Made by a program: the position numbers and the translations under genes. DNA of 64,000 nucleotides. Source: a bacterium. GTDB lineage: Bacteria > Armatimonadota > Fimbriimonadia > Fimbriimonadales > Fimbriimonadaceae. The stretch covers positions 682,001 through 746,000 of the forward strand of contig PNMZ01000001.1 of the NCBI GenBank assembly GCA_013823945.1, given 5' to 3'. The notes under the pieces are model-generated. The model ran no database searches. It was not told the DNA's origin and was given only the letters and a program-made list of their open reading frames with translations. Below, in pieces: positions 1 to 64,000 of the stretch. Numbering within the stretch: position 1 is the stretch's first letter; each line of letters starts with the position of its first letter.

Positions 1-490
1 CCGCCCCCGCGGCATCGCCAAACAGAACGCACGTCGACCGATCCGACCAATCAACGTACTTAGTCAAGGTATCCACTCCGACCACCAAAATATGCTTCGC
101 CTGGCCTGACCGAATCAATCCGTCCGCGACGGAGAGACTGTAAATAAATCCCGCACAGGCTGCACCAAGGTCAAATGCCGCGCATTGAGCCCCAATTTTG
201 TCTTGAACCAAACACGCAACCGATGGGAAAACAAAGTCACCACTCACTGTCGCTACAATGACGAAATCGAGATCAGCCGCCGTAATTCCGGCCGCCGCAA
301 TCGCTTCGTTCGCCGCTTTGATCGAAAGGTCAGACGCCAATTCGTCTTCTGCGCAGACCCGACGCTCTCTGATCCCCGTTCGAGAATGAATCCACTCATC
401 ATTCGTTTCAACGATCTTTTCCAGATCGAAGTTGGTCATGATTTTGTCGGGCACCCCATGCCCGGTGCCCGTTATTACCGATCGAATCAT
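1..490 (-). CDS. fabH: 3-oxoacyl-ACP synthase III (FabH), 3' end cut off by window
   Basis: Condensing enzyme that starts fatty acid synthesis by joining acetyl-CoA (or a branched acyl-CoA) to malonyl-ACP in the cytoplasm. Translating the minus strand from the ATG at 490 gives a start of the form MIRSVITGTGHGVPDKIMTN, then the family stretch DEWIHSRTGIRERR, the active-site cysteine context GAACAGF and, near the window edge, YVDWSDRSTCVLFGDAAGA. 163 codons are visible, about half of the usual 320. The start overlaps the plsX stop as ATGA (487-490), so translation is probably coupled. The yceD-plsX-fabH order is a classical lipid cluster. The catalytic His and Asn lie outside the window. Confidence 0.93.
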   Translation of the reverse strand, partial: MIRSVITGTGHGVPDKIMTNFDLEKIVETNDEWIHSRTGIRERRVCAEDELASDLSIKAANEAIAAAGITAADLDFVIVATVSGDFVFPSVACLVQDKIGAQCAAFDLGAACAGFIYSLSVADGLIRSGQAKHILVVGVDTLTKYVDWSDRSTCVLFGDAAGA

Positions 491-1485
491 TCTGCGTTTG
501 TTCCTGCCAATTGACGCGCAACCCGTTCACGAGTTGTACCAACTACGTCCGCATCGACGCACTTGGCTGCATTCATGAGCGCATTATGAATCGCTTTTGC
601 ATTACTGCGCCCATGACTAATAATGCACACTCCATTAAGACCAAGGAGTGGCGAACCCCCATACTCCGCATAGTCCATCTTATCTTTGAGTGGGCGCAAG
701 GCGTTTTTCATAGGCAGAAAGAGTGCCTTTGCGGGCCCCTGGGGCACTGCTGCCCGGATTTCGTCCATGATGAACTCGGCGACACCCTCACATGCTTTCA
801 GCAAGATGTTCCCAACAAATGCATCACAAACCACGACGTCAACTGGTTTCTTAAAAATATCTTTCCCCTCAATATTTCCTGCAAACCAAGCGTGCTCTTT
901 TAGAAGGCCATAAGCTGCTTTGGCAAAGGCGTTCCCTTTAGCTGGCTCCTCCCCTATGTTTAAGAGGTGCGCCGTAGCCTGCTTGCGCCCCATCACCTGT
1001 TCAGCATAGGCTCTGCCCATAATCGCAAATTCCACCATGTGCTCCGGGTCAACGTCCGGTGACGCCCCGGCATCTAGCAGTAAAAATCGCCCGTGCTGGC
1101 ACGGGAAAACCGTTGCAATTGCCGGCCGATGAATCCCTTCAATTTGCCGCCATGCTAGCAAAGCTGCCGCTGTGCAAGCCCCTGTATTCCCCGCCGAAAC
1201 CATCGCATCCGCTTCTCCTTCTTTTACTAGCCGAGCCGAAACAGCAATCGAAGAATCCTTCTTCTGGCGCAACGCCGTTGTTGGCGTTTCGTCCATGTCA
1301 ATAACTTGGCTTGCCGGGATCACTCGGATATTCTTCGGCACCGATCCAGGCAAGAACTTGTTGATTTCTTCGGGAATTCCGACGAGCAGAATCTCACCAT
1401 CAATTAATGGAGCCGCCGATACAGCCCCCGCGACAATGGGTTCGGGTGCATGGTCGCCACCCATGGCATCAAGCGCAATTCTCAC
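487..1485 (-). CDS. plsX: Phosphate acyltransferase PlsX
   Basis: Converts acyl-ACP to acyl-phosphate, the acyl donor for PlsY in phosphatidic acid synthesis; a soluble, membrane-associated enzyme. The 332-residue length is normal. The N-terminus has the family signature ALDAMGGDHAP, followed by the conserved stretch ALRQKKDSSI and the motif SAGNTGA; the C-terminal half has VVCDAFVGNILLK and YGGSPLLGLNG. The start overlaps the upstream yceD stop as ATGA and the stop overlaps fabH, so the three genes form one operon. A separate plsC-type acyltransferase is encoded at 14936-15601. Identification is secure. Confidence 0.96.
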   Translation of the reverse strand: MRIALDAMGGDHAPEPIVAGAVSAAPLIDGEILLVGIPEEINKFLPGSVPKNIRVIPASQVIDMDETPTTALRQKKDSSIAVSARLVKEGEADAMVSAGNTGACTAAALLAWRQIEGIHRPAIATVFPCQHGRFLLLDAGASPDVDPEHMVEFAIMGRAYAEQVMGRKQATAHLLNIGEEPAKGNAFAKAAYGLLKEHAWFAGNIEGKDIFKKPVDVVVCDAFVGNILLKACEGVAEFIMDEIRAAVPQGPAKALFLPMKNALRPLKDKMDYAEYGGSPLLGLNGVCIISHGRSNAKAIHNALMNAAKCVDADVVGTTRERVARQLAGTNAE

Positions 1486-2006
1486 TCTTGTGTACTCCGG
1501 AACTGTTCTAGGACTTGCATCGCTGGGTGCCCTCCTTTTGATTCCAATGAATCATTTGTGACAGACTTTGGACATGGAGTATCCCAACTTCCGCTGCAAA
1601 GTGGCTGGGTCGGATAATTCACTAGCAAACCCTGCCGGCAGTATGCGTCCAGCATCAGTCCGTTCTTGTCAAACAACGGATATGCCTCGTCGCACACAAC
1701 CTCTGCGTACCCATCTGAAGCGTAACAGCTTGGAATCCCTTTGACAGGAAAATCGTCGTCCATGCGGAACTCAACATCATATTCCAACGGTTCTCCGCAT
1801 CGGGCACATTCCACCACAACCCTCGTTTTGAATTCTGCTTCAACAATTAGTGCATTACCAGTACTGACAGCTTCAATCCAGCCTGCCAGCGGTGCCAATA
1901 AATCAATATCTTCCTCTTCGTCCAAATCCGTTTCAATATCAAACGCCAATCGCTTGCCCGGATTTTGAACCGCCTCGTTCAAATCTACCAAACCGTGACG
2001 TTTCAT
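1482..2006 (-). CDS. YceD/DUF177 family protein
   Basis: 174-residue protein of the DUF177 (YceD, 23S rRNA accumulation) family. Support comes from the paired cysteines CARCGEPL in the middle, the following acidic stretch with DDDFPV, and the C-terminal LCSGSW..PCP segment that aligns with the family's second cysteine pair. The start at 2006 (MKRHGLVDLNEAV) fits the family better than an upstream ATG at 2075. YceD genes usually sit before rpmF and plsX. Here plsX follows directly, with a 4-base overlap and no rpmF between. The role, probably in large-subunit rRNA processing or stability, is inferred from the family. Confidence 0.82.
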   Translation of the reverse strand: MKRHGLVDLNEAVQNPGKRLAFDIETDLDEEEDIDLLAPLAGWIEAVSTGNALIVEAEFKTRVVVECARCGEPLEYDVEFRMDDDFPVKGIPSCYASDGYAEVVCDEAYPLFDKNGLMLDAYCRQGLLVNYPTQPLCSGSWDTPCPKSVTNDSLESKGGHPAMQVLEQFRSTQE

Positions 2007-2089
2007 TACCCCATATTCTACCAACCTGAAAATTGCGCACTTTACCGCAACCGGGTCAACTTCTTCCAAATGCAACCAAACATGAGCTT

Positions 2090-2094
2090 GGGGA
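2090..2094 (+). promoter_or_regulatory. Shine-Dalgarno-like site for the HDOD gene
   Basis: GGGGA lies 8 bases before the ATG at 2103. The in-frame ATGs at 2070 and 2082 have no comparable purine run in front, so this site decides the start. Confidence 0.5.
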
Positions 2095-2102
2095 ACAGCT
2101 TT

Positions 2103-2969
2103 ATGGTCTCAACTTGTACAAGTAGCCGGCAAAACGAATCAGCTTTGCGGAGCGTTGTGTTCAAAGCGCTTGATCATAAGGTCGTATTCTCAACCACTTC
2201 TAAGCTCAGCACAATTATCAACAACGAACTGATTTCGCCAGTCATGATCACGCGATTGGTCGTACCCACTCCAGAATTTGAGACAACAATCAAGAATGGT
2301 TTGAAGGCGGGTATCTACACCGAAGAACCGATCGAATTCACAGATCTGCGACAAGCGTTTAGTGCAATCGATCAAGAAACAACTTGGGAACTTACGATAA
2401 AGGCAGGGCTTGAAACAATCTCGAGGCCGCTACTAAATCAATCCGGACTCAGCCTTCGGGAGTTTTTACGGCATTCGTTTGCAACCGCTGCTGGCTGCGC
2501 AAGTATCGCCGAGTTCCTCGACCTTCCCAAGCACCAGTTCATCGTTGCAGGGCTCTTTCACAACATCGGAATCCCCGTTTTGGCAAATTCTTTCCCCGAT
2601 AGCTACAAGACGTTTCAGAATGTTTTGCCTGGCTCAAGTACCTTTCTCGAAGATTTGGAGCGAAACGAATTTGGGTTCACTCATGAGGATGCAGGAGCCG
2701 TTTTTCTCATGGCCGCAACGTCTCCGGACAATTCTTGGAAATCTGCGTCCAATCACCATTCCCCCGATGAAACAAACGATTTGATTACTGCTTCAGTGCG
2801 AGTTTGTAGCAACGTGGCCCATCAAGTTGGCTGTACCCTGGGATTCGCAAATGCTTGCAACAAACTTCACCCGTCACTCATTCCGGGGATTGGTCTAACC
2901 GATCACGCACTGTCTAAAATTGCTCTGGCAATGGCGACTGCGTCTAATCAGGCGTCCAAAATTGCCTAA
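2103..2969 (+). CDS. HDOD-domain protein
   Basis: 288-residue soluble protein with an HDOD-like core: an N-terminal helical part (ALDHKVVFSTTSKLSTI), then LREFLRHSFATAAGCASIAE and the central AGLFHNIGIPVLA, where the metal-binding HD pair of true HD phosphohydrolases is HN. Later residues VAHQVGCTLGF and DHALSKIALAM continue the all-helical fold. HDOD proteins usually act as signalling scaffolds rather than enzymes, and the HN replacement fits that. The gene is divergent from yceD, leaving about 95 bases for promoters, and precedes the lipoprotein/dop genes by 142 bases. No partner is evident. The exact start is uncertain between 2070, 2082 and 2103. Confidence 0.7.
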   Translation: MVSTCTSSRQNESALRSVVFKALDHKVVFSTTSKLSTIINNELISPVMITRLVVPTPEFETTIKNGLKAGIYTEEPIEFTDLRQAFSAIDQETTWELTIKAGLETISRPLLNQSGLSLREFLRHSFATAAGCASIAEFLDLPKHQFIVAGLFHNIGIPVLANSFPDSYKTFQNVLPGSSTFLEDLERNEFGFTHEDAGAVFLMAATSPDNSWKSASNHHSPDETNDLITASVRVCSNVAHQVGCTLGFANACNKLHPSLIPGIGLTDHALSKIALAMATASNQASKIA

Positions 2970-3111
2970 CTCATCCCAAAATTCCTGGCAAATTGTAACG
3001 TTTCTGAACGAAGTCGCGCATTCTAGCCGTCGTTTGGTGTACGCTCTGGCAACGAGCGCATAGAGGTCGTCAGGCTCCCGTGCGCCCAAGTCAGCAACAG
3101 TGAGTGAGTGA

Positions 3112-4440
3112 ATGCAGGATTTTGCTTTTAAAAAGTGGTGGATTCCCTTCGTAGCGGGTGCCTTTGTCGTAGGCTGCGCTGGGGGCGTTGGAAATACCGC
3201 CAGCACGTCTGGAGGGGCAACAACTGGAACCAGTGGAACAACCGGAACAACTGGAACGACCGCAACAACCGGTACTACTGGTCCAACCCGTTCCGTTCCG
3301 ACAGTAACCCTTCCATCTAACCGAGCCGAAGTAAGAGTGTCCATCCTCTCCGGTCAAGGGCGACGAATCCCTGGCTCGCTCTATGCGCAGCTCAATGGAT
3401 TCCGAATGAGAATCGGCGGCACGGATATCATCCCTACCGATTTCATCGGCTCTACCGATGGTATCAATGTCCAACTCGACGGTTACACGACGAACAAATT
3501 CAGCTTCTCCCAAGACATGGGCTCTAGCCTCGGCAAAAGCTACCAATTCTTGAGCTTCGACATGACCAAAATGTTTGAAGAGCAACTGGACGGATCTTTG
3601 AATCAAATTTTCAATGGCTCTTTCCCGCTCCAAAACATTCCTGTAGAAGTCCCGGTCGTTCCGGGTCGCGAAAGCACGGTTCAAGTCTTCCTGAACAACG
3701 CCGCCCTCGGCTTTGACTTCTTGTTCGACCGACCAACTTTCGATCAAAACGAATTCGATTTCGAGAATGCCCTCACGGGTTCAAACCGAATTCAAGGTTT
3801 CTTGAGCGACATGATTTCATTTAACATTTCGAGCGTCGCAACCCGACCTGGAATGGCATCAGGAGGCTCAGCCGATAAATTCATGATCTCCGGCGATGCA
3901 ATGGGGATTTCTCGATCTGCCGGTTTCGATGGCTCCTTCGACTTGTTCAGTCCGAACTTCATCGAGTCAGGCGTCACGACCAACCCGGTTCAACTCCCGG
4001 ATGGTGTTGCACCTGGAACCTACAACGTTCTCGAGCCAGATCCGTCCGTTATCCCGCCTGCAGTTGTCCGCATCACCGCCCTCCAAGGTACATGGCGCGA
4101 CGTCAACAGCGTGATCACCAACATGGGTACATCCGGAATTGTGGTCTTCCCGACCAGCCGACCTGGACAACCCCAAATGGCCGTTGCCTACGTTCGCTCA
4201 GGAAATACCTTCACCGAGCTGTACTTCGGCGAAGTGACCATCGGCGCAACGACGGGCACCGTTACGCTCTGGCCGATCAGCCAAGCAACCGTAGATGCCG
4301 GAAGTCGAACGGGTGGATTCTCCGGAACGCTCAGCAATCTGACCATCACCGCTGGCACGACCAAAGATGGCGACTACACTCTCACGGGTGCACCGGGTAG
4401 CCTTGCTGCTTCTGGTGTCTTTGTCGTCTACTCCCGATAA
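3112..4440 (+). CDS. Putative lipoprotein with Thr/Gly-rich linker
   Basis: 442 residues, not recognised as a named family. The N-terminus has two lysines, a hydrophobic core and a lipobox VVGC with Cys22, so it is probably a lipoprotein. Residues about 30-57 are a low-complexity linker of Thr-Gly-Thr units, which would hold the rest away from the membrane. The remainder looks beta-rich, with many Asn, Thr and Gly residues and a Pro-rich centre. Its 3' end overlaps the likely start region of dop, so it may be transcribed with the UBact/proteasome genes even though it would sit outside the cytoplasm. Function is unknown. Confidence 0.7.
   Translation: MQDFAFKKWWIPFVAGAFVVGCAGGVGNTASTSGGATTGTSGTTGTTGTTATTGTTGPTRSVPTVTLPSNRAEVRVSILSGQGRRIPGSLYAQLNGFRMRIGGTDIIPTDFIGSTDGINVQLDGYTTNKFSFSQDMGSSLGKSYQFLSFDMTKMFEEQLDGSLNQIFNGSFPLQNIPVEVPVVPGRESTVQVFLNNAALGFDFLFDRPTFDQNEFDFENALTGSNRIQGFLSDMISFNISSVATRPGMASGGSADKFMISGDAMGISRSAGFDGSFDLFSPNFIESGVTTNPVQLPDGVAPGTYNVLEPDPSVIPPAVVRITALQGTWRDVNSVITNMGTSGIVVFPTSRPGQPQMAVAYVRSGNTFTELYFGEVTIGATTGTVTLWPISQATVDAGSRTGGFSGTLSNLTITAGTTKDGDYTLTGAPGSLAASGVFVVYSR
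3217..3283 (+). repeat. Short tandem repeat coding for Thr/Gly linker
   Basis: Imperfect 9-base units of the form ACTGGAACA or ACCGGAACA repeat here and encode the Thr-Gly linker of the lipoprotein at 3112-4440. Such tracts can change length by slippage in frame. Confidence 0.7.
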
Positions 4441-5893
4441 ACAAACACGTTCGATCCTCGCAGGGATAGATACCGAATACGGTTTCACTATCGAGGGTCG
4501 AGACGTAACTACTCAAGCTGATGACAGCATGGCCTTCGTCCGTCACTCACCGGACGAGGGCCTTCCTATGTGGGATTATCAGTCCGAAAACCCCCGCCGA
4601 GACATGCGCGGTTTTCAAGTCAGCCATTTAACTGCTGACGCTCAAGATGCTGAATTTGACCGAGGACGATCTCGTCCACCTGCCGCCGAAGAACGATCAG
4701 ACCGCGCCCTCCCAAGTGGAGCAAGATTCTACAATGATCACGGTCATCCCGAATACGCCACCCCCGAATCTTGGAGCTTGGCAGATCTAGTCGCTCACGA
4801 ACAATTCGGAGACCAAGTTGTTCTCGGTGCGGCTAAGGCTTTGAGTCAAAAGATGAACCGAAAGGTGCAAGTCTATAAGAACAACACCGATTTCCATGGC
4901 GCTTCGTGGGGGACTCACGAGAGCTATCTCACGCCCCGCAATCATGTTTTTAGTGACCTCGCTAGCGCCATTATTCCTATCCTGATTGCTCGGCAGGTGC
5001 TGACAGGGGCTGGAAAAGTTGGGTCTGAATCAAAAGGTCCAGTCAAATTCCAAATCTCTCAACGCGCCGACTTCTTCGTCGAGTCTATGAATGTCGAGAC
5101 TCTTTCTCGCCGCCCTGTATTCAATACGCGCGACGAACCTCACGCTGATTCCAGTAGGTGGCGTCGCCTTCATGTCATCTCAGGCGACAGCAACATGCAT
5201 CCTGGGTGTACACGTCGCAAAGTCGGCCTCGTAAAACTCGCCCTTATTCTCCTCAACCAAGACCGAGTCCCCAAGTGGGAAATCCCTGACCCCGTGACAT
5301 CTTTCCAACTCATAAGTCGTGATGCGATTGGCGAAGGTCGAGTTGACCTCGAAGCTCGATCCTGGACTACTCCCCGCCAAATCTTGGAATCTTACTGTGA
5401 CGCCGCCGACCGAGCAGAAATCGCCGATCCTGAAATTCTTGAATTGCTATCGGAAACTCGCACTCTCCTGGAAGCACGGCACTCCAACCCCGATAACTAC
5501 TGGCCCCATGTCGACTGGGCAGCTAAGCTCTGGCTTCTTAATCAATTCGCCGATTCTGAAGGTCATTGGGAGCAGTCCGCAATGCAAGCCCTCGATCTCC
5601 AATATCACCTTCTTGACCAAGAAGAAGGCCTGTACTACGGACTTTCAAATGCAGGGCTTCTCCGCGGAGCTGACGTTCAGCCGTCCTCACCCCTCTCCCC
5701 CCCGAATGGTTCTCGAGCCATCGCCCGCGCGGTATTCATCCAGAATTTTCCAGACCAAATCGAAACTCTCTCTTGGGGCCAAGTCCGCCTCAAATCAGGC
5801 AAAACAATCACCTTAGATCCAAGTCTCTGGTACGAACAGAGCCTCCTTGACGTAGAATCAATCGAAGAACTCGTCCAAAGGCTTCCCCAATGA
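4415..5893 (+). CDS. dop: Dop-like Pup/UBact deamidase (PafA/Dop superfamily)
   Basis: Member of the carboxylate-amine ligase-like superfamily that handles Pup tags. Dop deamidates a C-terminal Gln of the tag to Glu and can remove tags; PafA ligates them. Family motifs seen: GIDTEYGF near the N-terminus (Dop usually has Glu where this has Asp), FYNDHGHPEYATPE with the catalytic-type Asp, YKNNTDFHGASWGTHESYL, FQISQRAD and FNTRDEPHAD..RRLHVI. Dop-like rather than PafA-like traits are the WDYQSENPRRDMRGF segment (the Dop insertion region), DHGHPEY, VDWAAKLWLL and LDLQYHLL. About 492 residues fits Dop. The start is uncertain: GTG 4415, TTG 4421 or ATG 4367, all inside the upstream gene. The stop overlaps ubact as ATGA. 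Confidence 0.88.
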   Translation: MSLSSTPDKQTRSILAGIDTEYGFTIEGRDVTTQADDSMAFVRHSPDEGLPMWDYQSENPRRDMRGFQVSHLTADAQDAEFDRGRSRPPAAEERSDRALPSGARFYNDHGHPEYATPESWSLADLVAHEQFGDQVVLGAAKALSQKMNRKVQVYKNNTDFHGASWGTHESYLTPRNHVFSDLASAIIPILIARQVLTGAGKVGSESKGPVKFQISQRADFFVESMNVETLSRRPVFNTRDEPHADSSRWRRLHVISGDSNMHPGCTRRKVGLVKLALILLNQDRVPKWEIPDPVTSFQLISRDAIGEGRVDLEARSWTTPRQILESYCDAADRAEIADPEILELLSETRTLLEARHSNPDNYWPHVDWAAKLWLLNQFADSEGHWEQSAMQALDLQYHLLDQEEGLYYGLSNAGLLRGADVQPSSPLSPPNGSRAIARAVFIQNFPDQIETLSWGQVRLKSGKTITLDPSLWYEQSLLDVESIEELVQRLPQ

Positions 5894-6072
5894 TTTACGC
5901 CGATCGAAAACAAGCTCCCATGCCATCCGAACCTCAGCGCAAGCTCGGTGATGAAGGCGGCCCCTCCAAGCCTGATATCGGGCGTCCGACTGCTCCGAAC
6001 GAACTTCTCAAGCGTATGAAAAATGTCGATCCTGACCAAGCGAAAAAGTATCGCCAACGATCTGGTCAATGA
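5890..6072 (+). CDS. UBact/Pup-like protein modifier with C-terminal Gln
   Basis: 60-residue (or 50, if started at ATG 5920) hydrophilic, charged protein ending KKYRQRSGQ. Its layout matches UBact, the Pup-like tag described in several Gram-negative phyla: a disordered Pro/Gly-rich front, then LLKRMKNVDPDQ and a basic YRQRSG tail. The tag is joined by its C-terminus to lysines of target proteins, which go to the bacterial proteasome. The terminal residue is Gln, which needs conversion to Glu before ligation; a Dop-like enzyme lies immediately upstream. Both ends overlap neighbours by ATGA (5890-5893 and 6069-6072), so translation is probably coupled across dop-ubact-prcB. Start 5890 is preferred for that reason. 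Confidence 0.88.
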   Translation: MIYADRKQAPMPSEPQRKLGDEGGPSKPDIGRPTAPNELLKRMKNVDPDQAKKYRQRSGQ

Positions 6073-6800
6073 ATAAAACTCCCATTCAAGACTTTGCCGA
6101 TCTTGTCGGCTTTCGTCCCCAGCCAGTTCCACCTGACCACGTTCATGGCACAACGGTCATTGCACTAAGATACAACGAGGGGTGCTTAATCGTAGCCGAC
6201 CGACGTGCCACGATGGGCAACCTCATCATGTATGAAGGCGCGGAGAAAATTGAAATCCTCGATGACGAAACCGTAGTCGCAATTTCAGGAGCCTATGCGA
6301 GGAGCATAGAAGTTTGCCGCTATCTCAAGCATGCATTCAAGTACTACGAGCGCCTAAACCAGTTTGAAATCTCCGCCGAAGGAAAACTCATGGAAATCTC
6401 CCGAGCTTTGGCGGGAAATCTGGAGATCGCCATGCAAGGCGGAGTGTTTCTTCCCATTGCCGCTTCATATGACAAGCGCGCAGATAAATTCGGCGTCTAT
6501 TTCTTCGATACCGCCGGAGCGCGATTCATGGGCGCAGATTATGCCGCTGCGGGCTCTGGATCGGAGCGAATAAGAGGAGTATTTGAGTACATCGCAAGAA
6601 CAAAAGGCCCCTGGTCCACCAGGCCCCGCGAAGATGTTCTGGTCGACGCCGTAACCCTGTTAGAACTAGCGGCTGATATGGACAGCGCAACCAGTGGTGT
6701 CCGGCGTCATTTACCGGTTGTCGCCGAGCTCAGTCGCGAGGGCGTCAAGCGATATTCCGATGACCAAATCCTTGCCGCCGTTCAGCAAATTCCTGTGTAG
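6069..6800 (+). CDS. prcB: Proteasome beta subunit (20S, N-terminal Thr nucleophile)
   Basis: Catalytic subunit of the bacterial 20S proteasome. The first 27 residues look like a propeptide ending in HG, followed by TTVIAL, so autocleavage would expose Thr28 as nucleophile. The matching catalytic partners are Asp44 (in VADRRAT, position 17 of the mature chain) and Lys60 (in EGAEKIE, position 33). A later SGSERIRGV stretch and GADYAAAGSG fit the family's glycine-rich loop. 243 residues; the mature part of about 216 is normal. It is the last gene of the dop-ubact-prcB group, overlapping ubact by ATGA. The alpha subunit gene that usually follows is absent; a terminator and an opposite-strand gene come next. 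Confidence 0.92.
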   Translation: MNKTPIQDFADLVGFRPQPVPPDHVHGTTVIALRYNEGCLIVADRRATMGNLIMYEGAEKIEILDDETVVAISGAYARSIEVCRYLKHAFKYYERLNQFEISAEGKLMEISRALAGNLEIAMQGGVFLPIAASYDKRADKFGVYFFDTAGARFMGADYAAAGSGSERIRGVFEYIARTKGPWSTRPREDVLVDAVTLLELAADMDSATSGVRRHLPVVAELSREGVKRYSDDQILAAVQQIPV

Positions 6801-6802
6801 GT

Positions 6803-6843
6803 AAAAAAAGAACTCCCGGCTGATCAATATCAGCCGGAAGTTC
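6803..6843 (-). terminator. Intrinsic terminator between prcB and the barrel gene
   Basis: Stem GAACTcCCGGCTGAT (6810-6824) pairs with ATCAGCCGGaAGTTC (6829-6843). On the minus strand it is followed by seven T residues (6809-6803), so it terminates the gene at 6860-7366. In the plus direction it lies just after prcB and may also stop that transcript. Confidence 0.85.
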
Positions 6844-6859
6844 TACCGTTTAAGGGTTC

Positions 6860-7366
6860 TTAGAACCGGTAGCCGACGTAGAAACCAAGCGCGGTTGCGC
6901 GGGCTCCATTTGCAGCATCGCTGTAGTTGAAGTTGATTTCGCCGAACAAAGCGTCGCCGAATTCCATGCCGTATCCAACTCGGGCGGCCAAAACCGTCTT
7001 CGTATTGGTCAGGTCAACAATTGCGACCCCAACGCCTGCTTGGAAGTAGCTTCGTCGAACCGCTTCATCACCAACATAGAATCGTTGGTTCAAAAGGATC
7101 GGGAAAGCGTTGCCTTTTGCTCCGGAACCGGATTTGCCCATCCAGTCGAAGGACAACACGGTGACGGCGTCTTCAGTCAACTTAAAGTCAACCGGAATGT
7201 CAACGCCAAACCCGATGAAACTCGGAGCGATGTCTCGCATCACTGAGTCAACCGGATAGACGTAGCCGAGTCGGAACGAAATGTTTGACGGCGGCGTGAG
7301 GTAGTTCACTTGGGCTGAGCTGATTGCCCCAAGGCCAATCGCTGCTAGCAGAGTCAGTTGCTTCAT
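6860..7366 (-). CDS. Small outer-membrane beta-barrel-like protein
   Basis: 168 residues with a signal peptide (MKQLTLLAAIGLGAISSAQ) and a mature part of alternating short beta-strand patterns such as SFRLGYVYPVD, DALFGEINFNYSD and TALGFYVGYRF. It ends in Phe, as outer-membrane barrels often do. It resembles small 8-stranded barrel proteins, but no named family is recognised. It has its own terminator at 6803-6843 and is divergent from glyS. Location in the outer membrane is inferred from these features. Confidence 0.65.
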   Translation of the reverse strand: MKQLTLLAAIGLGAISSAQVNYLTPPSNISFRLGYVYPVDSVMRDIAPSFIGFGVDIPVDFKLTEDAVTVLSFDWMGKSGSGAKGNAFPILLNQRFYVGDEAVRRSYFQAGVGVAIVDLTNTKTVLAARVGYGMEFGDALFGEINFNYSDAANGARATALGFYVGYRF

Positions 7367-7484
7367 GGTTTGCTCTTCCGTAATTCAGGAAAGCCCAATT
7401 GCCTTGGGCGCCCTCATTCTACTTGACGAGACGGCTCAGGTCAAACGAATGAGTCAATTTTATGGGCGGTACACTCAAATTTCA

Positions 7485-9473
7485 ATGCCAAATCTGCTTT
7501 TTGAGCTGGGATGTGAAGAAATGCCCGCGTCAGCCGTTGATCGAGCCACCGCCGATCTTCGCGACCAAATCACATCCCGACTAGCTGAAGCAGGACTTTC
7601 CTACTCAAACTCAGCCGCCCTCGGTACTCCTCGAAGGCTCATTGTCTCCGTCACAGACCTTCCCGAAAAACAACCCGACCGTGAAGAAGAAGCCCGTGGC
7701 CCGCGCACAGAAGCCGCTTTTGATGCTTCCGGAAATCCTAGCAAAGCCCTCGAAGGGTTTTGCCGTGGTCAAAGTGTTTCTCCCAAGAACACGATAACAA
7801 AAGATGGATACGTTTGGATAACGAGGTCAATACCCGGACAATCCACCGCTGACTTGCTCGCCAATCTGCTCCCTGAGGCAATTAAGTCCCTCAAATTTGA
7901 CAAAACCATGCGCTGGGGACTCGAAAAAGCCCGATTCGTCCGCCCGATCCGCTGGATTCTTGCTCGCCTAGGCGAAGAACCTGTTCATTTTGAATTGTTT
8001 GGAGTCGCGTCGGGCCTCACATCCCGTGGTCATCGTTTCATGGCTCCCCAAGAATTCATCCCCAATTCCTGGGACAATCACCTAGCCCTTCTCCGCGAGC
8101 ACTTTGTCGAACCCGATCCCGCCGAGCGACGCAAGCGGATCGTCACACAAGCCCAGTCAGTTGCCAGTGGAACCCCAGATCTCCCTGAAGCCTTAGTCAA
8201 AGAAAATGTCCACCTCACCGAATGGCCAACTGCCCACGAAGGAACATTTGCCGAATCATTTCTCACCCTCCCTGATCCGGTTCTCGTAACCGCAATGGCC
8301 AAGCACGAGCGCTTCTTTCCGGTTCGGGATCGAACTGGAAAAATTCTCAACAAATTCATCTCGATTCGCAACAATGGCGACGAAGCAAAGGTCAAAGCCG
8401 GCAATGAATGGGTTCTGAACGCCCGGTTTAATGACGCTCAGTTCTTTTACCGAGAAGACCAAAAGCGAACGCTCGATGATTTTCTATCTGATACGGAACA
8501 AATGCTTTTCCAAGAGAAATTGGGAACCATCCGCCAACGTGCCGATCGTCTTGCTCACCTAACAGTTGAAGTCAATCAAGCATTAGGTGGGACCAATAGA
8601 GACGATGCATTTAAAGCCGGACTCTATGCTAAAGCAGACCTCAGTACAGGTCTGGTCAGCGAACTCAGTAGCCTTCAGGGAATCATCGGCGGCGAATATG
8701 CGCGACGCGAAGGAATGCCCGAGGCGGTTGCCCAAGCAATTGGTTCGCAATACGCTCTGCCCGAATCTCTCGCTGATGAAAATCGGTTGGGAGTTGCCCT
8801 TCTCCTAGCCGATCAGATCGACAAACTTGCCGGATTTCTGGGACTCGGACTCGTGCCCAAAGGCTCCAGCGACCCGTTTGGCCTCCGCCGCGCAGCCAGC
8901 TTTATCATTCAAGGCGCATGGTTGACTGACGCCCCGCTAGACATCAAGACGTTGATTGAAAAAGCAACCGAGCAGTATAAGAAACAGAGCATTTCGCTTG
9001 ATCTTTTCAAGACAGAAGAAGCCCTTGCCGACCTTTTCCGAGGGCGGTACGAAGCACTCCTTCCGAATGTCGAACACGATGTCCACGCCGCCGCAGCATT
9101 GAATGGCTCCTGGCACCAGGTTTCCCGACCCCGTGAATACCTCTCCCGAACGCAAAAGCTTGCTGAGATCAAACAATCGCCCGAAACAGTTCAAACATAT
9201 ACTCGTCCTCTGAATATCCTCGCAGCTGCACGTGCAAAGGGCGAACTCGCAAAAATGGCGGTCAATCCCGAGGAACTCACTCCAGAGGGCCAAGCACTTC
9301 ACCAGGCTGTATCCGAGAGGCTCCCCCTCAAAGACGCTATTCACAATTTCTTCGAGTCAACGATGATCAACGATGAAGACTCTGCGGTCAGAGAGCGCAA
9401 TCAGACTCTCCTCCAAATGGTGGAAGAACTTCTGCTTGAAATCGGTGATTTCACTAAGCTTGTAATTGAATAG
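7485..9473 (+). CDS. glyS: Glycine--tRNA ligase beta subunit
   Basis: Beta subunit of the bacterial alpha2-beta2 glycyl-tRNA synthetase, which charges tRNA-Gly. 662 residues from the start MPNLLFELGCEEMPA, which matches the family's LLFEIGTEELP opening, so upstream in-frame starts are rejected. Further family stretches are KTMRWG, RPIRWIL, GHRF and the late LLADQIDKLAGFLGLG..GSSDPFGLRR. No clear Shine-Dalgarno is seen; a TACACT box about 9 bases before the ATG suggests a very short leader. The alpha subunit gene glyQ is not adjacent. The gene ends tail to tail with the hydrolase at 9474, with no spacer. Confidence 0.95.
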   Translation: MPNLLFELGCEEMPASAVDRATADLRDQITSRLAEAGLSYSNSAALGTPRRLIVSVTDLPEKQPDREEEARGPRTEAAFDASGNPSKALEGFCRGQSVSPKNTITKDGYVWITRSIPGQSTADLLANLLPEAIKSLKFDKTMRWGLEKARFVRPIRWILARLGEEPVHFELFGVASGLTSRGHRFMAPQEFIPNSWDNHLALLREHFVEPDPAERRKRIVTQAQSVASGTPDLPEALVKENVHLTEWPTAHEGTFAESFLTLPDPVLVTAMAKHERFFPVRDRTGKILNKFISIRNNGDEAKVKAGNEWVLNARFNDAQFFYREDQKRTLDDFLSDTEQMLFQEKLGTIRQRADRLAHLTVEVNQALGGTNRDDAFKAGLYAKADLSTGLVSELSSLQGIIGGEYARREGMPEAVAQAIGSQYALPESLADENRLGVALLLADQIDKLAGFLGLGLVPKGSSDPFGLRRAASFIIQGAWLTDAPLDIKTLIEKATEQYKKQSISLDLFKTEEALADLFRGRYEALLPNVEHDVHAAAALNGSWHQVSRPREYLSRTQKLAEIKQSPETVQTYTRPLNILAAARAKGELAKMAVNPEELTPEGQALHQAVSERLPLKDAIHNFFESTMINDEDSAVRERNQTLLQMVEELLLEIGDFTKLVIE

Positions 9474-10028
9474 CTACGACAGCGGATACTTCTTAACGAT
9501 TTGGAGAATCGTCTTGAATTCGTCCGTCCCTGCTTCACCTAGCCATTCATAGACCACACTTTCCGTATGGCAAACCCATGCCCCCGCATCGCGCAACCGC
9601 TTCACCGCCAGTTTATTTGCCTCTGCCGAGCGACTGGTCACCCCATCCATTGCTAAGAACACTTCGTATCCGGAGGCCAACAAGTCCAATGCCGTCTGGC
9701 AAACACAAATGTGGGTTTCGCATCCCACTAATATGACTTGCCGCGCCCCCGCGTCCTTGATCCGTTGCAAGAAATCAGGATTACCACAGCAAGAGAACGC
9801 CATCTTTGCCAATGCTGGACCTTCAATCATGCGGTCTAATTCTTCTTCGGTACCTCCCATCCGCTCGGGGTACTGGACCGTTGCAACAACTGGTACATCG
9901 AGTTGTCGTGCGCACTCAACCAAGAACTTGACCCGACCTAATGTTTTCTCGTACTCCAGGCAACCAGACATGAATTTTGGCTGAACATCAACCACGACAA
10001 CGATGGACTCTCCAGCAAAAATTCGCAT
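9474..10028 (-). CDS. Isochorismatase-fold hydrolase
   Basis: 184-residue cysteine hydrolase of the isochorismatase/nicotinamidase superfamily. The catalytic triad is visible: Asp in VVVVDVQPKF near the N-terminus, Lys in ALAKMAFSC, and Cys in ILVGCETHICVCQTALDLL, which also carries the cis-peptide region. The substrate cannot be told; the small YcaC/RutB-like size fits an amide or imide hydrolase. The start at 10028 overlaps the fumarylacetoacetase stop by one base (TAATG), favouring it over the ATG at 10061. It is the last gene of a three-gene minus-strand operon, where the neighbour suggests aromatic or organic acid catabolism. Confidence 0.82.
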   Translation of the reverse strand: MRIFAGESIVVVVDVQPKFMSGCLEYEKTLGRVKFLVECARQLDVPVVATVQYPERMGGTEEELDRMIEGPALAKMAFSCCGNPDFLQRIKDAGARQVILVGCETHICVCQTALDLLASGYEVFLAMDGVTSRSAEANKLAVKRLRDAGAWVCHTESVVYEWLGEAGTDEFKTILQIVKKYPLS

Positions 10029-11275
10029 TAGTTCACCGCCGGCACAATTTCGCCCGAGCACTCACCAAATCCAATTCGGAATCCAAGACCTTGGGCAAAA
10101 GCACTCATTGTTAAGACGTCCCCGTCTTCCAAAAACGTCCGAGACCCTCCTCCGGCGAGATCAAGAGGCTTGGCTCCGCGCCAGGTGAGCTCAAGCATTG
10201 ATCCATAACTTCCGGGCTCAGGCCCAGAGATCGTTCCACTTGCGTACAAGTCTCCAAACTCAATCGGCGTTCCGTTGCTCGTCTGGTGGGCAATTTGCTG
10301 GCTCATTGACCAATACAAATGCTTCGTATTGCTTTCGCAGATTTTTTCCCCGTTCAGATAGACCTCCAAAGCAATGTCAAAGTGCTGCTGACCTTGTCTG
10401 CGGAGATGAGGAAGCACTTCAGGATCTTGCTCCATCCCCTCAATCCGGAACGGCTCAAGCGCGTCCATAGTTACTAACCACGGTGAAACAGAAGTTGCAA
10501 ACGATTTACTTAAGAATGGGCCAAGTGGTTGATATTCCCAACGTTGGATATCTCTTGCCGACCAGTCATTAACGATGACCATCCCCAAAATATGTTCCTC
10601 GGCCGCTTTGCAGTTAATACGTTTGCCCATCTCGTTGCCTTCGGCAATGTAGAAACCCATTTCCAACTCAAAATCCATCTCTTTGGTTGGTCCATAGGTT
10701 GGCATTTCATCGTCTGCTCCTTTCGTCTGACCTTTTGGACGAATGATCTTTGTTTCACTTGCGACCACGCTGGAACTCCGACCGTTGTAACCGACAGGCA
10801 AATGTCGATAATTCGGCAACAACGGAGCCATATCCGGTCGAAACATTTTCCCAACATTGCTCGCGTGTTCAATTCCGGAATAGAAGTCTATGAAAGAAGT
10901 CGGCGGAATGGGCACTGTGAGTACCAGACTTTTTCGATCCAAAATTGCCGTCTTCCGCAACTTAGCATTGTCTTTCAGCTCGCTCGAACTGTCAACCAAT
11001 AAATCAAAAATCCGTTTGCGCAATGCCGAAAGGGAGTCCTTATCGAGACCGAAGAATCCATCCAGCCAAGGAAACTCCTCTTCGTCAAGTAACCCTGCTT
11101 CCATGAGCACGGGCAAGTCCAAGGCAAAATCCCCGATTGCACAGACCATTCCTTCGCCCCGTCCCTTGTGAACCGCAACCGCAAAGGGCAAATTCTGAAT
11201 TGGAAAATCCGAGTCAGGAGCAACTTCAATCCAGGATCGGGCATCCGCCGGAACAACAAACGGTGTCATGTTCAC
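10028..11275 (-). CDS. fahA: Fumarylacetoacetase
   Basis: Hydrolyses fumarylacetoacetate to fumarate and acetoacetate, the last step of tyrosine/homogentisate breakdown. 415 residues is normal. An N-terminal SH3-like domain (SWIEVAPDSDFPIQNLPF) precedes the FAH catalytic domain. Metal and active-site stretches include FYSGIEHA, MDFELEMGFYI, VNDWSARDIQRWEYQPLGPF and ISGPEPGSYGSMLELTW. The gene starts at a GTG (11275) that overlaps the previous stop as GTGA, or at ATG 11269. It lies between an unrecognised protein and an isochorismatase-like hydrolase. The other tyrosine-degradation enzymes are not in the window. Confidence 0.93.
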   Translation of the reverse strand: MNMTPFVVPADARSWIEVAPDSDFPIQNLPFAVAVHKGRGEGMVCAIGDFALDLPVLMEAGLLDEEEFPWLDGFFGLDKDSLSALRKRIFDLLVDSSSELKDNAKLRKTAILDRKSLVLTVPIPPTSFIDFYSGIEHASNVGKMFRPDMAPLLPNYRHLPVGYNGRSSSVVASETKIIRPKGQTKGADDEMPTYGPTKEMDFELEMGFYIAEGNEMGKRINCKAAEEHILGMVIVNDWSARDIQRWEYQPLGPFLSKSFATSVSPWLVTMDALEPFRIEGMEQDPEVLPHLRRQGQQHFDIALEVYLNGEKICESNTKHLYWSMSQQIAHQTSNGTPIEFGDLYASGTISGPEPGSYGSMLELTWRGAKPLDLAGGGSRTFLEDGDVLTMSAFAQGLGFRIGFGECSGEIVPAVN

Positions 11276-12168
11276 CAGTATCCCAGTTTTTTCAAACCGT
11301 CTACCGGCTCATCCACGCTACAGCTACCAAATCCTCCAAACCAGTCTTGGAACAACTCGATATCTTGTTCTGCTAAATCGTTCCCGCCAACGGAAATCCG
11401 ATGATCTACCAAGGTGATGAGTTTGCCATCTTCAACCGTCAATATCCGTTCAATTTCGGAGGTCGGAATATCACCTGCCAAAGCAAAAGCACTTGCCAAA
11501 CAGACATTCAAGAATCCATGCCGATGTACTCCTAATTCAGAATCCATGTGACGCAGAGGATCATGCAAACCCGCCGTCATTTTGAACGGAATCTCAATGC
11601 TCACCGCGGTATGGATGAAATGAGCCAAATCCGCTACCGAAGGGAACAGTTCCGCTGTCACCCCACCCGTCCGTGCCTTCGCACCAAAATTGGGATTGAC
11701 CGCCGCTAGATCATGCAAAGAATCCTCCAGGTGAGAATTCCACGCAAATTCAACATAGACATCATCCACTAATTCTCCCAAACCCGCCCGATCAATTGCC
11801 TTCAACGCTCTGTGGATTGGCCCATCCTCATGGGCAGAAACTTTTACTTCATATGCCCCAAATTCTAGATTCACACACCCCTCCATCCTCTGAATATCGC
11901 GCTCAAGGCTCGCCATTGTTTTGTCTGGCTCCTCCAGCGGATTACCGATGACAGAAACTCCTAGTCCCTCAATCCCTTTTCGCCGACACAAGGCATCCAA
12001 ATCTTGAAGCTTGTTGCTCGGGCAAACAAACAAATCCACCATCCAACTCCGGTCATCCTTTAGCCCAACAAATTCGGCAAGGGCTGCCTCTAGCTCGAGT
12101 TTCGCCGGCGGGAAAAGCCCCGCATAATCCACCATTCCGTCAAGCAACTGTGTCAGCAGTTTGTTCAC
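11272..12168 (-). CDS. Conserved-looking protein of unknown function upstream of fahA
   Basis: About 298 residues, soluble, not recognised as a named family. Features that look conserved are DYAGLFPPAKLEL near the start, a central FGAYEVKVS..., FGAKARTGGVTAELFPS, and FKMTAGLHDPLRH followed by HRHGFLNVCLA. The KTGG-like and TAGLHDP..H pattern suggests a TIM-barrel-type enzyme that binds a charged substrate; this is inference. It overlaps fahA by GTGA, so it likely works in the same pathway. The GTG at 12168 is chosen because it begins just before the conserved region; an ATG at 12249 would add 27 residues of unlikely sequence. The promoter should lie in 12169-12266. Confidence 0.6.
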   Translation of the reverse strand: MNKLLTQLLDGMVDYAGLFPPAKLELEAALAEFVGLKDDRSWMVDLFVCPSNKLQDLDALCRRKGIEGLGVSVIGNPLEEPDKTMASLERDIQRMEGCVNLEFGAYEVKVSAHEDGPIHRALKAIDRAGLGELVDDVYVEFAWNSHLEDSLHDLAAVNPNFGAKARTGGVTAELFPSVADLAHFIHTAVSIEIPFKMTAGLHDPLRHMDSELGVHRHGFLNVCLASAFALAGDIPTSEIERILTVEDGKLITLVDHRISVGGNDLAEQDIELFQDWFGGFGSCSVDEPVDGLKKLGYW

Positions 12169-12266
12169 ACTGGGAAGTTTATCCCCTTCGCAACCCCAAA
12201 GTCGGTACAATTTTAGTTCTGTTGCGCCACGATGATGTGTCGTTTCCATTGAAAACCAAGGTGCAA

Positions 12267-12836
12267 ATGATGCGTGTTTTGATTGCGGATGATGATCCGA
12301 TTATTCGTCTTGACCTCCGACAAATGCTTGAGAGTCTCGGCTATGAAGTGGCTGCCGAAGCCGAAGATGGACTCGTAGCTGTGAATCTGGCAAAATCGGA
12401 AACCCCAGATGTGTGCCTGTTTGACGTCAAAATGCCAAATCTCGATGGCATAGATGCGGCAACCCAAGTCGCCGAAGCAGGAATCGCTCCCGTCGTTCTT
12501 CTCACTGCATATAGTGACCAAGAACTCATCAATCGAGCCAAGGAGGCGGGTGTCTTCGGTTACCTTGTCAAACCATTCAAGCCCAGCGATCTCACCCCCG
12601 CAATCGAAGTTGCCCGCAGCCGATTTGAATCAAACATCGCTTTGAGCAGAGAGATAGCCGACCTCAGCGAACGTCTTGAAGCCCGACGAGCGATCGAAAA
12701 AGCAAAGGGAATCCTCATGCGCGAACATAGTCTCGACGAAGCAGAAGCCTATCGCCGAATTCAAACTCAGTCCATGAACGCCCGCAAGTCCATGAAAGAA
12801 GTCGCCGACGCGATTATTCTTGCCAACGACGTTTAA
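12267..12836 (+). CDS. Response regulator with C-terminal ANTAR RNA-binding domain
   Basis: 189 residues. The N-terminal receiver domain (1-120) has IADDDPIIR, the phospho-acceptor Asp53 in CLFDVKMPNLDG, and the switch and lysine residues in VVLLTAYS and GYLVKPF. A helical linker leads to an ANTAR domain at about 130-189 with RRAIEKAKGILMREH..EAEAYRRIQ, the motif that binds paired hairpins in leader RNAs and prevents termination, as in NasT and AmiR. No sensor kinase, NasS or nitrogen genes are nearby, so its RNA targets are unknown. ATG 12267 and ATG 12270 are both possible; AAGGTG precedes them. Confidence 0.9.
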   Translation: MMRVLIADDDPIIRLDLRQMLESLGYEVAAEAEDGLVAVNLAKSETPDVCLFDVKMPNLDGIDAATQVAEAGIAPVVLLTAYSDQELINRAKEAGVFGYLVKPFKPSDLTPAIEVARSRFESNIALSREIADLSERLEARRAIEKAKGILMREHSLDEAEAYRRIQTQSMNARKSMKEVADAIILANDV

Positions 12837-12892
12837 GCGCCAGGGCAAGGATAAGCCATGACATTCGACCAATTCCCTTCGTAGTATCGGTC

Positions 12893-14269
12893 GTGCCCAA
12901 TACTGCCCTCGTCTGGCTTCGCCGCGACCTCAGGCTTCGAGACCATACCGCCCTTGCCCAAGCGACCGCAACCCACGAAACCGTTCACATTGCTTTCGTT
13001 TACGACACAAATATTCTGGATCAACTCACCAACAAACACGATCGCCGCCTTCATTTTATTCACCAATCTCTCGAAGAAATTCATCGCAAAACTAGCTGCC
13101 TGATCACTCTCCACGGTGATCCAATTGAACTCATTCCCCGACTAGCGGACGAACTCAAAGTCGACACTATCATCGCTGCCCATGACGACGATCCATACGC
13201 CCTCGCCCGAGACAAAGTCGTTCGGAGCAAACTCCAAGACAGATTTACGACCGTCCTCGATCACCTGATCCGAGAAAAAAATCAGATACTCAAAGATGAC
13301 GGCACCCCTTACCGCGTTTTCACCCCTTACTCACGTGCATGGCGAAACTCAATAACTCCAAATGACTTCAGAGAGCGAACTCCTGATCTCACCAAAATCA
13401 AACCACCTAGCCAACTTGATACCGGCCGGCTTGGAAACCACCCTATAACAAAAATTGGGTTCGAACCGACAGAGCTCTGGCTTGCCTCTGGTGAAGACGC
13501 CGCACTTCAACGACTTCAAGACTTTCTTCCGCAAATTTGTGCCTACTCCCATAATCGGAACGATCCGTCAAAAAATGGTACTAGTGGCCTTAGCGTCCAT
13601 CTCCGATTCGGCACGATCAGTATTCGCGAATGTTTTCGCGCAGCGCAAACCCAGCCTGGCTCAACCAAATGGGAGACAGAACTGATTTGGCGTGAGTTCT
13701 ATCATATGCTCCTTGCAAATTTCCCCGAACTCGGAGAAGGCAAGACATTCCAACCTTCCACAAACGACATAAAATGGCCAGGCAATCCCGCTCATTTCGA
13801 AGCATGGAAAGCCGGTCAAACTGGTTATCCCCTCGTTGATGCCGCGATGCGCTGCTTCAAAGCCACCGGATGGATGCACAATCGCCTTCGCATGGTCGTC
13901 GCCATGTTTCTCACCAAAGATCTTCTCATCGATTGGCGACTGGGCGAGCAGTACTTCGCCGAAAATCTTCTCGACTTCGATCTCGCCTCGAATAATGGAG
14001 GATGGCAATGGTCTGCTTCAACGGGAGCTGATGCCCAGCCTTACTTCCGAATTTTCAACCCCATCCTCCAGAGTGAAAAATTTGATTCACAGGGAACTTT
14101 CATTCGAGAATGGGTGCCCGAACTTGCCACTTTAGACAATAAGAGCATTCACTGGCCGTTCCAGCCGGACGGCACCCGAACCTTGGAAACACCCCTAAAC
14201 TATCCCGACCCTATCGTCGTCCACAAAGACCAAAAAGACAAAGCAATCGCCCTTTTCAAGAAGCCTTAA
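12893..14269 (+). CDS. phr: Deoxyribodipyrimidine photolyase
   Basis: FAD-dependent, light-driven repair of cyclobutane pyrimidine dimers. 458 residues. The N-terminal photolyase domain starts ALVWLRRDLRLRDH, as in CPD photolyases. The C-terminal FAD-binding half carries LIWREFYHMLLANFP, GWMHNRLRMVVAMFLTKDLLIDWRLGE and NNGGWQWSASTGADAQPYFRIFNP, which are standard for the family. The start is a GTG at 12893. It follows the ANTAR regulator by 56 bases. Its stop overlaps the stop of the convergent small gene at 14266 through a shared TTAA. A cryptochrome role cannot be excluded, but the bacterial class I photolyase pattern is clear. Confidence 0.94.
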   Translation: MPNTALVWLRRDLRLRDHTALAQATATHETVHIAFVYDTNILDQLTNKHDRRLHFIHQSLEEIHRKTSCLITLHGDPIELIPRLADELKVDTIIAAHDDDPYALARDKVVRSKLQDRFTTVLDHLIREKNQILKDDGTPYRVFTPYSRAWRNSITPNDFRERTPDLTKIKPPSQLDTGRLGNHPITKIGFEPTELWLASGEDAALQRLQDFLPQICAYSHNRNDPSKNGTSGLSVHLRFGTISIRECFRAAQTQPGSTKWETELIWREFYHMLLANFPELGEGKTFQPSTNDIKWPGNPAHFEAWKAGQTGYPLVDAAMRCFKATGWMHNRLRMVVAMFLTKDLLIDWRLGEQYFAENLLDFDLASNNGGWQWSASTGADAQPYFRIFNPILQSEKFDSQGTFIREWVPELATLDNKSIHWPFQPDGTRTLETPLNYPDPIVVHKDQKDKAIALFKKP

Positions 14270-14544
14270 CCCAGCTGTCGTTGTTCACCTGACTGCAACA
14301 GGCACTTCTGGCATGCCCGATACTTCAACTCTTGGTCTTTTATCCTGAGAGTTGAGCCCGAGTCTTCCAAGGATCGTAACTCACTCTGAAGTTGAAGTAC
14401 TGCACCAACAATACAATCGAGTCGATTTTGGAGCTCGATGCAGTCCACTCCGCGATTTAGATCCAAAACCAGAAGAACCGCTTGGTCGTGGATTTGCCGT
14501 GTCTCTCGGTGGATTGCTCTTTGGAAAATATGAACATCCGACAT
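14266..14544 (-). CDS. Small unknown protein, paralogue of 14608-14835
   Basis: 92 residues, mostly helical, no signal peptide. Residues about 21-58 align with the next small protein: AVLLVLDLNRGVDCIELQ here against ELLVLDVKQGASSKDIQ there, then RLDCIVGAVLQLQ against RLSSMTGAMIQLE. This makes a tandem paralogue pair, separated by about 60 bases on the same strand. The C-terminus has a Cys pair CQKC. No family is recognised. The shared helix may form a small dimer or a bundle with a partner; that is inference. Confidence 0.5.
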   Translation of the reverse strand: MSDVHIFQRAIHRETRQIHDQAVLLVLDLNRGVDCIELQNRLDCIVGAVLQLQSELRSLEDSGSTLRIKDQELKYRACQKCLLQSGEQRQLG

Positions 14545-14607
14545 AGTTCAATAATCAGCGAACGGATCACGATCCCACAGCGTCAATATTGTTCAACTCA
14601 CAACAAG

Positions 14608-14835
14608 TTAAGTAATCCTTCTCTCACGCTTTGGTGACTCCAAATACCCCTCGAGCTGAATCATTGCGCCAGTCATTGAACTCAACCGACGCTGAATATC
14701 TTTACTGGATGCACCTTGCTTCACATCCAAAACGAGCAGCTCCGCTAACTGCAAAACATTCTTGGCCATTCGATCAACTAAGTCTGATGAATCCCCCTTC
14801 TTCAGGAAATGCTTTGCCACAAGTGCCATAGTCAT
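14608..14835 (-). CDS. Small unknown protein, paralogue of 14266-14544
   Basis: 75 residues, helical, with an acidic/basic mix and no membrane segment. The core LAELLVLDVKQGASSKDI followed by QRRLSSMTGAMIQLEGYLES is shared with the downstream neighbour. It is shorter at the C-terminus and has a basic tail (KRERRIT). The shared coding pattern, with different third bases and different residues at many sites, supports a real protein pair rather than chance ORFs. No function is recognised. Confidence 0.5.
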   Translation of the reverse strand: MTMALVAKHFLKKGDSSDLVDRMAKNVLQLAELLVLDVKQGASSKDIQRRLSSMTGAMIQLEGYLESPKRERRIT

Positions 14836-14935
14836 AGTCTAAGTGAACAAGAAAAAATCACAAAGAGTAAATCTTGCGGTATTCATAACAGGCCCAATCC
14901 AGTTGAACCCACAAAACCAGCCATAATTTTCCCCG

Positions 14936-15601
14936 ATGCAACGCCCGAATCCCTGGTACCGATTCGTCGCCTGGTTCTTCCGATACATCATCTACGGAAG
15001 CCTCGGCGGAGTACGCGTGCTCAATGCAGACCGAGTCCCCCATACCGGCCCGATCCTCATCGCTCCGATCCATTTCAGCACTGCCGATCCGCCTCTCATG
15101 GGTGCTGCCTGCCCGCGCCCCCTGCGCTTCATGGCAAAAAAAGAACTCTTCTTCTTCCCTCTCAAGTATTTCATCCGAAGTGTCGGAGCATTCCCGGTCA
15201 GTCGCGGCGAAGGCGATACCGCCGCTGTCCGACTCACCCTCGAACAATTGAAACTCGGTAATGGCGTTCTGATTTTTCCGGAAGGAACCAGAGGTGACGG
15301 CAAAACCCTCGGCAGCATCCAACTCGGATTGGCAATGATTGCCAAAAAGAGTGGAGCATTGATTGTTCCGGTTGGCATCAATGGGACTCAGCAAATGCTC
15401 CCCAAAGGACAAGCCATTCCCAAAAGAACTAAGCTCATCGTCTCATTTGGGCACCCATTCAGCTATGAAGAGATCGCAGTATCCTCAAATGAAAGAGAAA
15501 ACCGGAGTCTGTTCGTACAGGAGTTAACCAAAAGGTTACTTGCCGCCGCCGAAGAAACAGGCCTCCACCTGAGTCCGCCTAGAATCGACGCTGAAAGCTA
15601 A
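14936..15601 (+). CDS. plsC: 1-acyl-sn-glycerol-3-phosphate acyltransferase
   Basis: Adds the second acyl chain to lysophosphatidic acid to give phosphatidic acid at the inner membrane. 221 residues. Acyltransferase motif I is HFSTAD (His46 and Asp51, the HX4D pair); the first position before it is Ile instead of the usual Asn. The FPEGTRGDGK motif that binds glycerol phosphate is intact, as is the later IVPVGINGT. The N-terminal WYRFVAWFFRYIIYGSL segment probably lies on or in the membrane. It is a single gene, convergent with the barrel gene at 15579, overlapping it by 23 bases. Confidence 0.92.
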   Translation: MQRPNPWYRFVAWFFRYIIYGSLGGVRVLNADRVPHTGPILIAPIHFSTADPPLMGAACPRPLRFMAKKELFFFPLKYFIRSVGAFPVSRGEGDTAAVRLTLEQLKLGNGVLIFPEGTRGDGKTLGSIQLGLAMIAKKSGALIVPVGINGTQQMLPKGQAIPKRTKLIVSFGHPFSYEEIAVSSNERENRSLFVQELTKRLLAAAEETGLHLSPPRIDAES

Positions 15602-16202
15602 ACCCAACTGTTGGATCACCTTCACGGAACAAGTACTTGAGCGAGGCTCCTTGAAACGGCACAATCTCAACCCCTGCCGTGACCGAGTTCCGATCCGCCT
15701 CCCCAATCAGTCGAAATTCTTGTGAGAACGGCAGTGAAACGCTGTAGAAAACTCCCCCTCCATCCCGGCTCCATCCGCCGACCGTTAATATTGTTGGAAC
15801 ATTTTGGTTCAAATCGCCCCAATTTCCAAAATAGTAGCTGATTGCCGCATAAGCCGCAATCTCTCCCCGGGTCTGATCTGTGACGTCCAGAACCCCGAAG
15901 CTAATCCCAGGAGCAATGTCAGTGATCGGGCTCAAATAGTTATAACTCATGTTTAACCCCGGAGTGATCTTGTCAGAATCAAAGCTCTCACCCGAAATTT
16001 CAATCTCAAAGTTTTGAGTCAGACCGTATCCAATCCATCCAAAGGCGACATCGCGACTAGGAGTCGAAAGGAGCTCAAGCTTGACAACGCCTTCTGGAAC
16101 TTTTCGACCCTGAGGAGTCGTGATCAATCGATCTGCCATCACTGCAGATGGGATCACGAGCATCAGAGCAACCAAAACGGAGACATGCACCTTCACAGTC
16201 AA
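15579..16202 (-). CDS. Secreted beta-barrel-like protein
   Basis: 207 residues with a signal peptide ending near VMADRL. The mature part alternates strands and turns: FGWIGYGLTQNFEIEIS, GISFGVLDV, AAYAAISYYFGN, GGVFYSVSLPFS and the end VGFSFQRRF with terminal Phe. This is typical of a small outer-membrane barrel, loosely like YjbH/DUF940-type proteins. It overlaps the start of the acyl-CoA-dehydrogenase-like gene by 4 bases (16199-16202), so it belongs to the glcD-glcE operon transcriptionally. Its role is unknown. Confidence 0.62.
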   Translation of the reverse strand: MTVKVHVSVLVALMLVIPSAVMADRLITTPQGRKVPEGVVKLELLSTPSRDVAFGWIGYGLTQNFEIEISGESFDSDKITPGLNMSYNYLSPITDIAPGISFGVLDVTDQTRGEIAAYAAISYYFGNWGDLNQNVPTILTVGGWSRDGGGVFYSVSLPFSQEFRLIGEADRNSVTAGVEIVPFQGASLKYLFREGDPTVGFSFQRRF

Positions 16203-17281
16203 ACTTTACCTCGGCTAACCAAGCGGTTAAGTGAAGCTTCCATAATATCTTGAGTTTGTGCGCTAACGGAGTAGACCAATGCCTCACGATAAACTCTTTG
16301 CGCGGCGTGGTGGATACTGTTCGCTGCACCAGAAGAAGCAATCACTCCCGCATGAGTACAGCGAGCCGCCAAATCAATTGCCCAGGCCCGGGCTCGGAGT
16401 CGTGAGCCCAAGTCTTCCTCGTTCTCCATAATTTTTCCCCGGCAACGACCCAACTCTTCATCAAGTGCGAACCAAGCCTTTTGTATAAACGGTGCCCCTC
16501 GGTGAACATACGCTTGGTCAACAATATCCAAACCTGCTCGGGCACATCCCAAGGCAAACCAAGCCTGTAGGGTCACATTGATCATATCGTTATTCGCAAG
16601 CCAACCTGCGGGCTTCACAAATGCGACTCGTTCAGTCGGAAGTAACCAATTGGTTAATATTGCTTCCATGGTTTGTGGACTCTCCATTGCCGCCAGCCGC
16701 ATCGGGCCTTCAAACGTGATTGCACCTCCATCTTGTTCTAAATCGATGAACGGAACAATGCCAAATACAGACTCTCCATTCGGCAAAGCCGCCCCGATCA
16801 AAAATTCTTGATAAAACAAATGACCCGTGACCCACGGTACCAATCCATCCAACCGATATCCCCCATCAACCTCTCTCGCGCGCATGATGGGTTCCCCCGG
16901 ACGCCTGAGTTGGCTAAAACCGATTCCCACCAAGTGCTCATCCGCCATTCTCGGCAAGTAATCCTGCTTCAATTCTTGTGAACCCCATTTGGCAACCATG
17001 CTCACTGCGCTTTGATGCTGTGTTTGCAAGAATGCGAGTGATCCGCTTCTACGCGCCACCGCCTCCTGAAACATCCTAAAGGAAGTCTCATTCAACTCCG
17101 GCCCCCCAAACTCCACCGGTCGGCGCAACGCCATTAATTTCCGATCACACAAACCCTGAAGCGCAACCCGCAACTCCTCGACATCCCCGTCGATCAAATT
17201 CGCCCTTGGAGCAACGTAGTTGACCAAAAACTCCTCCGCCACCTCCAATTCGTGAATTATTGCTTCCATCCCTCTGTCCAT
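16199..17281 (-). CDS. Acyl-CoA dehydrogenase-like flavoprotein
   Basis: 360 residues with the acyl-CoA dehydrogenase layout: an N-terminal helical domain (EVAEEFLVNYVAP...), then EFGGPELNETSF, LQTQHQSAV, a middle beta domain with GIGFSQLRRPGEP and GLVPWVTG, and a C-terminal helical bundle (AWAIDLAARCTHAGVIASSG, HHAAQRVYREALVYSV). It resembles acyl-CoA dehydrogenase or DszC-like monooxygenase members. The general base Glu is not obvious from the sequence alone, so catalytic type is open. The ATG at 17281 (or 17269) overlaps the glcE end by 13-25 bases, so it is in the same operon as glcD/glcE. Confidence 0.7.
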   Translation of the reverse strand: MDRGMEAIIHELEVAEEFLVNYVAPRANLIDGDVEELRVALQGLCDRKLMALRRPVEFGGPELNETSFRMFQEAVARRSGSLAFLQTQHQSAVSMVAKWGSQELKQDYLPRMADEHLVGIGFSQLRRPGEPIMRAREVDGGYRLDGLVPWVTGHLFYQEFLIGAALPNGESVFGIVPFIDLEQDGGAITFEGPMRLAAMESPQTMEAILTNWLLPTERVAFVKPAGWLANNDMINVTLQAWFALGCARAGLDIVDQAYVHRGAPFIQKAWFALDEELGRCRGKIMENEEDLGSRLRARAWAIDLAARCTHAGVIASSGAANSIHHAAQRVYREALVYSVSAQTQDIMEASLNRLVSRGKV

Positions 17282-17985
17282 ACTCCATTTGGATCAAACG
17301 CATTTTTTAAATTCTTACGATACTGCTTGGAAATGGGATCAACTGAACCAAATCGGGTACCACCTGGCCCTAAGCCCCAACCAGAAGGTGGAATGTCTAG
17401 TTTGCGATCAGACCAAATCCATCGTCCCGATGAGTCCATAATTCCATGATTCGCCACGAACCCCTTCGGGACACGATGAATCCACGTCGATCCATCAAAA
17501 CTCGGCAACTCTTGTTCTCTTGGCTTCAATGCAATGGGACTCAGCCGAAAGCCAATTTCCAGGATTTCAGCGAGTGAACCTCGTGAACCAACCATCATAC
17601 GATGCAAGTCAAACCCCGCCACACTTTTGACCACCCCCGCTCCAGAAGTTACGACTTCGCCAGAGGCCAATCGCATCTTCATCCCAATCACCCAATCACG
17701 GATTGCTCCCACTGATTCTTGATGAAAATGAGGCAGCCCCAATCCAACCAAACCTCCTACTGTTTCGCCAGGATAGCCCAGCCAACCACGATTCCTCAAT
17801 ATTGGCAAACAGAGTCCGTCATTCTCCAAAAGTGCGGCCAAATCATCCAAGCGAACTCGCGAACCTACGCGGACAACGAGATCGTCAGGTCGATAATCAA
17901 CCACTTGGTCAAACCCTTGAACTAAACGAACATCCGGGCATTCTGGCAACCAAACTGTCGCTGTACCGAACCCCGAAACCCTCAT
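17257..17985 (-). CDS. glcE: Glycolate oxidase FAD-binding subunit GlcE-like (short)
   Basis: 242 residues, shorter than the roughly 350 of typical GlcE. The FAD-binding PCMH fold is visible: VVRVGSRVRLDDLAALLENDG, then GETVGGLVGLGLP, IRDWVIGMKMRLASGEVV and GAGVVKSVAGFDLHRMMVGSRGSLAEI, which is a characteristic flavin stretch. It ends with KNAFDPNGVWTEG, the usual GlcE/GlcD terminus, so the shortening is internal, in the substrate-binding part. ATG 17985 overlaps the glcD stop as ATGA and has a good Shine-Dalgarno (GAGGGG) 7 bases upstream, so the GTG at 18003 is rejected. The iron-sulfur subunit GlcF is not in the window. Confidence 0.8.
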   Translation of the reverse strand: MRVSGFGTATVWLPECPDVRLVQGFDQVVDYRPDDLVVRVGSRVRLDDLAALLENDGLCLPILRNRGWLGYPGETVGGLVGLGLPHFHQESVGAIRDWVIGMKMRLASGEVVTSGAGVVKSVAGFDLHRMMVGSRGSLAEILEIGFRLSPIALKPREQELPSFDGSTWIHRVPKGFVANHGIMDSSGRWIWSDRKLDIPPSGWGLGPGGTRFGSVDPISKQYRKNLKNAFDPNGVWTEGWKQ

Positions 17986-19433
17986 GTCGCGGCCCCTCGC
18001 CACCTCATCTTGTGTTCAATGCATCCCTTCGCATCCGGGATGATCTTGCAGGGATTGCAGCCCTCACCTGCCTCAAAGACTTCCCGCATCCGTCCATGAA
18101 TACCCAATGAAACGGGATCAAACATGGATCGCAACAAATCTGCTTTCTCAATTCCAATTCCGTGCTCTCCCGTTACCGAACCCCCCAACTCCAAACACTT
18201 CTCTATGATTTTCTCTCCTGCACGAATAACTGCGTCAACCTTTCCCTCTTGCCGCTCATCGAAGTAAAAAATGGGATGCAAATTCCCATCTCCAGCATGA
18301 AAAATATTCGCCACACCAATCCCCTCTTCCTCGGCAACTTGGTAAACCGTTTCCAACATTTCCGGCAATCGACTTGGTGGAATAACGCCGTCGTGCGTCA
18401 CCACCGTGGGAGCTAATCGGCCGAGGGCACCAACCCCCTTCTTGCGCGCCGTCCATAGCTTTGCCCGGGCCTGCTCATCCCCCGCTACCTGCACCTCGGT
18501 CGCTCCTTCATCCCTTCCTATCTGGATCAAATCTTCTAGTTCTCTCAAGGCAACTCCGCTAACCCCATCTGTTTCCACCAAAAGCATTGCTGCTGTTCCC
18601 ACGGGATACTCCAGATCAAACCCTGCTTTTACCGCTGACAATACGTTTGCGTCCATCATCTCTAGAGCCGCTGGAGTAACCCCACTCCGCACTATTGCCC
18701 CCACACACTTTGAAGCCTCAACAGCGGAACGGAAGCACAAAGTCGCCGTTGCCACTTCCTGCGGATTTTTCGTCAGCTTGACCCAGGCTTCGGTAACAAT
18801 CCCAACTGTGCCTTCACTTCCAACCACCAAACTCAGCAGATCCTCATCGCCACCACAGGGCCCACCGAGCTGAACGACCTCACCCCGGGCGGATACCATT
18901 TTGACCCCCAGCACATGCTGGGCCGTCACGCCGTATTTGAGCGTATGGGGCCCTCCCGAGTTCATCGCAATGTTGCCGCCAAGGGTGGAAACGCTCTGGC
19001 TGCTTGGGTCGGGAGCAAAGTGATATCCAAAAGGTTGAACAGCCTTGCTGAGTTTCAAATTTGCGATCCCCGACTGTGCGTGGAGCCACTCCTCGTCAAT
19101 CGAGTAAGACAATATGCTCGTCAATTTCTTGGTGCTGATCACGACCCCACCCAAAGCGGGCATCGCCCCTCCGCTCAGCCCCGTACCCGCACCTCGGGGC
19201 GTTATCGGTATCTCATTTTCAAAGCACCATTTGACGACCAAAGAAACTTCTTCGGTCGATCGCGGAAGGACAACGACAACCGGAGCACTTCGCTCAACCG
19301 TATAGGCATCACTCGAATAAACGCGGCGAACGGCTTCACCCCCCAAAATTGAATCAGCTCCAATCAACTCCGCCAAAGCCTTTTCAATTCTCGCCGAATC
19401 TTCCACCACCACCTCATTGTATCCGAGTAACAT
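17982..19433 (-). CDS. glcD: Glycolate oxidase subunit GlcD / FAD-linked oxidase
   Basis: 483-residue FAD-linked oxidase that oxidises glycolate or a related 2-hydroxy acid such as D-lactate. The PCMH FAD domain is clear: VVVVLPRSTEEVSLVVKWC, PRGAGTGLSGGAMPALGGVVIS and NIAMNSGGPHTLKYGVT. The C-terminal substrate domain has VANIFHAGDGNLHPIFYFDE and GGSVTGEHGIGIEKADLL, which carries the metal-binding His. The start at 19433 lies only 6 bases from the divergent tmk GTG, so its promoter must lie inside tmk. The glcE gene follows by ATGA overlap. With no GlcF nearby, a simple two-subunit oxidase is possible. Confidence 0.9.
   Translation of the reverse strand: MLLGYNEVVVEDSARIEKALAELIGADSILGGEAVRRVYSSDAYTVERSAPVVVVLPRSTEEVSLVVKWCFENEIPITPRGAGTGLSGGAMPALGGVVISTKKLTSILSYSIDEEWLHAQSGIANLKLSKAVQPFGYHFAPDPSSQSVSTLGGNIAMNSGGPHTLKYGVTAQHVLGVKMVSARGEVVQLGGPCGGDEDLLSLVVGSEGTVGIVTEAWVKLTKNPQEVATATLCFRSAVEASKCVGAIVRSGVTPAALEMMDANVLSAVKAGFDLEYPVGTAAMLLVETDGVSGVALRELEDLIQIGRDEGATEVQVAGDEQARAKLWTARKKGVGALGRLAPTVVTHDGVIPPSRLPEMLETVYQVAEEEGIGVANIFHAGDGNLHPIFYFDERQEGKVDAVIRAGEKIIEKCLELGGSVTGEHGIGIEKADLLRSMFDPVSLGIHGRMREVFEAGEGCNPCKIIPDAKGCIEHKMRWRGAAT
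17993..17998 (-). promoter_or_regulatory. Shine-Dalgarno site deciding the glcE start
   Basis: On the minus strand GAGGGG lies 7 bases before the ATG at 17985. It supports that start over the GTG at 18003. Confidence 0.55.
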
Positions 19434-19439
19434 CACCTC

Positions 19440-20039
19440 GTGTTCATCAGCTTCGAAGGCCCTGAAGGTGCCGGCAAATCCACCCTCATATCCCGACTCA
19501 AATCCGAACTTGAAGCGAACAACTACCCTGTACTCACAACTCGGGAACCGGGTGCGGGTGAGCTTGGACGATCTATCCGAAAACTCCTTCTTGAAGACGG
19601 AGAAATGCCTGCCCTCAGCGAACTGTTCCTCTTCCTTGCAGATCGCGCCAATCACGTTGAAACCATCATAAGGCCCGCATTAGCTGAAGGAAAAATTGTT
19701 CTGTGTGATCGTCACGCTGACTCCACCATCGTGTATCAGGGATATGCCCGTGGTCTCGACTTAAACTTTCTCCGGGAAGCCAATCTCCAAGCCACTCAAA
19801 ATCTTAGGCCAGATTTAATCATCCTTCTTGATCTTGATCCCGAGGTTGGACTCGGACGACAAACCAATAAAGATCGTCTTGACAAAGAATCGCTAGAATT
19901 TCACCAAAAGGTGAGAAATGGGTTCCTGAGCGAATCGCTCCGCGAGCCAGCGCGATGGCAAAAAATAAATGCCGCCCAAAGTCCAGAAGAGGTCTTCCAA
20001 GATGTTTGGGCGGCTCTCAAGTCCCGATTGATCCCTTAA
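19440..20039 (+). CDS. tmk: Thymidylate kinase
   Basis: Phosphorylates dTMP to dTDP. 199 residues. The P-loop is FEGPEGAGKST, the DR motif is DRHADSTIVYQG (His where Tyr is common), and the LID/adenine part ends with DRLDKESLEFHQKV. The REPG stretch (TTREPGAGELG) binds the substrate phosphate. The start is a GTG at 19440, with no Shine-Dalgarno and only 6 bases from the divergent glcD ATG. Its stop overlaps the convergent gdhA stop by 4 bases. Confidence 0.93.
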   Translation: MFISFEGPEGAGKSTLISRLKSELEANNYPVLTTREPGAGELGRSIRKLLLEDGEMPALSELFLFLADRANHVETIIRPALAEGKIVLCDRHADSTIVYQGYARGLDLNFLREANLQATQNLRPDLIILLDLDPEVGLGRQTNKDRLDKESLEFHQKVRNGFLSESLREPARWQKINAAQSPEEVFQDVWAALKSRLIP

Positions 20040-21286
20040 GGGAAGATTCCGCGCATCACGGTTGCTTCCGCAACCCGCTTGACACCAATAATCATCGCTG
20101 CCGTGCGCATATCGGTCTGGTGCTCGCGCATCGTATGCGCAACCGCACCATAGCTGTGGCGCATAATTCGCGAGAGTCGCTCGTTGACCTGATCTTCTTC
20201 CCAGAAGAAGTTCTGCAAATCCTGAACCCACTCGAAGTATGAACACACGACCCCGCCGGCGTTTGCCAAGATGTCGGGAACAACCAGAACTCCCTTGTCG
20301 TGTAGGATTTTGTCCGCTTCCAAAGTGGTCGGACCATTTGCCCCTTCTACAACAATCTTGGCTTTGACGGCATCAGCGTTCTTATCCGTAATCTGAGCTT
20401 GGATCGCTGCCGGTATCAAGATATCGCAGTCCAATGCAAGGAGTTCAGCATTCGAAATGTTGTCGCATTCTTTGTAATTTTGAATGCCTCCATCAACTCC
20501 GGAATACTTGTCGTACAGGTCTTGAATCGGCAACCCGTTGGCATTGAAAATTGCGCCGCTCGTATCGCTGATCGCAATCACTTTGGCACCCTTTTGCTCT
20601 GCCAATCGTGCGGCAACTGAGCCTACGTTTCCAAATCCTTGAACAACAACTTTAGAACCTTCAAGATTCATGTTATTGTTGTGGCAAGCCTCTTCCGTGC
20701 AGACAATCACGCCGCGACCTGTTGCTTCAACGCGACCCTCCGATCCACCAAGTTCAATGGGTTTCCCAGTGACAACGCCCGGAACTGTATAGCCGGCTTG
20801 CATTGAATAGGTGTCCATGATCCAACTCATGACCTTGGCACTTGTTCCCACATCCGGTGCCGGAATGTCACTCCGCTCTCCGATAATGGAACTAATTTCG
20901 GATGTAAAGCGGCGAGTGAGTTTTTCGAGTTCCCGATTACTCAACTCCTTAACATTGCATTTAACTCCCCCTTTGGCACCGCCGTAAGGAATATTAACAA
21001 CGGCGCATTTCCAGGTCATCCACATTGCGAGGGCGGTTGTTTCACCCAGGTCTACATCCGGGTGATACCGGATCCCCCCCTTCGTTGGTCCTCGGCTCTG
21101 GTTGTGCTGAACACGGTAACCCTCGAAGCACACAACTTCGCCGCTGTCCATAACAACCGGGAAGTTGACGACCAGAGCGCGCTTGGGCCGCCCTAGAACC
21201 TCTATCAAACCCTCATCAAGATCAAGATAACCCGCAGCGTGTTCCAGCTGCTTTCGCGCCATTGCCTGTACGTCGTAATCGCTCAT
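20036..21286 (-). CDS. gdhA: Glutamate dehydrogenase (hexameric, Glu/Leu/Phe/Val family)
   Basis: Reversible oxidative deamination of glutamate to 2-oxoglutarate and ammonia. 416 residues matches the NAD-linked or dual-type hexameric enzyme. Seen: GGIRYHPDVDLGETTALAMWMTWK and PYGGAKGGVKCN, which carry substrate and catalytic Lys; VGTSAKVMSWIMDTYS; and the Rossmann segment VVVQGFGNVGSVAARL. The end has HSYGAVAHTM. The start at 21286 (MSDYDVQAMARKQLE) begins 5 bases after the mreD stop, so the gene is at the end of the mreBCD operon. Cofactor preference cannot be read reliably from the sequence. Confidence 0.93.
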   Translation of the reverse strand: MSDYDVQAMARKQLEHAAGYLDLDEGLIEVLGRPKRALVVNFPVVMDSGEVVCFEGYRVQHNQSRGPTKGGIRYHPDVDLGETTALAMWMTWKCAVVNIPYGGAKGGVKCNVKELSNRELEKLTRRFTSEISSIIGERSDIPAPDVGTSAKVMSWIMDTYSMQAGYTVPGVVTGKPIELGGSEGRVEATGRGVIVCTEEACHNNNMNLEGSKVVVQGFGNVGSVAARLAEQKGAKVIAISDTSGAIFNANGLPIQDLYDKYSGVDGGIQNYKECDNISNAELLALDCDILIPAAIQAQITDKNADAVKAKIVVEGANGPTTLEADKILHDKGVLVVPDILANAGGVVCSYFEWVQDLQNFFWEEDQVNERLSRIMRHSYGAVAHTMREHQTDMRTAAMIIGVKRVAEATVMRGIFP

Positions 21287-21291
21287 TCTTG

Positions 21292-21768
21292 TCAAACCAC
21301 CTTGGGCTGGAACAGTCTTACCACCAATGCGAACACCGGTAAGGCAACTACGCCGTTGTAGACCGCCGACAGAATTGTAGCCCCAATCGCGGGCCCAAGT
21401 GGTGAAGGTGGGGCCAAGATAATCAAAACCAATTGAGCGATCAGGGTTCCCAGAGCGACCCAACCTGCTCCGCCCCAAACTGAAGGCTCTGATTCACTTC
21501 TTGTTCCAACAAAATATCCTGCCAAGACCCGACTCACCGCATAGTGAGTCATCGAAGCTCCCGAGATCGCCCCAGTTAAAATTCCGCTTAAGAGTCCCAA
21601 AGCCCCACCTGCTGCTGGACGTGAAACAAGGGCAACCGACAATGCGACCACAATCGGCAAGTTGACCTGCGCCCCTAGAATGAGATATCGATCTAAGAAT
21701 CCCGCCTGAATGACAGTCGCAACGACCAGCATAAAAATTGCTCCAAAAACAGAAAATGTTTGTCTCAC
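21292..21768 (-). CDS. mreD: Rod shape-determining protein MreD
   Basis: 158-residue inner-membrane protein with about five hydrophobic segments, such as IFMLVVATVIQAGFL, LPIVVALSVALVS, GLLSGILTGAI, ALGTLIAQLVLIILA and VVALPVFALVVRLF. Position after mreC with a 4-base overlap, length and topology all fit MreD, the least conserved member of the elongation complex that guides peripheral cell wall synthesis. Sequence identity with known MreD is weak by eye, so the call relies on context and topology. Confidence 0.85.
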   Translation of the reverse strand: MRQTFSVFGAIFMLVVATVIQAGFLDRYLILGAQVNLPIVVALSVALVSRPAAGGALGLLSGILTGAISGASMTHYAVSRVLAGYFVGTRSESEPSVWGGAGWVALGTLIAQLVLIILAPPSPLGPAIGATILSAVYNGVVALPVFALVVRLFQPKVV

Positions 21769-22652
21769 TTCAGGATTGCCACCTCCTTCGTCATTCCAAT
21801 TTGACTGGATGGCAGAATGTAGGCGCGCCTGACCCCATATTCTCGATCATTAAAGTACTCCGAGACGAATCCGATACGTATTCCTCTGGGAATGAACTCG
21901 CTATAACCTGTCGTAATCACTTCAGTTCCTGGCGCAATGTCCACATCCTCAAACACATCCATCACTAATCGGTCGCTCCGCTGTCCCTTTGCTAATCCAG
22001 GGACGGGAATCGGTGATCGCGCAATGCAACCGATTCTCACTCCACTTGAGGTCAACAAAACAGCCTGACACGTTGTTTCAGAAACTGTACTTACCAAAGC
22101 GAGTAAACCATTTGGTGTAACAACAGGAAGATTTGGTTTGATTCCATCTTTAGCACCTCGGTTCAATGTAATCCTATTGTCATATGGAACGTAGTGAACA
22201 ATGTCGGCGTTGACCCTGCTTCTTCCAACGGTACTGAGATTCAGCTTTTCTCTCAAATCAACGATTTGCTCTTCCATCCGCTCGGCTGAATCAATATAAA
22301 CCTGGGCGGCGGCAAGCTGCTGTCGAAGTGCCAAATTTTCTGCCTTTAGTCGTTCTGCATCTCCAATTCCCCCAAAGAATCGGTCAATGATCTGAGAAAA
22401 TCCATACGTTCTAGTCACCATCGGCATGACAATTGACCGCACAATGCCCGAAACAGGATCAACCACCCCTGCATTTCGTGATCGATTTTGCAAAGTTCCA
22501 AGCGCAACGCTCACCACCAATAAGGCAATGAGCCAGATCCATTCGCGCCGCGGGGGATCGTTTAGCCTCTCGATGCGTTCTCCAGCATCCGACGAATCGA
22601 CGGATTCTCGTTCAACAAATCTAGCATACGACCCGTTCCGATCGCTACACAA
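21765..22652 (-). CDS. mreC: Rod shape-determining protein MreC
   Basis: 295-residue bitopic membrane protein that links MreB filaments to periplasmic wall enzymes. A charged cytoplasmic tail of about 38 residues precedes the membrane helix ([17 protein letters not shown]), then a coiled coil ([19 protein letters not shown]) and the MreC beta domains with [27 protein letters not shown] and [21 protein letters not shown]. The only ATG in frame is at 22652, 91 bases inside the mreB gene, which makes an unusually long overlap. A start nearer the mreB stop would need a non-standard codon. It overlaps mreD by 4 bases. Confidence 0.92.
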
Positions 22653-23626
22653 CTCAAAGGATCTCGAGCAATTAACACTGGCATCCCCGTTTCCTGAGAA
22701 ATCAACCGGTCAAGACCTCGAATCAATGCTCCGCCTCCTGCGATCACAATTCCGGTATTCATGCAGTCTGCCGCGAGTTCGGGAGGAGTTGCTTCCAAAG
22801 TGAGCTTGACTGCTTCGACAATCTCATGAATGGGCTCATGAATAGCATCTCGAATCTCAACACTTGTGATCTCGGCTTGTCGGGGCAAACCAGAGATCAA
22901 GTCACGTCCTTTGATCGACATCGTGAGTTCTTCCTCCAGAGGAAAAGCCGACCCAATCTCAATCTTAATTTGCTCAGCCGTTCGCTCACCAATAAACAGG
23001 TTATAGGCACGCCGGACGTATGCCCCGATAGCATCATCAATTTCATCCCCAGCCGTCCGAACAGACCGACTATGGACAATCCCGGCAAGCGAAATGACCG
23101 CAACTTCAGTCGTACCGCCACCAATATCAACGATCATTGAACCAACAGGCTCTTCAATGGGTAATCCCGCCCCTATCGCGGCCGCCATCGGCTCCTCAAT
23201 AACATACGACTTATGCGCCCCCGCTTTCCGAGCTGCATCGAGCACTGCATCACGCTCAACTTCTGTAACTCCGCTAGGAATCCCAACCACAACGGTTGTT
23301 TGGAGCGTCATTCCACGACTAGCCTTTTTGATGAAATGCTTGAGCATCGCCAAGGTTTGGTCAAAATCCGCAATGACTCCATCTTTGAGAGGTCGAATCG
23401 CAATGATGTTAGCCGGAGTTCTTCCTAGCATACGCTTGGCCTCTTCTCCAACAGCATAAACTTTTCCCGTGTCTCGATCAATTGCGACGACACTTGGCTC
23501 TCGGATAATGACCCCCCTACCAGCTAAATGGACGAGAGTATTTGCTGTACCAAGATCAATGCCAATGTCTCGACGAAAACGCGAGGTCAAAGACTTCAAC
23601 CAACTATTCGGATATTGGGAGTTCAC
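22562..23626 (-). CDS. mreB: Actin-like rod shape protein MreB
   Basis: 354-residue bacterial actin that organises peripheral peptidoglycan synthesis. The actin-family phosphate loops are present: [19 protein letters not shown], the connecting [20 protein letters not shown], and the adenosine motif [18 protein letters not shown]. The N-terminal extension ([12 protein letters not shown]) is amphipathic and may bind the membrane. It is the first large gene of the mreBCD-gdhA run, 21 bases after a small membrane protein gene. Identification is secure. Confidence 0.97.
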
Positions 23627-23647
23627 CTGAAAATCAAACTATCCAGC

Positions 23648-23923
23648 CTAGTTCCCAGAAGATTGGATTCCCACCGGGCCCCGTCGACCGCCAGCTGGAC
23701 CGCCTGCTGCTGCACCACCACCACCCGCAGCCGCACTACCAGCATTCGGCAAGGCATTTGCGTATACTACTGCGCCTTCAGCTGGCTGAACCTCTGTGAG
23801 AGGAACCGCCGCCGGAGCCGTCAATGCAACTGGCTTGCGTTGAGTAAGCGCAAATGCGAGCGAAAAGCCAATCATAAAAACGATTGCCACGATGACGACG
23901 ATCAAATTGGTTTGGTCCTTCAA
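23648..23923 (-). CDS. Small single-span membrane protein upstream of mreB
   Basis: 91 residues with one hydrophobic helix near the N-terminus (LIVVIVAIVFMIGFSLAFAL) and a short acidic start (MKDQTN), then an Ala/Pro/Gly-rich exported or flexible tail ending in GGRRGPVGIQSSGN. It has no recognised family. It sits 21 bases before mreB on the same strand, so it is probably the leading gene of that operon and may be tied to the cell-shape machinery; that is inference from position. Confidence 0.6.
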   Translation of the reverse strand: MKDQTNLIVVIVAIVFMIGFSLAFALTQRKPVALTAPAAVPLTEVQPAEGAVVYANALPNAGSAAAGGGGAAAGGPAGGRRGPVGIQSSGN

Positions 23924-24012
23924 AGTTGACTCCTGACGGTTCCTTCAGTTTAGCACGAAGAAGCATCAACTTTGATGCATCCTGTTAGCCAAAGGATACC
24001 GAACTCCTAAAT

Positions 24013-25545
24013 TTAATGGCGGAAGTGCCGCGTTCCCGTCAAAACCATCGTGATTCCCAAGGCGTTGGCCCGCGCAATAACCTCGTCATCTTTGACACTG
24101 CCACCAGGCTGGATCACTGCCTTGACCCCGGCTGCCGCTGCAGTCTCTATGCTATCTGGGAAAGGAAAGAATGCATCACTTCCCAAGGCACATCGTGATG
24201 CCGCATCCCCTGCTTGCTCCAAAGCCAATCGAACCGACTGAACCCGATTCATCTGGCCAGCACCAACCCCAAGCAACTGCCGATCGTCCGCCAGCACAAT
24301 AGCGTTGCTCTTCACATGCGGAATCATCTGCCAAGCTAGTTTCATTGCCGCTAGTTCGCTGCCCGAAGGTTGGCGATCTGTCACGACTCGCCACTCATGT
24401 CCCGGATCCTCGTCCGATCCCTGAATCAACACCCCACCACGAATCGACCGAACGGTGAGATAGGACTCCGCTGGAGATGTCGGCGCAACGAGCAATCGAA
24501 CATTCTGGCCCCACCCCTTCCGATTCTTGAAAACCTCAATCGCCTCATCTGTAAACCCAAGGCCGATAACTACTTCCAAGAAGTTGTTGGGCTGAGTCAT
24601 CGCTTCCGCTGCCGACAAATCAATGATTCCGTGGAAAGCGGCGATTCCGCCGAACGCAGAAATGGGATCACTCGATTTAGCCGCGCTGTAGCTCTCCGCC
24701 ATCGAATCCATTGATGCTGCGCCACAAGGATTTCCGTGCTTGATGATTGCGCATGAATGAGGGGCCAAATCCATGACCAATTCCCAAGCCCCATCCGCAT
24801 CAAGCAAGTTGTTGTAGCTCAGTTCCTTACCCCAAAGCTGTTCTGCTCGGGCAATCCCATTTTTCGCCAATGGATCAACGTAAAGCCCCGCGACCTGATG
24901 CGGGTTTTCGCCGTACCGCATCGGGAGTTGTTTCCGGACCCCCATCGTCACCGTTCCGGAAAGCGGGTCAACACCCGCGGCTTCACTGAGATATCTGGCA
25001 ATCACTGAATCGTAATATGCAGTGTGCCGAAAGGCTGCGGCACTTAATTCCATCCGGAGATCATTGATCGTTCCTGCACTCAAAGCATCTCCAACTCGTT
25101 CATAGTCAGCCGGATCAACAACAATCGTAACATTATGAAAATTCTTGGCTGCCGCCCGGACCATGGCCGGTCCACCAATGTCAATCGACTCAATAGCCTC
25201 GTCCAAATCATGCTTACCGGTTACCGTTTTTTCAAATGCATAAAGATTCACACAAACCAAGTCGATTCCGACTATTCCTGCTTGATCCATCTGAGCAAGG
25301 TGTGACTCCAATCGCCGATCTCCTAATATTCCTCCGTGTACCATTGGATGAAGAGTCTTGACTCGACCATCCAGCATTTCAGGAAAACCAGTGATGTCAG
25401 CGACATCAGTGACCGTAATTCCTGCTTCTCGTAGAGCTTTTGCCGTTCCACCCGTACTCAAAATGTCAAAGCCCAGCGATACAAGTCGCTGGGCAAAGTC
25501 AACTACGCCACTCTTGTCGGTCACACTGATCAGGGCACGGGCCAT
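24013..25545 (-). CDS. purH: Bifunctional AICAR formyltransferase/IMP cyclohydrolase PurH
   Basis: Catalyses the last two steps of purine synthesis, AICAR to FAICAR to IMP. 510 residues. The N-terminal MGS-like cyclohydrolase domain (about 1-125) starts ALISVTDKSGVVDFAQRL and has ILSTGGTAKALREAGI and DGRVKTLHPMVHGGIL. The transformylase domain has the active-site stretch IIKHGNPCGAAS and ends FPFPDSIETAAAAGVKAVIQPGGSVKD with GTRHFRH. All expected motifs look intact. It precedes the membrane small protein gene by about 90 bases and is likely a separate transcription unit. Confidence 0.97.
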   Translation of the reverse strand: MARALISVTDKSGVVDFAQRLVSLGFDILSTGGTAKALREAGITVTDVADITGFPEMLDGRVKTLHPMVHGGILGDRRLESHLAQMDQAGIVGIDLVCVNLYAFEKTVTGKHDLDEAIESIDIGGPAMVRAAAKNFHNVTIVVDPADYERVGDALSAGTINDLRMELSAAAFRHTAYYDSVIARYLSEAAGVDPLSGTVTMGVRKQLPMRYGENPHQVAGLYVDPLAKNGIARAEQLWGKELSYNNLLDADGAWELVMDLAPHSCAIIKHGNPCGAASMDSMAESYSAAKSSDPISAFGGIAAFHGIIDLSAAEAMTQPNNFLEVVIGLGFTDEAIEVFKNRKGWGQNVRLLVAPTSPAESYLTVRSIRGGVLIQGSDEDPGHEWRVVTDRQPSGSELAAMKLAWQMIPHVKSNAIVLADDRQLLGVGAGQMNRVQSVRLALEQAGDAASRCALGSDAFFPFPDSIETAAAAGVKAVIQPGGSVKDDEVIARANALGITMVLTGTRHFRH

Positions 25546-25562
25546 GCCCCAATCCTACACCC

Positions 25563-27224
25563 CTAGCGATTTCCGCCGGGCCGACTGGTTCCACCTGCCG
25601 TCCCACCTGTTGAAGTTCCAGTGGTTCCGGTTGTCGAGCCCGTAGGTTCGCCCGTATCCCCACCATCCGGATCGACTGTTGGAGGATTTGGCTCTTCTTC
25701 CTTTTTGACTTTGACCGTTATAGTCTTCTTGGTCTCCAATCCTTGATCATCAACAGCGGTTAACGTGAATACCGTATCTTCGGAGACAATAAAGTCGCGG
25801 CGATCATCCATGGTTGTCAATTCATCTGTGCGGTCACCATAGGCCAGCGTCAAGCGGGCCGCCCCCGTTACCTGCCACCGGAGAGTTGTTCTGCCGATCA
25901 GGGGGTCAACTTCCAGCGGATCACCTGAAAAACGACCGATCTGCGCCTTAGAGTCCTTCACAAATTTGACTGTAATTTTCTCTTTCACTTCCTGTCCAGC
26001 TGAATTTCGGACAATGAGGGTGTATTCCATCGTCTTGACCCCCTTGCCGGGCAGATCATCCGGCGGTGAGGGCACCTGAATACTAGTTGCCTTCGGATCA
26101 ATTTGCCCGATCGGCTCTAAGTAAGCGTAAACCGCCGCATCATTCAAGCGATAGTTGAAGACAACCGAGGATCCCAAAGGAATCTCTTTTTGGTTTGCCG
26201 CGAAGGCCAGAATCTTCGCTTCCGGCATCACTGGTGGCTCCTCAACTGTGACCGTCACAACAATGGGCTTACTCCTTACTTTCCCGGAAACCGCAACAAA
26301 TTCAATCGTATAGTCGCCAGCCGCTTCAGGTGAAAAAGTCAATTCTCCGTCAGCCGGAAGCCGTTCGTTCAAAGCTCCACCAGCAGTGATCGTGACCGAA
26401 TTCGCATGGCTCGAATCCCAAACCAGAGTCACCGGATCACCCACAGTAATCGATCTTGGCTGAACAGAGTAACTGACAATCTCGGGCGGCTTGGGAATGC
26501 TCAAAATCCACCCCACGAGAACCACCAAAATAGCCAAGACAGCAATCAGCGGCCCAGGTGAAACAATCGGCCGCACTTCAACATGAACCTGACAGTTCGC
26601 GGCTACCGCCGGATTGTCCGTGCTCCGAGTGCTAATCGTGACGGGAGCAATCGCCATCGACTGTAAGGCTTTCACCTTTGTCGCGGTTCCCGCCATCGGA
26701 ATCAGACGTTGTTGCCCCGGTCCAAGCGTGATCTGATTCTGTTCGAACTCAAATGCGATCAAATCATCGACATCGCTTGCAAAAAGTTGCAAATTCTCTT
26801 CGGTGTTCCCCAAGTTGATAACGGAGACTTCAAACGCAGTTTCACGACTCATTGAAGTCACGGTTCCCCTTTTCGGATTCGCCTCAATCGAAACATGGCT
26901 AAACGAATTGACCGCCAAGGAACTTTGGACGGTCTTTGACTCCCCAGTATCCAAATTTCGAACCCGAATGACAAAAGGATAAATTCCAGCTTTACTTTCC
27001 GATTCTCGTGGAGGCTTGATAAAAATGCGCTCAACCTTGGTCTCCCCAGACTGAACCCACAACGTAGGCACCGGTATCGCTGCCCACTCTGGATCCAGGC
27101 CCTCGATTGATATTTCAAACTCTTCCTCTTTCGAACCTGCATTAACAATCTCAAATGCAACTGGCACGCTCGAACCTGGTTCAACCGTAGCCTCGTCATT
27201 CGCAAGCCGAATTGAGAAACTCAT
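25563..27224 (-). CDS. Membrane-anchored protein with Ig-like domains and Thr/Gly tail
   Basis: 553 residues, no N-terminal signal peptide. Residues 1-220 form beta-sandwich domains (EPGSSVPVAFEIVNAGS; IYPFVIRVRNLDTGES; FEVSVINLGNTEENLQL) like NPCBM/CARDB-type domains. One membrane helix follows (PLIAVLAILVVLVGWILSI), then about three Ig-like repeats, such as YSVQPRSITVGDPVTLVWDS and LTLAYGDRTDELTT, and a C-terminal low-complexity tail of Thr-Gly units ending GGNR. Topology is therefore uncertain: either half may be cytoplasmic. It lies 17 bases from purH on the same strand and is divergent from the ceramidase-like gene. Function is unknown. Confidence 0.6.
   Translation of the reverse strand: MSFSIRLANDEATVEPGSSVPVAFEIVNAGSKEEEFEISIEGLDPEWAAIPVPTLWVQSGETKVERIFIKPPRESESKAGIYPFVIRVRNLDTGESKTVQSSLAVNSFSHVSIEANPKRGTVTSMSRETAFEVSVINLGNTEENLQLFASDVDDLIAFEFEQNQITLGPGQQRLIPMAGTATKVKALQSMAIAPVTISTRSTDNPAVAANCQVHVEVRPIVSPGPLIAVLAILVVLVGWILSIPKPPEIVSYSVQPRSITVGDPVTLVWDSSHANSVTITAGGALNERLPADGELTFSPEAAGDYTIEFVAVSGKVRSKPIVVTVTVEEPPVMPEAKILAFAANQKEIPLGSSVVFNYRLNDAAVYAYLEPIGQIDPKATSIQVPSPPDDLPGKGVKTMEYTLIVRNSAGQEVKEKITVKFVKDSKAQIGRFSGDPLEVDPLIGRTTLRWQVTGAARLTLAYGDRTDELTTMDDRRDFIVSEDTVFTLTAVDDQGLETKKTITVKVKKEEEPNPPTVDPDGGDTGEPTGSTTGTTGTSTGGTAGGTSRPGGNR
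25572..25645 (-). repeat. Thr/Gly-coding low-complexity tract
   Basis: Imperfect repeats of ACCGGAACC-like units encode the TGSTTGTTGTSTGG tail of the protein at 25563-27224. The same type of tract occurs in the genes at 3112 and 44654. Confidence 0.55.
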
Positions 27225-27289
27225 AGCTCAATTTTAGCACTCACACCTCTTTCCGACCATTCCAAAGCCGTAAACTAAATGTAATCCGA

Positions 27290-28492
27290 ATGCTCGCATT
27301 CCTACTCCCCCTCCATCCTCCCCCCCAATTTACTGTCCAAACATACACCCAGGTACTGACTCCACCGGAACTTCTTCCCCTGGGCGGATATACCGAACGC
27401 GGTGATCACATTGGAGAACCCGGTGGACAAGAACTCTTTGCTCGAACCCTCATCATTTCGCTGCGAGCGAATAAAGTTGCATTTGTCAGTTTTGAAGGCT
27501 TGACTGTTCCCGAAAGCCTTCACTATGAAGTTCAAAGACGGCTTCCTGACATCCCAGTCTTTCTTGTTGCAACTCACACCCATTCCGCGCCGGATACGCA
27601 GATGCTCAACGAGAGAATGAAATTTCGAATCCCAGGGATCGCTCCATTCAAGCGGGAATGGCTTGATTGGTATGCGCTTCGAATTGCGGGCGGAATCGCC
27701 AAAGCCGAACAGTCAAAGCCAATCCCCACCAATCTCAACATCAGTAACTGGAGCACGAACCTTGCCCGCTCCAGAAGACCGAAATCAAGTGTGAGCAATA
27801 CTCTCCATATCATCCAGGATCAAAACAATCAACCTTTGATCACAATTTTTGGTGCCCACGCGACCTGTTTAGAAGCCGATAATCGTAAAGCCAACGGGGA
27901 TTGGCCCGGCGAATATATGCGTCGCACTTATGCCCTGGTTTTTCCTGGTGCGATCGGTAATGCAAGTCCCAATTTTGATCAGGCACAAGGTCAGAGGAAG
28001 GCGGAAGGCATCGCCATGGCACTCTTAAAATTTGTTTCAGGTGGATCAAAAATCAGCGAAAACCTCGTATTTGCGACTGAGCCAATCAAACTCGACCCGA
28101 CCAAGCCCCACCCCGAATTCGCTAAGCAGAATGGAGTCAATGAAGCCCTTGCGACAATCGCCGTGAGCCGATTCGCTCCCCCAAAAGCTAACGTCACAGT
28201 TGCTCTCATTGGAAGTGTCGCAATTGTCGGTATCCCCGGTGAGCCGACACATGACATTGAAAGAACCATAAAAGCCCAAGCCGAACAAGCCGGATTTCAA
28301 GCTGTGGTCGTCAGTCACTGTAATGGCTGGATCGGCTACATCCTCAGCCCCGAAGATTACGATCGTGGCGGCTATGAAGCGACCCTTTCGTTCAATGGCC
28401 GAGAAACTGGACTCCGTGTGATCGAAGCGGCAACAAGGCTATTCAAAAAACTTTCTAGATCCGCCACAAACGCATATTCAGCTCAGAGATAA
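27290..28492 (+). CDS. Neutral/alkaline ceramidase-like hydrolase
   Basis: 400 residues. The pattern of the neutral ceramidase N-terminal domain is present: LLPLGGYTERG near the start, RTLIISLRANKVAFVSFEG, the metal-binding VFLVATHTHSAPD, a later FGAHATCLEADNR, and the end IVGIPGEPTHD with NGWIGYILSPEDYDRGGYEA. These proteins hydrolyse amide bonds of N-acyl sphingoids or related lipids, but many bacterial members have unknown substrates. The first residues are hydrophobic (MLAFLLPLHPPP) and may be a weak signal. Its stop region overlaps the convergent M48 gene by 38 bases. A promoter-like TAAACT lies about 15 bases before the ATG. Confidence 0.78.
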   Translation: MLAFLLPLHPPPQFTVQTYTQVLTPPELLPLGGYTERGDHIGEPGGQELFARTLIISLRANKVAFVSFEGLTVPESLHYEVQRRLPDIPVFLVATHTHSAPDTQMLNERMKFRIPGIAPFKREWLDWYALRIAGGIAKAEQSKPIPTNLNISNWSTNLARSRRPKSSVSNTLHIIQDQNNQPLITIFGAHATCLEADNRKANGDWPGEYMRRTYALVFPGAIGNASPNFDQAQGQRKAEGIAMALLKFVSGGSKISENLVFATEPIKLDPTKPHPEFAKQNGVNEALATIAVSRFAPPKANVTVALIGSVAIVGIPGEPTHDIERTIKAQAEQAGFQAVVVSHCNGWIGYILSPEDYDRGGYEATLSFNGRETGLRVIEAATRLFKKLSRSATNAYSAQR

Positions 28493-29693
28493 CCCTTCGC
28501 AAAGAAACCAGAGCATCATCCCGCTCTTTTTCTACCGATTCGCCTTCGGCAAGATCACTGCTACCAAGCTCAATCAATGCTCGCCCGTTCCCTAAAATGG
28601 CGTCACCGTCTGTTGTCATCTGAAACATTTGTGGAACGGCATCCAGGAACGAATTGAGCCGAATCACGCTTCTCGCCGCACGATCCTTAGCGCCTTCTCC
28701 CCTGTATGTCGCAATCGAGTGATCCCCGAACCAAATGGTGTAGCTTCCATCTGAGCCAGGGATTGATCTTGCCGAGAGGGACGTCGTAGTCGAACTTCGT
28801 TTGATCGGCACGCCAAATTCGTTGAGAGAGCGAATAATGAACTGTGCTCGCTCGTTGGTGGGCGGGTGAGTGCGATAAATCCCCCAATCGATTTGTGGAC
28901 TCAAGCGTTCTCTGTATCCGAGCCGCTCCATAAAAGTCAGTACTCCGACCGGGTTGTACCGGCTCTTTCGTAAATACTGTATTCCTCCGTAATCGGCCGA
29001 TGTTTCAGCTTGGACACTCCACCCACTCGAAACGCCCGCTCCAACAAGTTGAGCCGCCATCAGTGCATTGACCGCATCGCGATTCCCGCCTGACATTGCG
29101 GCTGCGATCACCAATGGGAGTGTTGCCAAACTGAATTTCGCTTGTTCCCGCTGCAAAGTCGCGACGTGGCGAAACGCCGCATGAGAAATTTCGTGCGCCA
29201 CTACACCGGCAAGCTCATCATCAGATTCAGCAAATTTGAGCAACCCTTCAAAGAAGTAAATCGTGCCCCCCGGCAACGAAAAGGCATTGACATCTTCGCC
29301 CTGGACTAATTTGAATTTGTACTCAAATGTACTGTGGCGTTGATCCCCCCAAAGAACACTCACAGCATCTTGATTGGCAATTTCCGCGATTTCGGCACCA
29401 ATCGCTTGAAGGCGAGCCGTCGCATCGAGATCCGTACTTGGCTTGAGCTGCTTATCAATCTCTTCCTCAGCCTGCTTACCAAGCTCGATATCGCGTTGAA
29501 TATCATCTTTGAGCCGCTTTTCTGCTTCTTCACTTTTCTTTTTTTCTTTCGGATCAAGTTCCTTTTCTTGAATTGAAAGAAGAATGTCTTCCACAAAAGC
29601 GGGCCGACTTGCGCACAAATCACAAGAATAACTAGCGGGCTGGGCGGGAGCCGAAGTTGTGAGAAGGGCCACGGAGGCCAAGAGTGAAAGCAT
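28455..29693 (-). CDS. M48 family metalloprotease (periplasmic, BepA-like)
   Basis: 412-residue zinc protease exported by a signal peptide ending near SAPAQ. A charged helical segment (residues 35-85, KELDPKEKKKSEEAEKRLKD) precedes the peptidase domain. The zinc motif HEISH is at 167-171 in LAGVVAHEISHAAFRH, with the third ligand Glu in AETSADYGGIQYLRKS. FSLPGGTIYFFEGLLKF is the usual M48 substrate-cleft stretch. The C-terminal part lacks a clear TPR domain. Family members clear misfolded outer-membrane proteins. The gene may be single; the cupin gene lies 28 bases upstream on the same strand. Confidence 0.87.
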   Translation of the reverse strand: MLSLLASVALLTTSAPAQPASYSCDLCASRPAFVEDILLSIQEKELDPKEKKKSEEAEKRLKDDIQRDIELGKQAEEEIDKQLKPSTDLDATARLQAIGAEIAEIANQDAVSVLWGDQRHSTFEYKFKLVQGEDVNAFSLPGGTIYFFEGLLKFAESDDELAGVVAHEISHAAFRHVATLQREQAKFSLATLPLVIAAAMSGGNRDAVNALMAAQLVGAGVSSGWSVQAETSADYGGIQYLRKSRYNPVGVLTFMERLGYRERLSPQIDWGIYRTHPPTNERAQFIIRSLNEFGVPIKRSSTTTSLSARSIPGSDGSYTIWFGDHSIATYRGEGAKDRAARSVIRLNSFLDAVPQMFQMTTDGDAILGNGRALIELGSSDLAEGESVEKERDDALVSLRRVISELNMRLWRI

Positions 29694-29721
29694 TGTCGTA
29701 CTAGCTCACCATACAAGACGT

Positions 29722-30111
29722 TCAAGGTTCAAATTCGTTCCCCAAGAGAATAGGTCGGTCGCGCTCTTTGTCAACGATGCACAAAATTCCGAACGCTTCG
29801 TCCGACTCATTCATGAATTGGTGGGCCACCATCGGGCCAACATGCACAACATCCCCTTGAACCAAATCTTGCCAGACTCCATCCAGCAAGACTTTCCCGG
29901 ACCCACGCATCACGACAACACAATGCTCGTGTTGGTGCTTTTCGTGCGACGTATAGCCGCCTGGTTCAATCTCAAAATAACGCGTTTCAAACTTGCTTCG
30001 ATCAGAACTAAAAAGAACCCGGCGGCTCACATCCTGCCATTGTCCTTCCTCATTCTTGTAGGTCGTTTTTTCTACACCTGGCCACTCAAGGCCAAGACCT
30101 TTCTCAATCAT
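29722..30111 (-). CDS. Cupin-domain protein
   Basis: 129-residue single cupin. Metal-binding motif 1 is in GGYTSHEKHQHEHCVVVMRG, with three histidines and a Glu, and motif 2 is PMVAHQF. It is followed by a short C-terminal strand. The ATG overlaps the stop of the upstream dehydrogenase gene, so these belong to one operon. Single-cupin proteins act as isomerases, dioxygenases or sugar-binding proteins. Context beside two medium-chain dehydrogenases suggests carbohydrate or polyol metabolism; the actual reaction is not known. Confidence 0.82.
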   Translation of the reverse strand: MIEKGLGLEWPGVEKTTYKNEEGQWQDVSRRVLFSSDRSKFETRYFEIEPGGYTSHEKHQHEHCVVVMRGSGKVLLDGVWQDLVQGDVVHVGPMVAHQFMNESDEAFGILCIVDKERDRPILLGNEFEP

Positions 30112-31070
30112 CCAAACATCACCACTGGTTTCAAAATTTCCCCTCGCTTCATTTGTTCATACGCCTCCGGTAGGTTACTCAGTGAAATCCGGTGACTGAC
30201 GACCTGTTCGCCCCGGATCCGCCCCGACTTCAGCCAATTCAGTGCAATTTGCGTATCGTTCGGTCCACAACTGTAGCTGTTGACCAAGGACAAGTCCTGC
30301 ATGTAAGCCCGTTCAAAGTCAAAGCCGAGCTTCCCGGGGGGAAGCGGCGCAAAGAGCCCAATCCTCGCTCCAGGATTTGCAATCGTGAGGGCAAACTCAA
30401 AAGCATCTTCTGAGCCTGGACAAACGACAACCACATCAAATCTCTCATTGGTGTCGGGTAGTCGGGCATCCACCCCACTTTTGACTGACCAGTCAATCCG
30501 TCCTGGATTGCGCTCGAATGCGGTACACCCTGGCATCATCAGCGCATGAAGCAACCCCATAACCCCAAGTCCAATCACCGCTGATTTTTCGCCCTCCCGA
30601 TATCCCAGACGTCGAAGTTGTTTTGCTACACAGGCGAGCGGCTCCACCAGCGTTGCTGTAACTGCATCAAGCCCTTCTGTGACCCAACAATCGCCCAAAA
30701 GCTCCTGAGAAACCCCAAAATATTCTGCCATTCCCCCCGGATCAAGCTTTGTCTTGCGCCATGTTTCACAGTGGACAAACTGCCCTATGCGGCACAACTC
30801 ACACTCAAAACAAGGCGCATGATGATGAGGTGAAACTTGAACCCCAACCGGAAAACGTTCATCCTGGGATTCAACCACAACTCCACAAACTTCATGGCCC
30901 AATACATGGGGGCCACTCACCGCTTTACGCTCCATGTACCACCCCATCAGTTCACCCGAGCAGAGTCCTGAAGCCAAACTCTGAACTAAAATGCCACCAT
31001 CCGGGCACATAGGAATCTGAACTTCATCAATTCGAATTTCTCCACCGGAATGGAATCGAGCCGCTCTCAT
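30108..31070 (-). CDS. Zinc-binding medium-chain alcohol dehydrogenase (short)
   Basis: 320 residues. The catalytic zinc region has SGLCSGELMGWY and GPHVLGHEVCGVV, and the four structural zinc cysteines are in CFECELCRIGQFVHC. The Rossmann motif is SAVIGLGVMGLLHAL. VEPLACV and the final VSHRISLSNLPEAYEQMKRGE are also typical. It is a threonine/sorbitol-type MDR enzyme, a little shorter than most. The start ATG 31070 has GAGG 5 bases upstream; a longer reading frame to 31235 would overlap the next gene by 158 bases and is rejected. Substrate unknown. Confidence 0.85.
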   Translation of the reverse strand: MRAARFHSGGEIRIDEVQIPMCPDGGILVQSLASGLCSGELMGWYMERKAVSGPHVLGHEVCGVVVESQDERFPVGVQVSPHHHAPCFECELCRIGQFVHCETWRKTKLDPGGMAEYFGVSQELLGDCWVTEGLDAVTATLVEPLACVAKQLRRLGYREGEKSAVIGLGVMGLLHALMMPGCTAFERNPGRIDWSVKSGVDARLPDTNERFDVVVVCPGSEDAFEFALTIANPGARIGLFAPLPPGKLGFDFERAYMQDLSLVNSYSCGPNDTQIALNWLKSGRIRGEQVVSHRISLSNLPEAYEQMKRGEILKPVVMFG

Positions 31071-31075
31071 CATGT

Positions 31076-31079
31076 CCTC
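31076..31079 (-). promoter_or_regulatory. Shine-Dalgarno site deciding the 30108-31070 start
   Basis: On the minus strand GAGG lies 5 bases before the ATG at 31070 and overlaps the stop of the upstream dehydrogenase, supporting translational coupling. Confidence 0.5.
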
Positions 31080-32064
31080 ACGGGTGGAAGACATACTTGA
31101 TTCCCCGCCCTTGTTCCAGGTCTCGAAACACCATCTCGCCGTCCGCCAAGTCTCGGTTACCAGAAAAAAGCGGTGACAAATCAAATTCAGGATGCAACAA
31201 CCAACTTCGCGCCATCTTGACCGCTCTCGTTCCAAAGTGAAATGGCGAAATCACCGAGATGTCATCGTAATGCAATCGTTGGGTATCAAACCGAACCTGT
31301 GTCCCCGCCTTACATCCCCCAAAGAGCACCAAACTCCCGCCGCGTCGAGCAAATTCAAGCGACTTCTCCCATATTTCAACGTTCCCAGTGCACTCAACCA
31401 CCAAGTCAAATTGCCCATGAACCTGTTCTAGCGGCAAACTCTTTGCCCCAAGTTGTTCGCCAACTTCTAGCCGATTCAAATTCCGACCCGCCAAAGTAAT
31501 GCTCTGGACACCAGCCCGCCGGAGGGCTGCAACGAACATTAATCCAATTGCTCCCGGACCAATCACCAAAACCTCCATTTGGGGCTTCGGTTGAATCCGC
31601 ATCACCCCTTGAGCAACGCAGGCAAGTGGCTCCAACAGGGAAGCTTGTTCAAAGCTCAAAGAGTCAGGTTTCGGGAAGACATTCGTCCGCGCAATCCGCT
31701 CGGGAATCAACAAAAATTCGGCGTATGTCCCCAAAACTTTTGTCGCCATGATCGATTCACAGAGATTTTCTTGATCATTTACGCACCAGCGACATTCTTG
31801 ACATGGCGCGGAATGAACCCCCATGATGTCGTCTCCAACGGCAAATGGAGCTCCGTTTCCGACTGCAACCACCGTCCCACTGTATTCATGTCCAAAGACT
31901 CCTGGCATAGGAATTTGGGGATGTCCTCTCAAAAATGCCTTCAAGTCCGTCCCACAAGTTGTAGCCGCTCGAACACGGATCACAATATCACCCGGACCAG
32001 GAATCGGAACTGGCACCGAACAGTATTCCAAGCACCCCGGAGCCTGCAGCACCAATGCCTTCAT
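31078..32064 (-). CDS. Zinc-binding medium-chain dehydrogenase
   Basis: 328 residues starting MKALVLQAPGCLEYCSVPVP, which is the family's normal opening, so the longer frame to 32193 is rejected. Catalytic zinc region: ATTCGTDLKAF and GVFGHEYSGTVV. Structural zinc cysteines: CQECRWCVNDQENLC. Coenzyme fold: VLVIGPGAIGLMFVAAL. LEPLACVAQG is shared with the neighbouring paralogue, so the two genes may have arisen by duplication and could act as a heteromeric or sequential pair. Its likely class is sorbitol/threonine dehydrogenase. It is the first gene of the operon, divergent from the SRPBCC gene with about 97 bases between. Confidence 0.86.
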   Translation of the reverse strand: MKALVLQAPGCLEYCSVPVPIPGPGDIVIRVRAATTCGTDLKAFLRGHPQIPMPGVFGHEYSGTVVAVGNGAPFAVGDDIMGVHSAPCQECRWCVNDQENLCESIMATKVLGTYAEFLLIPERIARTNVFPKPDSLSFEQASLLEPLACVAQGVMRIQPKPQMEVLVIGPGAIGLMFVAALRRAGVQSITLAGRNLNRLEVGEQLGAKSLPLEQVHGQFDLVVECTGNVEIWEKSLEFARRGGSLVLFGGCKAGTQVRFDTQRLHYDDISVISPFHFGTRAVKMARSWLLHPEFDLSPLFSGNRDLADGEMVFRDLEQGRGIKYVFHP

Positions 32065-32161
32065 CGTATCAGTTTTCAACTCGTTCTCAATGAGCGCCAT
32101 TCCAAAAGTCGGCTGGTACACTCCAGCCACTCCCAATCGGAGCCTACCAACCCACAACGCT

Positions 32162-32608
32162 ATGCCCAACGTCAAAACGTCCGTTTGGATCAATGCTCCG
32201 CTCGATAAAGTCTACGCAATCGCGCGTGATAATCGCTCATTTCCCGAATTTATGGAGGATGTCGACTCACTCGAAGTCACCAGCGAAACCGAAACGACGG
32301 TTGTTTCGGACTGGGTCGGCCGAGTCCCCGCGTTCAATCTCAAAGTGCGGTGGACTCAAGAGGACGTTTGGAATCACGACACCCATACTTGCATTTTCAC
32401 CCAGGTCAAAGGGGACTACGACAAGATGGTCGGAACCTGGCAATTCACTGCTGAAAACGACGGAACTCGATTTGACTCCGTTCTCGACTACGAATATTCG
32501 GTGCCCGGTCTTGGCCCCCTCGTTGGAAAAGTTATCTACGGCCTCGTCGTAAAAAATATGGAAGGCGTCCTGGGAGCCATTAAGAAACGCGCAGAATCTC
32601 AGGCTTAA
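32162..32608 (+). CDS. SRPBCC (polyketide cyclase/START-like) family protein
   Basis: 148-residue small-ligand-binding protein. The fold pattern is clear: SVWINAPLDKVYAIARDNRSFPEFMEDVDSL at the N-terminus, an antiparallel beta core with KVRWTQEDVWN, a turn near GDYDKMVGTWQF, and the long C-terminal helix (VGKVIYGLVVKNMEGVLGAIKKRAES). Such proteins bind lipids or aromatic compounds; COQ10-type members bind polyprenyl quinones. It is two bases before the CBS-DUF1385 gene and likely co-transcribed with it. ATG 32162 is chosen because it is the first methionine after which the domain starts. Confidence 0.8.
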   Translation: MPNVKTSVWINAPLDKVYAIARDNRSFPEFMEDVDSLEVTSETETTVVSDWVGRVPAFNLKVRWTQEDVWNHDTHTCIFTQVKGDYDKMVGTWQFTAENDGTRFDSVLDYEYSVPGLGPLVGKVIYGLVVKNMEGVLGAIKKRAESQA

Positions 32609-32610
32609 AC

Positions 32611-33726
32611 GTGCAAATCCATCAAGCCTATGTCGGCCATCTCATGGTCGGAATTGAATCTGCCGATCACGGCAACAGCCTTGCTGCCGTTAGCACAATG
32701 CTGATTGATTACGGTGTTCCGGCGATCCCTGTAACCCGAGACGGACTCTATATCGGACTAATCTTCGAACACGACATTCTCACAAGCTTGAGCCAAGGTC
32801 GCGAACTCAACGCACCTGCCGATCAGGTCATGCGGCAGACCGCGGCAATTTCCAATCGGGCTTCTGCTTCAGAAGCCCTGCGCGCTATGGAAGCCGCCAA
32901 CGTCTCAACCCTTGCCGTTGTCGATGACCAATCGCGAGTACTGGGCGTCATCACAGCATCACGTCTCATCGCCGCAAACGATCGTTATGCGCGCCCCAAA
33001 CTTGTCGGTGGCCTCGCCACACCGTTCGGCGTCAGGCTCTTGGGTGGAGGCGTTACGGGTGGTGCCAACTCCTGGCAGATACTGGGGACAGGCGCGATCA
33101 TGTTTCTCACTTTTCTACTTGGGAGTTATCTCGCCCTTGTCGTGTCGTGGTTCGTCCCCGTTGATATCCGAGTAACCGATTGGTACACGGCTATCCATTA
33201 CGGAATGGGACTCCTGTTCTTCCTATTGTTGCTCCGATTCCAACCCCTCAGCGGCTACCATGCCGCAGAACACATGGTTGTCCATGCGATTGAGCAAAGC
33301 GAGCCTTTAGAACCTGAAACAGTTTCCCGAATGCCTCGCGTTCATCCTCGTTGTGGAACAAATGTCGCTGTTGCCGCCGGGCTGTTTCTCAGCATTTCTG
33401 AAACCCCTTTTATTCCCCAATCTGACATTAGATTTCTCATTGCTCTTCTTACCACCATATTCCTATTCCGACCACTGGGAGCATTGGTGCAACGCGAATT
33501 CACCACCCAACCACCTAGCAATAAGCAACTCGAAGCGGGAATCAAAGCCGGAAAGGAGTTGCTCGCCAACTACCAAACGGGATCAAACACTCAAGTTTCG
33601 ATTCCTGTCCGAATCTGGCAAACCGGAATGCTTCACGCCATTGCTGGATCGATGGGAGCGGCCCTTGTGGTCTATCAGATTCTCGCAGTCCTTCCCATCC
33701 CTGATTACTGGAAGGTAATCTTATGA
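32611..33726 (+). CDS. Fusion of two CBS domains with a DUF1385 membrane domain
   Basis: 371 residues. Residues about 8-125 hold two CBS motifs (AVSTMLIDYGVPAIPVTRDG and VSTLAVVDDQSRVLGVITAS), which bind adenine nucleotides. The rest is DUF1385: two or more hydrophobic helices (WQILGTGAIMFLTFLLGSYLAL and MGLLFFLLLLRF), then the signature GYHAAEHMVVHAIEQ..PRCGTN. DUF1385 proteins are multi-span membrane proteins of unknown function, and the joined CBS pair suggests nucleotide-dependent gating. The start is a GTG at 32611, two bases after the SRPBCC stop. The domain order is uncommon in my experience; this could be checked by domain search. Confidence 0.82.
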   Translation: MQIHQAYVGHLMVGIESADHGNSLAAVSTMLIDYGVPAIPVTRDGLYIGLIFEHDILTSLSQGRELNAPADQVMRQTAAISNRASASEALRAMEAANVSTLAVVDDQSRVLGVITASRLIAANDRYARPKLVGGLATPFGVRLLGGGVTGGANSWQILGTGAIMFLTFLLGSYLALVVSWFVPVDIRVTDWYTAIHYGMGLLFFLLLLRFQPLSGYHAAEHMVVHAIEQSEPLEPETVSRMPRVHPRCGTNVAVAAGLFLSISETPFIPQSDIRFLIALLTTIFLFRPLGALVQREFTTQPPSNKQLEAGIKAGKELLANYQTGSNTQVSIPVRIWQTGMLHAIAGSMGAALVVYQILAVLPIPDYWKVIL

Positions 33727-33745
33727 ATTCGAGGTCATTCGATCA

Positions 33746-33991
33746 GTGGAAACCTTCTACAACATTCTTCTCGTGATTGCCGCACTCATCGGCATCTCCT
33801 TCTCTGCGATCATTTTCTTCACCGGTAAAGGCGACGCGATGTCCGGTGGCGGTGGTGGTGTCCGCACTAACTTTAAAGGGAAGGCCAGCTTTGATGATCA
33901 AATGTACAAAATTGTTCTCACCCTCGGTGGTTCGTTCATGGCTTTGATGCTCATCTTAGACGTGATGGCGACCCGCATTTTTCAAAACTAA
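33746..33991 (+). CDS. secG: Protein-export membrane protein SecG
   Basis: 81 residues: a first membrane helix (YNILLVIAALIGISFSAIIFF), a Gly-rich loop GKGDAMSGGGGGVRTNF, and a second helix (IVLTLGGSFMALMLILDVMA). That is the SecG layout, the small third subunit of the SecYEG translocon. The GTG at 33746 is used; GAGG lies about 11 bases before it. It lies 19 bases after the CBS-DUF1385 gene. Sequence similarity is limited as usual for SecG, but layout and the GKG..GGGGG loop support the call. Confidence 0.8.
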   Translation: METFYNILLVIAALIGISFSAIIFFTGKGDAMSGGGGGVRTNFKGKASFDDQMYKIVLTLGGSFMALMLILDVMATRIFQN

Positions 33992-34007
33992 TCCTTGGGG
34001 CCACATC

Positions 34008-34721
34008 TTGGCCATAAAAATCCTTCACACCAACGACTTCCACGGCAAACTTACAGAAGATTCTCTGCCGCAGCTTGTTGCCCTGCGTGAAATGTGTGAT
34101 CTTTATTTTGATTGCGGTGACAGCATCAAGTCCGGAAACCTCGCCATCCCGATAAAATCAGACCCAGTCTGGCCCTTACTCCAAAAAGCGAGAGTAACCG
34201 CTACCGTCCCGGGCAACCGAGAATCACACATTCTCAACTCCGTAGTCCAAACAAAGTTCTCCGGATCGACACACCCAATCTTATGCTCCAACTGGTTCCG
34301 GCGAGACGGCACCCTTTTCCTTCAAAATGAACTTAAATTGGAGAAAAACGGCCTCAAGATCGGCATATTCGGTGTCATGGTGCCCATGGTTACTGATCGA
34401 ATGGCGAGCCGTCACACGAGTCAATTTCTCTGGACACAACCGATCCCTGCCGCTCAGTCACAGGTTCAAAATTTGCGGCCCCATGTAGACCTTCTCATTT
34501 GCTTATCGCACATCGGCCTGACTCAAGACCGCCGACTCGCCGAAGCATGCCCAGAAATTGATCTGATCTTGGGAGGACATTCCCATTCCGTTCTGACGGA
34601 GCCGGAAATCATCGGCAAGACCGCCATTTGTCAAACGGGATCCCACGCTCGGTTCATGGGGAACTACGTCTGGGATGGTTCACTCCAGTCTTATGAACTC
34701 ATTCCTTGGAGGCAAGGATGA
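34008..34721 (+). CDS. Calcineurin-like metallophosphoesterase (5'-nucleotidase type)
   Basis: 237 residues. Metal-binding motifs are in order: HTNDFHGK (Asp and His), YFDCGDSIKSG (Asp), VPGNRESH (Asn, with Arg in place of His), ICLSHIG (His) and ILGGHSHS (two His). The pattern is that of UshA/5'-nucleotidases, but the C-terminal nucleotide-binding domain is missing and no signal peptide is seen, so it is a cytoplasmic phosphoesterase of unknown substrate. The start is a TTG at 34008, with TTGGGG upstream. It is overlapped by ccmA (ATGA). Confidence 0.8.
   Translation: MAIKILHTNDFHGKLTEDSLPQLVALREMCDLYFDCGDSIKSGNLAIPIKSDPVWPLLQKARVTATVPGNRESHILNSVVQTKFSGSTHPILCSNWFRRDGTLFLQNELKLEKNGLKIGIFGVMVPMVTDRMASRHTSQFLWTQPIPAAQSQVQNLRPHVDLLICLSHIGLTQDRRLAEACPEIDLILGGHSHSVLTEPEIIGKTAICQTGSHARFMGNYVWDGSLQSYELIPWRQG
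34708..34712 (+). promoter_or_regulatory. Shine-Dalgarno site for ccmA
   Basis: GGAGG lies 5 bases before the ATG at 34718 and favours that start over the in-frame ATG at 34706. Confidence 0.6.
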
Positions 34722-35275
34722 TCGCACAAGTGGACAATTTGGGTCACCGATTCGATCAAGGATGGCTGTTCCGACATGTCGCCTTTGACTTGAATACTGG
34801 TGATCGGCTACTCATTCAGGGCCGAAACGGCAGCGGTAAATCCACTCTGTTAAAGTGCCTAGTTGGCCTCATGATCCCGCGAGAAGGAACATTTGTCGTG
34901 CCCGAGGCAATCGGTTATGCCGCTCTCGATCAGAGTCTCTATCCGGCCCTAAACGCCATAGAACATTTGGAGCTCTCCGCTGATCTGCGGAATTGTGATC
35001 CCCAATCGCAGACCCTCTTAACTCAAGTCGGTCTTGCCGACCAAGCTACTAAGCCCTGTCGAACATTTAGTACCGGGATGCGATCTCGACTCAAAATCGC
35101 CCTCGCCCTCCAGCAGCATCCGGCTCTATTGATTCTCGATGAACCCACTGCTGCCCTCGATCAATCAGGGCGCGACCTAATTCATTCAATCATGGAAGAA
35201 TTTCCAGGGGCTGTGATCTACGCGTCCAATGATGACGCTGATGCGAGGTGGGCCACCCATGCCCTCACCCTTTAA
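34718..35275 (+). CDS. ccmA: Cytochrome c biogenesis ABC transporter ATP-binding protein CcmA
   Basis: 185-residue ATPase subunit of the CcmABCD complex, which handles haem for cytochrome c maturation. Walker A is GRNGSGKST; the Q-loop region has YAALDQSLYPALNAIEHL; the signature is FSTGMRSRLKIALAL; Walker B is LLILDEPTAALD. Short length and neighbours ccmB, ccmC and ccmD support CcmA rather than another ABC ATPase. The start ATG overlaps the phosphoesterase stop as ATGA and has a GGAGG site. It overlaps ccmB by 17 bases. Confidence 0.9.
   Translation: MIAQVDNLGHRFDQGWLFRHVAFDLNTGDRLLIQGRNGSGKSTLLKCLVGLMIPREGTFVVPEAIGYAALDQSLYPALNAIEHLELSADLRNCDPQSQTLLTQVGLADQATKPCRTFSTGMRSRLKIALALQQHPALLILDEPTAALDQSGRDLIHSIMEEFPGAVIYASNDDADARWATHALTL
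35245..35252 (+). promoter_or_regulatory. Shine-Dalgarno site for ccmB
   Basis: GAGGTGGG lies 6 bases before the ATG at 35259 and favours it over the in-frame ATGs at 35229-35232. Confidence 0.55.
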
Positions 35276-35984
35276 CCGCGCATGGCGGGCGTGCCTTCGC
35301 AAAGAATGGCGCAGCGAAATTCGCAATCCCCACGGCCTCTACCTTTCGTTCCTGTTCGGGGCGATGGCAATGGCGTCCATTATGTTTGTGACCGGGACTC
35401 AGCGTCCGACCGCCGAAATGGCGGGGGGGCTCTTCACCATCGTGATCCTATTTAGTGCCCTCCAAGCTGTTCCCCGACTATTCTTAGCCGAGGAAGAACA
35501 AGGCACTTTTGACCTTGTACGCCAATGGGGATCGCTCGACGCTCTTTGGCTCGGCAAGGCTCTCTTTGCTGGGCTACAGCAGCTCATCACCGCTCTTGTT
35601 CTCGGCGTCCTTTTTGCAGGAATCATCCCTCTGCCGATCGTCAGTCCGATTCACTTTTGGATAACGATTCCTCTTCTCGGGCTTGCGGTCGCGAATGTGC
35701 TCTCACTGACGAGCTCAATTGTTATCACCGCCCAAAACCGATGGATTCTTTCCACCGTTATTGCTCTTCCATTGCTCTTCCCATTCATTTTCCTAGGGAT
35801 TTCCGCTCTGCGGGTTTCGTTCGGAATCGGATCATTAGAGGGAGGCTGGCAAGCCATCGTTGCCCTTCTGATGTACGGTATCGCTCCCCTGGCAATCGGG
35901 CCAAACCTTGCCCGAACTCTCTGGAACGAACGTAAGGACCCGAGTCAAAACCCGATTGGTCAACATAATGAGGTCAAGCCATGA
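35259..35984 (+). CDS. ccmB: Haem exporter permease CcmB
   Basis: 241 residues with about six membrane helices (LSFLFGAMAMASIMFVTG, GLFTIVILFSALQA, LITALVLGVLFAGII, IPLLGLAVANVLSLT, ALPLLFPFIFLGISALRV and ALLMYGIAPLAIG). The N-terminal RACLRKEWRSEIRNPHGLY segment resembles the cytoplasmic lead helix of CcmB. It partners CcmA in the ABC exporter. It overlaps ccmA by 17 bases and ccmC by 4 (ATGA), so the whole set is one operon. The start at 35259 is preferred because of the upstream GAGGTGGG. Confidence 0.88.
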   Translation: MPSPFNRAWRACLRKEWRSEIRNPHGLYLSFLFGAMAMASIMFVTGTQRPTAEMAGGLFTIVILFSALQAVPRLFLAEEEQGTFDLVRQWGSLDALWLGKALFAGLQQLITALVLGVLFAGIIPLPIVSPIHFWITIPLLGLAVANVLSLTSSIVITAQNRWILSTVIALPLLFPFIFLGISALRVSFGIGSLEGGWQAIVALLMYGIAPLAIGPNLARTLWNERKDPSQNPIGQHNEVKP

Positions 35985-36721
35985 AATCAGCTTGGTTTGC
36001 CGTACTCGGGATCGCTATGGGGCTTATGCTGATCGGCACGATGCTCGTTCCGGATGCTCAACTTTTCCGCGATCCGACTATGGCGAGAATTATGTTCACG
36101 CATGTTCCATGCGCGATGATCTGCTCCGGATTCCTGATCGCTTCAGCCTGGCACGGGTTCAAGGTTCTCAAAAACTACAACGACACCTCCGCAACCAAAC
36201 TCCATGCTGCGGTTGAACTCGGTAGCCTCTTTGCCGCTTTGACCATGGTTACGGGAATCTTATTCAGTAAGATTATGTGGGGCGAGTATTGGCATGGCGA
36301 TCCTCGACAAGTTTCCTTTCTCATCGTCCTCTTCATCTATGGCGGATTGCTAGCCCTACGCGCTGCATTTCCCGACCCTATCCGCCGTGATCGGAATACC
36401 GCCTCGTACGCTCTTGCCGCAATTTTGCCCTCGATATTCCTCACATTTGTCTATCCGCGCCTTAAAGCGGTTCAGCAACAATCGTTTCACCCCAGCAACA
36501 CAATAGTAGAAGGTCAGATGGACATCTTCTACAGCGTCGGCCTCTATGGAAGCCTAGTGCTGATCGCTATCATTGCCATTGTCGTTTTCAAACTCCGAGT
36601 TCGCACCGAACTCCTCGCCCGCAAACTAGAAAATCATGGAAATCTCGAAACTCATAGCGGCGATTCCGCCTCTCCTCGTATGGTTCGGCCTGTGGCTGTA
36701 TCTCCGGAGCATCTCGACTAA
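35981..36721 (+). CDS. ccmC: Haem-handling membrane protein CcmC
   Basis: 246 residues with about six membrane helices. The tryptophan-rich haem-binding stretch is MWGEYWHGDPRQVS, and two histidine sites (FTHVP near residue 41; QSFHPS in a later loop) fit the external haem ligands of CcmC. It delivers haem to CcmE together with CcmD and the CcmAB ATPase. The start overlaps ccmB by ATGA. The C-terminal 30 residues share DNA with a small ORF, which is the likely ccmD (36636-36770). Confidence 0.9.
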   Translation: MKSAWFAVLGIAMGLMLIGTMLVPDAQLFRDPTMARIMFTHVPCAMICSGFLIASAWHGFKVLKNYNDTSATKLHAAVELGSLFAALTMVTGILFSKIMWGEYWHGDPRQVSFLIVLFIYGGLLALRAAFPDPIRRDRNTASYALAAILPSIFLTFVYPRLKAVQQQSFHPSNTIVEGQMDIFYSVGLYGSLVLIAIIAIVVFKLRVRTELLARKLENHGNLETHSGDSASPRMVRPVAVSPEHLD

Positions 36722-36770
36722 ACAAGCCGCCCTGGAATCGAAAATCGAAGAACTCAGTCGAGTCGACTAA
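36636..36770 (+). CDS. ccmD: CcmD-like small membrane protein
   Basis: 44-residue ORF found by reading the region after the ccmC membrane part. It starts ATG GAA ATC, has one membrane helix (IPPLLVWFGLWLYLR) near the N-terminus and a charged C-terminal helix (ALESKIEELSRVD). CcmD proteins are of this size and topology and always sit next to CcmC, so the order ccmA-ccmB-ccmC-ccmD is complete. It overlaps the ccmC gene by 86 bases in another frame and the convergent isomerase gene by 17 bases. The strong point is position plus topology; sequence similarity is naturally weak for CcmD. Confidence 0.65.
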   Translation: MEISKLIAAIPPLLVWFGLWLYLRSISTKQAALESKIEELSRVD

Positions 36771-37815
36771 GCTCTTCTTTTAATTGATCAATTGCCATCA
36801 TTCGGCCTGGGTCGCGACCGGCGAGTGCCGCCAGATAAAGCGAAACCCAGTCACCGAAGTGCGCCAAACTCAGCATCTGGGCCAACCGCGTTGATCCCAT
36901 CGCCGTTACATCCAAGAATGAGGTCGCATCTCCAATCAATCGCTTCGTTATCGCAATTCGATCCCGAATCCTTTGGCTCTCGTCACCACCCCAAAGTACG
37001 ACTGAAACCAATTCATCAACTCCCTGCTCGTGTGAACCTTCCCAACCCAAAATTTCGTTGTGGCAAAGTTCCGGGAAGAAGTGAGTAATGACCATCTCCT
37101 TAGAATTTTCGTTGATTTGCCCACGCCATCGTTGCGCCAACGCATATTGCCAGCCCCCCGCGCCGTAAATCGTCGCGAGCTTGCCCGACATCGCTTGCGC
37201 CAGCTTCTTGGCCGGATTCGCCGCTTCTGGCTGTTCAAATCCGCAAGTCAGAGCCACGGATTCAATCGCCGAAAAAACATCATCAAAATCCTGATTGGGT
37301 AGGTACCCCAACTTTTCGCACGAAACAACCAAAGGCAGAAACATATATCCTAATGCCGTACGCGGCGGCTGTCCGCCCGGAACCGAAATCACCGGATAAC
37401 CATCGGCTACCGCCCACTCGCTCAGTTTTCCCCCGCTCGAAACAACAACAATCGCTGCCCCTCGTGCTTTTGCATCCCGGTAAGCACTCAGAGTTTCTTC
37501 GGTATTGCCCGAGTAACTTGTTGCGAAGACAAGGGTATCACAATCCACAAACGACGGCATTGTGTACTCTCGGTTGACCGACCCCGGCACTGAGCCTTGA
37601 TCAGCCAATAGAGCCGACAACAGGTCTCCCCCCGCCGCACTCCCCCCAAGCCCCGTGACTACGATTTGCTTCTTGCCCTTGAGCGTTTCTGGTAACGCCA
37701 CTGCGCGCGCAAAAGACCGCGCTTCGTGGCATTGGATTAAGAACCCATTCGTGAGAACCGACATCTCCATCGGGTCATGCCGATGGAGAAATTCTTTGTC
37801 GTCGAGATGGCTCAT
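36754..37815 (-). CDS. Bifunctional phosphoglucose/phosphomannose isomerase
   Basis: 353 residues. The first SIS domain has VVTGLGGSAAGGDLLSALL and the phosphate-binding ATSYSGNTEETL; the second half has the C-terminal PGI-PMI domain with FFPELCHNEILGWEG. Such enzymes interconvert fructose-6-phosphate with glucose-6-phosphate and mannose-6-phosphate in archaea and some bacteria. It adjoins ssb with no gap. Mannose phosphate would feed the nucleotidyltransferase-phosphomannomutase fusion at 41105, so this may supply the envelope sugar pathway; that is inference. Confidence 0.85.
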   Translation of the reverse strand: MSHLDDKEFLHRHDPMEMSVLTNGFLIQCHEARSFARAVALPETLKGKKQIVVTGLGGSAAGGDLLSALLADQGSVPGSVNREYTMPSFVDCDTLVFATSYSGNTEETLSAYRDAKARGAAIVVVSSGGKLSEWAVADGYPVISVPGGQPPRTALGYMFLPLVVSCEKLGYLPNQDFDDVFSAIESVALTCGFEQPEAANPAKKLAQAMSGKLATIYGAGGWQYALAQRWRGQINENSKEMVITHFFPELCHNEILGWEGSHEQGVDELVSVVLWGGDESQRIRDRIAITKRLIGDATSFLDVTAMGSTRLAQMLSLAHFGDWVSLYLAALAGRDPGRMMAIDQLKEELSRLD

Positions 37816-38223
37816 TTAATCCGCAAACGGATCATATTCGTCCGCTGCTGGGGCCGACTGCTGACTTGGTGCATATCCGCCACCACCAGATTCGCCGCCT
37901 TCTCGAGGCCGGTCAAGACCCTGGACACTTTCTGCGACAACTTCGACCGACTCCCGGGGATTGCCGTCTTTGTCGTTGTACTTACTGGTCTGGAGGCGAC
38001 CTTCAACAGCGACCAACCTACCTTTGCCCAGATACTTTCCAACAAAATCCGCCGAGTTGCCCCAAGCCGTAATGCGGAAAAAGTCAACATCTGTCCCGTC
38101 CTGACCCTTAAATCGACGATCAACGGCAATGCTGAAACTGGCGACTTGCTTGCCCGATGTTGTTGTGCGAACATCCGGATCCCGAGTCAGTCGTCCAATG
38201 AGTACGACGCTATTCACGCTCAT
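37816..38223 (-). CDS. ssb: Single-stranded DNA-binding protein
   Basis: 135 residues. The OB-fold (1-105) starts MSVNSVVLIGRLTRDPDVR and continues ITAWGNSADFVGKYLGKGRLVAVEGRLQ. The glycine-rich linker ends in the acidic tail DEYDPFAD, which keeps the Pro-Phe that partner proteins bind, though the exact last residues differ from DDIPF. It lies 13 bases after rpsF. In many bacteria rpsR would follow; here the isomerase does. Confidence 0.95.
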   Translation of the reverse strand: MSVNSVVLIGRLTRDPDVRTTTSGKQVASFSIAVDRRFKGQDGTDVDFFRITAWGNSADFVGKYLGKGRLVAVEGRLQTSKYNDKDGNPRESVEVVAESVQGLDRPREGGESGGGGYAPSQQSAPAADEYDPFAD

Positions 38224-38236
38224 GGTGCTAGCTTAC

Positions 38237-38530
38237 TCAGTTTTCCAATTTGTCAATGCGGTGTCGAATAACCGAATCGTTGATCCGCATCAATCGGTTC
38301 AACTCGTTTGGAACGGTAGCCGGGGCACTAAATTTCATCAGAACGTAGTTGCCGTCTCGGTGTCCGTTTATTTCGTACGCCAATTTGCGCTTATCCCATT
38401 TGGCGGCAGATTCAACGTCTCCACCGTTCTTTTCGACGATTTCCTTAAAGTGGTTTGCAACATCCTGAACTTCGCCGTCGTTGAGGCTAGAAGGCACGAT
38501 GTAGAAGGCTTCGTAATTTCGCTTGTCCAT
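38237..38530 (-). CDS. rpsF: Small ribosomal subunit protein S6
   Basis: 97 residues, starting MDKRNYEAFYIV. The family pattern of strands and two helices is clear: SSLNDGEVQDVANHFKEIVEKNGG, then WDKRKLAYEINGHRDGNYVLMKFSA, and PNELNRLMRINDSVIRHRI. The start at 38530 fits the conserved N-terminus; GGAG lies 13 bases upstream. In 16S assembly it pairs with S18, but no rpsR gene is near. A hairpin in the leader (38557-38600) may be the S6 autoregulation site. Confidence 0.94.
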   Translation of the reverse strand: MDKRNYEAFYIVPSSLNDGEVQDVANHFKEIVEKNGGDVESAAKWDKRKLAYEINGHRDGNYVLMKFSAPATVPNELNRLMRINDSVIRHRIDKLEN

Positions 38531-38556
38531 TGAATAAAGATTGCTCCTTTTGGTCT

Positions 38557-38600
38557 TTCGCTTAGCTTGGGGTGCACTGGGCACAAGGAGGCAAAGCGAA
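38557..38600 (-). promoter_or_regulatory. Candidate rpsF leader hairpin
   Basis: On the minus strand a 7-bp outer stem (TTCGCTT with AAGCGAA) encloses a second stem CTTG/CAAG plus TGC/GCA, with a CCC bulge on the 3' side. Its place in the rpsF leader fits an S6:S18 autoregulatory site, which elsewhere uses a CCG bulge. This is only a suggestion; the CCC bulge is not the known motif. Confidence 0.3.
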
Positions 38601-38702
38601 GGGAAGGATACCTGCCGCGCCTCCGGGACCCAACCCTCAAAAAATTGCGGAACCTCTCACCACACCTGAAGGTAACTCAACTCAGGAGAAGTCCTTCAGA
38701 TT

Positions 38703-39500
38703 ATGAACAAACGCTTCACATCCGCCCTCGCCGGAACCATCCTCATCGGTGGAGCTCTCGGCGTCGCTGTCGCTCAGAACAAAGCCGTCGCCGAGACGAA
38801 TGGGCCACTTCCCGCTCCCTCACCGCAATCAATGTCGGCTGGAGAGATGATTAACTACCTCAAAGAGCAAGACACAAAGTTCATTGTCGAAACCACCAAA
38901 GTTGATCCGAACAAGAAGTTTGAAGTCAATCTCAAAGGCCTCTCATCGGATGAAGCTGCAAAAGCCATTGCTCAAGCTCTCGACCTCTCCGCAGTCAAAG
39001 AAGGCAACGTCTGGGTTCTGCGCGACGGGATGCCATTCGGATTCACCTTCAATGGAATGGATGGATTGGACTTCGATTTCGAGGAAATGAAAGAGCTTCG
39101 AGGATTGAGCGAACTCAAAGAACTTAAGGAACTTGAAAAGATGAATTTCGAGTTCAAAGGACTTTCCGAAGAGCAGCGAAAGGAAATGGAAAAAGCCATG
39201 AAAGAGGTCGAAAAGTCTCTTTCCAAAATCAAGATCGAAATCAACGAAGGAGAATTGAAGGGACTAGGAGAAAAAATTCGCAAAGAAGTTGGTACGGCAA
39301 CCCGAATCGAACTCAAGCGAATCGATGATCTCATCAAGTCAATCACGTCCGACCAATGGAAGTTGATGGAAAAACAAGGTCACCTCAAATTGTCAGACTT
39401 GACTCCAGCCCAAAAGGAACTCCTTGGTAACCCCCAAGGTAATGAAGAAATGTCCATCACAATCAACCGTGACGGCAAAAAGCTCACGATCAAGAACTGA
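38703..39500 (+). CDS. Secreted helical protein with secretin-like short domain
   Basis: 265 residues with a signal peptide (MNKRFTSALAGTILIGGALGVAVA). The first mature part, INYLKEQDTKFIVETTKVD then VNLKGLSSDEAAKAIAQALDLSA and NVWVLRD, resembles the STN-type domain of secretins and TonB receptors. The middle is strongly charged helix with Glu/Lys heptad-like pattern (LSELKELKELEKMNFEFK..EEQRKEMEKAMKEVEKSL), possibly a coiled coil. Function not recognised. An SD-like AGGAG lies about 14 bases upstream. A 9-bp hairpin follows the gene at 39511-39545. Confidence 0.6.
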   Translation: MNKRFTSALAGTILIGGALGVAVAQNKAVAETNGPLPAPSPQSMSAGEMINYLKEQDTKFIVETTKVDPNKKFEVNLKGLSSDEAAKAIAQALDLSAVKEGNVWVLRDGMPFGFTFNGMDGLDFDFEEMKELRGLSELKELKELEKMNFEFKGLSEEQRKEMEKAMKEVEKSLSKIKIEINEGELKGLGEKIRKEVGTATRIELKRIDDLIKSITSDQWKLMEKQGHLKLSDLTPAQKELLGNPQGNEEMSITINRDGKKLTIKN

Positions 39501-39510
39501 TCAATCCTCT

Positions 39511-39545
39511 GAATCCCCATACCTCCATTCAAGGGCTGGGGATTC
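39511..39545 (+). terminator. Hairpin between convergent genes, probable terminator
   Basis: GAATCCCCA (39511-39519) pairs with TGGGGATTC (39537-39545), a 9-bp perfect stem between the stops of the secreted protein gene and the HD-domain gene. No strong U-run follows in either direction, so it may be a weak or factor-assisted terminator. Confidence 0.5.
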
Positions 39546-39546
39546 T

Positions 39547-40236
39547 CTATTCTAAGCTTGTACCATTTGTGACCAAAGAGAAGTTGTATCCAAACAGCTT
39601 TGACGCCTTCCGGCACATCACCATCCGACTCAAAAAGATCTCGAAATATTCCATCACCGATGCAAAGTGAGTGTCAATTTCCAATACCAATTGGATTGTT
39701 TTGGTCTCCTCATCCATTTCAACACGCGACTTTGTGACGGCATAGTTGACACGGTCATGAATATCAAAAGTCTCCATCATGGGGTTCTGAACGCGAGATC
39801 GGTGAACATCGCTCTTGTCTGCAACAATCACAGCGGCTGACATCACGCTGATGGGAGTCCCCGCCAATTCTTCATGGTTTCCAATTGCCCCTAAGATCGG
39901 AGCAATTTCTTCCATCGGCATTCCCATTTCATTCAAGAGTGTGAATGCCAAACCCGCCCCACTAATTGGGTGGTCATGCCGATTGATCACGTTACCAATG
40001 TCATGCAGATAGGCCGCGATTTGAGCAAGCTCGATTTCCCGTTCCGGCATCCCCAATTTCTCCATGATGTGCTTGGTGATACCGCTAACAATCCCAACAT
40101 GGCGATGACCATGTTCGGTATAGCCCATGCTGTTCAAAAGTTCATTGGCTCCGTCAATCATCGTCATGATCTTTGGATTTGCCTTGATCTCCTTCAGGGT
40201 CAAGCGGGGTGCAGTTGGTTCTGTCGGTTCAATCAT
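39547..40236 (-). CDS. HD-domain phosphohydrolase
   Basis: 229 residues. The metal-binding pattern is complete: GHRHVGIVSGI, then AAYLHDIGNVINRHDHP, a later IGNHEE, and VIVADKSD. This is the HDc fold of phosphohydrolases acting on nucleotides or (p)ppGpp-like substrates; the substrate is not known. It is the last gene of the long minus-strand run. The ATG at 40236 overlaps the polysaccharide deacetylase stop by 4 bases. Confidence 0.85.
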   Translation of the reverse strand: MIEPTEPTAPRLTLKEIKANPKIMTMIDGANELLNSMGYTEHGHRHVGIVSGITKHIMEKLGMPEREIELAQIAAYLHDIGNVINRHDHPISGAGLAFTLLNEMGMPMEEIAPILGAIGNHEELAGTPISVMSAAVIVADKSDVHRSRVQNPMMETFDIHDRVNYAVTKSRVEMDEETKTIQLVLEIDTHFASVMEYFEIFLSRMVMCRKASKLFGYNFSLVTNGTSLE

Positions 40237-41108
40237 GGTTGCACATAGGGTTTAGTCGGATGTTTCTTGTTGAAATCCAGCCACCAATGGATTCCCATTT
40301 GTCCGTCGTAGGCTTTCACCCGGGGAATCCGGAGCGGATTAAAACTCTTGCTCATCGGCGAAGGTGCTGGTTCTGAACCAGCTAAGACGACATTACTGTA
40401 CCGATAGTTCTTGCCGCCATAATGAGCCGACTTTAGAAGATCGCGATTTTTTGGTAAGACCCCATAGGGGAGGGCCATGGAATCGGGAGTGAAGCCGAGT
40501 TTTCTCACATATTCAAAGCTCTTGCCAAACTCAACTGAGACTTCTGAATCCGAAATTTTGTTGAGAGAGCGGTGAGTCATCGTATGAGACCCAATTTCTG
40601 ATCCCCATTTTTTGAGCAAACTGAGCTTTTTTGCTGCGTCTTCTTGCCGCCCAAACGGACCGTTTGGCAAAACAAAAAATGTCCCCTTCACGGGAAAGTC
40701 AGGATGCTTTTTTTCAAAACTGCGCCAAATTCCGACCATCGAATTGGGATCAGTTGTTCCATCTGATTTCAGCGAGAACTGGCTTGGGTCGGAGTCATCG
40801 AAAGTCAAAACAACTGGTGATGATCCACGGGGCAAGCTCATTCGATTCGACCCATATTCAGCCAGCGTGACTGGGCGATAGCCCAATCGAAAGAGTCGCT
40901 CCAAATCAGCCAAGAAGTTCTTCCGAGAACGCACCATGTACTTTTCTTCTGGCCCAGTCCGGTGATACATTAATACAAGCACTGTGCCTTGCCGATTTCC
41001 TTTGCGTGACGTCACTCGCACCGTTGGCAGAGCTAGTTTTGGCTCTTGACTTCTGAATGAACCGGAACTGTCTGACCACGTAAGAGCAATGAGGAAGTTG
41101 ATTATCAC
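40233..41108 (-). CDS. Polysaccharide deacetylase family protein
   Basis: 291 residues of the NodB-type carbohydrate esterase family 4. Motifs seen: [11 protein letters not shown] (catalytic Asp pair; the second motif residue is Ser instead of Gly), GTFFVLPN, and [11 protein letters not shown] with the metal-binding His pair. MALPYGVLP is the family's RxPY-like stretch with Ala/Leu in place of Arg. The N-terminus [10 protein letters not shown] is hydrophobic and may be a short signal anchor. Target is likely an acetylated polysaccharide of the envelope. It is overlapped by the neighbours on both sides by ATGA. Confidence 0.82.
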
Positions 41109-43636
41109 GGACTAGATTTCTGGAACTCCCTCACTTTCTCAGAGTATTCACGAACAAGAGATTGGCTTTCAAGCAGGGAATGACTTTCAGCATAGATATG
41201 GAATGAAGGTTCGTATCCGTCAGGCAAGATCAGCACCCAAGATTGTTCGTCATAAAAACGAATTCCTTCAATTAGCTCCACCTTTTGGTTGGGGGGACTC
41301 AGCTCACCCAGCTGCCTCATCACACCACCTTTCGCTTCCCATGGGCAGTCAACGGATTGAAAAGCAAGGTGGAAATCGGGGAGGTCAGCGACTACTTCAC
41401 TCAATTTTCTTTCTTCGAGTTGTAAATATTTAGAAAGCAAAACCGTACTGAGAAGTCCGTCAAATCCTGCATGAAAGGCTGGGAAAATGAACCCTCCTTC
41501 GTCGTTACCCGCTAACGATACGGACTCGCCAACACTCGCAGCCATCAAGTCTCGAATTCCTGATTTGCAGCGCACAATTTCCGCTCCCTGACGCATCAGG
41601 AGTTCTTCTAATCGCTTCGGCGCTGTGACACTCATCGCAATTTTTCCAATATTGCCAAACTCTGCCATCAGTTGAGACATTGCGGCAAAGAGGGTGTTCC
41701 CGCTCAGAACAAGCCCCTGATCATCAACAACAATGATGTTCTCTCCCTCGTTCAGCATGAGAACACCTAGTTCGCATTGAACATTGGCCACGATTTGCTG
41801 CAAGTTCGCTAAGTGATCATTGATCTCCGAAGGCTTTCTTGGTGCCGAGCGAGCATCGTTATAGGCATTCAGAGCCAGCGCATCAATCCCTGCCTTGCCG
41901 AGAATTCCTGGAAAAATCGGACTGACCGAACTGTATCCATAATCGACAACGATTTTCGGTCGTCGCTCACCGATGTTTTTTGGAATCAACTTCAGTAGAC
42001 TACGGGAGTATTGTTCAACCGGTTGGTCAGCATCTTCAATGATCCCCAACCGCTCCGGATCCGTTCTGTGAAAATCTTCTCGGAAGAAAGCTGCTTCAAT
42101 TTTTCTCTCTTTATTTCGGTCAAGATATGCTCCCCGTTCATCTAAGCACTCGATAAGACTCAACCGGTTGTTCCCTGGTGATTTCCGGACACTGATTCCC
42201 GCCACAGCGGACGACTGACCCAACGCATGGCGAAAAACGGGCATCGGCTGCCCATGCATATCCGTCACTTGACAGCCGGTACTAAGAAGTGCCCCCATCA
42301 GGCTCCGTTTCAACATCCGACTGCTCCGCGCACTGTCACGAACCACCAAGACCTCTTTGCCTTCACCCAACGTCGACCCAAAGGCAAGTCCTAGCCGTGT
42401 CGCAAAGTCCGGCGTTAGTTCAATATTGCTCAGGCCCGCAACCCCGAGATCGCGGAATAGTGCCCCCCGCCATCGATTACCAACGACGAGCGACATCGTT
42501 ACAGTTGAACCTCGCTCGATCACCTTGTCGGGCCAGATCTTAACTTTTGACCGAATCGTGCTCCCGACATCAATAAGGGTTCGGTCACCGATGACAGATC
42601 CATCTTGAAGGCGACTATCTCGCTTGATCGTCACCCGAGAACCTACGATTGAACCGACGATTTCTGTATCAATTCCTGCGTAACTTCGATCCCACAAAAC
42701 ACTTCGCCGGATGGATGCACGCTCTTCTATCAAGCAGCTGTCGCCAATCACCGCACCAGGGCCAATCTTCGCCCCGCGTTTAATCCGAACATTGCTTCCA
42801 ATGCAAACAGGCTTTTTTAACGAGGCAGACTCATCAATGATCGTATTCTCACCAACCCAAACCCCTGGCTCAATCATCTCTCCGGGAACATCTAGTTTCG
42901 TTTTTCCATTCAGAAAGTCATCCTGGGCTTCTCGGTACTGCTCCAAAGTTCCGACATCGCACCAATATCCGTCCATGACATAGCCAAACATAGGAGCATC
43001 CTTTGCCAATAACTGCGGAAACACATCCTGACTCCAATCTGTTTTTGTCTTGGATTCAATCAAATCAAACACTTCGGGCTCCAAGATATAAATGCCAGTG
43101 TTGACTGTATCGCTAAACACTTCTCCCCAATCCGGCTTTTCCAGAAATCGATCAATCCGCCCGTCCGGCTTTGTCATAACGATGCCAAATTCGCGGGGAT
43201 TCGGCACTCTTGACAAAACTAGAGTCGCTACACTCCCATTATCACGGTGAAATCTGAGCGCATCTGCCAAATCACAATCAGTCAAGGCATCGCCACTAAT
43301 GATGATGAATGTGGAATCACGCAACAAAACTTCTGCTTGCTTCACACTGCCGGCGGTTCCTAGTGGAATATCCTCCAGTGAGTGGGTGATATTCACCCCA
43401 AGTTCTGACCCATCTCCAAAAGTTGTTTGGATTTCATCCGCCAAGTAGTGCAAAGTGGTGACAATATCAGTGATACCGTGTTGTTTTAAAAGCTGAATGA
43501 TATGCCACATGATGGGCCGGTTCGCGATCGGAACAAGCGGCTTGGGCAGGTTTACCGTGATTGGTCGCAGTCGGCTACCCTCACCTCCCGCCATCACGAC
43601 GGCTTTTATATGGTTCCCTCCCCTCTTTGTGCTCAT
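41105..43636 (-). CDS. NTP-transferase/phosphomannomutase fusion protein
   Basis: 843 residues. An N-terminal sugar nucleotidyltransferase (1-235, [27 protein letters not shown]) is followed by left-handed beta-helix hexapeptide repeats (about 255-370, IDVGSTI and [17 protein letters not shown]) and then a phosphohexomutase-like half (about 385-843). This architecture is known in mannose-1-phosphate guanylyltransferase-type fusions. In the mutase half the active-site loop, normally TxSHNP, reads SVRKSPGNN, so the phosphoserine is absent and the domain may be non-catalytic or regulatory. It is upstream of the deacetylase by a 4-base overlap and likely makes GDP-mannose or a similar NDP-sugar for surface polymers. 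Confidence 0.86.
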
Positions 43637-43693
43637 ATCACCATATCCTAGTAGTTGGGACGTCGAACAGATTCCATTCGCGCCAGGGATGGG

Positions 43694-44599
43694 CTAATCG
43701 GATCTCTGTTCTTCGTGGAGTTCAACTTCCGCCCGTCTGACATGCCGGAGATCGGATAGAAGCGAGTCAATAGACTCCCGCCCCAAACTAGTGCGAAGCT
43801 CGGGAATTTCCGTCTTGGCAATGCGTGTTGATTCTTCAACCTCGTCGGCAAGTGATTTGAGCTGCTCTGCTAATCCCCGCGCTTGATCAAAGATCATAGG
43901 CGTTTGAGGACTGGAAAAACGATACTCCTTGGGATGCGTCGCCGTAACTTTGGCCAATCCTCGCAGAGCGTCTTCAATCTCTAGCCCAGCAAAATCATCA
44001 ATAACCGATTGAAAATCATCTTTGCGATTCTTGAGGGGCTCCCCAATACACTGCCGACAGAGAATGATCAACTCCGCCATAGCAAGGTCGGCTGCTTGGC
44101 TGGCTCGCTCTCGCAAAGCTGTCCAATGTTCAGGAATTTCACCGGCGTTCCACCGACCATCTTCAAAAGCGCGGTGAACGCGGCTCCAATGATAGGCTGA
44201 AGCTTCAATCAATTGCATCGCAACTGGATCCATGTGCTTAGGCAATTTCCGCTCCCGATCCAACTTGCGGAGTTCCATAATGACCCCAAACGCTTCATCG
44301 ATCAATCGCTCTTCAGGAGTTGCCTTTTTTGCGGACTGAGTTCCAACTTTTGATCCGTAACTGTAAAGGGCGATGAGCGCGGCGAAAAACGATGCAAAAG
44401 CAACAAATCCTGCGGGCGGCCCCATAAATCGCGCCCCAATCATCCAGACTCCCATCGCAACCACGGGAGCCCCAACCCCCGAGGCAAGACACCCCAAATT
44501 TTTCACCGCCGAGATGCGATCAATGATGGGACTGTTGTGGTTGTGGTCGATGTATCCCGCCGCATACGGGAAATCGCGTTTGAGTTTGCTGGACGCCAT
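43694..44599 (-). CDS. Two-helix membrane protein of unknown function
   Basis: 301 residues. A short N-terminal part precedes two adjacent membrane helices (LGCLASGVGAPVVAMGVWMIGA and AGFVAFASFFAALIALYSYG); the rest is soluble, helical and charged. No named family is recognised. The helical region has long amphipathic stretches with Glu/Arg (ARGLAEQLKSLADEVEESTRIAKTEIPELR). It lies 57 bases before the nucleotidyltransferase fusion in the same strand run. Start 44599 (MASSKLKRDFPYAAG) is chosen over the TTG at 44644. Confidence 0.6.
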   Translation of the reverse strand: MASSKLKRDFPYAAGYIDHNHNSPIIDRISAVKNLGCLASGVGAPVVAMGVWMIGARFMGPPAGFVAFASFFAALIALYSYGSKVGTQSAKKATPEERLIDEAFGVIMELRKLDRERKLPKHMDPVAMQLIEASAYHWSRVHRAFEDGRWNAGEIPEHWTALRERASQAADLAMAELIILCRQCIGEPLKNRKDDFQSVIDDFAGLEIEDALRGLAKVTATHPKEYRFSSPQTPMIFDQARGLAEQLKSLADEVEESTRIAKTEIPELRTSLGRESIDSLLSDLRHVRRAEVELHEEQRSD

Positions 44600-44653
44600 G
44601 GAGTTGTGAAGTAGCCCTAACCTATCACGTTTTGAGGTCAGCAAGGGTTCCGA

Positions 44654-46060
44654 CTACCGACGAATCGGGCCAGAAAGCCCCCCTCCGCCAGTCGAACCCG
44701 TTGTTCCTGTCGTTCCGCCCCCACCCGCGCCTCCACCAGGACGCTCGGGCAACTCATTCTCATCAATCATGACCGTCCCTTTCAGATTCTCCGCTTCCAT
44801 GTCATCCTCCCCTTTCTTGGTCGAAACCTGGAGGAAAGTAGCCGTCATATCGTCTCCGATTGAATTTCTTAATCTCACTAATTGCCCGGTCGCCGACCGG
44901 AGCACCAAGACGTCTTTCTCGCCGTCATACTCTGCCCGATGAGCTGTGACTTCTCGCCAGCTCATTCCTCCCAACTCTTGCCGAGCAAAAGGCTGAAGAG
45001 TTAATATGGCTTTTCTTTCACCTTTCCGATACCAATATTCAACTTGTCCCGCCGTCATCACAATCGGATATTGGCGAAGGTTTTCGGAAGATCGTTCAGG
45101 ATTATCGTTCGACCCACCGGGACGGGGCCTGGTTTGCGCAATTGATTCAGGAACTAAGGGCACAATTGGCGGAATTCCCGTTTCTTTGGGTGCCGAATCT
45201 TCCGGCTTAATCAACATATCTACGATGCGCCCGGTGAGGGTTGCTTTGCCGATTTTCCGCTCAATAACGGCTTTATCGCACTTAATATTGGCGTCAATTC
45301 CAAAATAAGTGACATTGCCTTCGGCCGTAACGATATCATTCTTGCGGTCATACACCATCTTATCCGCGGTGACGATCGTGTCCTTATCTTCGCCCCGAGC
45401 ATCGGTGTAAGTCATGATGTCGCTCTTGATACTCGACCGCTTAGCTTCAACTTTCCACGGCGTTCGTGCCTGGCCCTGAACAGCAACTGGCCCCACCCAA
45501 GTGATCAACCCCGTTTGAATTTCGTTCGTTTTGAGGAGGATCGTTACATCTTGACTTGTTAAATCGCCTCCCTCAAGTTTCCCCGTAACCGCCCCATTAA
45601 CAGCAACAATCTGCCCGGCGTGATCATATAGAAAACCTGCCGATTTCAGATCAATGCGTTTGTTCTTGATCCGAACCCCGCTTTTTGCCAAAAGTGATTT
45701 GGAATATGTGCCGTATTCGGCTTCTCCGGCTTCAAACTGATACTCTCCATTCTCACGGTCGTAAAATTTTCCACCGGAGATCTTCTTTAGTTCGATCGTA
45801 CTCCGATCAGAAAAGATGCGAGCATCCGCTACCAGGGCTTCGGTGACCAGACGATCTCCCAAATACGACTTGATCTGGAAGTCTTTAATCAGCACGCCAT
45901 CTTGATCAGTCAGACCGACTTCTTGATCCCGAAATCCAGCAAGAGCATCGCGTTCGATGACCCCTTCAACGAACTGCCATGCCCCAATCGTTGCCGCGAG
46001 AAAGGCAATCCATCCACCCCAACTCAGGGCGTCTGCTTTAATTGAGCGTAATTTGAACAC
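44654..46060 (-). CDS. LptC/OstA-like membrane-anchored protein
   Basis: 468 residues with one N-terminal membrane helix (ALSWGGWIAFLAATIGAWQF) and a long beta-rich periplasmic part. The repeated style LTDQDGVLIKDFQIKSYL, TADKMVYDRKNDIVTAEGNVTYFG and CDKAVIERKIGKATLTG is that of LptC and LptA/OstA beta-jellyroll proteins, which carry lipopolysaccharide between membranes. The C-terminus is a Gly/Thr-rich tail (GGGAGGGGTTGTTGSTGGGG). Whether it carries LPS or another polymer is not known; other Lpt genes are not near. It overlaps the upstream lipoprotein gene by 23 bases and sits in the envelope run. Confidence 0.75.
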   Translation of the reverse strand: MFKLRSIKADALSWGGWIAFLAATIGAWQFVEGVIERDALAGFRDQEVGLTDQDGVLIKDFQIKSYLGDRLVTEALVADARIFSDRSTIELKKISGGKFYDRENGEYQFEAGEAEYGTYSKSLLAKSGVRIKNKRIDLKSAGFLYDHAGQIVAVNGAVTGKLEGGDLTSQDVTILLKTNEIQTGLITWVGPVAVQGQARTPWKVEAKRSSIKSDIMTYTDARGEDKDTIVTADKMVYDRKNDIVTAEGNVTYFGIDANIKCDKAVIERKIGKATLTGRIVDMLIKPEDSAPKETGIPPIVPLVPESIAQTRPRPGGSNDNPERSSENLRQYPIVMTAGQVEYWYRKGERKAILTLQPFARQELGGMSWREVTAHRAEYDGEKDVLVLRSATGQLVRLRNSIGDDMTATFLQVSTKKGEDDMEAENLKGTVMIDENELPERPGGGAGGGGTTGTTGSTGGGGLSGPIRR

Positions 46061-46907
46061 TGGTCAATGAATTGACGTTTGGAACCACCAAGTTGGTTGT
46101 GCCACTTTGAGAACCAAGGGTCGCCGTAACCGTGTAAGTACCGGCGGGAACCCAAAACTTGAATGCACCAAGCCCGTCTGCAGTTCCCGTCCTGATGACC
46201 GATGTACCGTCTAGAACTCGAACCGTTGCTCCAGCCCCGCCATTGGTTATTGAACCACTCACATTCGTTGGCAGGGGAGGAGGGACATTGCTACCAGTCG
46301 GCACCATCGAAATCGTACCAACGTCAACAATTCCGCTCGTCGGGCCAGAAGGAGGATTGAAGAACGACGTAAAGTAGCTTGTGCGCTCAACTGTTCCTTG
46401 GAGACCAAGAAAAACACTCAACGTGCTTGAAGAAAAAGCAACTTGAGTCACCGAGAACCGACCATCCGCACCTGAAGTGGCAAATCTACCGGCGATCCTG
46501 ACAGTTGCACCTGCAATCGGAGCGGCACTTGTTGAATCAAGCAATCTCCCAGAAACCGTTACTTCTTCGGCACCAATGTAAAGATCACCAAGGTCTACGT
46601 CGGAGCTACTCGTCGGAATCGTAAATGTTCGAACGATCGGAGACCCACCCGTCGGTGTGTATGTCACCGTCAGTTGGCTCGAGCCCGCCGGGACGGTCAT
46701 ACTGAAATAGCCATCAATTTGATCAGTCAAGGCTGAAGCATCCCCAATTCGAACCGTTGCCGGGGGTGTAGGTGAAGAACCAGTCTCAATCAAGACAACG
46801 TTGCCCACAACTTCGATATTGCCCGCTGCAGTTCCACCACCGCCTCCTCCACATCCGAGAATCACGGCAATCGCTACGACAACGAGTCCAATCAGCCAAC
46901 GATTCAT
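46038..46907 (-). CDS. Lipoprotein with carboxypeptidase-regulatory-like domains
   Basis: 289 residues. The signal MNRWLIGLVVVAIAVILGC ends in a lipobox with Cys19, followed by a short Gly-rich run. Two or three CarboxypepD-reg-like beta-sandwich domains follow (VVLIETGSS..PATVRIGDASALTDQIDGYFSM; VSGRLLDSTSAAPIAGATVRIAG; VSGSITNGGAGATVRVLDGTSVI). These domains usually act as rigid spacers on cell-surface proteins. ATG 46907 overlaps the stop of the 908-residue protein by ATGA; the ATG at 46997 is rejected because it loses the signal. Confidence 0.72.
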   Translation of the reverse strand: MNRWLIGLVVVAIAVILGCGGGGGGTAAGNIEVVGNVVLIETGSSPTPPATVRIGDASALTDQIDGYFSMTVPAGSSQLTVTYTPTGGSPIVRTFTIPTSSSDVDLGDLYIGAEEVTVSGRLLDSTSAAPIAGATVRIAGRFATSGADGRFSVTQVAFSSSTLSVFLGLQGTVERTSYFTSFFNPPSGPTSGIVDVGTISMVPTGSNVPPPLPTNVSGSITNGGAGATVRVLDGTSVIRTGTADGLGAFKFWVPAGTYTVTATLGSQSGTTNLVVPNVNSLTSVQITLN

Positions 46908-49630
46908 CGATTCAACCAACTCATAGTCATTTCCGTTGCCGGGGCCGTGAACCAGAACGTTCCACCTGGTACCAAATTTGTCGCTCCACCCGGCCAATTG
47001 ATCGAGAAAGTCGTCGATCCAAGCAGAGCCGTGGAGCGAACTGAGTACCGCTGGCCTGGAATCAATCCGATTAACTTAACGGAGTAGGGTGTCATTCGCT
47101 GAAGAGGTCGAATATCTCGATAGAGAGGTGAACCGTTCATGCTCGCTGATTGGAATCCTCCAGGTCCTGTCGGCAGGGGTTCGTCCTGAGCATCCGCGCC
47201 TACCGAAGCACCTGAGTTCTGCCCAATTTCAATGACGGAGTAATGTCCGCGATCCGACCCAAATTCTAATCGATTTCGCCATGGGGTGACTGCAGGGAAC
47301 CACCTATTCCAAGGGTTTCGAGTCGGTGCGACCGATTCCGCGCGGGACAGCCCACCTGCGACCCCCCTGCTTCTCGAACTTGAACCAAAGATCACTACTG
47401 CACCTTCATTGGAAAGTGCGCGCATGAAATAAGCTTGCCCAGGAACCAATGACGTCACTGGGACAAGTGTTCCCAAATCGGGATTGACCGGATCAGGTGA
47501 AAACCCAAAGACCGTTGAACCAACCGTCACGTTGATGGACTGAGTCCAAGTAGAGATGGCTTGCGTAGTTGTCGTCACAAGCAAGTCGGCGGGCGAAACA
47601 GGAGATGATCCTGGTACCGAAATCAGATTCCAACCAGGTAACAAACTGACCGCCAAAGGCGTTGCTTCACTCGTTCGGCCCCGGATCGAAACCGAGGTGT
47701 TAACGCCTGGGCGCATGAAGTAACCTAGGCCCTGTCTCGTTTCGCCTTCATCCGGAAACAGAACATATCGACCATTGAATGGATTCCATCGCGCAAATAA
47801 AAGTGCCGATGGAGCGATCCCGGTCACGGTTGCAGGATCGGCTCGATACGGCTCAATCGGAGTCGAAAAGCCTTGCATTCGTGCCAGCAGGTTCGTAGAA
47901 AATGTTGAAAATGAACCTGCAGACCGCAAATCAACGGCGAGATCACCTCGCCCTTTGTTGATCAAGGATGTTTGGAGGACTTGCTGATTTGTCGAGTTAC
48001 GAACCTCTAACGTCACTTGTTGTTCGAGTGCAAAATTGGGGTTCGTAATCGTTCCGCCAAATGCCCGACCAATGACTGGGAAGACAACCGAACCTCCGGA
48101 ATAAGTGAGCCGAATTTGGAGGCCCGCTGGATTTGTATCAAAACCGACGAGAGTTCCATAAAAGTTGTTCGGCGTGGGATTTGCTCCCGTTGAGTAGGCC
48201 CCCGCCGGCAAATAGAGTCGCACATTTTTGCCCTGGAACGGCAGGTCAACCGCAACGCGATAAATGGAATTGTTGCCTTCATCCGCCAAGAAATTGGGAA
48301 CGACTGAACCGTAGCCACCATTGAGCGGAATCACATCATCCTGAGCCGAAGTAAAGAAGCGAGAGAAGTCACTCCGCCAATAGATCGGATAACTCGTTCC
48401 GTTCAAAAGCGTTTCATTGCCAAGACTGTCTGTTCGGAATGCGTTGAGAATAACTCCAAAAACTCCGAAGTCATTTGAAGCAGGCGTGGCATCAAAGGGA
48501 AATGCTTCAGGAACGATCTTTAATCCCGCTCCCCGGCTGGGATCCAATATTGACTGCCTTTGCGCCCACTCGGCAAAAGAAAGCCCCTCGATCGTCGCAT
48601 TTGAGCTACCGGCAAGTATGTCAAGAATTCCTTGTCCCAGGCTGAGCAGTCCAGATTCTGTTTGATAAATCGCCGGATTCAGTTGGTAGTACTGATTGAA
48701 TAAGGGAATGAAACCGGGATATTGGGTAAGCACCTTAGCCCAAGCTGTTCCCGCCATTTTGTATCTAAGCAGGTAGATACCTCCCGTGCTTCCACCCGCT
48801 GGGAGCGGTGCGGTCAGCAAATTGGGAGCGATGAAAGTTGGCGCACCCAGACCCGGGTAGTTACTCCAGTCGTATCCGCGACTATTGTCGTACAAGCTAT
48901 CCAGAGTTTGTTCTACAGAGCTTGCCGTTGAATTTGGAATGGCTCCGGGAACTCGGGAGACCCTCATGGTTGCCGCTCGAACAAAACCTTCCGAATAGGC
49001 ATCGAAAGCGTATTGACGGTCACCCATATAAGCAAGAAGGAGAGTGTGGATGAAGTTGACGCCCGCGCTTGTCGCGCTGAGATAGACCGGGAACCTGATC
49101 TCCGGACCGTTCACTCCGTTTGGAATATAAAACCCTCCGGAGACGGCTTGCCGGGCGGGGATATCTGCATCGTAGTTCAAAACACGAACCACACCTCCCA
49201 CATAGGGGGTTCCAAAGACACCATTCATCGCGGTCTTGGCCGAGGAGAATGTATTTTCAAGCTGAGTGCGATAGTCGGCAGGGAAGGCACGCGAGCCACT
49301 CGTTTCAAATTGAAGCGTGATATCGTTTGCCTCAGGGCCTCGAGTTGCCGAGCGATTGCGTACGGGGAGGGCTCGCCCGTTCTGCATCAAAATGACCCGT
49401 GTGGGCATCGAAAACGTGACGTTCGATTCTTCGAGATCAAGCCGGTTTCGGCTCAAGATTGCCATACGATTATTGAAATTGCGAACCGCATTCTCCGCCA
49501 AAACTCCGTATTCATCGGTATTGCGCGCTTGACTCACGTCAACAAACAAATCCGTTGCAAATGCGCTTGGAATCAATCCCCCAAGAAGAAGGGCGACCAA
49601 AGTCGCCCTCAATGTCTTTCCAATCATCAT
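46904..49630 (-). CDS. Large secreted protein of unknown function
   Basis: 908 residues with a signal peptide ending near SAFATDL. The first third includes NFIHTLLLAYMGD and DAYSEGFVRAATM, which recall the shape of a zinc-protease helix but lack HExxH, so it is not called a protease. The rest is beta-rich with repeated GWNLISVPGSS and GKNVRLYLPAGAYSTG-like stretches and proline-rich linkers; near the end is LIPGQRYSVRSTALLG. No family is recognised. It is flanked by two lipoproteins with 4-7 base spacing and belongs to the surface assembly run. Start 49630 or 49627; the upstream ATG at 49744 overlaps the previous gene. Confidence 0.6.
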   Translation of the reverse strand: MMIGKTLRATLVALLLGGLIPSAFATDLFVDVSQARNTDEYGVLAENAVRNFNNRMAILSRNRLDLEESNVTFSMPTRVILMQNGRALPVRNRSATRGPEANDITLQFETSGSRAFPADYRTQLENTFSSAKTAMNGVFGTPYVGGVVRVLNYDADIPARQAVSGGFYIPNGVNGPEIRFPVYLSATSAGVNFIHTLLLAYMGDRQYAFDAYSEGFVRAATMRVSRVPGAIPNSTASSVEQTLDSLYDNSRGYDWSNYPGLGAPTFIAPNLLTAPLPAGGSTGGIYLLRYKMAGTAWAKVLTQYPGFIPLFNQYYQLNPAIYQTESGLLSLGQGILDILAGSSNATIEGLSFAEWAQRQSILDPSRGAGLKIVPEAFPFDATPASNDFGVFGVILNAFRTDSLGNETLLNGTSYPIYWRSDFSRFFTSAQDDVIPLNGGYGSVVPNFLADEGNNSIYRVAVDLPFQGKNVRLYLPAGAYSTGANPTPNNFYGTLVGFDTNPAGLQIRLTYSGGSVVFPVIGRAFGGTITNPNFALEQQVTLEVRNSTNQQVLQTSLINKGRGDLAVDLRSAGSFSTFSTNLLARMQGFSTPIEPYRADPATVTGIAPSALLFARWNPFNGRYVLFPDEGETRQGLGYFMRPGVNTSVSIRGRTSEATPLAVSLLPGWNLISVPGSSPVSPADLLVTTTTQAISTWTQSINVTVGSTVFGFSPDPVNPDLGTLVPVTSLVPGQAYFMRALSNEGAVVIFGSSSRSRGVAGGLSRAESVAPTRNPWNRWFPAVTPWRNRLEFGSDRGHYSVIEIGQNSGASVGADAQDEPLPTGPGGFQSASMNGSPLYRDIRPLQRMTPYSVKLIGLIPGQRYSVRSTALLGSTTFSINWPGGATNLVPGGTFWFTAPATEMTMSWLNR

Positions 49631-49637
49631 GAGTGCT

Positions 49638-50930
49638 CTAAGGAACGAACGTTCCAATCTGGCTAATCGTTCGGCTCTCTGCGCCATTCGCGATTCCCAG
49701 AACGATGTAATAGTATGTCCTTCCGTTTTGTAGAGGAGGGCCATCGTACACGTACGCGAGACCTGTCAGACCAGCCCGGACGAAAATTTCTGAAGTTCCG
49801 CCCGTTGGGAATCGGTCGAAAATATAGACTTCGTACTCGGTCGCTCCAGATCCACCCTGCCAGCTGAATCTGGGACCTGAAGTAACCGCATTGATGTTGA
49901 GAAGACCAAGGGTGTTCAAAACGATGCGGTTGCTCAGATTACTCTCGGAATTGTTGAAGTCAGGATACAACGTCGCGACAGTCGAAAATGCGTAGCTATA
50001 CGTTGTGAATGGCTCCAAGCCAATATCAACGTAATAGTCCGCAAGAGGATCAAAGGAAAGATCAATCGCGCTGACCGAGCCGGATGCTCCGAATCCCCGA
50101 TAGACGTTGAACCCGAGTAAATCTGGGAAGCGAATCACGTTCCAACCAAAGTTGGCCTCGACGATCATATCCGATCGCAAAGCTCGAGTTGTCGCTTGCT
50201 GGGGTGCTTCCGATCCGCCGAATTTTGACTTAGCCCACGCCAAGGCATTCCCATTTTCGCCCCTCGTTGCATCAGGATGCGAAGTGTATGTATAGGCATA
50301 GGTGATTGCAGGTGGATTCATGGACGGAAGTCCAGGATCACCCAGCACAAAATTGACCGTTCTGTCCTGTCTAACCCCGAGCGTAAAACCCGTTTGGTCG
50401 CTCCTAAACCCTCGACCAGTCGCGCTGAGCGTCATCGCCCCCGGCGGGACGTCACGCATCACATACTCACCACTGTCATTGGTTACAGCACGGATACTCG
50501 AACCAGAACCGACATACGCAAAAACACTAGCTCCTTGGAGCAAAAAACCCTGGCGGTCTCGCACGGTTCCGCGTAATACGCCCACCTCGTTCTCGGGGGC
50601 AACGATGACATTCACATTATTTTGTTGGGTATCCGTCAGATTGAATATTGTCGTACGCCCAACGTACTTTGTGCCATTCACAAATGCCTCGGCCACAACC
50701 TCGACATCGCCCGCCGGAAGGTTTTCCAGAGCAAAAGCTCCCGTTGACGTCGTCTGGGTTCGAACCCGATTCGATTCAACGGTCGCGTCTCGAAGAGGAT
50801 TAAATGCTTTGTCAAGCACAGATCCTGTGACAGTTGAAGTCTTGGGCCCCTGGTCTCCTCCGCATCCAACAAGGCCAACTCCCAACGATCCAACGACCAA
50901 GAAAAGCAGCGCATTCAGTCCAAATTTCAT
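49638..50930 (-). CDS. Lipoprotein with carboxypeptidase-regulatory domains and Fn3-like end
   Basis: 430 residues. The signal peptide ends in the lipobox LVGC with Cys23. Two carboxypeptidase-regulatory-like beta-sandwich domains follow (VTGSVLDKAFNPLRDATVES, and LRGTVRDRQGFLLQGASVFAYV with GEYVMRDVPPGAMTLSATG), then longer beta-rich parts with GLEPFTTYSYAFSTVATL and NGRTYYYIVLGIANGAESR that resemble fibronectin type III domains. Function unknown, probably a cell-surface attachment or structural protein. It follows the barrel gene by 44 bases and overlaps no gene. Confidence 0.68.
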   Translation of the reverse strand: MKFGLNALLFLVVGSLGVGLVGCGGDQGPKTSTVTGSVLDKAFNPLRDATVESNRVRTQTTSTGAFALENLPAGDVEVVAEAFVNGTKYVGRTTIFNLTDTQQNNVNVIVAPENEVGVLRGTVRDRQGFLLQGASVFAYVGSGSSIRAVTNDSGEYVMRDVPPGAMTLSATGRGFRSDQTGFTLGVRQDRTVNFVLGDPGLPSMNPPAITYAYTYTSHPDATRGENGNALAWAKSKFGGSEAPQQATTRALRSDMIVEANFGWNVIRFPDLLGFNVYRGFGASGSVSAIDLSFDPLADYYVDIGLEPFTTYSYAFSTVATLYPDFNNSESNLSNRIVLNTLGLLNINAVTSGPRFSWQGGSGATEYEVYIFDRFPTGGTSEIFVRAGLTGLAYVYDGPPLQNGRTYYYIVLGIANGAESRTISQIGTFVP

Positions 50931-50974
50931 TGCAAAATCACTCCAACCTATAAACGCTTGATTGAACCTCAGCG

Positions 50975-53494
50975 TTACCGACCAAAATTGAACGCAAATT
51001 CAAAATCCAAAGTGTTCGCACGATACGCCCCACTTGACAGGAGCGGATCGCTGTTGCGATTATTCGCGAACCGGTACCGAACATTGAGCGCCAGGCTCTC
51101 CCATAACTGGTACTGATATACCAAACTCAGATCAAGTTGGCTCTGCGGCAAGTATCCCGTCACATTTCCATAATTTGCTGAGAAACCGAGCTTTTGCCTT
51201 TGCCCCAATTTGTAATCCATGAACAAATCAAATGAGACATTGTCTTGAGCAAACTGACTGTTCCCGCCCGAAAGTAAAACACTCGCACTACTTCGGTAAG
51301 CCAATTTCCCTAATCCCCCGCTAATAAATCCTGTTGCGTTGGTTGCCGTACTTTTGAGGCTCGAAACCCCAAATGTCGTCGTACTCAAGTTCAAATCACC
51401 TCCCAAAAAGTGGCCTTCCCCCAGGTCGTAATCCATCCCAAAGCTGGCACTTTCGGTGCGCGTATTGCTCGAAACGCTTCCGAAAGATCGATAGATCAAC
51501 CCACTAGCTCGTAAACCAAGCCGCTCATTCGCTTGCCACCTCAAACTAAGGGAAGTATTCTGACCGTTCGTTGCACCACCCGTAAAAGTTGTCCCTGTTC
51601 CCGAAGTAAATCCGTTCCCGTCGTAGCCCGCGCCAAATCCGGTATTCAAGCCAGGAATGGACGAAACCGATCCTGAGTCGTACTCGGACAAACTCAACCG
51701 AGCTGAGAAATCGTCAGTCGGCCGGTAGTTGATTGCCCCAAGCAAATCTCGCCCTTGGCCCGATTGACCCCCACTTCGCACCTGGTTCAATCCGTAACCC
51801 ATACTAAAATCCCATTCCGACCCAGCGCGATAGGAGGTCTGAATCCGGGCGTTGGTGACTTGGGCCGATTGAGAGCCGGAAACCCTCTGTTCATCTAGCG
51901 ACAGGCTCGTCGTCAGCCCACCGAGTACACGGTTTGTCGAGACTCCAACCGTATCAATTTGATTTCTAGAAATGCCCGTGTCCGTTACGTTTCGGCCTGC
52001 GCTGAGCGTGAGGGGCCATCCAACTGACGGATCAACACCCAGCGTATAGTCCGCTGATGTCCGAACGAACCGAGTGTTCTGAAAGGTCGAATTGCTCGAA
52101 TTGAACGTCAAAATGCTCGAATTCGAATTATTGAAATTGAACTGACCATTTTTTCCCGCTTTCAATCCGAGTCTCCAGTCCAAAACTCGTTCATTCCGGT
52201 TCAAAGTCGCGGATGATGTACTCACGAAATCAGCTGGAACATCTCGATAGTTACTTGCCAGCGACCAAGGTCCAACACTGTACCGACCATTCAAACTGCG
52301 CGCCGTTCCGCTCCTGGGAGTTGGTGTATTCGTCTCTCTGCCAAATGCCTGGGCGTATGTCAAATTCCCCGTTCCTCCAAAATTGATCGAATAATCTATT
52401 CCCACGACTTCGCGGTCCCCGGTCACGTTTCCGGTCGGAGTTGGCGTGTAAAGCACGTCAATGTTCGACGAAGCCGGCATAAAGCGGTTGAAGTAAAAAA
52501 TGCTCGGATTGTCGTTGTCGAACCGCCAATCGACGTTCTGAGTCTGCAAAACTCCATCGACACGGATCACAACTGGCTCCGTCAAAAGAGGGCGAAATTG
52601 CAAGAAATAAGGCGTACTGGGTGGCCCAAAACCCTGGAATTTCTCCAAACGGGTTGACAGCCCACCAGAGTTTCCGGTGACTTGCCTGGCTCCCGTGAGG
52701 CCAATCCGACCAGCCGCGCCAAAGTCATAGCTGAGTGCTGCTCCCTCCAATCGACCTGCCGATCCCGAAAAGTTAAATGATTCGTAAGTCGCGACAATAG
52801 TGCTTGTTGGCGAAATGATCTTGCTTTCCAAGGTTTGCCGGTTCAGGAAAGTGATTGCGCCCAGATCGTAGTCGATCGTGTAATCGTTGCCCAGAGATTG
52901 CAGGACACCATCAACCTCCACTCGCTCACTGCCCCGAATGATTTGGCTACTTTGAAGGTAGTAAGGGCCCGCCGAGTTGGTTCCTTGAAAGGAAACGGAC
53001 CGAGGCTCACCGCGTGCTTCTGTCCGAATGATTCCCGCCTGAAATCCTTCACTCTTGTAACCTGCCGAAAGTCCATTCACCGAATTTCCAAAAGTAACAA
53101 ACCGATTGCGGGTTGGTATTCCAGCCCGGATGTCACCATATTCAGCCGTCCACATTCGGTTGTCAAACCACAATCGGTACCGCGATGCTTGCGGATCAAT
53201 AAATCGCGAATCTTGGATATTCGCATCAAAGTTGAGCCAACCCAACACATCTCGGCCTTCTGCCCGCAAATAACCGAGGTCAGTGATCCTCCGATCACCA
53301 AAGCCACCGTCATTTGTGATGTTATATGCTTGGCGGTCACCGTTCACTTCGCGGAAGTGAACGGTAACTCTTCTTTCCCCAAAGAGCTTGATCCGATCAA
53401 TAATTTTTTTCTTTGTATATTCAATCGCCTCGGACTGAGCAAAGCCAGCCGACATCAATGCAAGTCCCGCAAGGACAAGAGTGGGCTTAGACAC
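50975..53494 (-). CDS. Large outer-membrane beta-barrel-like protein
   Basis: 839 residues with a signal peptide (KPTLVLAGLALMSAGFAQ). The front has a domain with GDIRAGIPTRNRFVTFGN and two copies of a plug-like strand pair: VEVDGVLQSLGNDYTIDYD with AITFLNR, and VIRVDGVLQTQNVDWRFDND. The remaining about 450 residues are alternating strands (LRASGLIYRSFGSVSS, LSLVYQYQLWESLALNVRYRF) ending EFAFNFGR, typical of a large barrel. It may export or anchor the secreted proteins encoded next to it. The GTG at 53494 (or TTG 53497) overlaps the csaB stop by 8 bases; an ATG at 53677 would run through csaB and is rejected. Confidence 0.68.
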   Translation of the reverse strand: MSKPTLVLAGLALMSAGFAQSEAIEYTKKKIIDRIKLFGERRVTVHFREVNGDRQAYNITNDGGFGDRRITDLGYLRAEGRDVLGWLNFDANIQDSRFIDPQASRYRLWFDNRMWTAEYGDIRAGIPTRNRFVTFGNSVNGLSAGYKSEGFQAGIIRTEARGEPRSVSFQGTNSAGPYYLQSSQIIRGSERVEVDGVLQSLGNDYTIDYDLGAITFLNRQTLESKIISPTSTIVATYESFNFSGSAGRLEGAALSYDFGAAGRIGLTGARQVTGNSGGLSTRLEKFQGFGPPSTPYFLQFRPLLTEPVVIRVDGVLQTQNVDWRFDNDNPSIFYFNRFMPASSNIDVLYTPTPTGNVTGDREVVGIDYSINFGGTGNLTYAQAFGRETNTPTPRSGTARSLNGRYSVGPWSLASNYRDVPADFVSTSSATLNRNERVLDWRLGLKAGKNGQFNFNNSNSSILTFNSSNSTFQNTRFVRTSADYTLGVDPSVGWPLTLSAGRNVTDTGISRNQIDTVGVSTNRVLGGLTTSLSLDEQRVSGSQSAQVTNARIQTSYRAGSEWDFSMGYGLNQVRSGGQSGQGRDLLGAINYRPTDDFSARLSLSEYDSGSVSSIPGLNTGFGAGYDGNGFTSGTGTTFTGGATNGQNTSLSLRWQANERLGLRASGLIYRSFGSVSSNTRTESASFGMDYDLGEGHFLGGDLNLSTTTFGVSSLKSTATNATGFISGGLGKLAYRSSASVLLSGGNSQFAQDNVSFDLFMDYKLGQRQKLGFSANYGNVTGYLPQSQLDLSLVYQYQLWESLALNVRYRFANNRNSDPLLSSGAYRANTLDFEFAFNFGR

Positions 53495-54560
53495 CAAGGC
53501 AATCTCGCAATGCTTGAATGTTCCCTTCCGCTGCGGTGCGCAATTCTTCTCGTTTCTTCTCAACCGTTTTCGCATGGGGATCTCGATCACGCATAAATGA
53601 CTGGAACTGGGCAAAGAGTCGATCACCCGTTGCTCCATCAATACTCGGAGGGGTTGGCAACCCAAGGACGTTCGCAAACGCCGTCACTTTCGGGTCATAA
53701 CTCACCATCATCGGCGGAATCCCCATGGTCGTCGCCAGAATTCCCGCGTGGAGCCTCATCGCAATAACTGCTTCCATCCGCCCTACTCGCTGTTGAAATT
53801 GGGCTGGAGTGTTCAAGTTGCGAATATCCGGAACCTTGCCGCCATGAATCTTGGCGATTGCATCAACGATGGCGACGTCTTCTTCGGCATCCATCGGCAT
53901 CAAGACGGGGACAAAATTGTTTTGGCTGAGAAGTCGGGTGAGATCGGCAAATGCTTGCACAACGGCTTTACTCTTGTCTTTTCCGTGAGGTCGAACCGAT
54001 ACCCCAACAGTTTTCATACCCGCGACTCCAAACGCTCGTTCCGATTCATCCGCGACTACGGGAGGCAAAAGAAACGCCATATCCGCTGTGACTTTAGGTG
54101 TGTGTTTAACACCGAGCGATCGGAGGGCACTCACGCTACTCGGATCCCGAACCGTGATCATATCGGCGGCGGAAAATGCACCCGATGCCAACCGCTTGCC
54201 CATAAAGCGATTCAAAGGGCCAATGCCCTGCGCGAGCATCACTACTTTCTTGTTTGCTTTTTTCGCTTCTTTTACAAGATTTGCATAGTACGCCACGCTC
54301 CGGATTGAAGTCACATCTTGAAAAACACTGCCTCCGGGAAAAACAAGAGCATCACATTCAGCTATGGCATTTTTCACGGCGGGAAAATCAGTTTTTCCTA
54401 TGCCTTTGATTCCCATATTGCGCATCAGCCGCTCAGGTGATCCGCAGAGAGATTGATACTGAAAGCCCAGCCCCTCGATCCCGGTTGTAAACCCTTTCAG
54501 GATCGCGTCGTCGCCCAAATTGCCCGCACCAAAATATCCTGCAAGGAGCAGTTTTGCCAT
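53487..54560 (-). CDS. csaB: Polysaccharide pyruvyl transferase CsaB-like
   Basis: 357 residues. The N-terminus MAKLLLAGYFGAGNLGDDAIL and the central FPGGSVFQDVTSIRSVAYYANLV match the CsaB/polysaccharide pyruvyl transferase family, which adds pyruvate ketals to cell wall polymers so that SLH-domain proteins can bind. The C-terminal GRMEAVIAMRLHAGILATTMGIPPMMVSYDPKV is also conserved. The start at 54560 fits the family; DUF5693 precedes by 5 bases, an association I recall from other bacteria. No SLH protein is encoded in the window. Confidence 0.88.
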   Translation of the reverse strand: MAKLLLAGYFGAGNLGDDAILKGFTTGIEGLGFQYQSLCGSPERLMRNMGIKGIGKTDFPAVKNAIAECDALVFPGGSVFQDVTSIRSVAYYANLVKEAKKANKKVVMLAQGIGPLNRFMGKRLASGAFSAADMITVRDPSSVSALRSLGVKHTPKVTADMAFLLPPVVADESERAFGVAGMKTVGVSVRPHGKDKSKAVVQAFADLTRLLSQNNFVPVLMPMDAEEDVAIVDAIAKIHGGKVPDIRNLNTPAQFQQRVGRMEAVIAMRLHAGILATTMGIPPMMVSYDPKVTAFANVLGLPTPPSIDGATGDRLFAQFQSFMRDRDPHAKTVEKKREELRTAAEGNIQALRDCLGV

Positions 54561-54565
54561 TGAAT

Positions 54566-56404
54566 TCAGTTCTCTTCCCCAGTTGATTGTTTCAAAGATT
54601 TGCCCACAATCAACCAGCCCAGGCCCCCGAGTATACACCCGAAGAGAATCCCGATCCCGATCCTTAATAAGTTCAAATGAATTGGAGTGTGGAGGTGACA
54701 GAGGGTGTTAACAATACTGGTTTGTCCAATCATGCCGACCACGATTAACCCCGCCCCCGCGATTTTCAAGCGGTCTTTCGTAGCACCGAGAGCAAACAAC
54801 GCCATGCCGACAATCATCGCCGGATGTCCGATCATGAACTCTTTTGTTCGGGGGCGTACACCGAGTACCCGATCTAAAATATCTCGAAACTGGAGTTCTA
54901 GGCCGCTGACTGCCGCTGGATTATCGTTACCAGTCCGGAGATACATGAACCCAAGAACCCCAATACTCAAAATCGTGAGGAGTGCTGATCCCCACACAAT
55001 CGGCTGTTTCATCACCGCCTTCAATTGAAAGACTTGCCCTAAGAGCAGCACACCGGCTATAAAAATCGGCAAGAACACAGAGACCTTCACTCCGGTAAAA
55101 ATGTTCTGTCCCAGCATATACGGCAACCCAACAAGCAGACCAGCTACTGGCAGTCCACCCGCCAGACTTATCGCAGAAAATCCGAGGAAGCTAAATGCAA
55201 CTGGGCGTTGGGGATTTTCCAAATACCAAAGAGCCCCAAGAATGGGAAGCAAGATGGTGATAGCGAGAGCCGAAATCTCTCTGAGAGATGGAACGAAAAT
55301 GCCGCCAGCGATTCCAAGGGCTCCCACAATCCCGATCAATTCAGGGGATTTCAATCCGATAAGAATCAATGTCTTGGAAATACCAAAGAAGAGTGCGGGC
55401 AACAAGAAAATTCCGATCATCCACTGGGCAGCTTGAGTTGGAACAGGAGCTACGAAGGGACGGGGTTCTTTGACGGTCAAACCATCGATCTGAATTTGAT
55501 TTCGAATCCCTTTCACGAGGTCAGCAAAGTCATCGAGGGGAGAATCACTTGCCGTGATAGCTGGACGGACGAGGAGGAGCCGGATATTCCGTTCACGGGC
55601 CGCTTTAGAATAACGTTCAATGATCGCAGGTTTGGACATCCGAACCAACTCTGCGGCCTGAGCCGCATGGAGTCGAATGGTGTTGTCGGGAAATTTTGAT
55701 CCCATGACTGAATCGCCAACGGTTTTTGAAAATTCAGCGGTTGTATAGGTGATGTTGTTGACATTGAGGGCATCTCCCGCTTGAACAAGCAGGCTTGGAT
55801 TTCCCAAGGCTTGATCGCCAAGTGGCAAGAGATACTTTACGCCGTTGCGTGCTAAAGCCCGGATGGTTTCGATGACATAGCCATGATTTGCTCCGGTCGG
55901 ATTTCCGACCCGCGCGAGAATCGGAAGTCCCGAAGACTGGGCAGCAATCACGTCATTCGGGCTCAAACCAATGGTGAGGCTTCGCAGACGAGTCGGATCC
56001 GTATAGAGGACTTCATTTCCAGCAGTATTCGACGCGCCATAGCGAACTTCAAACGCTCGGCGGACAAGTTCTTGGTCAGTTTGGTTTCCGAGCAACCGAT
56101 ACGAACCATTTGCAACCGGCTCTAAGGCAAGGACTCCATTGCTGAGAAGCTCACCTGCGGTTCGTTCATTGACTGATAGAACATTGACACCAGCATCTTT
56201 GAGCTGAGCCAATCCTTCAGCCAGCGTAAGGCCCTGACTTGCCGCAAGATCACTTACAACGTCGGCTTCTACCGCCAGACCAACTGCTCGGTTACTCCAT
56301 TCGGCTTCGTATCTCGGATAAATCGCGATCAAACTCGCGACCGTCGACAATAGAATTGATGCGGTCACCCACCAAGTACACTTAGTCGTCTTCAAAATCT
56401 TCAT
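54566..56404 (-). CDS. DUF5693 multi-span membrane protein
   Basis: 612 residues. One N-terminal helix (TWWVTASILLSTVASLIAIY) is followed by a large soluble region (about 30-340) with LAQLKDAGVNVLSVNERTAGEL and GVKYLLPLGDQALG, then about nine membrane helices from residue 330 on (WMIGIFLLPALFFG, ISALAITILLPILGALW and so on). This fits DUF5693, which is often the neighbour of csaB. The soluble part has a TIM-barrel-like rhythm. The function may be transport or priming of the polymer CsaB modifies; this is inferred. It overlaps the rhomboid gene by 23 bases. Confidence 0.78.
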   Translation of the reverse strand: MKILKTTKCTWWVTASILLSTVASLIAIYPRYEAEWSNRAVGLAVEADVVSDLAASQGLTLAEGLAQLKDAGVNVLSVNERTAGELLSNGVLALEPVANGSYRLLGNQTDQELVRRAFEVRYGASNTAGNEVLYTDPTRLRSLTIGLSPNDVIAAQSSGLPILARVGNPTGANHGYVIETIRALARNGVKYLLPLGDQALGNPSLLVQAGDALNVNNITYTTAEFSKTVGDSVMGSKFPDNTIRLHAAQAAELVRMSKPAIIERYSKAARERNIRLLLVRPAITASDSPLDDFADLVKGIRNQIQIDGLTVKEPRPFVAPVPTQAAQWMIGIFLLPALFFGISKTLILIGLKSPELIGIVGALGIAGGIFVPSLREISALAITILLPILGALWYLENPQRPVAFSFLGFSAISLAGGLPVAGLLVGLPYMLGQNIFTGVKVSVFLPIFIAGVLLLGQVFQLKAVMKQPIVWGSALLTILSIGVLGFMYLRTGNDNPAAVSGLELQFRDILDRVLGVRPRTKEFMIGHPAMIVGMALFALGATKDRLKIAGAGLIVVGMIGQTSIVNTLCHLHTPIHLNLLRIGIGILFGCILGGLGWLIVGKSLKQSTGEEN

Positions 56405-57071
56405 CTTCCTCCAATTCCGCTTCAGCCAAGACAGACTTTCTTCCGCCAATCACGAGGATTGTGACCATTCCCGCCAAGAACCCTCCGACGTGCGCCCAAT
56501 TCGCAACCCCGGCTTGGGGAATAAAAATTTGCCACAGAAACCAAATGACGAGCAGCATCCAACTCGTCACTGAGAAAGGAAGAAAAAAGAAGGGAGGAAT
56601 CACAACCCTGATCTGGGCACCGGGAAAGAGAAGAAAATAAGCTCCGAGTACACCTCCAATCGCCCCCGATGCCCCGACAGTAGGGATATCAGAAGACGGA
56701 TTGACGAAAATATGTGCCGCCGCCGCAAACAACCCCCAAAAGAGATAGTAAAGGGCAAAGCGAGGAGATTTAAGCGCTTCTTCGACGGACGGTCCAAATG
56801 CTGCTAAGAACAAAACGTTACCGACAAGGTGCATCAAGTTGCCGTGAAGAAAAAGACTTGTGAAAACCTTTGCGAGCTCGATCGGATCACCTTTTGGACT
56901 CATGAAAAGTAGCACCTGACTCGGACGCATCGCCAAGTCAGCGAAGCCGATATTTGGACCAAACAAACCGCCGTTGCGATCCCAAAGGTAAATGATGACA
57001 TTAAGGGCGACCAACGTCCAAACGATGATCGCAGGATTTTTCCGCAAAAGGTTGTCGCGGACGGGAATCAT
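56382..57071 (-). CDS. Rhomboid family intramembrane serine protease
   Basis: 229 residues with six membrane helices. The catalytic Ser135 is in GASGAIGG and the His194 in WAHVGGFLAG; the HGNLMHLVGN stretch in helix 2 forms the oxyanion region. The C-terminus is acidic (EAELEEDEDFEDD). Rhomboids cut membrane helices of anchored proteins. In this run it may process a surface component. The gene lies 28 bases after the repeat-rich secreted protein and overlaps DUF5693 by 23 bases. Confidence 0.93.
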   Translation of the reverse strand: MIPVRDNLLRKNPAIIVWTLVALNVIIYLWDRNGGLFGPNIGFADLAMRPSQVLLFMSPKGDPIELAKVFTSLFLHGNLMHLVGNVLFLAAFGPSVEEALKSPRFALYYLFWGLFAAAAHIFVNPSSDIPTVGASGAIGGVLGAYFLLFPGAQIRVVIPPFFFLPFSVTSWMLLVIWFLWQIFIPQAGVANWAHVGGFLAGMVTILVIGGRKSVLAEAELEEDEDFEDD

Positions 57072-57099
57072 ATGGAGCCTATCTTACACTTGAGAGGAA

Positions 57100-59079
57100 T
57101 CATTGATCCCAAAAAACACCGAGAGCCCCTCGAGAGTTCTCTCCAAGCACCCTTTTTGCGCCATTCCTCACCCCAGAATCGCCCAGATACTGATCATTTC
57201 CACCACCATCGTTGAAAATTCCAAGCGTGAGGGCATATTTTCTCAGCGACCCTTCTGGTGATTCAACCGCTTTTCCGAACTGATTTGATCCAGAAACTTG
57301 GTATTGGTCGTTCCCAACCAAGTCAAAAAATGCACCAAAACCGTTCGCATTGCCCGCTCCCAAAGCCAAGCTTCCCGAAGAATATTTGTCATTTCCCGCA
57401 TGATCAACGAAAAAACCTAATGAAAAGTCATGTCCGGCCCCTTGGGTCATATTCATTAAACCTATGTATTCATCGTCCCCCTCCTCATCCTCCAAAAACC
57501 CGATCCCGAAATGAGCTCCTGCTCCTTGCCCATACCAAACTGATTCATACTGGTCTTCGCCTTCTCGATCCCAGAGAACCCCCATCCCCATCCAGTAGCC
57601 AACTCCTTGAGAAAACACTCCGGATGAGTAAAAATCAGACCCTCCGAGATCAAACAACGTCCCAAATCCTCCTGCTAGACTGTTACCGAAGAGGTAATCG
57701 TATCTCAGTCCGTATCCCGCACCCTGGCTCATGGAAACATTGTGTTCTGCGGACTGAGGCGATGGAAAGTCGATTACTTTGTCCTCCGCGTGGTACTGAT
57801 CGTTACCCCCACGATCAATGAGAAGACCAACTCCTGCCGTCATCCCACACCCTTGGCTCTGAGTGAACGTGCGGTACTCATCGTCACCAGCAAGATCGTC
57901 TTGGATTCCTATTCCAAAGAATCCATATCCTAGTGAATTGGAATAGGTATCGTACACATCTTTTCCTTGAATATCCAAACCGTAGCTGAATCCAAATGTT
58001 GCCGACCCAAAGGCTTGTCCGGCAGAACGATAGAGGTCATCACCGGATTCATCAATTAACACACTCACGCTGAAGAATGCTCTCCCTGGTCCACCGGCGA
58101 GTCGGAGATTTTTCCTCGAATCCGCATCGCGAACTGCCTTCCCTGCATATCCGGTACCGCTCAAGTATGAATCGTTACCCGCCCCGTCAATGAGAATGGA
58201 GCACCAGCGGTCACTTCCTTCCAAATAGGTATCGTTCCCGCCGGTATCGATTAGAACTAGAATGTTCTTGAGGTTTGTCGTTTGCTGACGACTGTCCTGG
58301 ATAACAACTTCGCCCCATTGAGTGCCCATTCTCCACTCAAACTGTCCAATCGCTTGAGCTGACTGGATCAATCCTCGCATAGCATTCGCGGTGGCGACAA
58401 GATCCTGACTCGCCGCACCCAAGTAATTCAAATCTGTGTCTTTGGCCAGGTTCAACCAACGACCAAATGACTTTGGGTCGCTTCCATTGAACGCTTCAGA
58501 CTTAGTTAATCTCTTCAGTTCAACTAGATCGTCGGGATTTGGGAATGTTGTATCGTAAAGTCTTCGTTGCGAAAAAATTGCGTCAAGGAGAATAGCGATT
58601 GCTCTTTTGAGATCGTCGGGCACCAATCCTTGCGACTGAGGTTCTTTGGTAATCAGGCCGGCATCGCGATATTTTTGAACAATGACTGCGAGCGATTCAC
58701 CACTAGGGTTTCGGGACAAGATTGCGGAAGATGGGTCACCGAGTAGATCCCGGCGAGATCCATACGGGCTCAGTCGAGACATGACTGCCGCCAACTTGTG
58801 AGGTTGATTTGCACTCATGGTGGCGTCGCGTTGAACAACTCCCATGGTAACCGGAACATGCCAGGGGTTGGCTGACAAGGCAGTTACTAGAGGATTTTCC
58901 AATTGACCAGTGCGGTAATAACTCATTGCGACTGGGTCAAAAATTGCCGATTGGCGACTCAGCCCAACCGCGCCGAGCGAAACAGCGGCGGCATTGTCTA
59001 AACTACTTGCATCGGGAAAGGCAGTTGTAGTGAAAAGTGCGACAAAAGCTAGGGCAATCATTTTCATTCTTGTTCTCAT
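57100..59079 (-). CDS. Secreted protein with 27-residue Gly/Asp/Tyr repeats
   Basis: 659 residues with a signal peptide (MKMIALAFVALFTTTAFPDAS). Residues 1-260 are helical, with no known family. From about 270 to 640 there are about 12 copies of a repeat of the form hDxxGxDxY, for example LIDTGGNDTY, LFDLGGSDFY, LWDREGEDQY, FVDHAGNDKY and FFDLVGNDQY. In the later copies it is preceded by QGxGxxxGxG, giving a near 27-residue period. This predicts a beta-solenoid, possibly calcium-binding through the Asp residues, but it is not the RTX nonapeptide. The start may be 59079, 59067 or 59061; it leads the 13-gene envelope run. Confidence 0.72.
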   Translation of the reverse strand: MRTRMKMIALAFVALFTTTAFPDASSLDNAAAVSLGAVGLSRQSAIFDPVAMSYYRTGQLENPLVTALSANPWHVPVTMGVVQRDATMSANQPHKLAAVMSRLSPYGSRRDLLGDPSSAILSRNPSGESLAVIVQKYRDAGLITKEPQSQGLVPDDLKRAIAILLDAIFSQRRLYDTTFPNPDDLVELKRLTKSEAFNGSDPKSFGRWLNLAKDTDLNYLGAASQDLVATANAMRGLIQSAQAIGQFEWRMGTQWGEVVIQDSRQQTTNLKNILVLIDTGGNDTYLEGSDRWCSILIDGAGNDSYLSGTGYAGKAVRDADSRKNLRLAGGPGRAFFSVSVLIDESGDDLYRSAGQAFGSATFGFSYGLDIQGKDVYDTYSNSLGYGFFGIGIQDDLAGDDEYRTFTQSQGCGMTAGVGLLIDRGGNDQYHAEDKVIDFPSPQSAEHNVSMSQGAGYGLRYDYLFGNSLAGGFGTLFDLGGSDFYSSGVFSQGVGYWMGMGVLWDREGEDQYESVWYGQGAGAHFGIGFLEDEEGDDEYIGLMNMTQGAGHDFSLGFFVDHAGNDKYSSGSLALGAGNANGFGAFFDLVGNDQYQVSGSNQFGKAVESPEGSLRKYALTLGIFNDGGGNDQYLGDSGVRNGAKRVLGENSRGALGVFWDQ

Positions 59080-60241
59080 GGTGATGCAAATTGCGTTTCC
59101 TCAAGTTGCCGACGTTCGAGTCGCGCCTGAACGCATTCAATTTGGTGAATGGCGTCAGGTCGGGCGGACGGAATTGTTCTCTGAGTATCGAATGTCCTTT
59201 ACGTCTGCGGTTCAAACGGATTTTCCAAAAAATGACTCAATTGAACTTCAGGTGTTTTTACCTGCATCAACATTTGGACGTCCACCCGTCGTGATCTTGC
59301 TCCACTTTTGGGGTGCGACGGATAATGTTTTGGAAAGAGACACGGCTCGAGAATTAGCAGACCGTGGCATTGCCTCGGTCATTGTGCCTTTACCGTTCCA
59401 CTTGACGAGAACACCCGATGGGTACCGCAGTGGTGAACTCGCCATCGTTCCCGATCCCAATCGGCTCCACCAAACGATGCTCCAATCCGTTTCTGATGTT
59501 CGCCGAACTGTTGATTGGATTCAGTCACGTTCTGAATTCAACTCCAATGCAATCGGTTTGACCGGAACAAGTCTGGGGGCGATTGTTAGCAGTCTTACTT
59601 TTGCGGTGGAACCACGAATCTCAGCTGCTAGTTTTATGCTCGGTGGAGCCGACTTGTCCTACCTCCTTTTGAACTCGTCACGAACAACCGTCCAGCGAAA
59701 AATTTTGAGTGATGAAGGTTGGACCGAAGACAAGCTTAGGCTTGCACTTGCGCCCATCGAGCCCTTGAACTTTCTTAACCCATCGGATGTCCGTCCGACG
59801 TATTTGATCAGTGCTCGCCACGACAATGTGGTTCCACTTGAATCAAGCCTAAAACTCCAAGCGGCTTTGGGTAACCCTGAATTTCTGCTCCTTGAGACGG
59901 GTCATTATGGAGGTTTCCTCGTTAAAGATAGATTGGTGCGATCAATTGCATCGTTCTTTGATGCATCTCTACGTGGTCAGAGCTTTAACGCGCCTGCAAA
60001 ATTCTATTCACCAACGATTAGGTTTAGCGTGATGATGGACACTACTTCTGGACTGAATCTTGGGGCTGGGCTCGACATATGGAGGTCAAATGAGCGCGCA
60101 GATATTTTCATGGCGGGGTACATCACACCGCGTGGACTTCGAGGCTATTTTGGCTTTCAACTTGGCAATGGCGTATCTTTGGGTGCAATGTTTTCGCGGT
60201 CTGGAACGTCTCCAGGATTGGTATGGAGCACCATCTTTTAG
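59078..60241 (+). CDS. Alpha/beta hydrolase with C-terminal barrel-like extension
   Basis: About 387 residues. The hydrolase fold is clear: VVILLHFWGATDN (oxyanion region), the nucleophile elbow LTGTSLGAIVSS with Ser, the acid in ISARHDNVVP and the His in LETGHYGGF. A further 75 residues have strand pairs (RFSVMMDTTSGLNLGAGLDIW; GYITPRGLRGYFGFQL) and a Phe end, like a small beta-structure. The start is unclear: 59078 overlaps the divergent gene's start codon, but reading back to GTG 59030 or ATG 58994 gives a good signal peptide (ARAIIFILVLMVMQIAF). It is probably exported; function unknown. Confidence 0.7.
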   Translation: MVMQIAFPQVADVRVAPERIQFGEWRQVGRTELFSEYRMSFTSAVQTDFPKNDSIELQVFLPASTFGRPPVVILLHFWGATDNVLERDTARELADRGIASVIVPLPFHLTRTPDGYRSGELAIVPDPNRLHQTMLQSVSDVRRTVDWIQSRSEFNSNAIGLTGTSLGAIVSSLTFAVEPRISAASFMLGGADLSYLLLNSSRTTVQRKILSDEGWTEDKLRLALAPIEPLNFLNPSDVRPTYLISARHDNVVPLESSLKLQAALGNPEFLLLETGHYGGFLVKDRLVRSIASFFDASLRGQSFNAPAKFYSPTIRFSVMMDTTSGLNLGAGLDIWRSNERADIFMAGYITPRGLRGYFGFQLGNGVSLGAMFSRSGTSPGLVWSTIF

Positions 60242-61005
60242 ACCAACTCACCAAAGTTGCGCGTGAGAACGTGCTTCAAACTTACTATTCACTTGCTCAA
60301 GCACTTCCAGAAACGGAGTTTGAAAGGCGGGAAGGGTACACCCGAGTTCGAGGGTCATGGCCCCTCTCTTTTTGTCATTTCGCGGGCGAGTTTGATTCCC
60401 GTCGAGACCCTGATGTTTTGGCCCGTGAACTGAAATCTGAATCTCAGACCAAGGATGGCCTTTGGGTTTTTGTTATGCCGGGTGATGAGCCGGCAGGGTT
60501 ACGAAATGCTCTCCTTGACAACGGCTTTTCACTGCGGCAATGTCTCTGCCTTATGGGGAATAGATCACCTGGTTCCGACTCTCTGGGTATTGAGGCAGCC
60601 ACCGACGCCGATTCTCGAATGAGGATTGGAAACTTTATGGCTGAGCAGTTTTTCCCGTTTTCACCAACGAATTCGCGATCTCTCGTCGCCCGAAGCACTG
60701 CATTGTCCATAAGTGATTTAGTTTATTCTGGTTCAATTTTTGAACCAGATGTGGCGATGATGTTAAGCCGATCTAGAAGAGCGGTTGGCCTCTACAACCT
60801 TTGTGTGAGAAAGGAACTTCGAGGAAACGGACTCGGTGGCAAATTCGTCGGGAGCGCATTGCGATTAGCTGATCAGTACGGATTGCCGCTCACTCTTCAA
60901 TGTCACGCAAGCCTCCGAGACTGGTACGGCTCATTAGGATTTCAACAAATCGGAACTGTTCACGCATTTTTTTCTGGTGGAAAGGGACGATCTGATATAT
61001 TATAG
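60223..61005 (+). CDS. GNAT family N-acetyltransferase
   Basis: 260 residues. The C-terminal GNAT core has NLCVRKELRGNGLGGKFVGSALRLADQYGL, which is motif A for acetyl-CoA binding, followed by LQCHASLRDWYGSLGFQQIG. The N-terminal 120 residues hold a second, less clear GNAT-like part (WVFVMPGDEPAGLRNALLDNGFSL). The acceptor is unknown. The ATG lies 19 bases inside the hydrolase gene. Confidence 0.8.
   Translation: MEHHLLDQLTKVARENVLQTYYSLAQALPETEFERREGYTRVRGSWPLSFCHFAGEFDSRRDPDVLARELKSESQTKDGLWVFVMPGDEPAGLRNALLDNGFSLRQCLCLMGNRSPGSDSLGIEAATDADSRMRIGNFMAEQFFPFSPTNSRSLVARSTALSISDLVYSGSIFEPDVAMMLSRSRRAVGLYNLCVRKELRGNGLGGKFVGSALRLADQYGLPLTLQCHASLRDWYGSLGFQQIGTVHAFFSGGKGRSDIL
60993..61001 (+). promoter_or_regulatory. 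Possible extended -10 promoter of the prepilin gene
   Basis: TGATATATT combines an extended -10 (TGn) with a TATATT box, about 28 bases before the ATG at 61029. No good -35 is seen, so the evidence is moderate. Confidence 0.35.
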
Positions 61006-61028
61006 AAGTTGTACGAACGGGGATCGGA

Positions 61029-61895
61029 ATGAACCCAAAGCGCGGATTCAGCTTAATTGAGCTCTTGGTGGTGATTGCAATAATTGCCACGATTGCGGCA
61101 ATTATTCTTCCTGTTTTTTCGCAAGCGAAACTGCGGGCGCATCAATACGCCTGGATCGATTCAGCCAGAAAGGTTAATTTAGCGGTTCAGATGTACACTG
61201 ATGATTACGACGGATACGCAATGTTGGCTCGCCAAAACACCGAAGAATCGGCACATTCAGGAAATGATCGGACGTGGGTTCAGTCGCTCATGCCGTACAC
61301 GAGAGGCATTGAGCAGTTTTTTTGCCCTATAGATTCAACCCGACCGTCGCAACTGAGTTTGTTGGATCCTGATTTGATTCCCAACGATCCGTCAGCCCGA
61401 TACTACCAATTGTCGCAGCGATCTAATTTTGGATATAACTACAGTTACTTCTCGCCGATTTATCGCCAGGAAGCTTCCTGGACAATTGAACCTCGGTCAA
61501 GTTCATCGATTCAAGTTCCATCCGACACATTGATATTTGGTGAATCAGCATGGGAGGTTAAGAACGGAGTCCCGTCTGGCGGCGGTAACTACTTGATTCG
61601 TCCGCCGTGCCGGTTTGTCTCAGTCAGTAAGCAAATTATTGACAGTTTTGGCCTGCCGGGGAAAAACAACGATCAACTTTTTCTCGGCGGCGATGTTTGG
61701 ACGACTAAGCAAGAGCATTGGCAAAGTGTTTCTGGAGGTTTGTTCCCCTGGTTCAAAACGAAGATCACGATTGCATTTGCGGACGGTCATGTCAAGGCCA
61801 TGAATCCAAGATCAATACGCAACGGTTGTGATGTCCGACCGGAGTGGTCGGGATTTATTTTTGATCTTAAGAGTTACATTTGGGATTTGAACTAG
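61029..61895 (+). CDS. Type IV pilin-like/DUF1559-type prepilin protein
   Basis: 288 residues with a class III signal: MNPKRGFSLIELLVVIAIIAT, where a prepilin peptidase cuts after Gly and leaves Phe first, with the Glu5 equivalent present. A long helix follows (FSQAKLRAHQYAWIDSARKVNLAVQMYTDDYDG), then a beta-rich part ending in the typical IAFADGHVKAMNP. Such proteins are common in Planctomycetota, Verrucomicrobiota and Armatimonadota, where their role in type II secretion or pilus-like structures is unclear. An SD-like GGGGATCGGA precedes the ATG. Confidence 0.85.
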   Translation: MNPKRGFSLIELLVVIAIIATIAAIILPVFSQAKLRAHQYAWIDSARKVNLAVQMYTDDYDGYAMLARQNTEESAHSGNDRTWVQSLMPYTRGIEQFFCPIDSTRPSQLSLLDPDLIPNDPSARYYQLSQRSNFGYNYSYFSPIYRQEASWTIEPRSSSSIQVPSDTLIFGESAWEVKNGVPSGGGNYLIRPPCRFVSVSKQIIDSFGLPGKNNDQLFLGGDVWTTKQEHWQSVSGGLFPWFKTKITIAFADGHVKAMNPRSIRNGCDVRPEWSGFIFDLKSYIWDLN

Positions 61896-61956
61896 GTACG
61901 GGGGCAGATTGTCCCGGGCTTTCAAGTCACCTCACGAACATAATTCTATTAGCGCT

Positions 61957-62883
61957 ATGAAGGTCAGCATTATAGGTGGCGGTGGTCGTGTCGGTTCAGA
62001 CGCAGCATTCGCCCTTCAACTCGGTGGAATTGTTAAAGAGATTGCTCTCAACGACGTAAATGAGGACTTGGCGGCTGGTGAAGCGCTTGACCTTCGACAT
62101 GGCTCAAGCCTGCTTAACAACCAGGTGATCACGAGTGGTGATTACGGAGTTGTCGATGGGAGCGACTGTGTGGTCATTACGGCGGGACTGCGACGCAAGC
62201 CAGATGAAAGTCGATTAGATTTAATTAATCGAAACGTAGGGTTGTTCAATGGAATTCTGGACAATTTGAAGAATGTTAAGTTGAATGATGGAGCCACCAT
62301 TCTCGTGGTCTCGAACCCGGTTGACATTTTGACTCACTTGACTGTCCAAGCAGGGTTGGTGCCGGCGGGCCAAGTCCTCGGATTGGGGACAGTCTTGGAT
62401 ACGGCACGCTTCCGAAGTTTGCTTGCAGATCACTTCAAGGTTGGAGCAGCTGATGTGAAAGCATTAATCTTGGGTGAGCATGGAGATTCAATGGTTCCAA
62501 TTTGGAGTAGCGCAACTATCAATGGTGTGAGCATGCACTCGATCCCCGGATTCACTTCGGAACTCGGAGCCCAAATTTTTGAGTCAACAAAGAAATCCGG
62601 TGCTACCGTGATTGCCCAAAAAGGCGGAGCTGGACGAGCAGTTGGTGTATCTATTAAGGAAGTTGTTGAAGCGATTGCCCTTGATAACCACAAGTTGCTT
62701 CCAGTAAGTGCGGCTCAGACAGGGAAGTTAGGAATTTCAGACATTTCCCTTTCATTGCCAACTGTGGTTGGTCGGCACGGAGTCGTAGACATCTACGAAC
62801 CAGCAGTAACTGACTCGGAGCGAGAGCTTCTCCTCAAGAGCGCGGCGGCCCTCAAAGAGACGTTTGCCCTCGTGCAAGGCTAG
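61957..62883 (+). CDS. mdh: L-malate dehydrogenase (LDH-like family)
   Basis: 308 residues, NAD-dependent malate to oxaloacetate conversion. The Rossmann loop is SIIGGGGRVGSDAAF. In the substrate loop AGLRRKPDESRLDL, the position that decides specificity (before KP) is Arg, which indicates malate rather than lactate. The catalytic His is in LGEHGDSMVPIWS and the catalytic Asp/Arg pair is in LDTARFR. The start at 61957 (MKVSIIGG) fits the family; an upstream ATG at 61909 would add 16 residues before the Rossmann strand. A terminator follows at 62912-62952. Confidence 0.92.
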   Translation: MKVSIIGGGGRVGSDAAFALQLGGIVKEIALNDVNEDLAAGEALDLRHGSSLLNNQVITSGDYGVVDGSDCVVITAGLRRKPDESRLDLINRNVGLFNGILDNLKNVKLNDGATILVVSNPVDILTHLTVQAGLVPAGQVLGLGTVLDTARFRSLLADHFKVGAADVKALILGEHGDSMVPIWSSATINGVSMHSIPGFTSELGAQIFESTKKSGATVIAQKGGAGRAVGVSIKEVVEAIALDNHKLLPVSAAQTGKLGISDISLSLPTVVGRHGVVDIYEPAVTDSERELLLKSAAALKETFALVQG

Positions 62884-62911
62884 ATCGTCGTTCGTTCGAC
62901 GTTGTAAAGAA

Positions 62912-62952
62912 ATTGAGTCAGGAGACCTGTTCTTCCTGACTCAATATCTTTT
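62912..62952 (+). terminator. Intrinsic terminator after mdh
   Basis: ATTGAGTCAGGA (62912-62923) pairs with TCCTGACTCAAT (62934-62945), a 12-bp stem with a 10-base loop, followed by ATCTTTT. It ends the mdh transcript. Confidence 0.88.
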
Positions 62953-62994
62953 AGGGAACTTCTTAGATTCAACTAACCCGTAATAATTTTTCGT

Positions 62995-63339
62995 ATGAGG
63001 CTAGGGCACATTGAGCTTTTTTGCAAAAATTGCGACAAAACTCAAGCGTTCTACGTTGATTCCCTTGGGTTTGAGGTCACGGAAGTTCAGGGTGGCCAAT
63101 ACGTTTGGCTCAGGTCGGACGGGTTCGAGATTTTGCTTCGTCCCGGAAGCTCCGCGCGATCCCATTCAGACTATTCAAAGTCTGGACAAGCATTAGTCAT
63201 ATATTGTAGTGATCTAGAAGAACTATCGGAATCACTCAAGCGGCAGCGTGTGGAGTTTGGAACTCCTGATGGTTCGCCAGATTGCATAACTTTTAAGGAT
63301 CCGGACGGACGATGGATTCAAGCCGTAGAATCTATCTAG
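62995..63339 (+). CDS. VOC (glyoxalase/bleomycin resistance) family protein
   Basis: 114 residues with two beta-alpha-beta-beta-beta modules: GHIELFCKNCDKTQAFYVDSLGFEV, then QYVWLRSDGFEILLRPG, and the second half with QALVIYCSDLEELSESLKRQRVEF and TFKDPDGRWIQAVE. The Glu near the end and His5 could bind metal. Substrate unknown. It is separated from mdh by a terminator and therefore has its own promoter; AT-rich TAATAATTTT precedes the ATG. Confidence 0.85.
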   Translation: MRLGHIELFCKNCDKTQAFYVDSLGFEVTEVQGGQYVWLRSDGFEILLRPGSSARSHSDYSKSGQALVIYCSDLEELSESLKRQRVEFGTPDGSPDCITFKDPDGRWIQAVESI

Positions 63340-63396
63340 ACCCGATTTGTAGAACATTCGGAACTTATTAGCGTCTTTTCCGATAATGGTGGGTAC

Positions 63397-63403
63397 GAGG
63401 TGA
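63397..63403 (+). promoter_or_regulatory. Shine-Dalgarno site of the 63408 gene
   Basis: GAGGTGA ends 4 bases before the ATG at 63408. It is one of the strongest such sites in the window and supports this small ORF as a real gene. Confidence 0.6.
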
Positions 63404-63407
63404 CTCA

Positions 63408-63644
63408 ATGAAGATTCGAGATTTTGAAAGCGGACGAGCCTTAAATGATGTGGATATCATATTGACTCGTGAGGAAGTGGAGGAGTTGGCAATTTCCTTG
63501 AATCGCTTGCTTCAAAATCCTGAGCTGAAGTCCGTTCGGGTCAGTCGAATTGAAGGAATGACTCTCGCCGCAGAAGTATCAGTGACCCTAGATTTACCTT
63601 CTTCTCATTCTCAAACTACTCATTTGCATCAATCGATTCAATAA
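63408..63644 (+). CDS. Small unknown protein
   Basis: 78 residues, acidic, with an amphipathic helix (TREEVEELAISLNRLLQNPEL) between two likely strands (MKIRDFESGRALNDVDIILT; SVRVSRIEGMTLAAEVSVTLDL). No family is recognised. The strong GAGGTGA site makes expression likely. It overlaps the convergent gene at its 3' end by 29 bases. Confidence 0.5.
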   Translation: MKIRDFESGRALNDVDIILTREEVEELAISLNRLLQNPELKSVRVSRIEGMTLAAEVSVTLDLPSSHSQTTHLHQSIQ

Positions 63645-64000
63645 GCTGCCTTAGTCTTTTTAGGCGAGGAGCTTGAGGAAATCGGCTAGCCAAAGTAGTA
63701 ACGGCCTGTATCTCAATCCCGCGATTTGGGAATGGAGGTAACCACGGTTCTTTTTCCGCAAAAGAAATATGTTCGGCGACCGTCGCCTCCATTCCAGGGC
63801 GGTTGAGGAGAGCGTAGGCTAGCAGCAATCTAACCATCGCGTTCTCCTGATGCCTCAGAAGTTCATCGGCAAGCCGAGCCATGCCTACAAACAACCTATT
63901 TCGAAGGTATGTGCCGACAACTCCCGCAGCGATTTCAGGCTGTGCGGCGATAGAAACAAGAAGAGAATTTGGTTCTTTACCTGCGGCTTGCGGCGTATTC
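63616..64000 (-). CDS. Unknown helical protein, 5' end beyond window
   Basis: Open frame of 127 residues on the minus strand that continues past the window end with no stop (reading AAGKEPNSLLVSIAAQPEIA in the part before the TTG at 63894), so the true start lies outside. It is all-helical with repeated pattern LLVSIAAQPEIAAGVVG, RLADELLRHQENAMVRLLLAYALL and TLASRFPQAPRLKRLRQLI, suggestive of TPR or ARM-like repeats. No family is recognised. It is convergent with the small gene at 63408. Confidence 0.5.
   Translation of the reverse strand, partial: NTPQAAGKEPNSLLVSIAAQPEIAAGVVGTYLRNRLFVGMARLADELLRHQENAMVRLLLAYALLNRPGMEATVAEHISFAEKEPWLPPFPNRGIEIQAVTTLASRFPQAPRLKRLRQLIESIDANE

Follow-up and report, generated by a model that had tools for sequence, protein, structure and literature searches.

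CBS pairs are known on membrane proteins such as MgtE and CorC, and the site-2 proteases SpoIVFB and A. fulgidus S2P (5g5r) combine a membrane metal-site domain with a cytosolic CBS pair. The CBS domain of SpoIVFB is located at the C-terminus. Nucleotide-binding CBS domains carry the motif G-h-h-T/S-x-x-D, whose Asp residue has a role in adenylate binding. The DUF1385 family (PF07136) corresponds to COG3872/YqhQ, which is described as a predicted metal-dependent enzyme. DUF1385 is listed without function in one article (PMC3597751), and two others give 'survival to stress conditions, sigma-B and sigma-F regulons' as a table entry for YqhQ and report its expression with the sigma-B regulon (PMC8706201, PMC3782651). 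None of the papers found gives a function for DUF1385. The literature searched, which included few of the subscription journals, yielded no mention of PF07136, COG3872 or DUF6391, nor of an Armatimonad together with a CBS domain.

The DNA analysed here is a stretch of 64,000 nucleotides (the window) from a genome of the Fimbriimonadaceae (Armatimonadota). It harbours a gene coding for a CBS pair joined to a DUF1385-type membrane domain, and our analyses confirmed that this is a real, conserved combination. We call the subfamily of window-like DUF1385 proteins 'type II', a label of our own. The features of the locus are as follows.

32162..32608, + strand: SRPBCC (Polyketide_cyc) gene, 2 bases upstream of the CBS-DUF1385 gene (Pfam, translation)
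32611..33726, + strand: gene for the CBS-pair and DUF1385 type II membrane protein, 371 aa, GTG start (ORF; Pfam CBS and DUF1385; AlphaFold2 pLDDT 90.8)
32626..32793, + strand: CBS repeat 1, about residues 6-61 (AlphaFold2 secondary structure with limits set by eye, Foldseek CBS matches)
32812..32976, + strand: CBS repeat 2, about residues 68-122 (best Pfam CBS stretch 79-122; model, limits set by eye)
32992..33069, + strand: short beta element with a GG(L/M)ATPxGV motif, residues 128-153 (G133, G134, A136, T137 and P138 invariant in 24 orthologues)
33070..33150, + strand: predicted TM helix 1, residues 154-180 (model, hydropathy)
33178..33240, + strand: predicted TM helix 2, residues 190-210 (model, hydropathy)
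33244..33363, + strand: signature region PLSGYHAAEHMVVHAIE...RMPRVHPRCGTN, residues 212-251, on the predicted cytosolic side (DUF1385 core, invariant residues, translation)
33355..33399, + strand: predicted TM helix 3, residues 249-263 (model, hydropathy)
33421..33480, + strand: predicted TM helix 4, residues 271-290, with the model helix extending to 298 (model, hydropathy)
33490..33579, + strand: Q294 and T298-T299, both conserved, with the cytosolic helix 304-323 (columns invariant or nearly so; hhalign)
33628..33690, + strand: predicted TM helix 5, residues 340-360 (model; beyond the hhalign-aligned part of canonical DUF1385)
33746..33991, + strand: secG, 19 bases downstream of the CBS-DUF1385 gene (profiles)

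The earlier note on this DNA had proposed such a fusion, with an SRPBCC gene before it and secG after it, and all of this is borne out. Pfam detects both parts in the 371-residue protein, CBS in two stretches (44.3 bits for a cut-off of 24) and DUF1385 with 54.6 bits for a cut-off of 22.1. The same note described the DUF1385 signature as complete. The conserved core is indeed matched, but the best stretch (residues 213-271) aligns with positions 99-156 of a 227-position profile, and thus the full model is not covered. The full-length AlphaFold2 model, built with 24 sequences, has a mean pLDDT of 90.8 and a pTM of 0.72, and the membrane domain modelled alone (residues 128-371, 38 sequences) reaches 95.9 and 0.91, respectively. 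CBS-pair proteins head the best 50 Foldseek PDB rows for the full model (e.g. 2ef7, E 7.1e-10). A sequence search against solved structures listed 22 matches, all of them to the CBS parts (first 142 residues) as judged by name and matched range. Mean net charges of +2.1 to +2.3 place three segments inside (linker 125-153, loop 229-248 and residues 299-330), and the remaining loops, at -0.5 to +0.4, outside; the cytosolic side was taken to be that of the linker bearing the CBS pair.

The window genome codes for a second DUF1385 protein on another contig (G000:C2:306767-307786), which matches the Pfam model with 189.7 bits over profile positions 36-226 plus a further piece. This is the usual situation, as DUF1385 matches are found in 286 of the 291 Armatimonadota genomes, generally two per genome. 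A tree of 82 domains separated 33 canonical from 49 type II sequences by a branch with an SH-aLRT value of 100 (quick tree, no bootstraps). The canonical set includes the window genome's own protein and one protein from another phylum (L110), and the split was unchanged with or without the former; one sequence (L021) was left out of the trees. The window protein is thus, as judged from its sequence, a deep paralogue of canonical DUF1385 and represents a distinct, ancient subfamily.

Alignment of 38 type II domains (alignment A2) with 20 of the 33 canonical proteins (alignment A3) using hhalign gave a probability of 99.6% and an E-value of 2.5e-24 over 139 columns. For A2, 16 of 23 orthologues from the initial 24-row profile (A1) were picked by hand, L139 was left out because of a wrong cut, and L127, L128, L131 and L136 were excluded by a sequence pattern. 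The aligned part starts at about TM helix 2, includes the HxxEH...HPRCGT core and ends with the helix that follows TT; it does not extend to both ends of DUF1385. The two groups share the HxxEH, E and HxRCG core elements as well as TT and the next helix, and all 38 type II domains match DUF1385 in Pfam. In contrast with canonical proteins, most type II members have an N-terminal CBS pair, their consensus is devoid of the segment (CRRANGEI...PFLRG) that links the GGxA motif to the first TM helix in canonical proteins, and they carry an extra C-terminal TM helix, outside the hhalign alignment. We read the GG(L/M)ATPxGV element, which also lies outside the aligned part, as the probable counterpart of the canonical N-terminal GGQAVIEGV.

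Another family, DUF6391 (PF19928), also matches type II proteins. In the window protein, the match spans the HPRCGT region with the helices after it and is marginal (34.1 and 35.5 bits for a Pfam cut-off of 33); the cut-off was passed in nine and failed in 12 of 21 near genomes. Of the 38 type II domains, 37 match DUF6391 at E<=0.1 (best 9.4e-10), although only the last half of the model aligns (66-128 of 134), and one sequence devoid of CBS domains (L151) gave no DUF6391 match at E<=0.001. Positions 33340-33522 of the window and 37 of the 38 type II domains match both DUF1385 and DUF6391. Such double matches suggest that the two families are related.

Likenesses to the other systems mentioned above concern the general plan or the CBS part. 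The parallel with site-2 proteases is one of plan, with a metal site that is here proposed: no M50 Pfam match was found among the 38 type II membrane domains, the 40-residue core region contains HxxEH and no HExxH motif, and the structure searches were unspecific; 5g5r is present among the CBS matches in both the sequence and the Foldseek searches. MgtE and CNNM/CorC similarly have a CBS pair beside a membrane domain (Foldseek rows 2zy9 and 7cfh), but the matching portion is the CBS part, and neither was found among the best 50 Foldseek PDB rows for the membrane domain alone.

A near copy of the window gene, 96% identical, is present in the nearest named genome (Armatimonadetes bacterium Uphvl-Ar1, CP021423.1). 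As a peptide-pattern scan of the genome collection returned a single close relative, the spread of the family was measured by profile searches. Seven rows were kept out of the A1 profile: L011 and L022 for a motif with a different spelling, L010 and L029 for truncation or a missing part, and L004, L005 and L008 for being near copies or the window itself. At E<=1e-3, it matched 289 of the 291 Armatimonadota genomes, a figure that includes canonical DUF1385 and other CBS proteins. At E<=1e-15, matches were found in 262 of 397 genomes, of which 260 are Armatimonadota. Type II proteins are thus kept by most Armatimonadota genomes examined. The 31 remaining Armatimonadota genomes gave no A1 match at this threshold; some of them are nearly complete (G023 and G106, 99%; G036, 97%), which indicates that the gene can be lost. 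Outside Armatimonadota, two of 106 genomes passed 1e-15, one through a CBS half alone (G313) and the other through a canonical DUF1385 protein (G367), and no type II protein was seen in this small sample of other phyla. Four of 72,556 plasmid records matched weakly, and none covers 80% of the query. DUF1385 itself was found in three of 14 control genomes, those of Bacillus subtilis, Thermus and Thermotoga.

The presence of the CBS half was scored by profile coverage. The match starts within CBS repeat 1 (profile position <=60) in 206 of the 260 genomes, with 149 of 150, 54 of 67 and three of 43 genomes in the three listings. This count includes a decayed copy (in G164, see below) and four genomes in which the CBS part forms a separate piece of the profile match (G095, G189, G192 and G240). 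In 40 genomes of families f36, f37 and f40-f45, the match starts at profile position >=120, leaving the CBS half unmatched. The eight of these sequences that were inspected all lack it, and two proteins scanned whole with Pfam (L146 and L151) have DUF1385 and no CBS. The matches in the other genomes start at 73-94 (seven genomes of f6 and f11), start at 64 (G154) or are fragments or canonical-like (G039, G047, G064, G082, G099 and G188). Three of the f6 genomes (G061, G062 and G063) have open frames of 452-458 codons with a profile match only from 73-75; the N-terminal part of these frames may be a different or diverged domain. In the earlier note, a fusion that is both common and already characterised would have counted against the observation. 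It is common in Armatimonadota, but nothing characterising it was found: the parts are known, and their CBS-DUF1385 arrangement is undescribed in the literature searched, which covered a minority of the subscription journals.

Is the CBS half an acquisition or has it been lost? Holding the 42 CBS-bearing rows together cost 2.5 log-likelihood units (p-AU 0.43; quick trees, no bootstraps). A single gain of CBS and a loss in one clade would both fit this test.

We also analysed the gene neighbourhoods of 38 loci with a target, 36 of which hold type II; our gene caller gave no target in L138 and L149. As this simple longest-ORF rule performs poorly in GC-rich loci, neighbouring genes were counted again with profiles in six-frame translations. 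The profiles derive from ORFs found in part of these loci (17 for argS, five for rpmB, six for secG and four for pfk) and were named by Pfam afterwards. In the window's family, secG is found downstream in all nine loci, starting 12-52 bases after the type II gene. Outside this family (27 loci), the gene is followed by a same-strand argS in 19 cases. An rpmB gene of opposite orientation lies upstream in 19 cases as well, clearly so in 16 and with an overlap in three; the overlaps probably reflect gene starts called too far upstream. Pfam confirmed the names argS and rpmB on two examples each. Among the seven loci devoid of CBS, argS is downstream in six and rpmB upstream in five. Given this common setting, the best reading of CBS-bearing and CBS-less genes is that they are orthologues distinguished by the CBS half.

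The window SecG scores under both cut-offs (22.0 bits with Pfam and 23.3 with NCBIfam). Of three orthologues, L155 and L157 pass NCBIfam, as well as Pfam, and L158 fails NCBIfam. A relative of the SRPBCC protein was sought in the 38 loci by one-sequence phmmer; it was found next to the gene in the window and in L154, L155 and L156, all of one genus, and in no other locus. Thus, the SRPBCC context is local and that of secG wider. Downstream in the window, positions 33746-36721 harbour genes for SecG, a metallophosphatase-like protein, an ABC ATPase, CcmB and a cytochrome c assembly (CcmC-like) protein, closely packed or overlapping and in one run with the CBS-DUF1385 gene. On the minus strand, positions 30108-32193 contain two adjoining ORFs, one of which (31078-32193) matches ADH_N and ADH_zinc_N; the other looks similar, as judged by eye only.

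We determined dN/dS ratios for the two halves of the gene. Comparison of the window with its closest relative gave 0.030 for residues 1-125 and 0.023 for residues 126-371 (0.025 for the whole gene), and the L007/L008 pair gave 0.051 for the CBS half and 0.045 for the membrane half. The more distant comparison of the window with L006 gave 0.25 vs 0.13, values that are unreliable at a dS of 1.6-2.3. The CBS half is maintained, though apparently changing faster than the membrane half. The low ratios in both halves, together with the 96% identical copy, indicate that the ORF is not a chance one, and purifying selection on the CBS half makes some regulatory or structural role for it likely.

H217, E220, H221, E228, H245, R247, C248, G249 and T298 are invariant in the 38 type II domains, and their hhalign partners are invariant in the 20 canonical proteins. 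Q294 is not among these paired residues, the canonical Q being one column off in the alignment. Such a set of His, Glu and Cys residues suggests hydrolytic chemistry at a metal site. In the reduced genome G164 (1.5 Mb, same family), the type II copy (L102) is still an open frame, yet E220, H245, R247, G249, T250, Q294 and T298 are all gone; the related genome G036 has no type II match at E<=1e-15. The loss of these seven residues together fits a shared function, which agrees less well with the survival of H217, H221, E228 and C248, as these represent four residues out of the six in the proposed site.

Structure searches with the membrane domain returned no Foldseek match at E<=0.001 in the PDB or among viral models, and nothing at Z>=5 among 1000 chains with VIA-align 2 (best Z 4.8). 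In the absence of a clear match to a solved structure, the metal reading is not backed by an enzyme fold; these searches establish neither a new fold nor an absence of relatives. The VIA rows for formate channels and aquaporins (Z 3.1-4.6) were not read as a sign of kinship; such values fall in the range that the tool labels as a common arrangement.

Our likeliest mechanism, which we put forward tentatively, is that of a metal-dependent membrane enzyme which its CBS pair tunes or dimerises. The protein would reside in the inner membrane, with the N-terminal CBS pair followed by the short beta element and about five predicted TM helices. The HxxEH...E...HxRCG core would bind a metal ion, with putative ligands drawn from H217, H221, E228, H245 and C248, and E220 might act as a general base. 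Located at the cytosolic face of the membrane, this site could act on a membrane-linked substrate, by hydrolysis or a similar reaction. Dimerisation would be the task of the CBS pair, which would also tune the activity of the protein, possibly via a nucleotide. The core motif could instead have a structural or transport role.

The part played by the CBS pair can be read in several ways. It is doubtful, if conceivable, that it is a true sensor of adenylates (AMP, ATP or SAM type) that switches the membrane domain according to energy state. The CBS fold is clear and similar pairs have been solved with AMP or SAM/MTA (2rif, 3kpb). The first repeat of the window protein reads GLIFEHD, with D55 kept and F in place of the usual T/S, and the second GVITASR, with T115 kept and R in place of the usual D, so that one or both sites might bind. 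However, neither repeat has the whole motif, its Asp position is occupied by D in 17 (CBS1) and 27 (CBS2) of 44 type II sequences, and one clade is devoid of the CBS half. The adenylate-dependent control announced in the earlier note is therefore unsupported as such, and we regard nucleotide control of type II proteins as possible. Somewhat less doubtful is a pair that serves for dimerisation or structure only, next to a constitutively active membrane domain. The invariant columns lie mostly in the membrane half, and the CBS half was lost, or never gained, in one clade. As this clade keeps its CBS-less gene at the same genomic place, the membrane part can apparently work without CBS. Similarly, the CBS domain of SpoIVFB is reported not to be critical for either interaction with the substrate or its processing (PMC6242693). 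In contrast, purifying selection in close pairs is about as strong on the CBS half as on the membrane half.

We consider it unlikely that the membrane domain is a CBS-gated channel or transporter in the manner of MgtE or CNNM/CorC. The known CBS pairs of such proteins and the weak VIA rows discussed above would favour this, but those rows are within the common arrangement, and the invariant H/E/H/E/H/R/C set at the predicted cytosolic face looks catalytic or metal-binding. That the fusion is degenerate or pseudogenised and devoid of function is highly improbable. Although the Pfam DUF1385 match is partial and a decayed copy exists in G164, the selection test contradicts this reading, as do the invariant core and the matches in 260 of 291 genomes. 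Among all these possibilities, we retain the CBS-tuned or CBS-dimerised metal-dependent enzyme as our working proposal.

In its broadest form, our interpretation would make type II a membrane metalloenzyme characteristic of Armatimonadota and set by its CBS pair, a nucleotide-gated protein encoded beside rpmB, argS and secG that unites DUF1385 and DUF6391 into one superfamily; we regard this complete picture as a long shot. The existence of an old second branch of DUF1385, a family that spans organisms from Bacillus subtilis to Thermus and Thermotoga, narrows the common functional residues to nine. The presence of CBS in most members and its absence from one clade represent a natural experiment on the CBS contribution. 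Finally, the soluble CBS pair provides a handle on a membrane family otherwise hard to assay.
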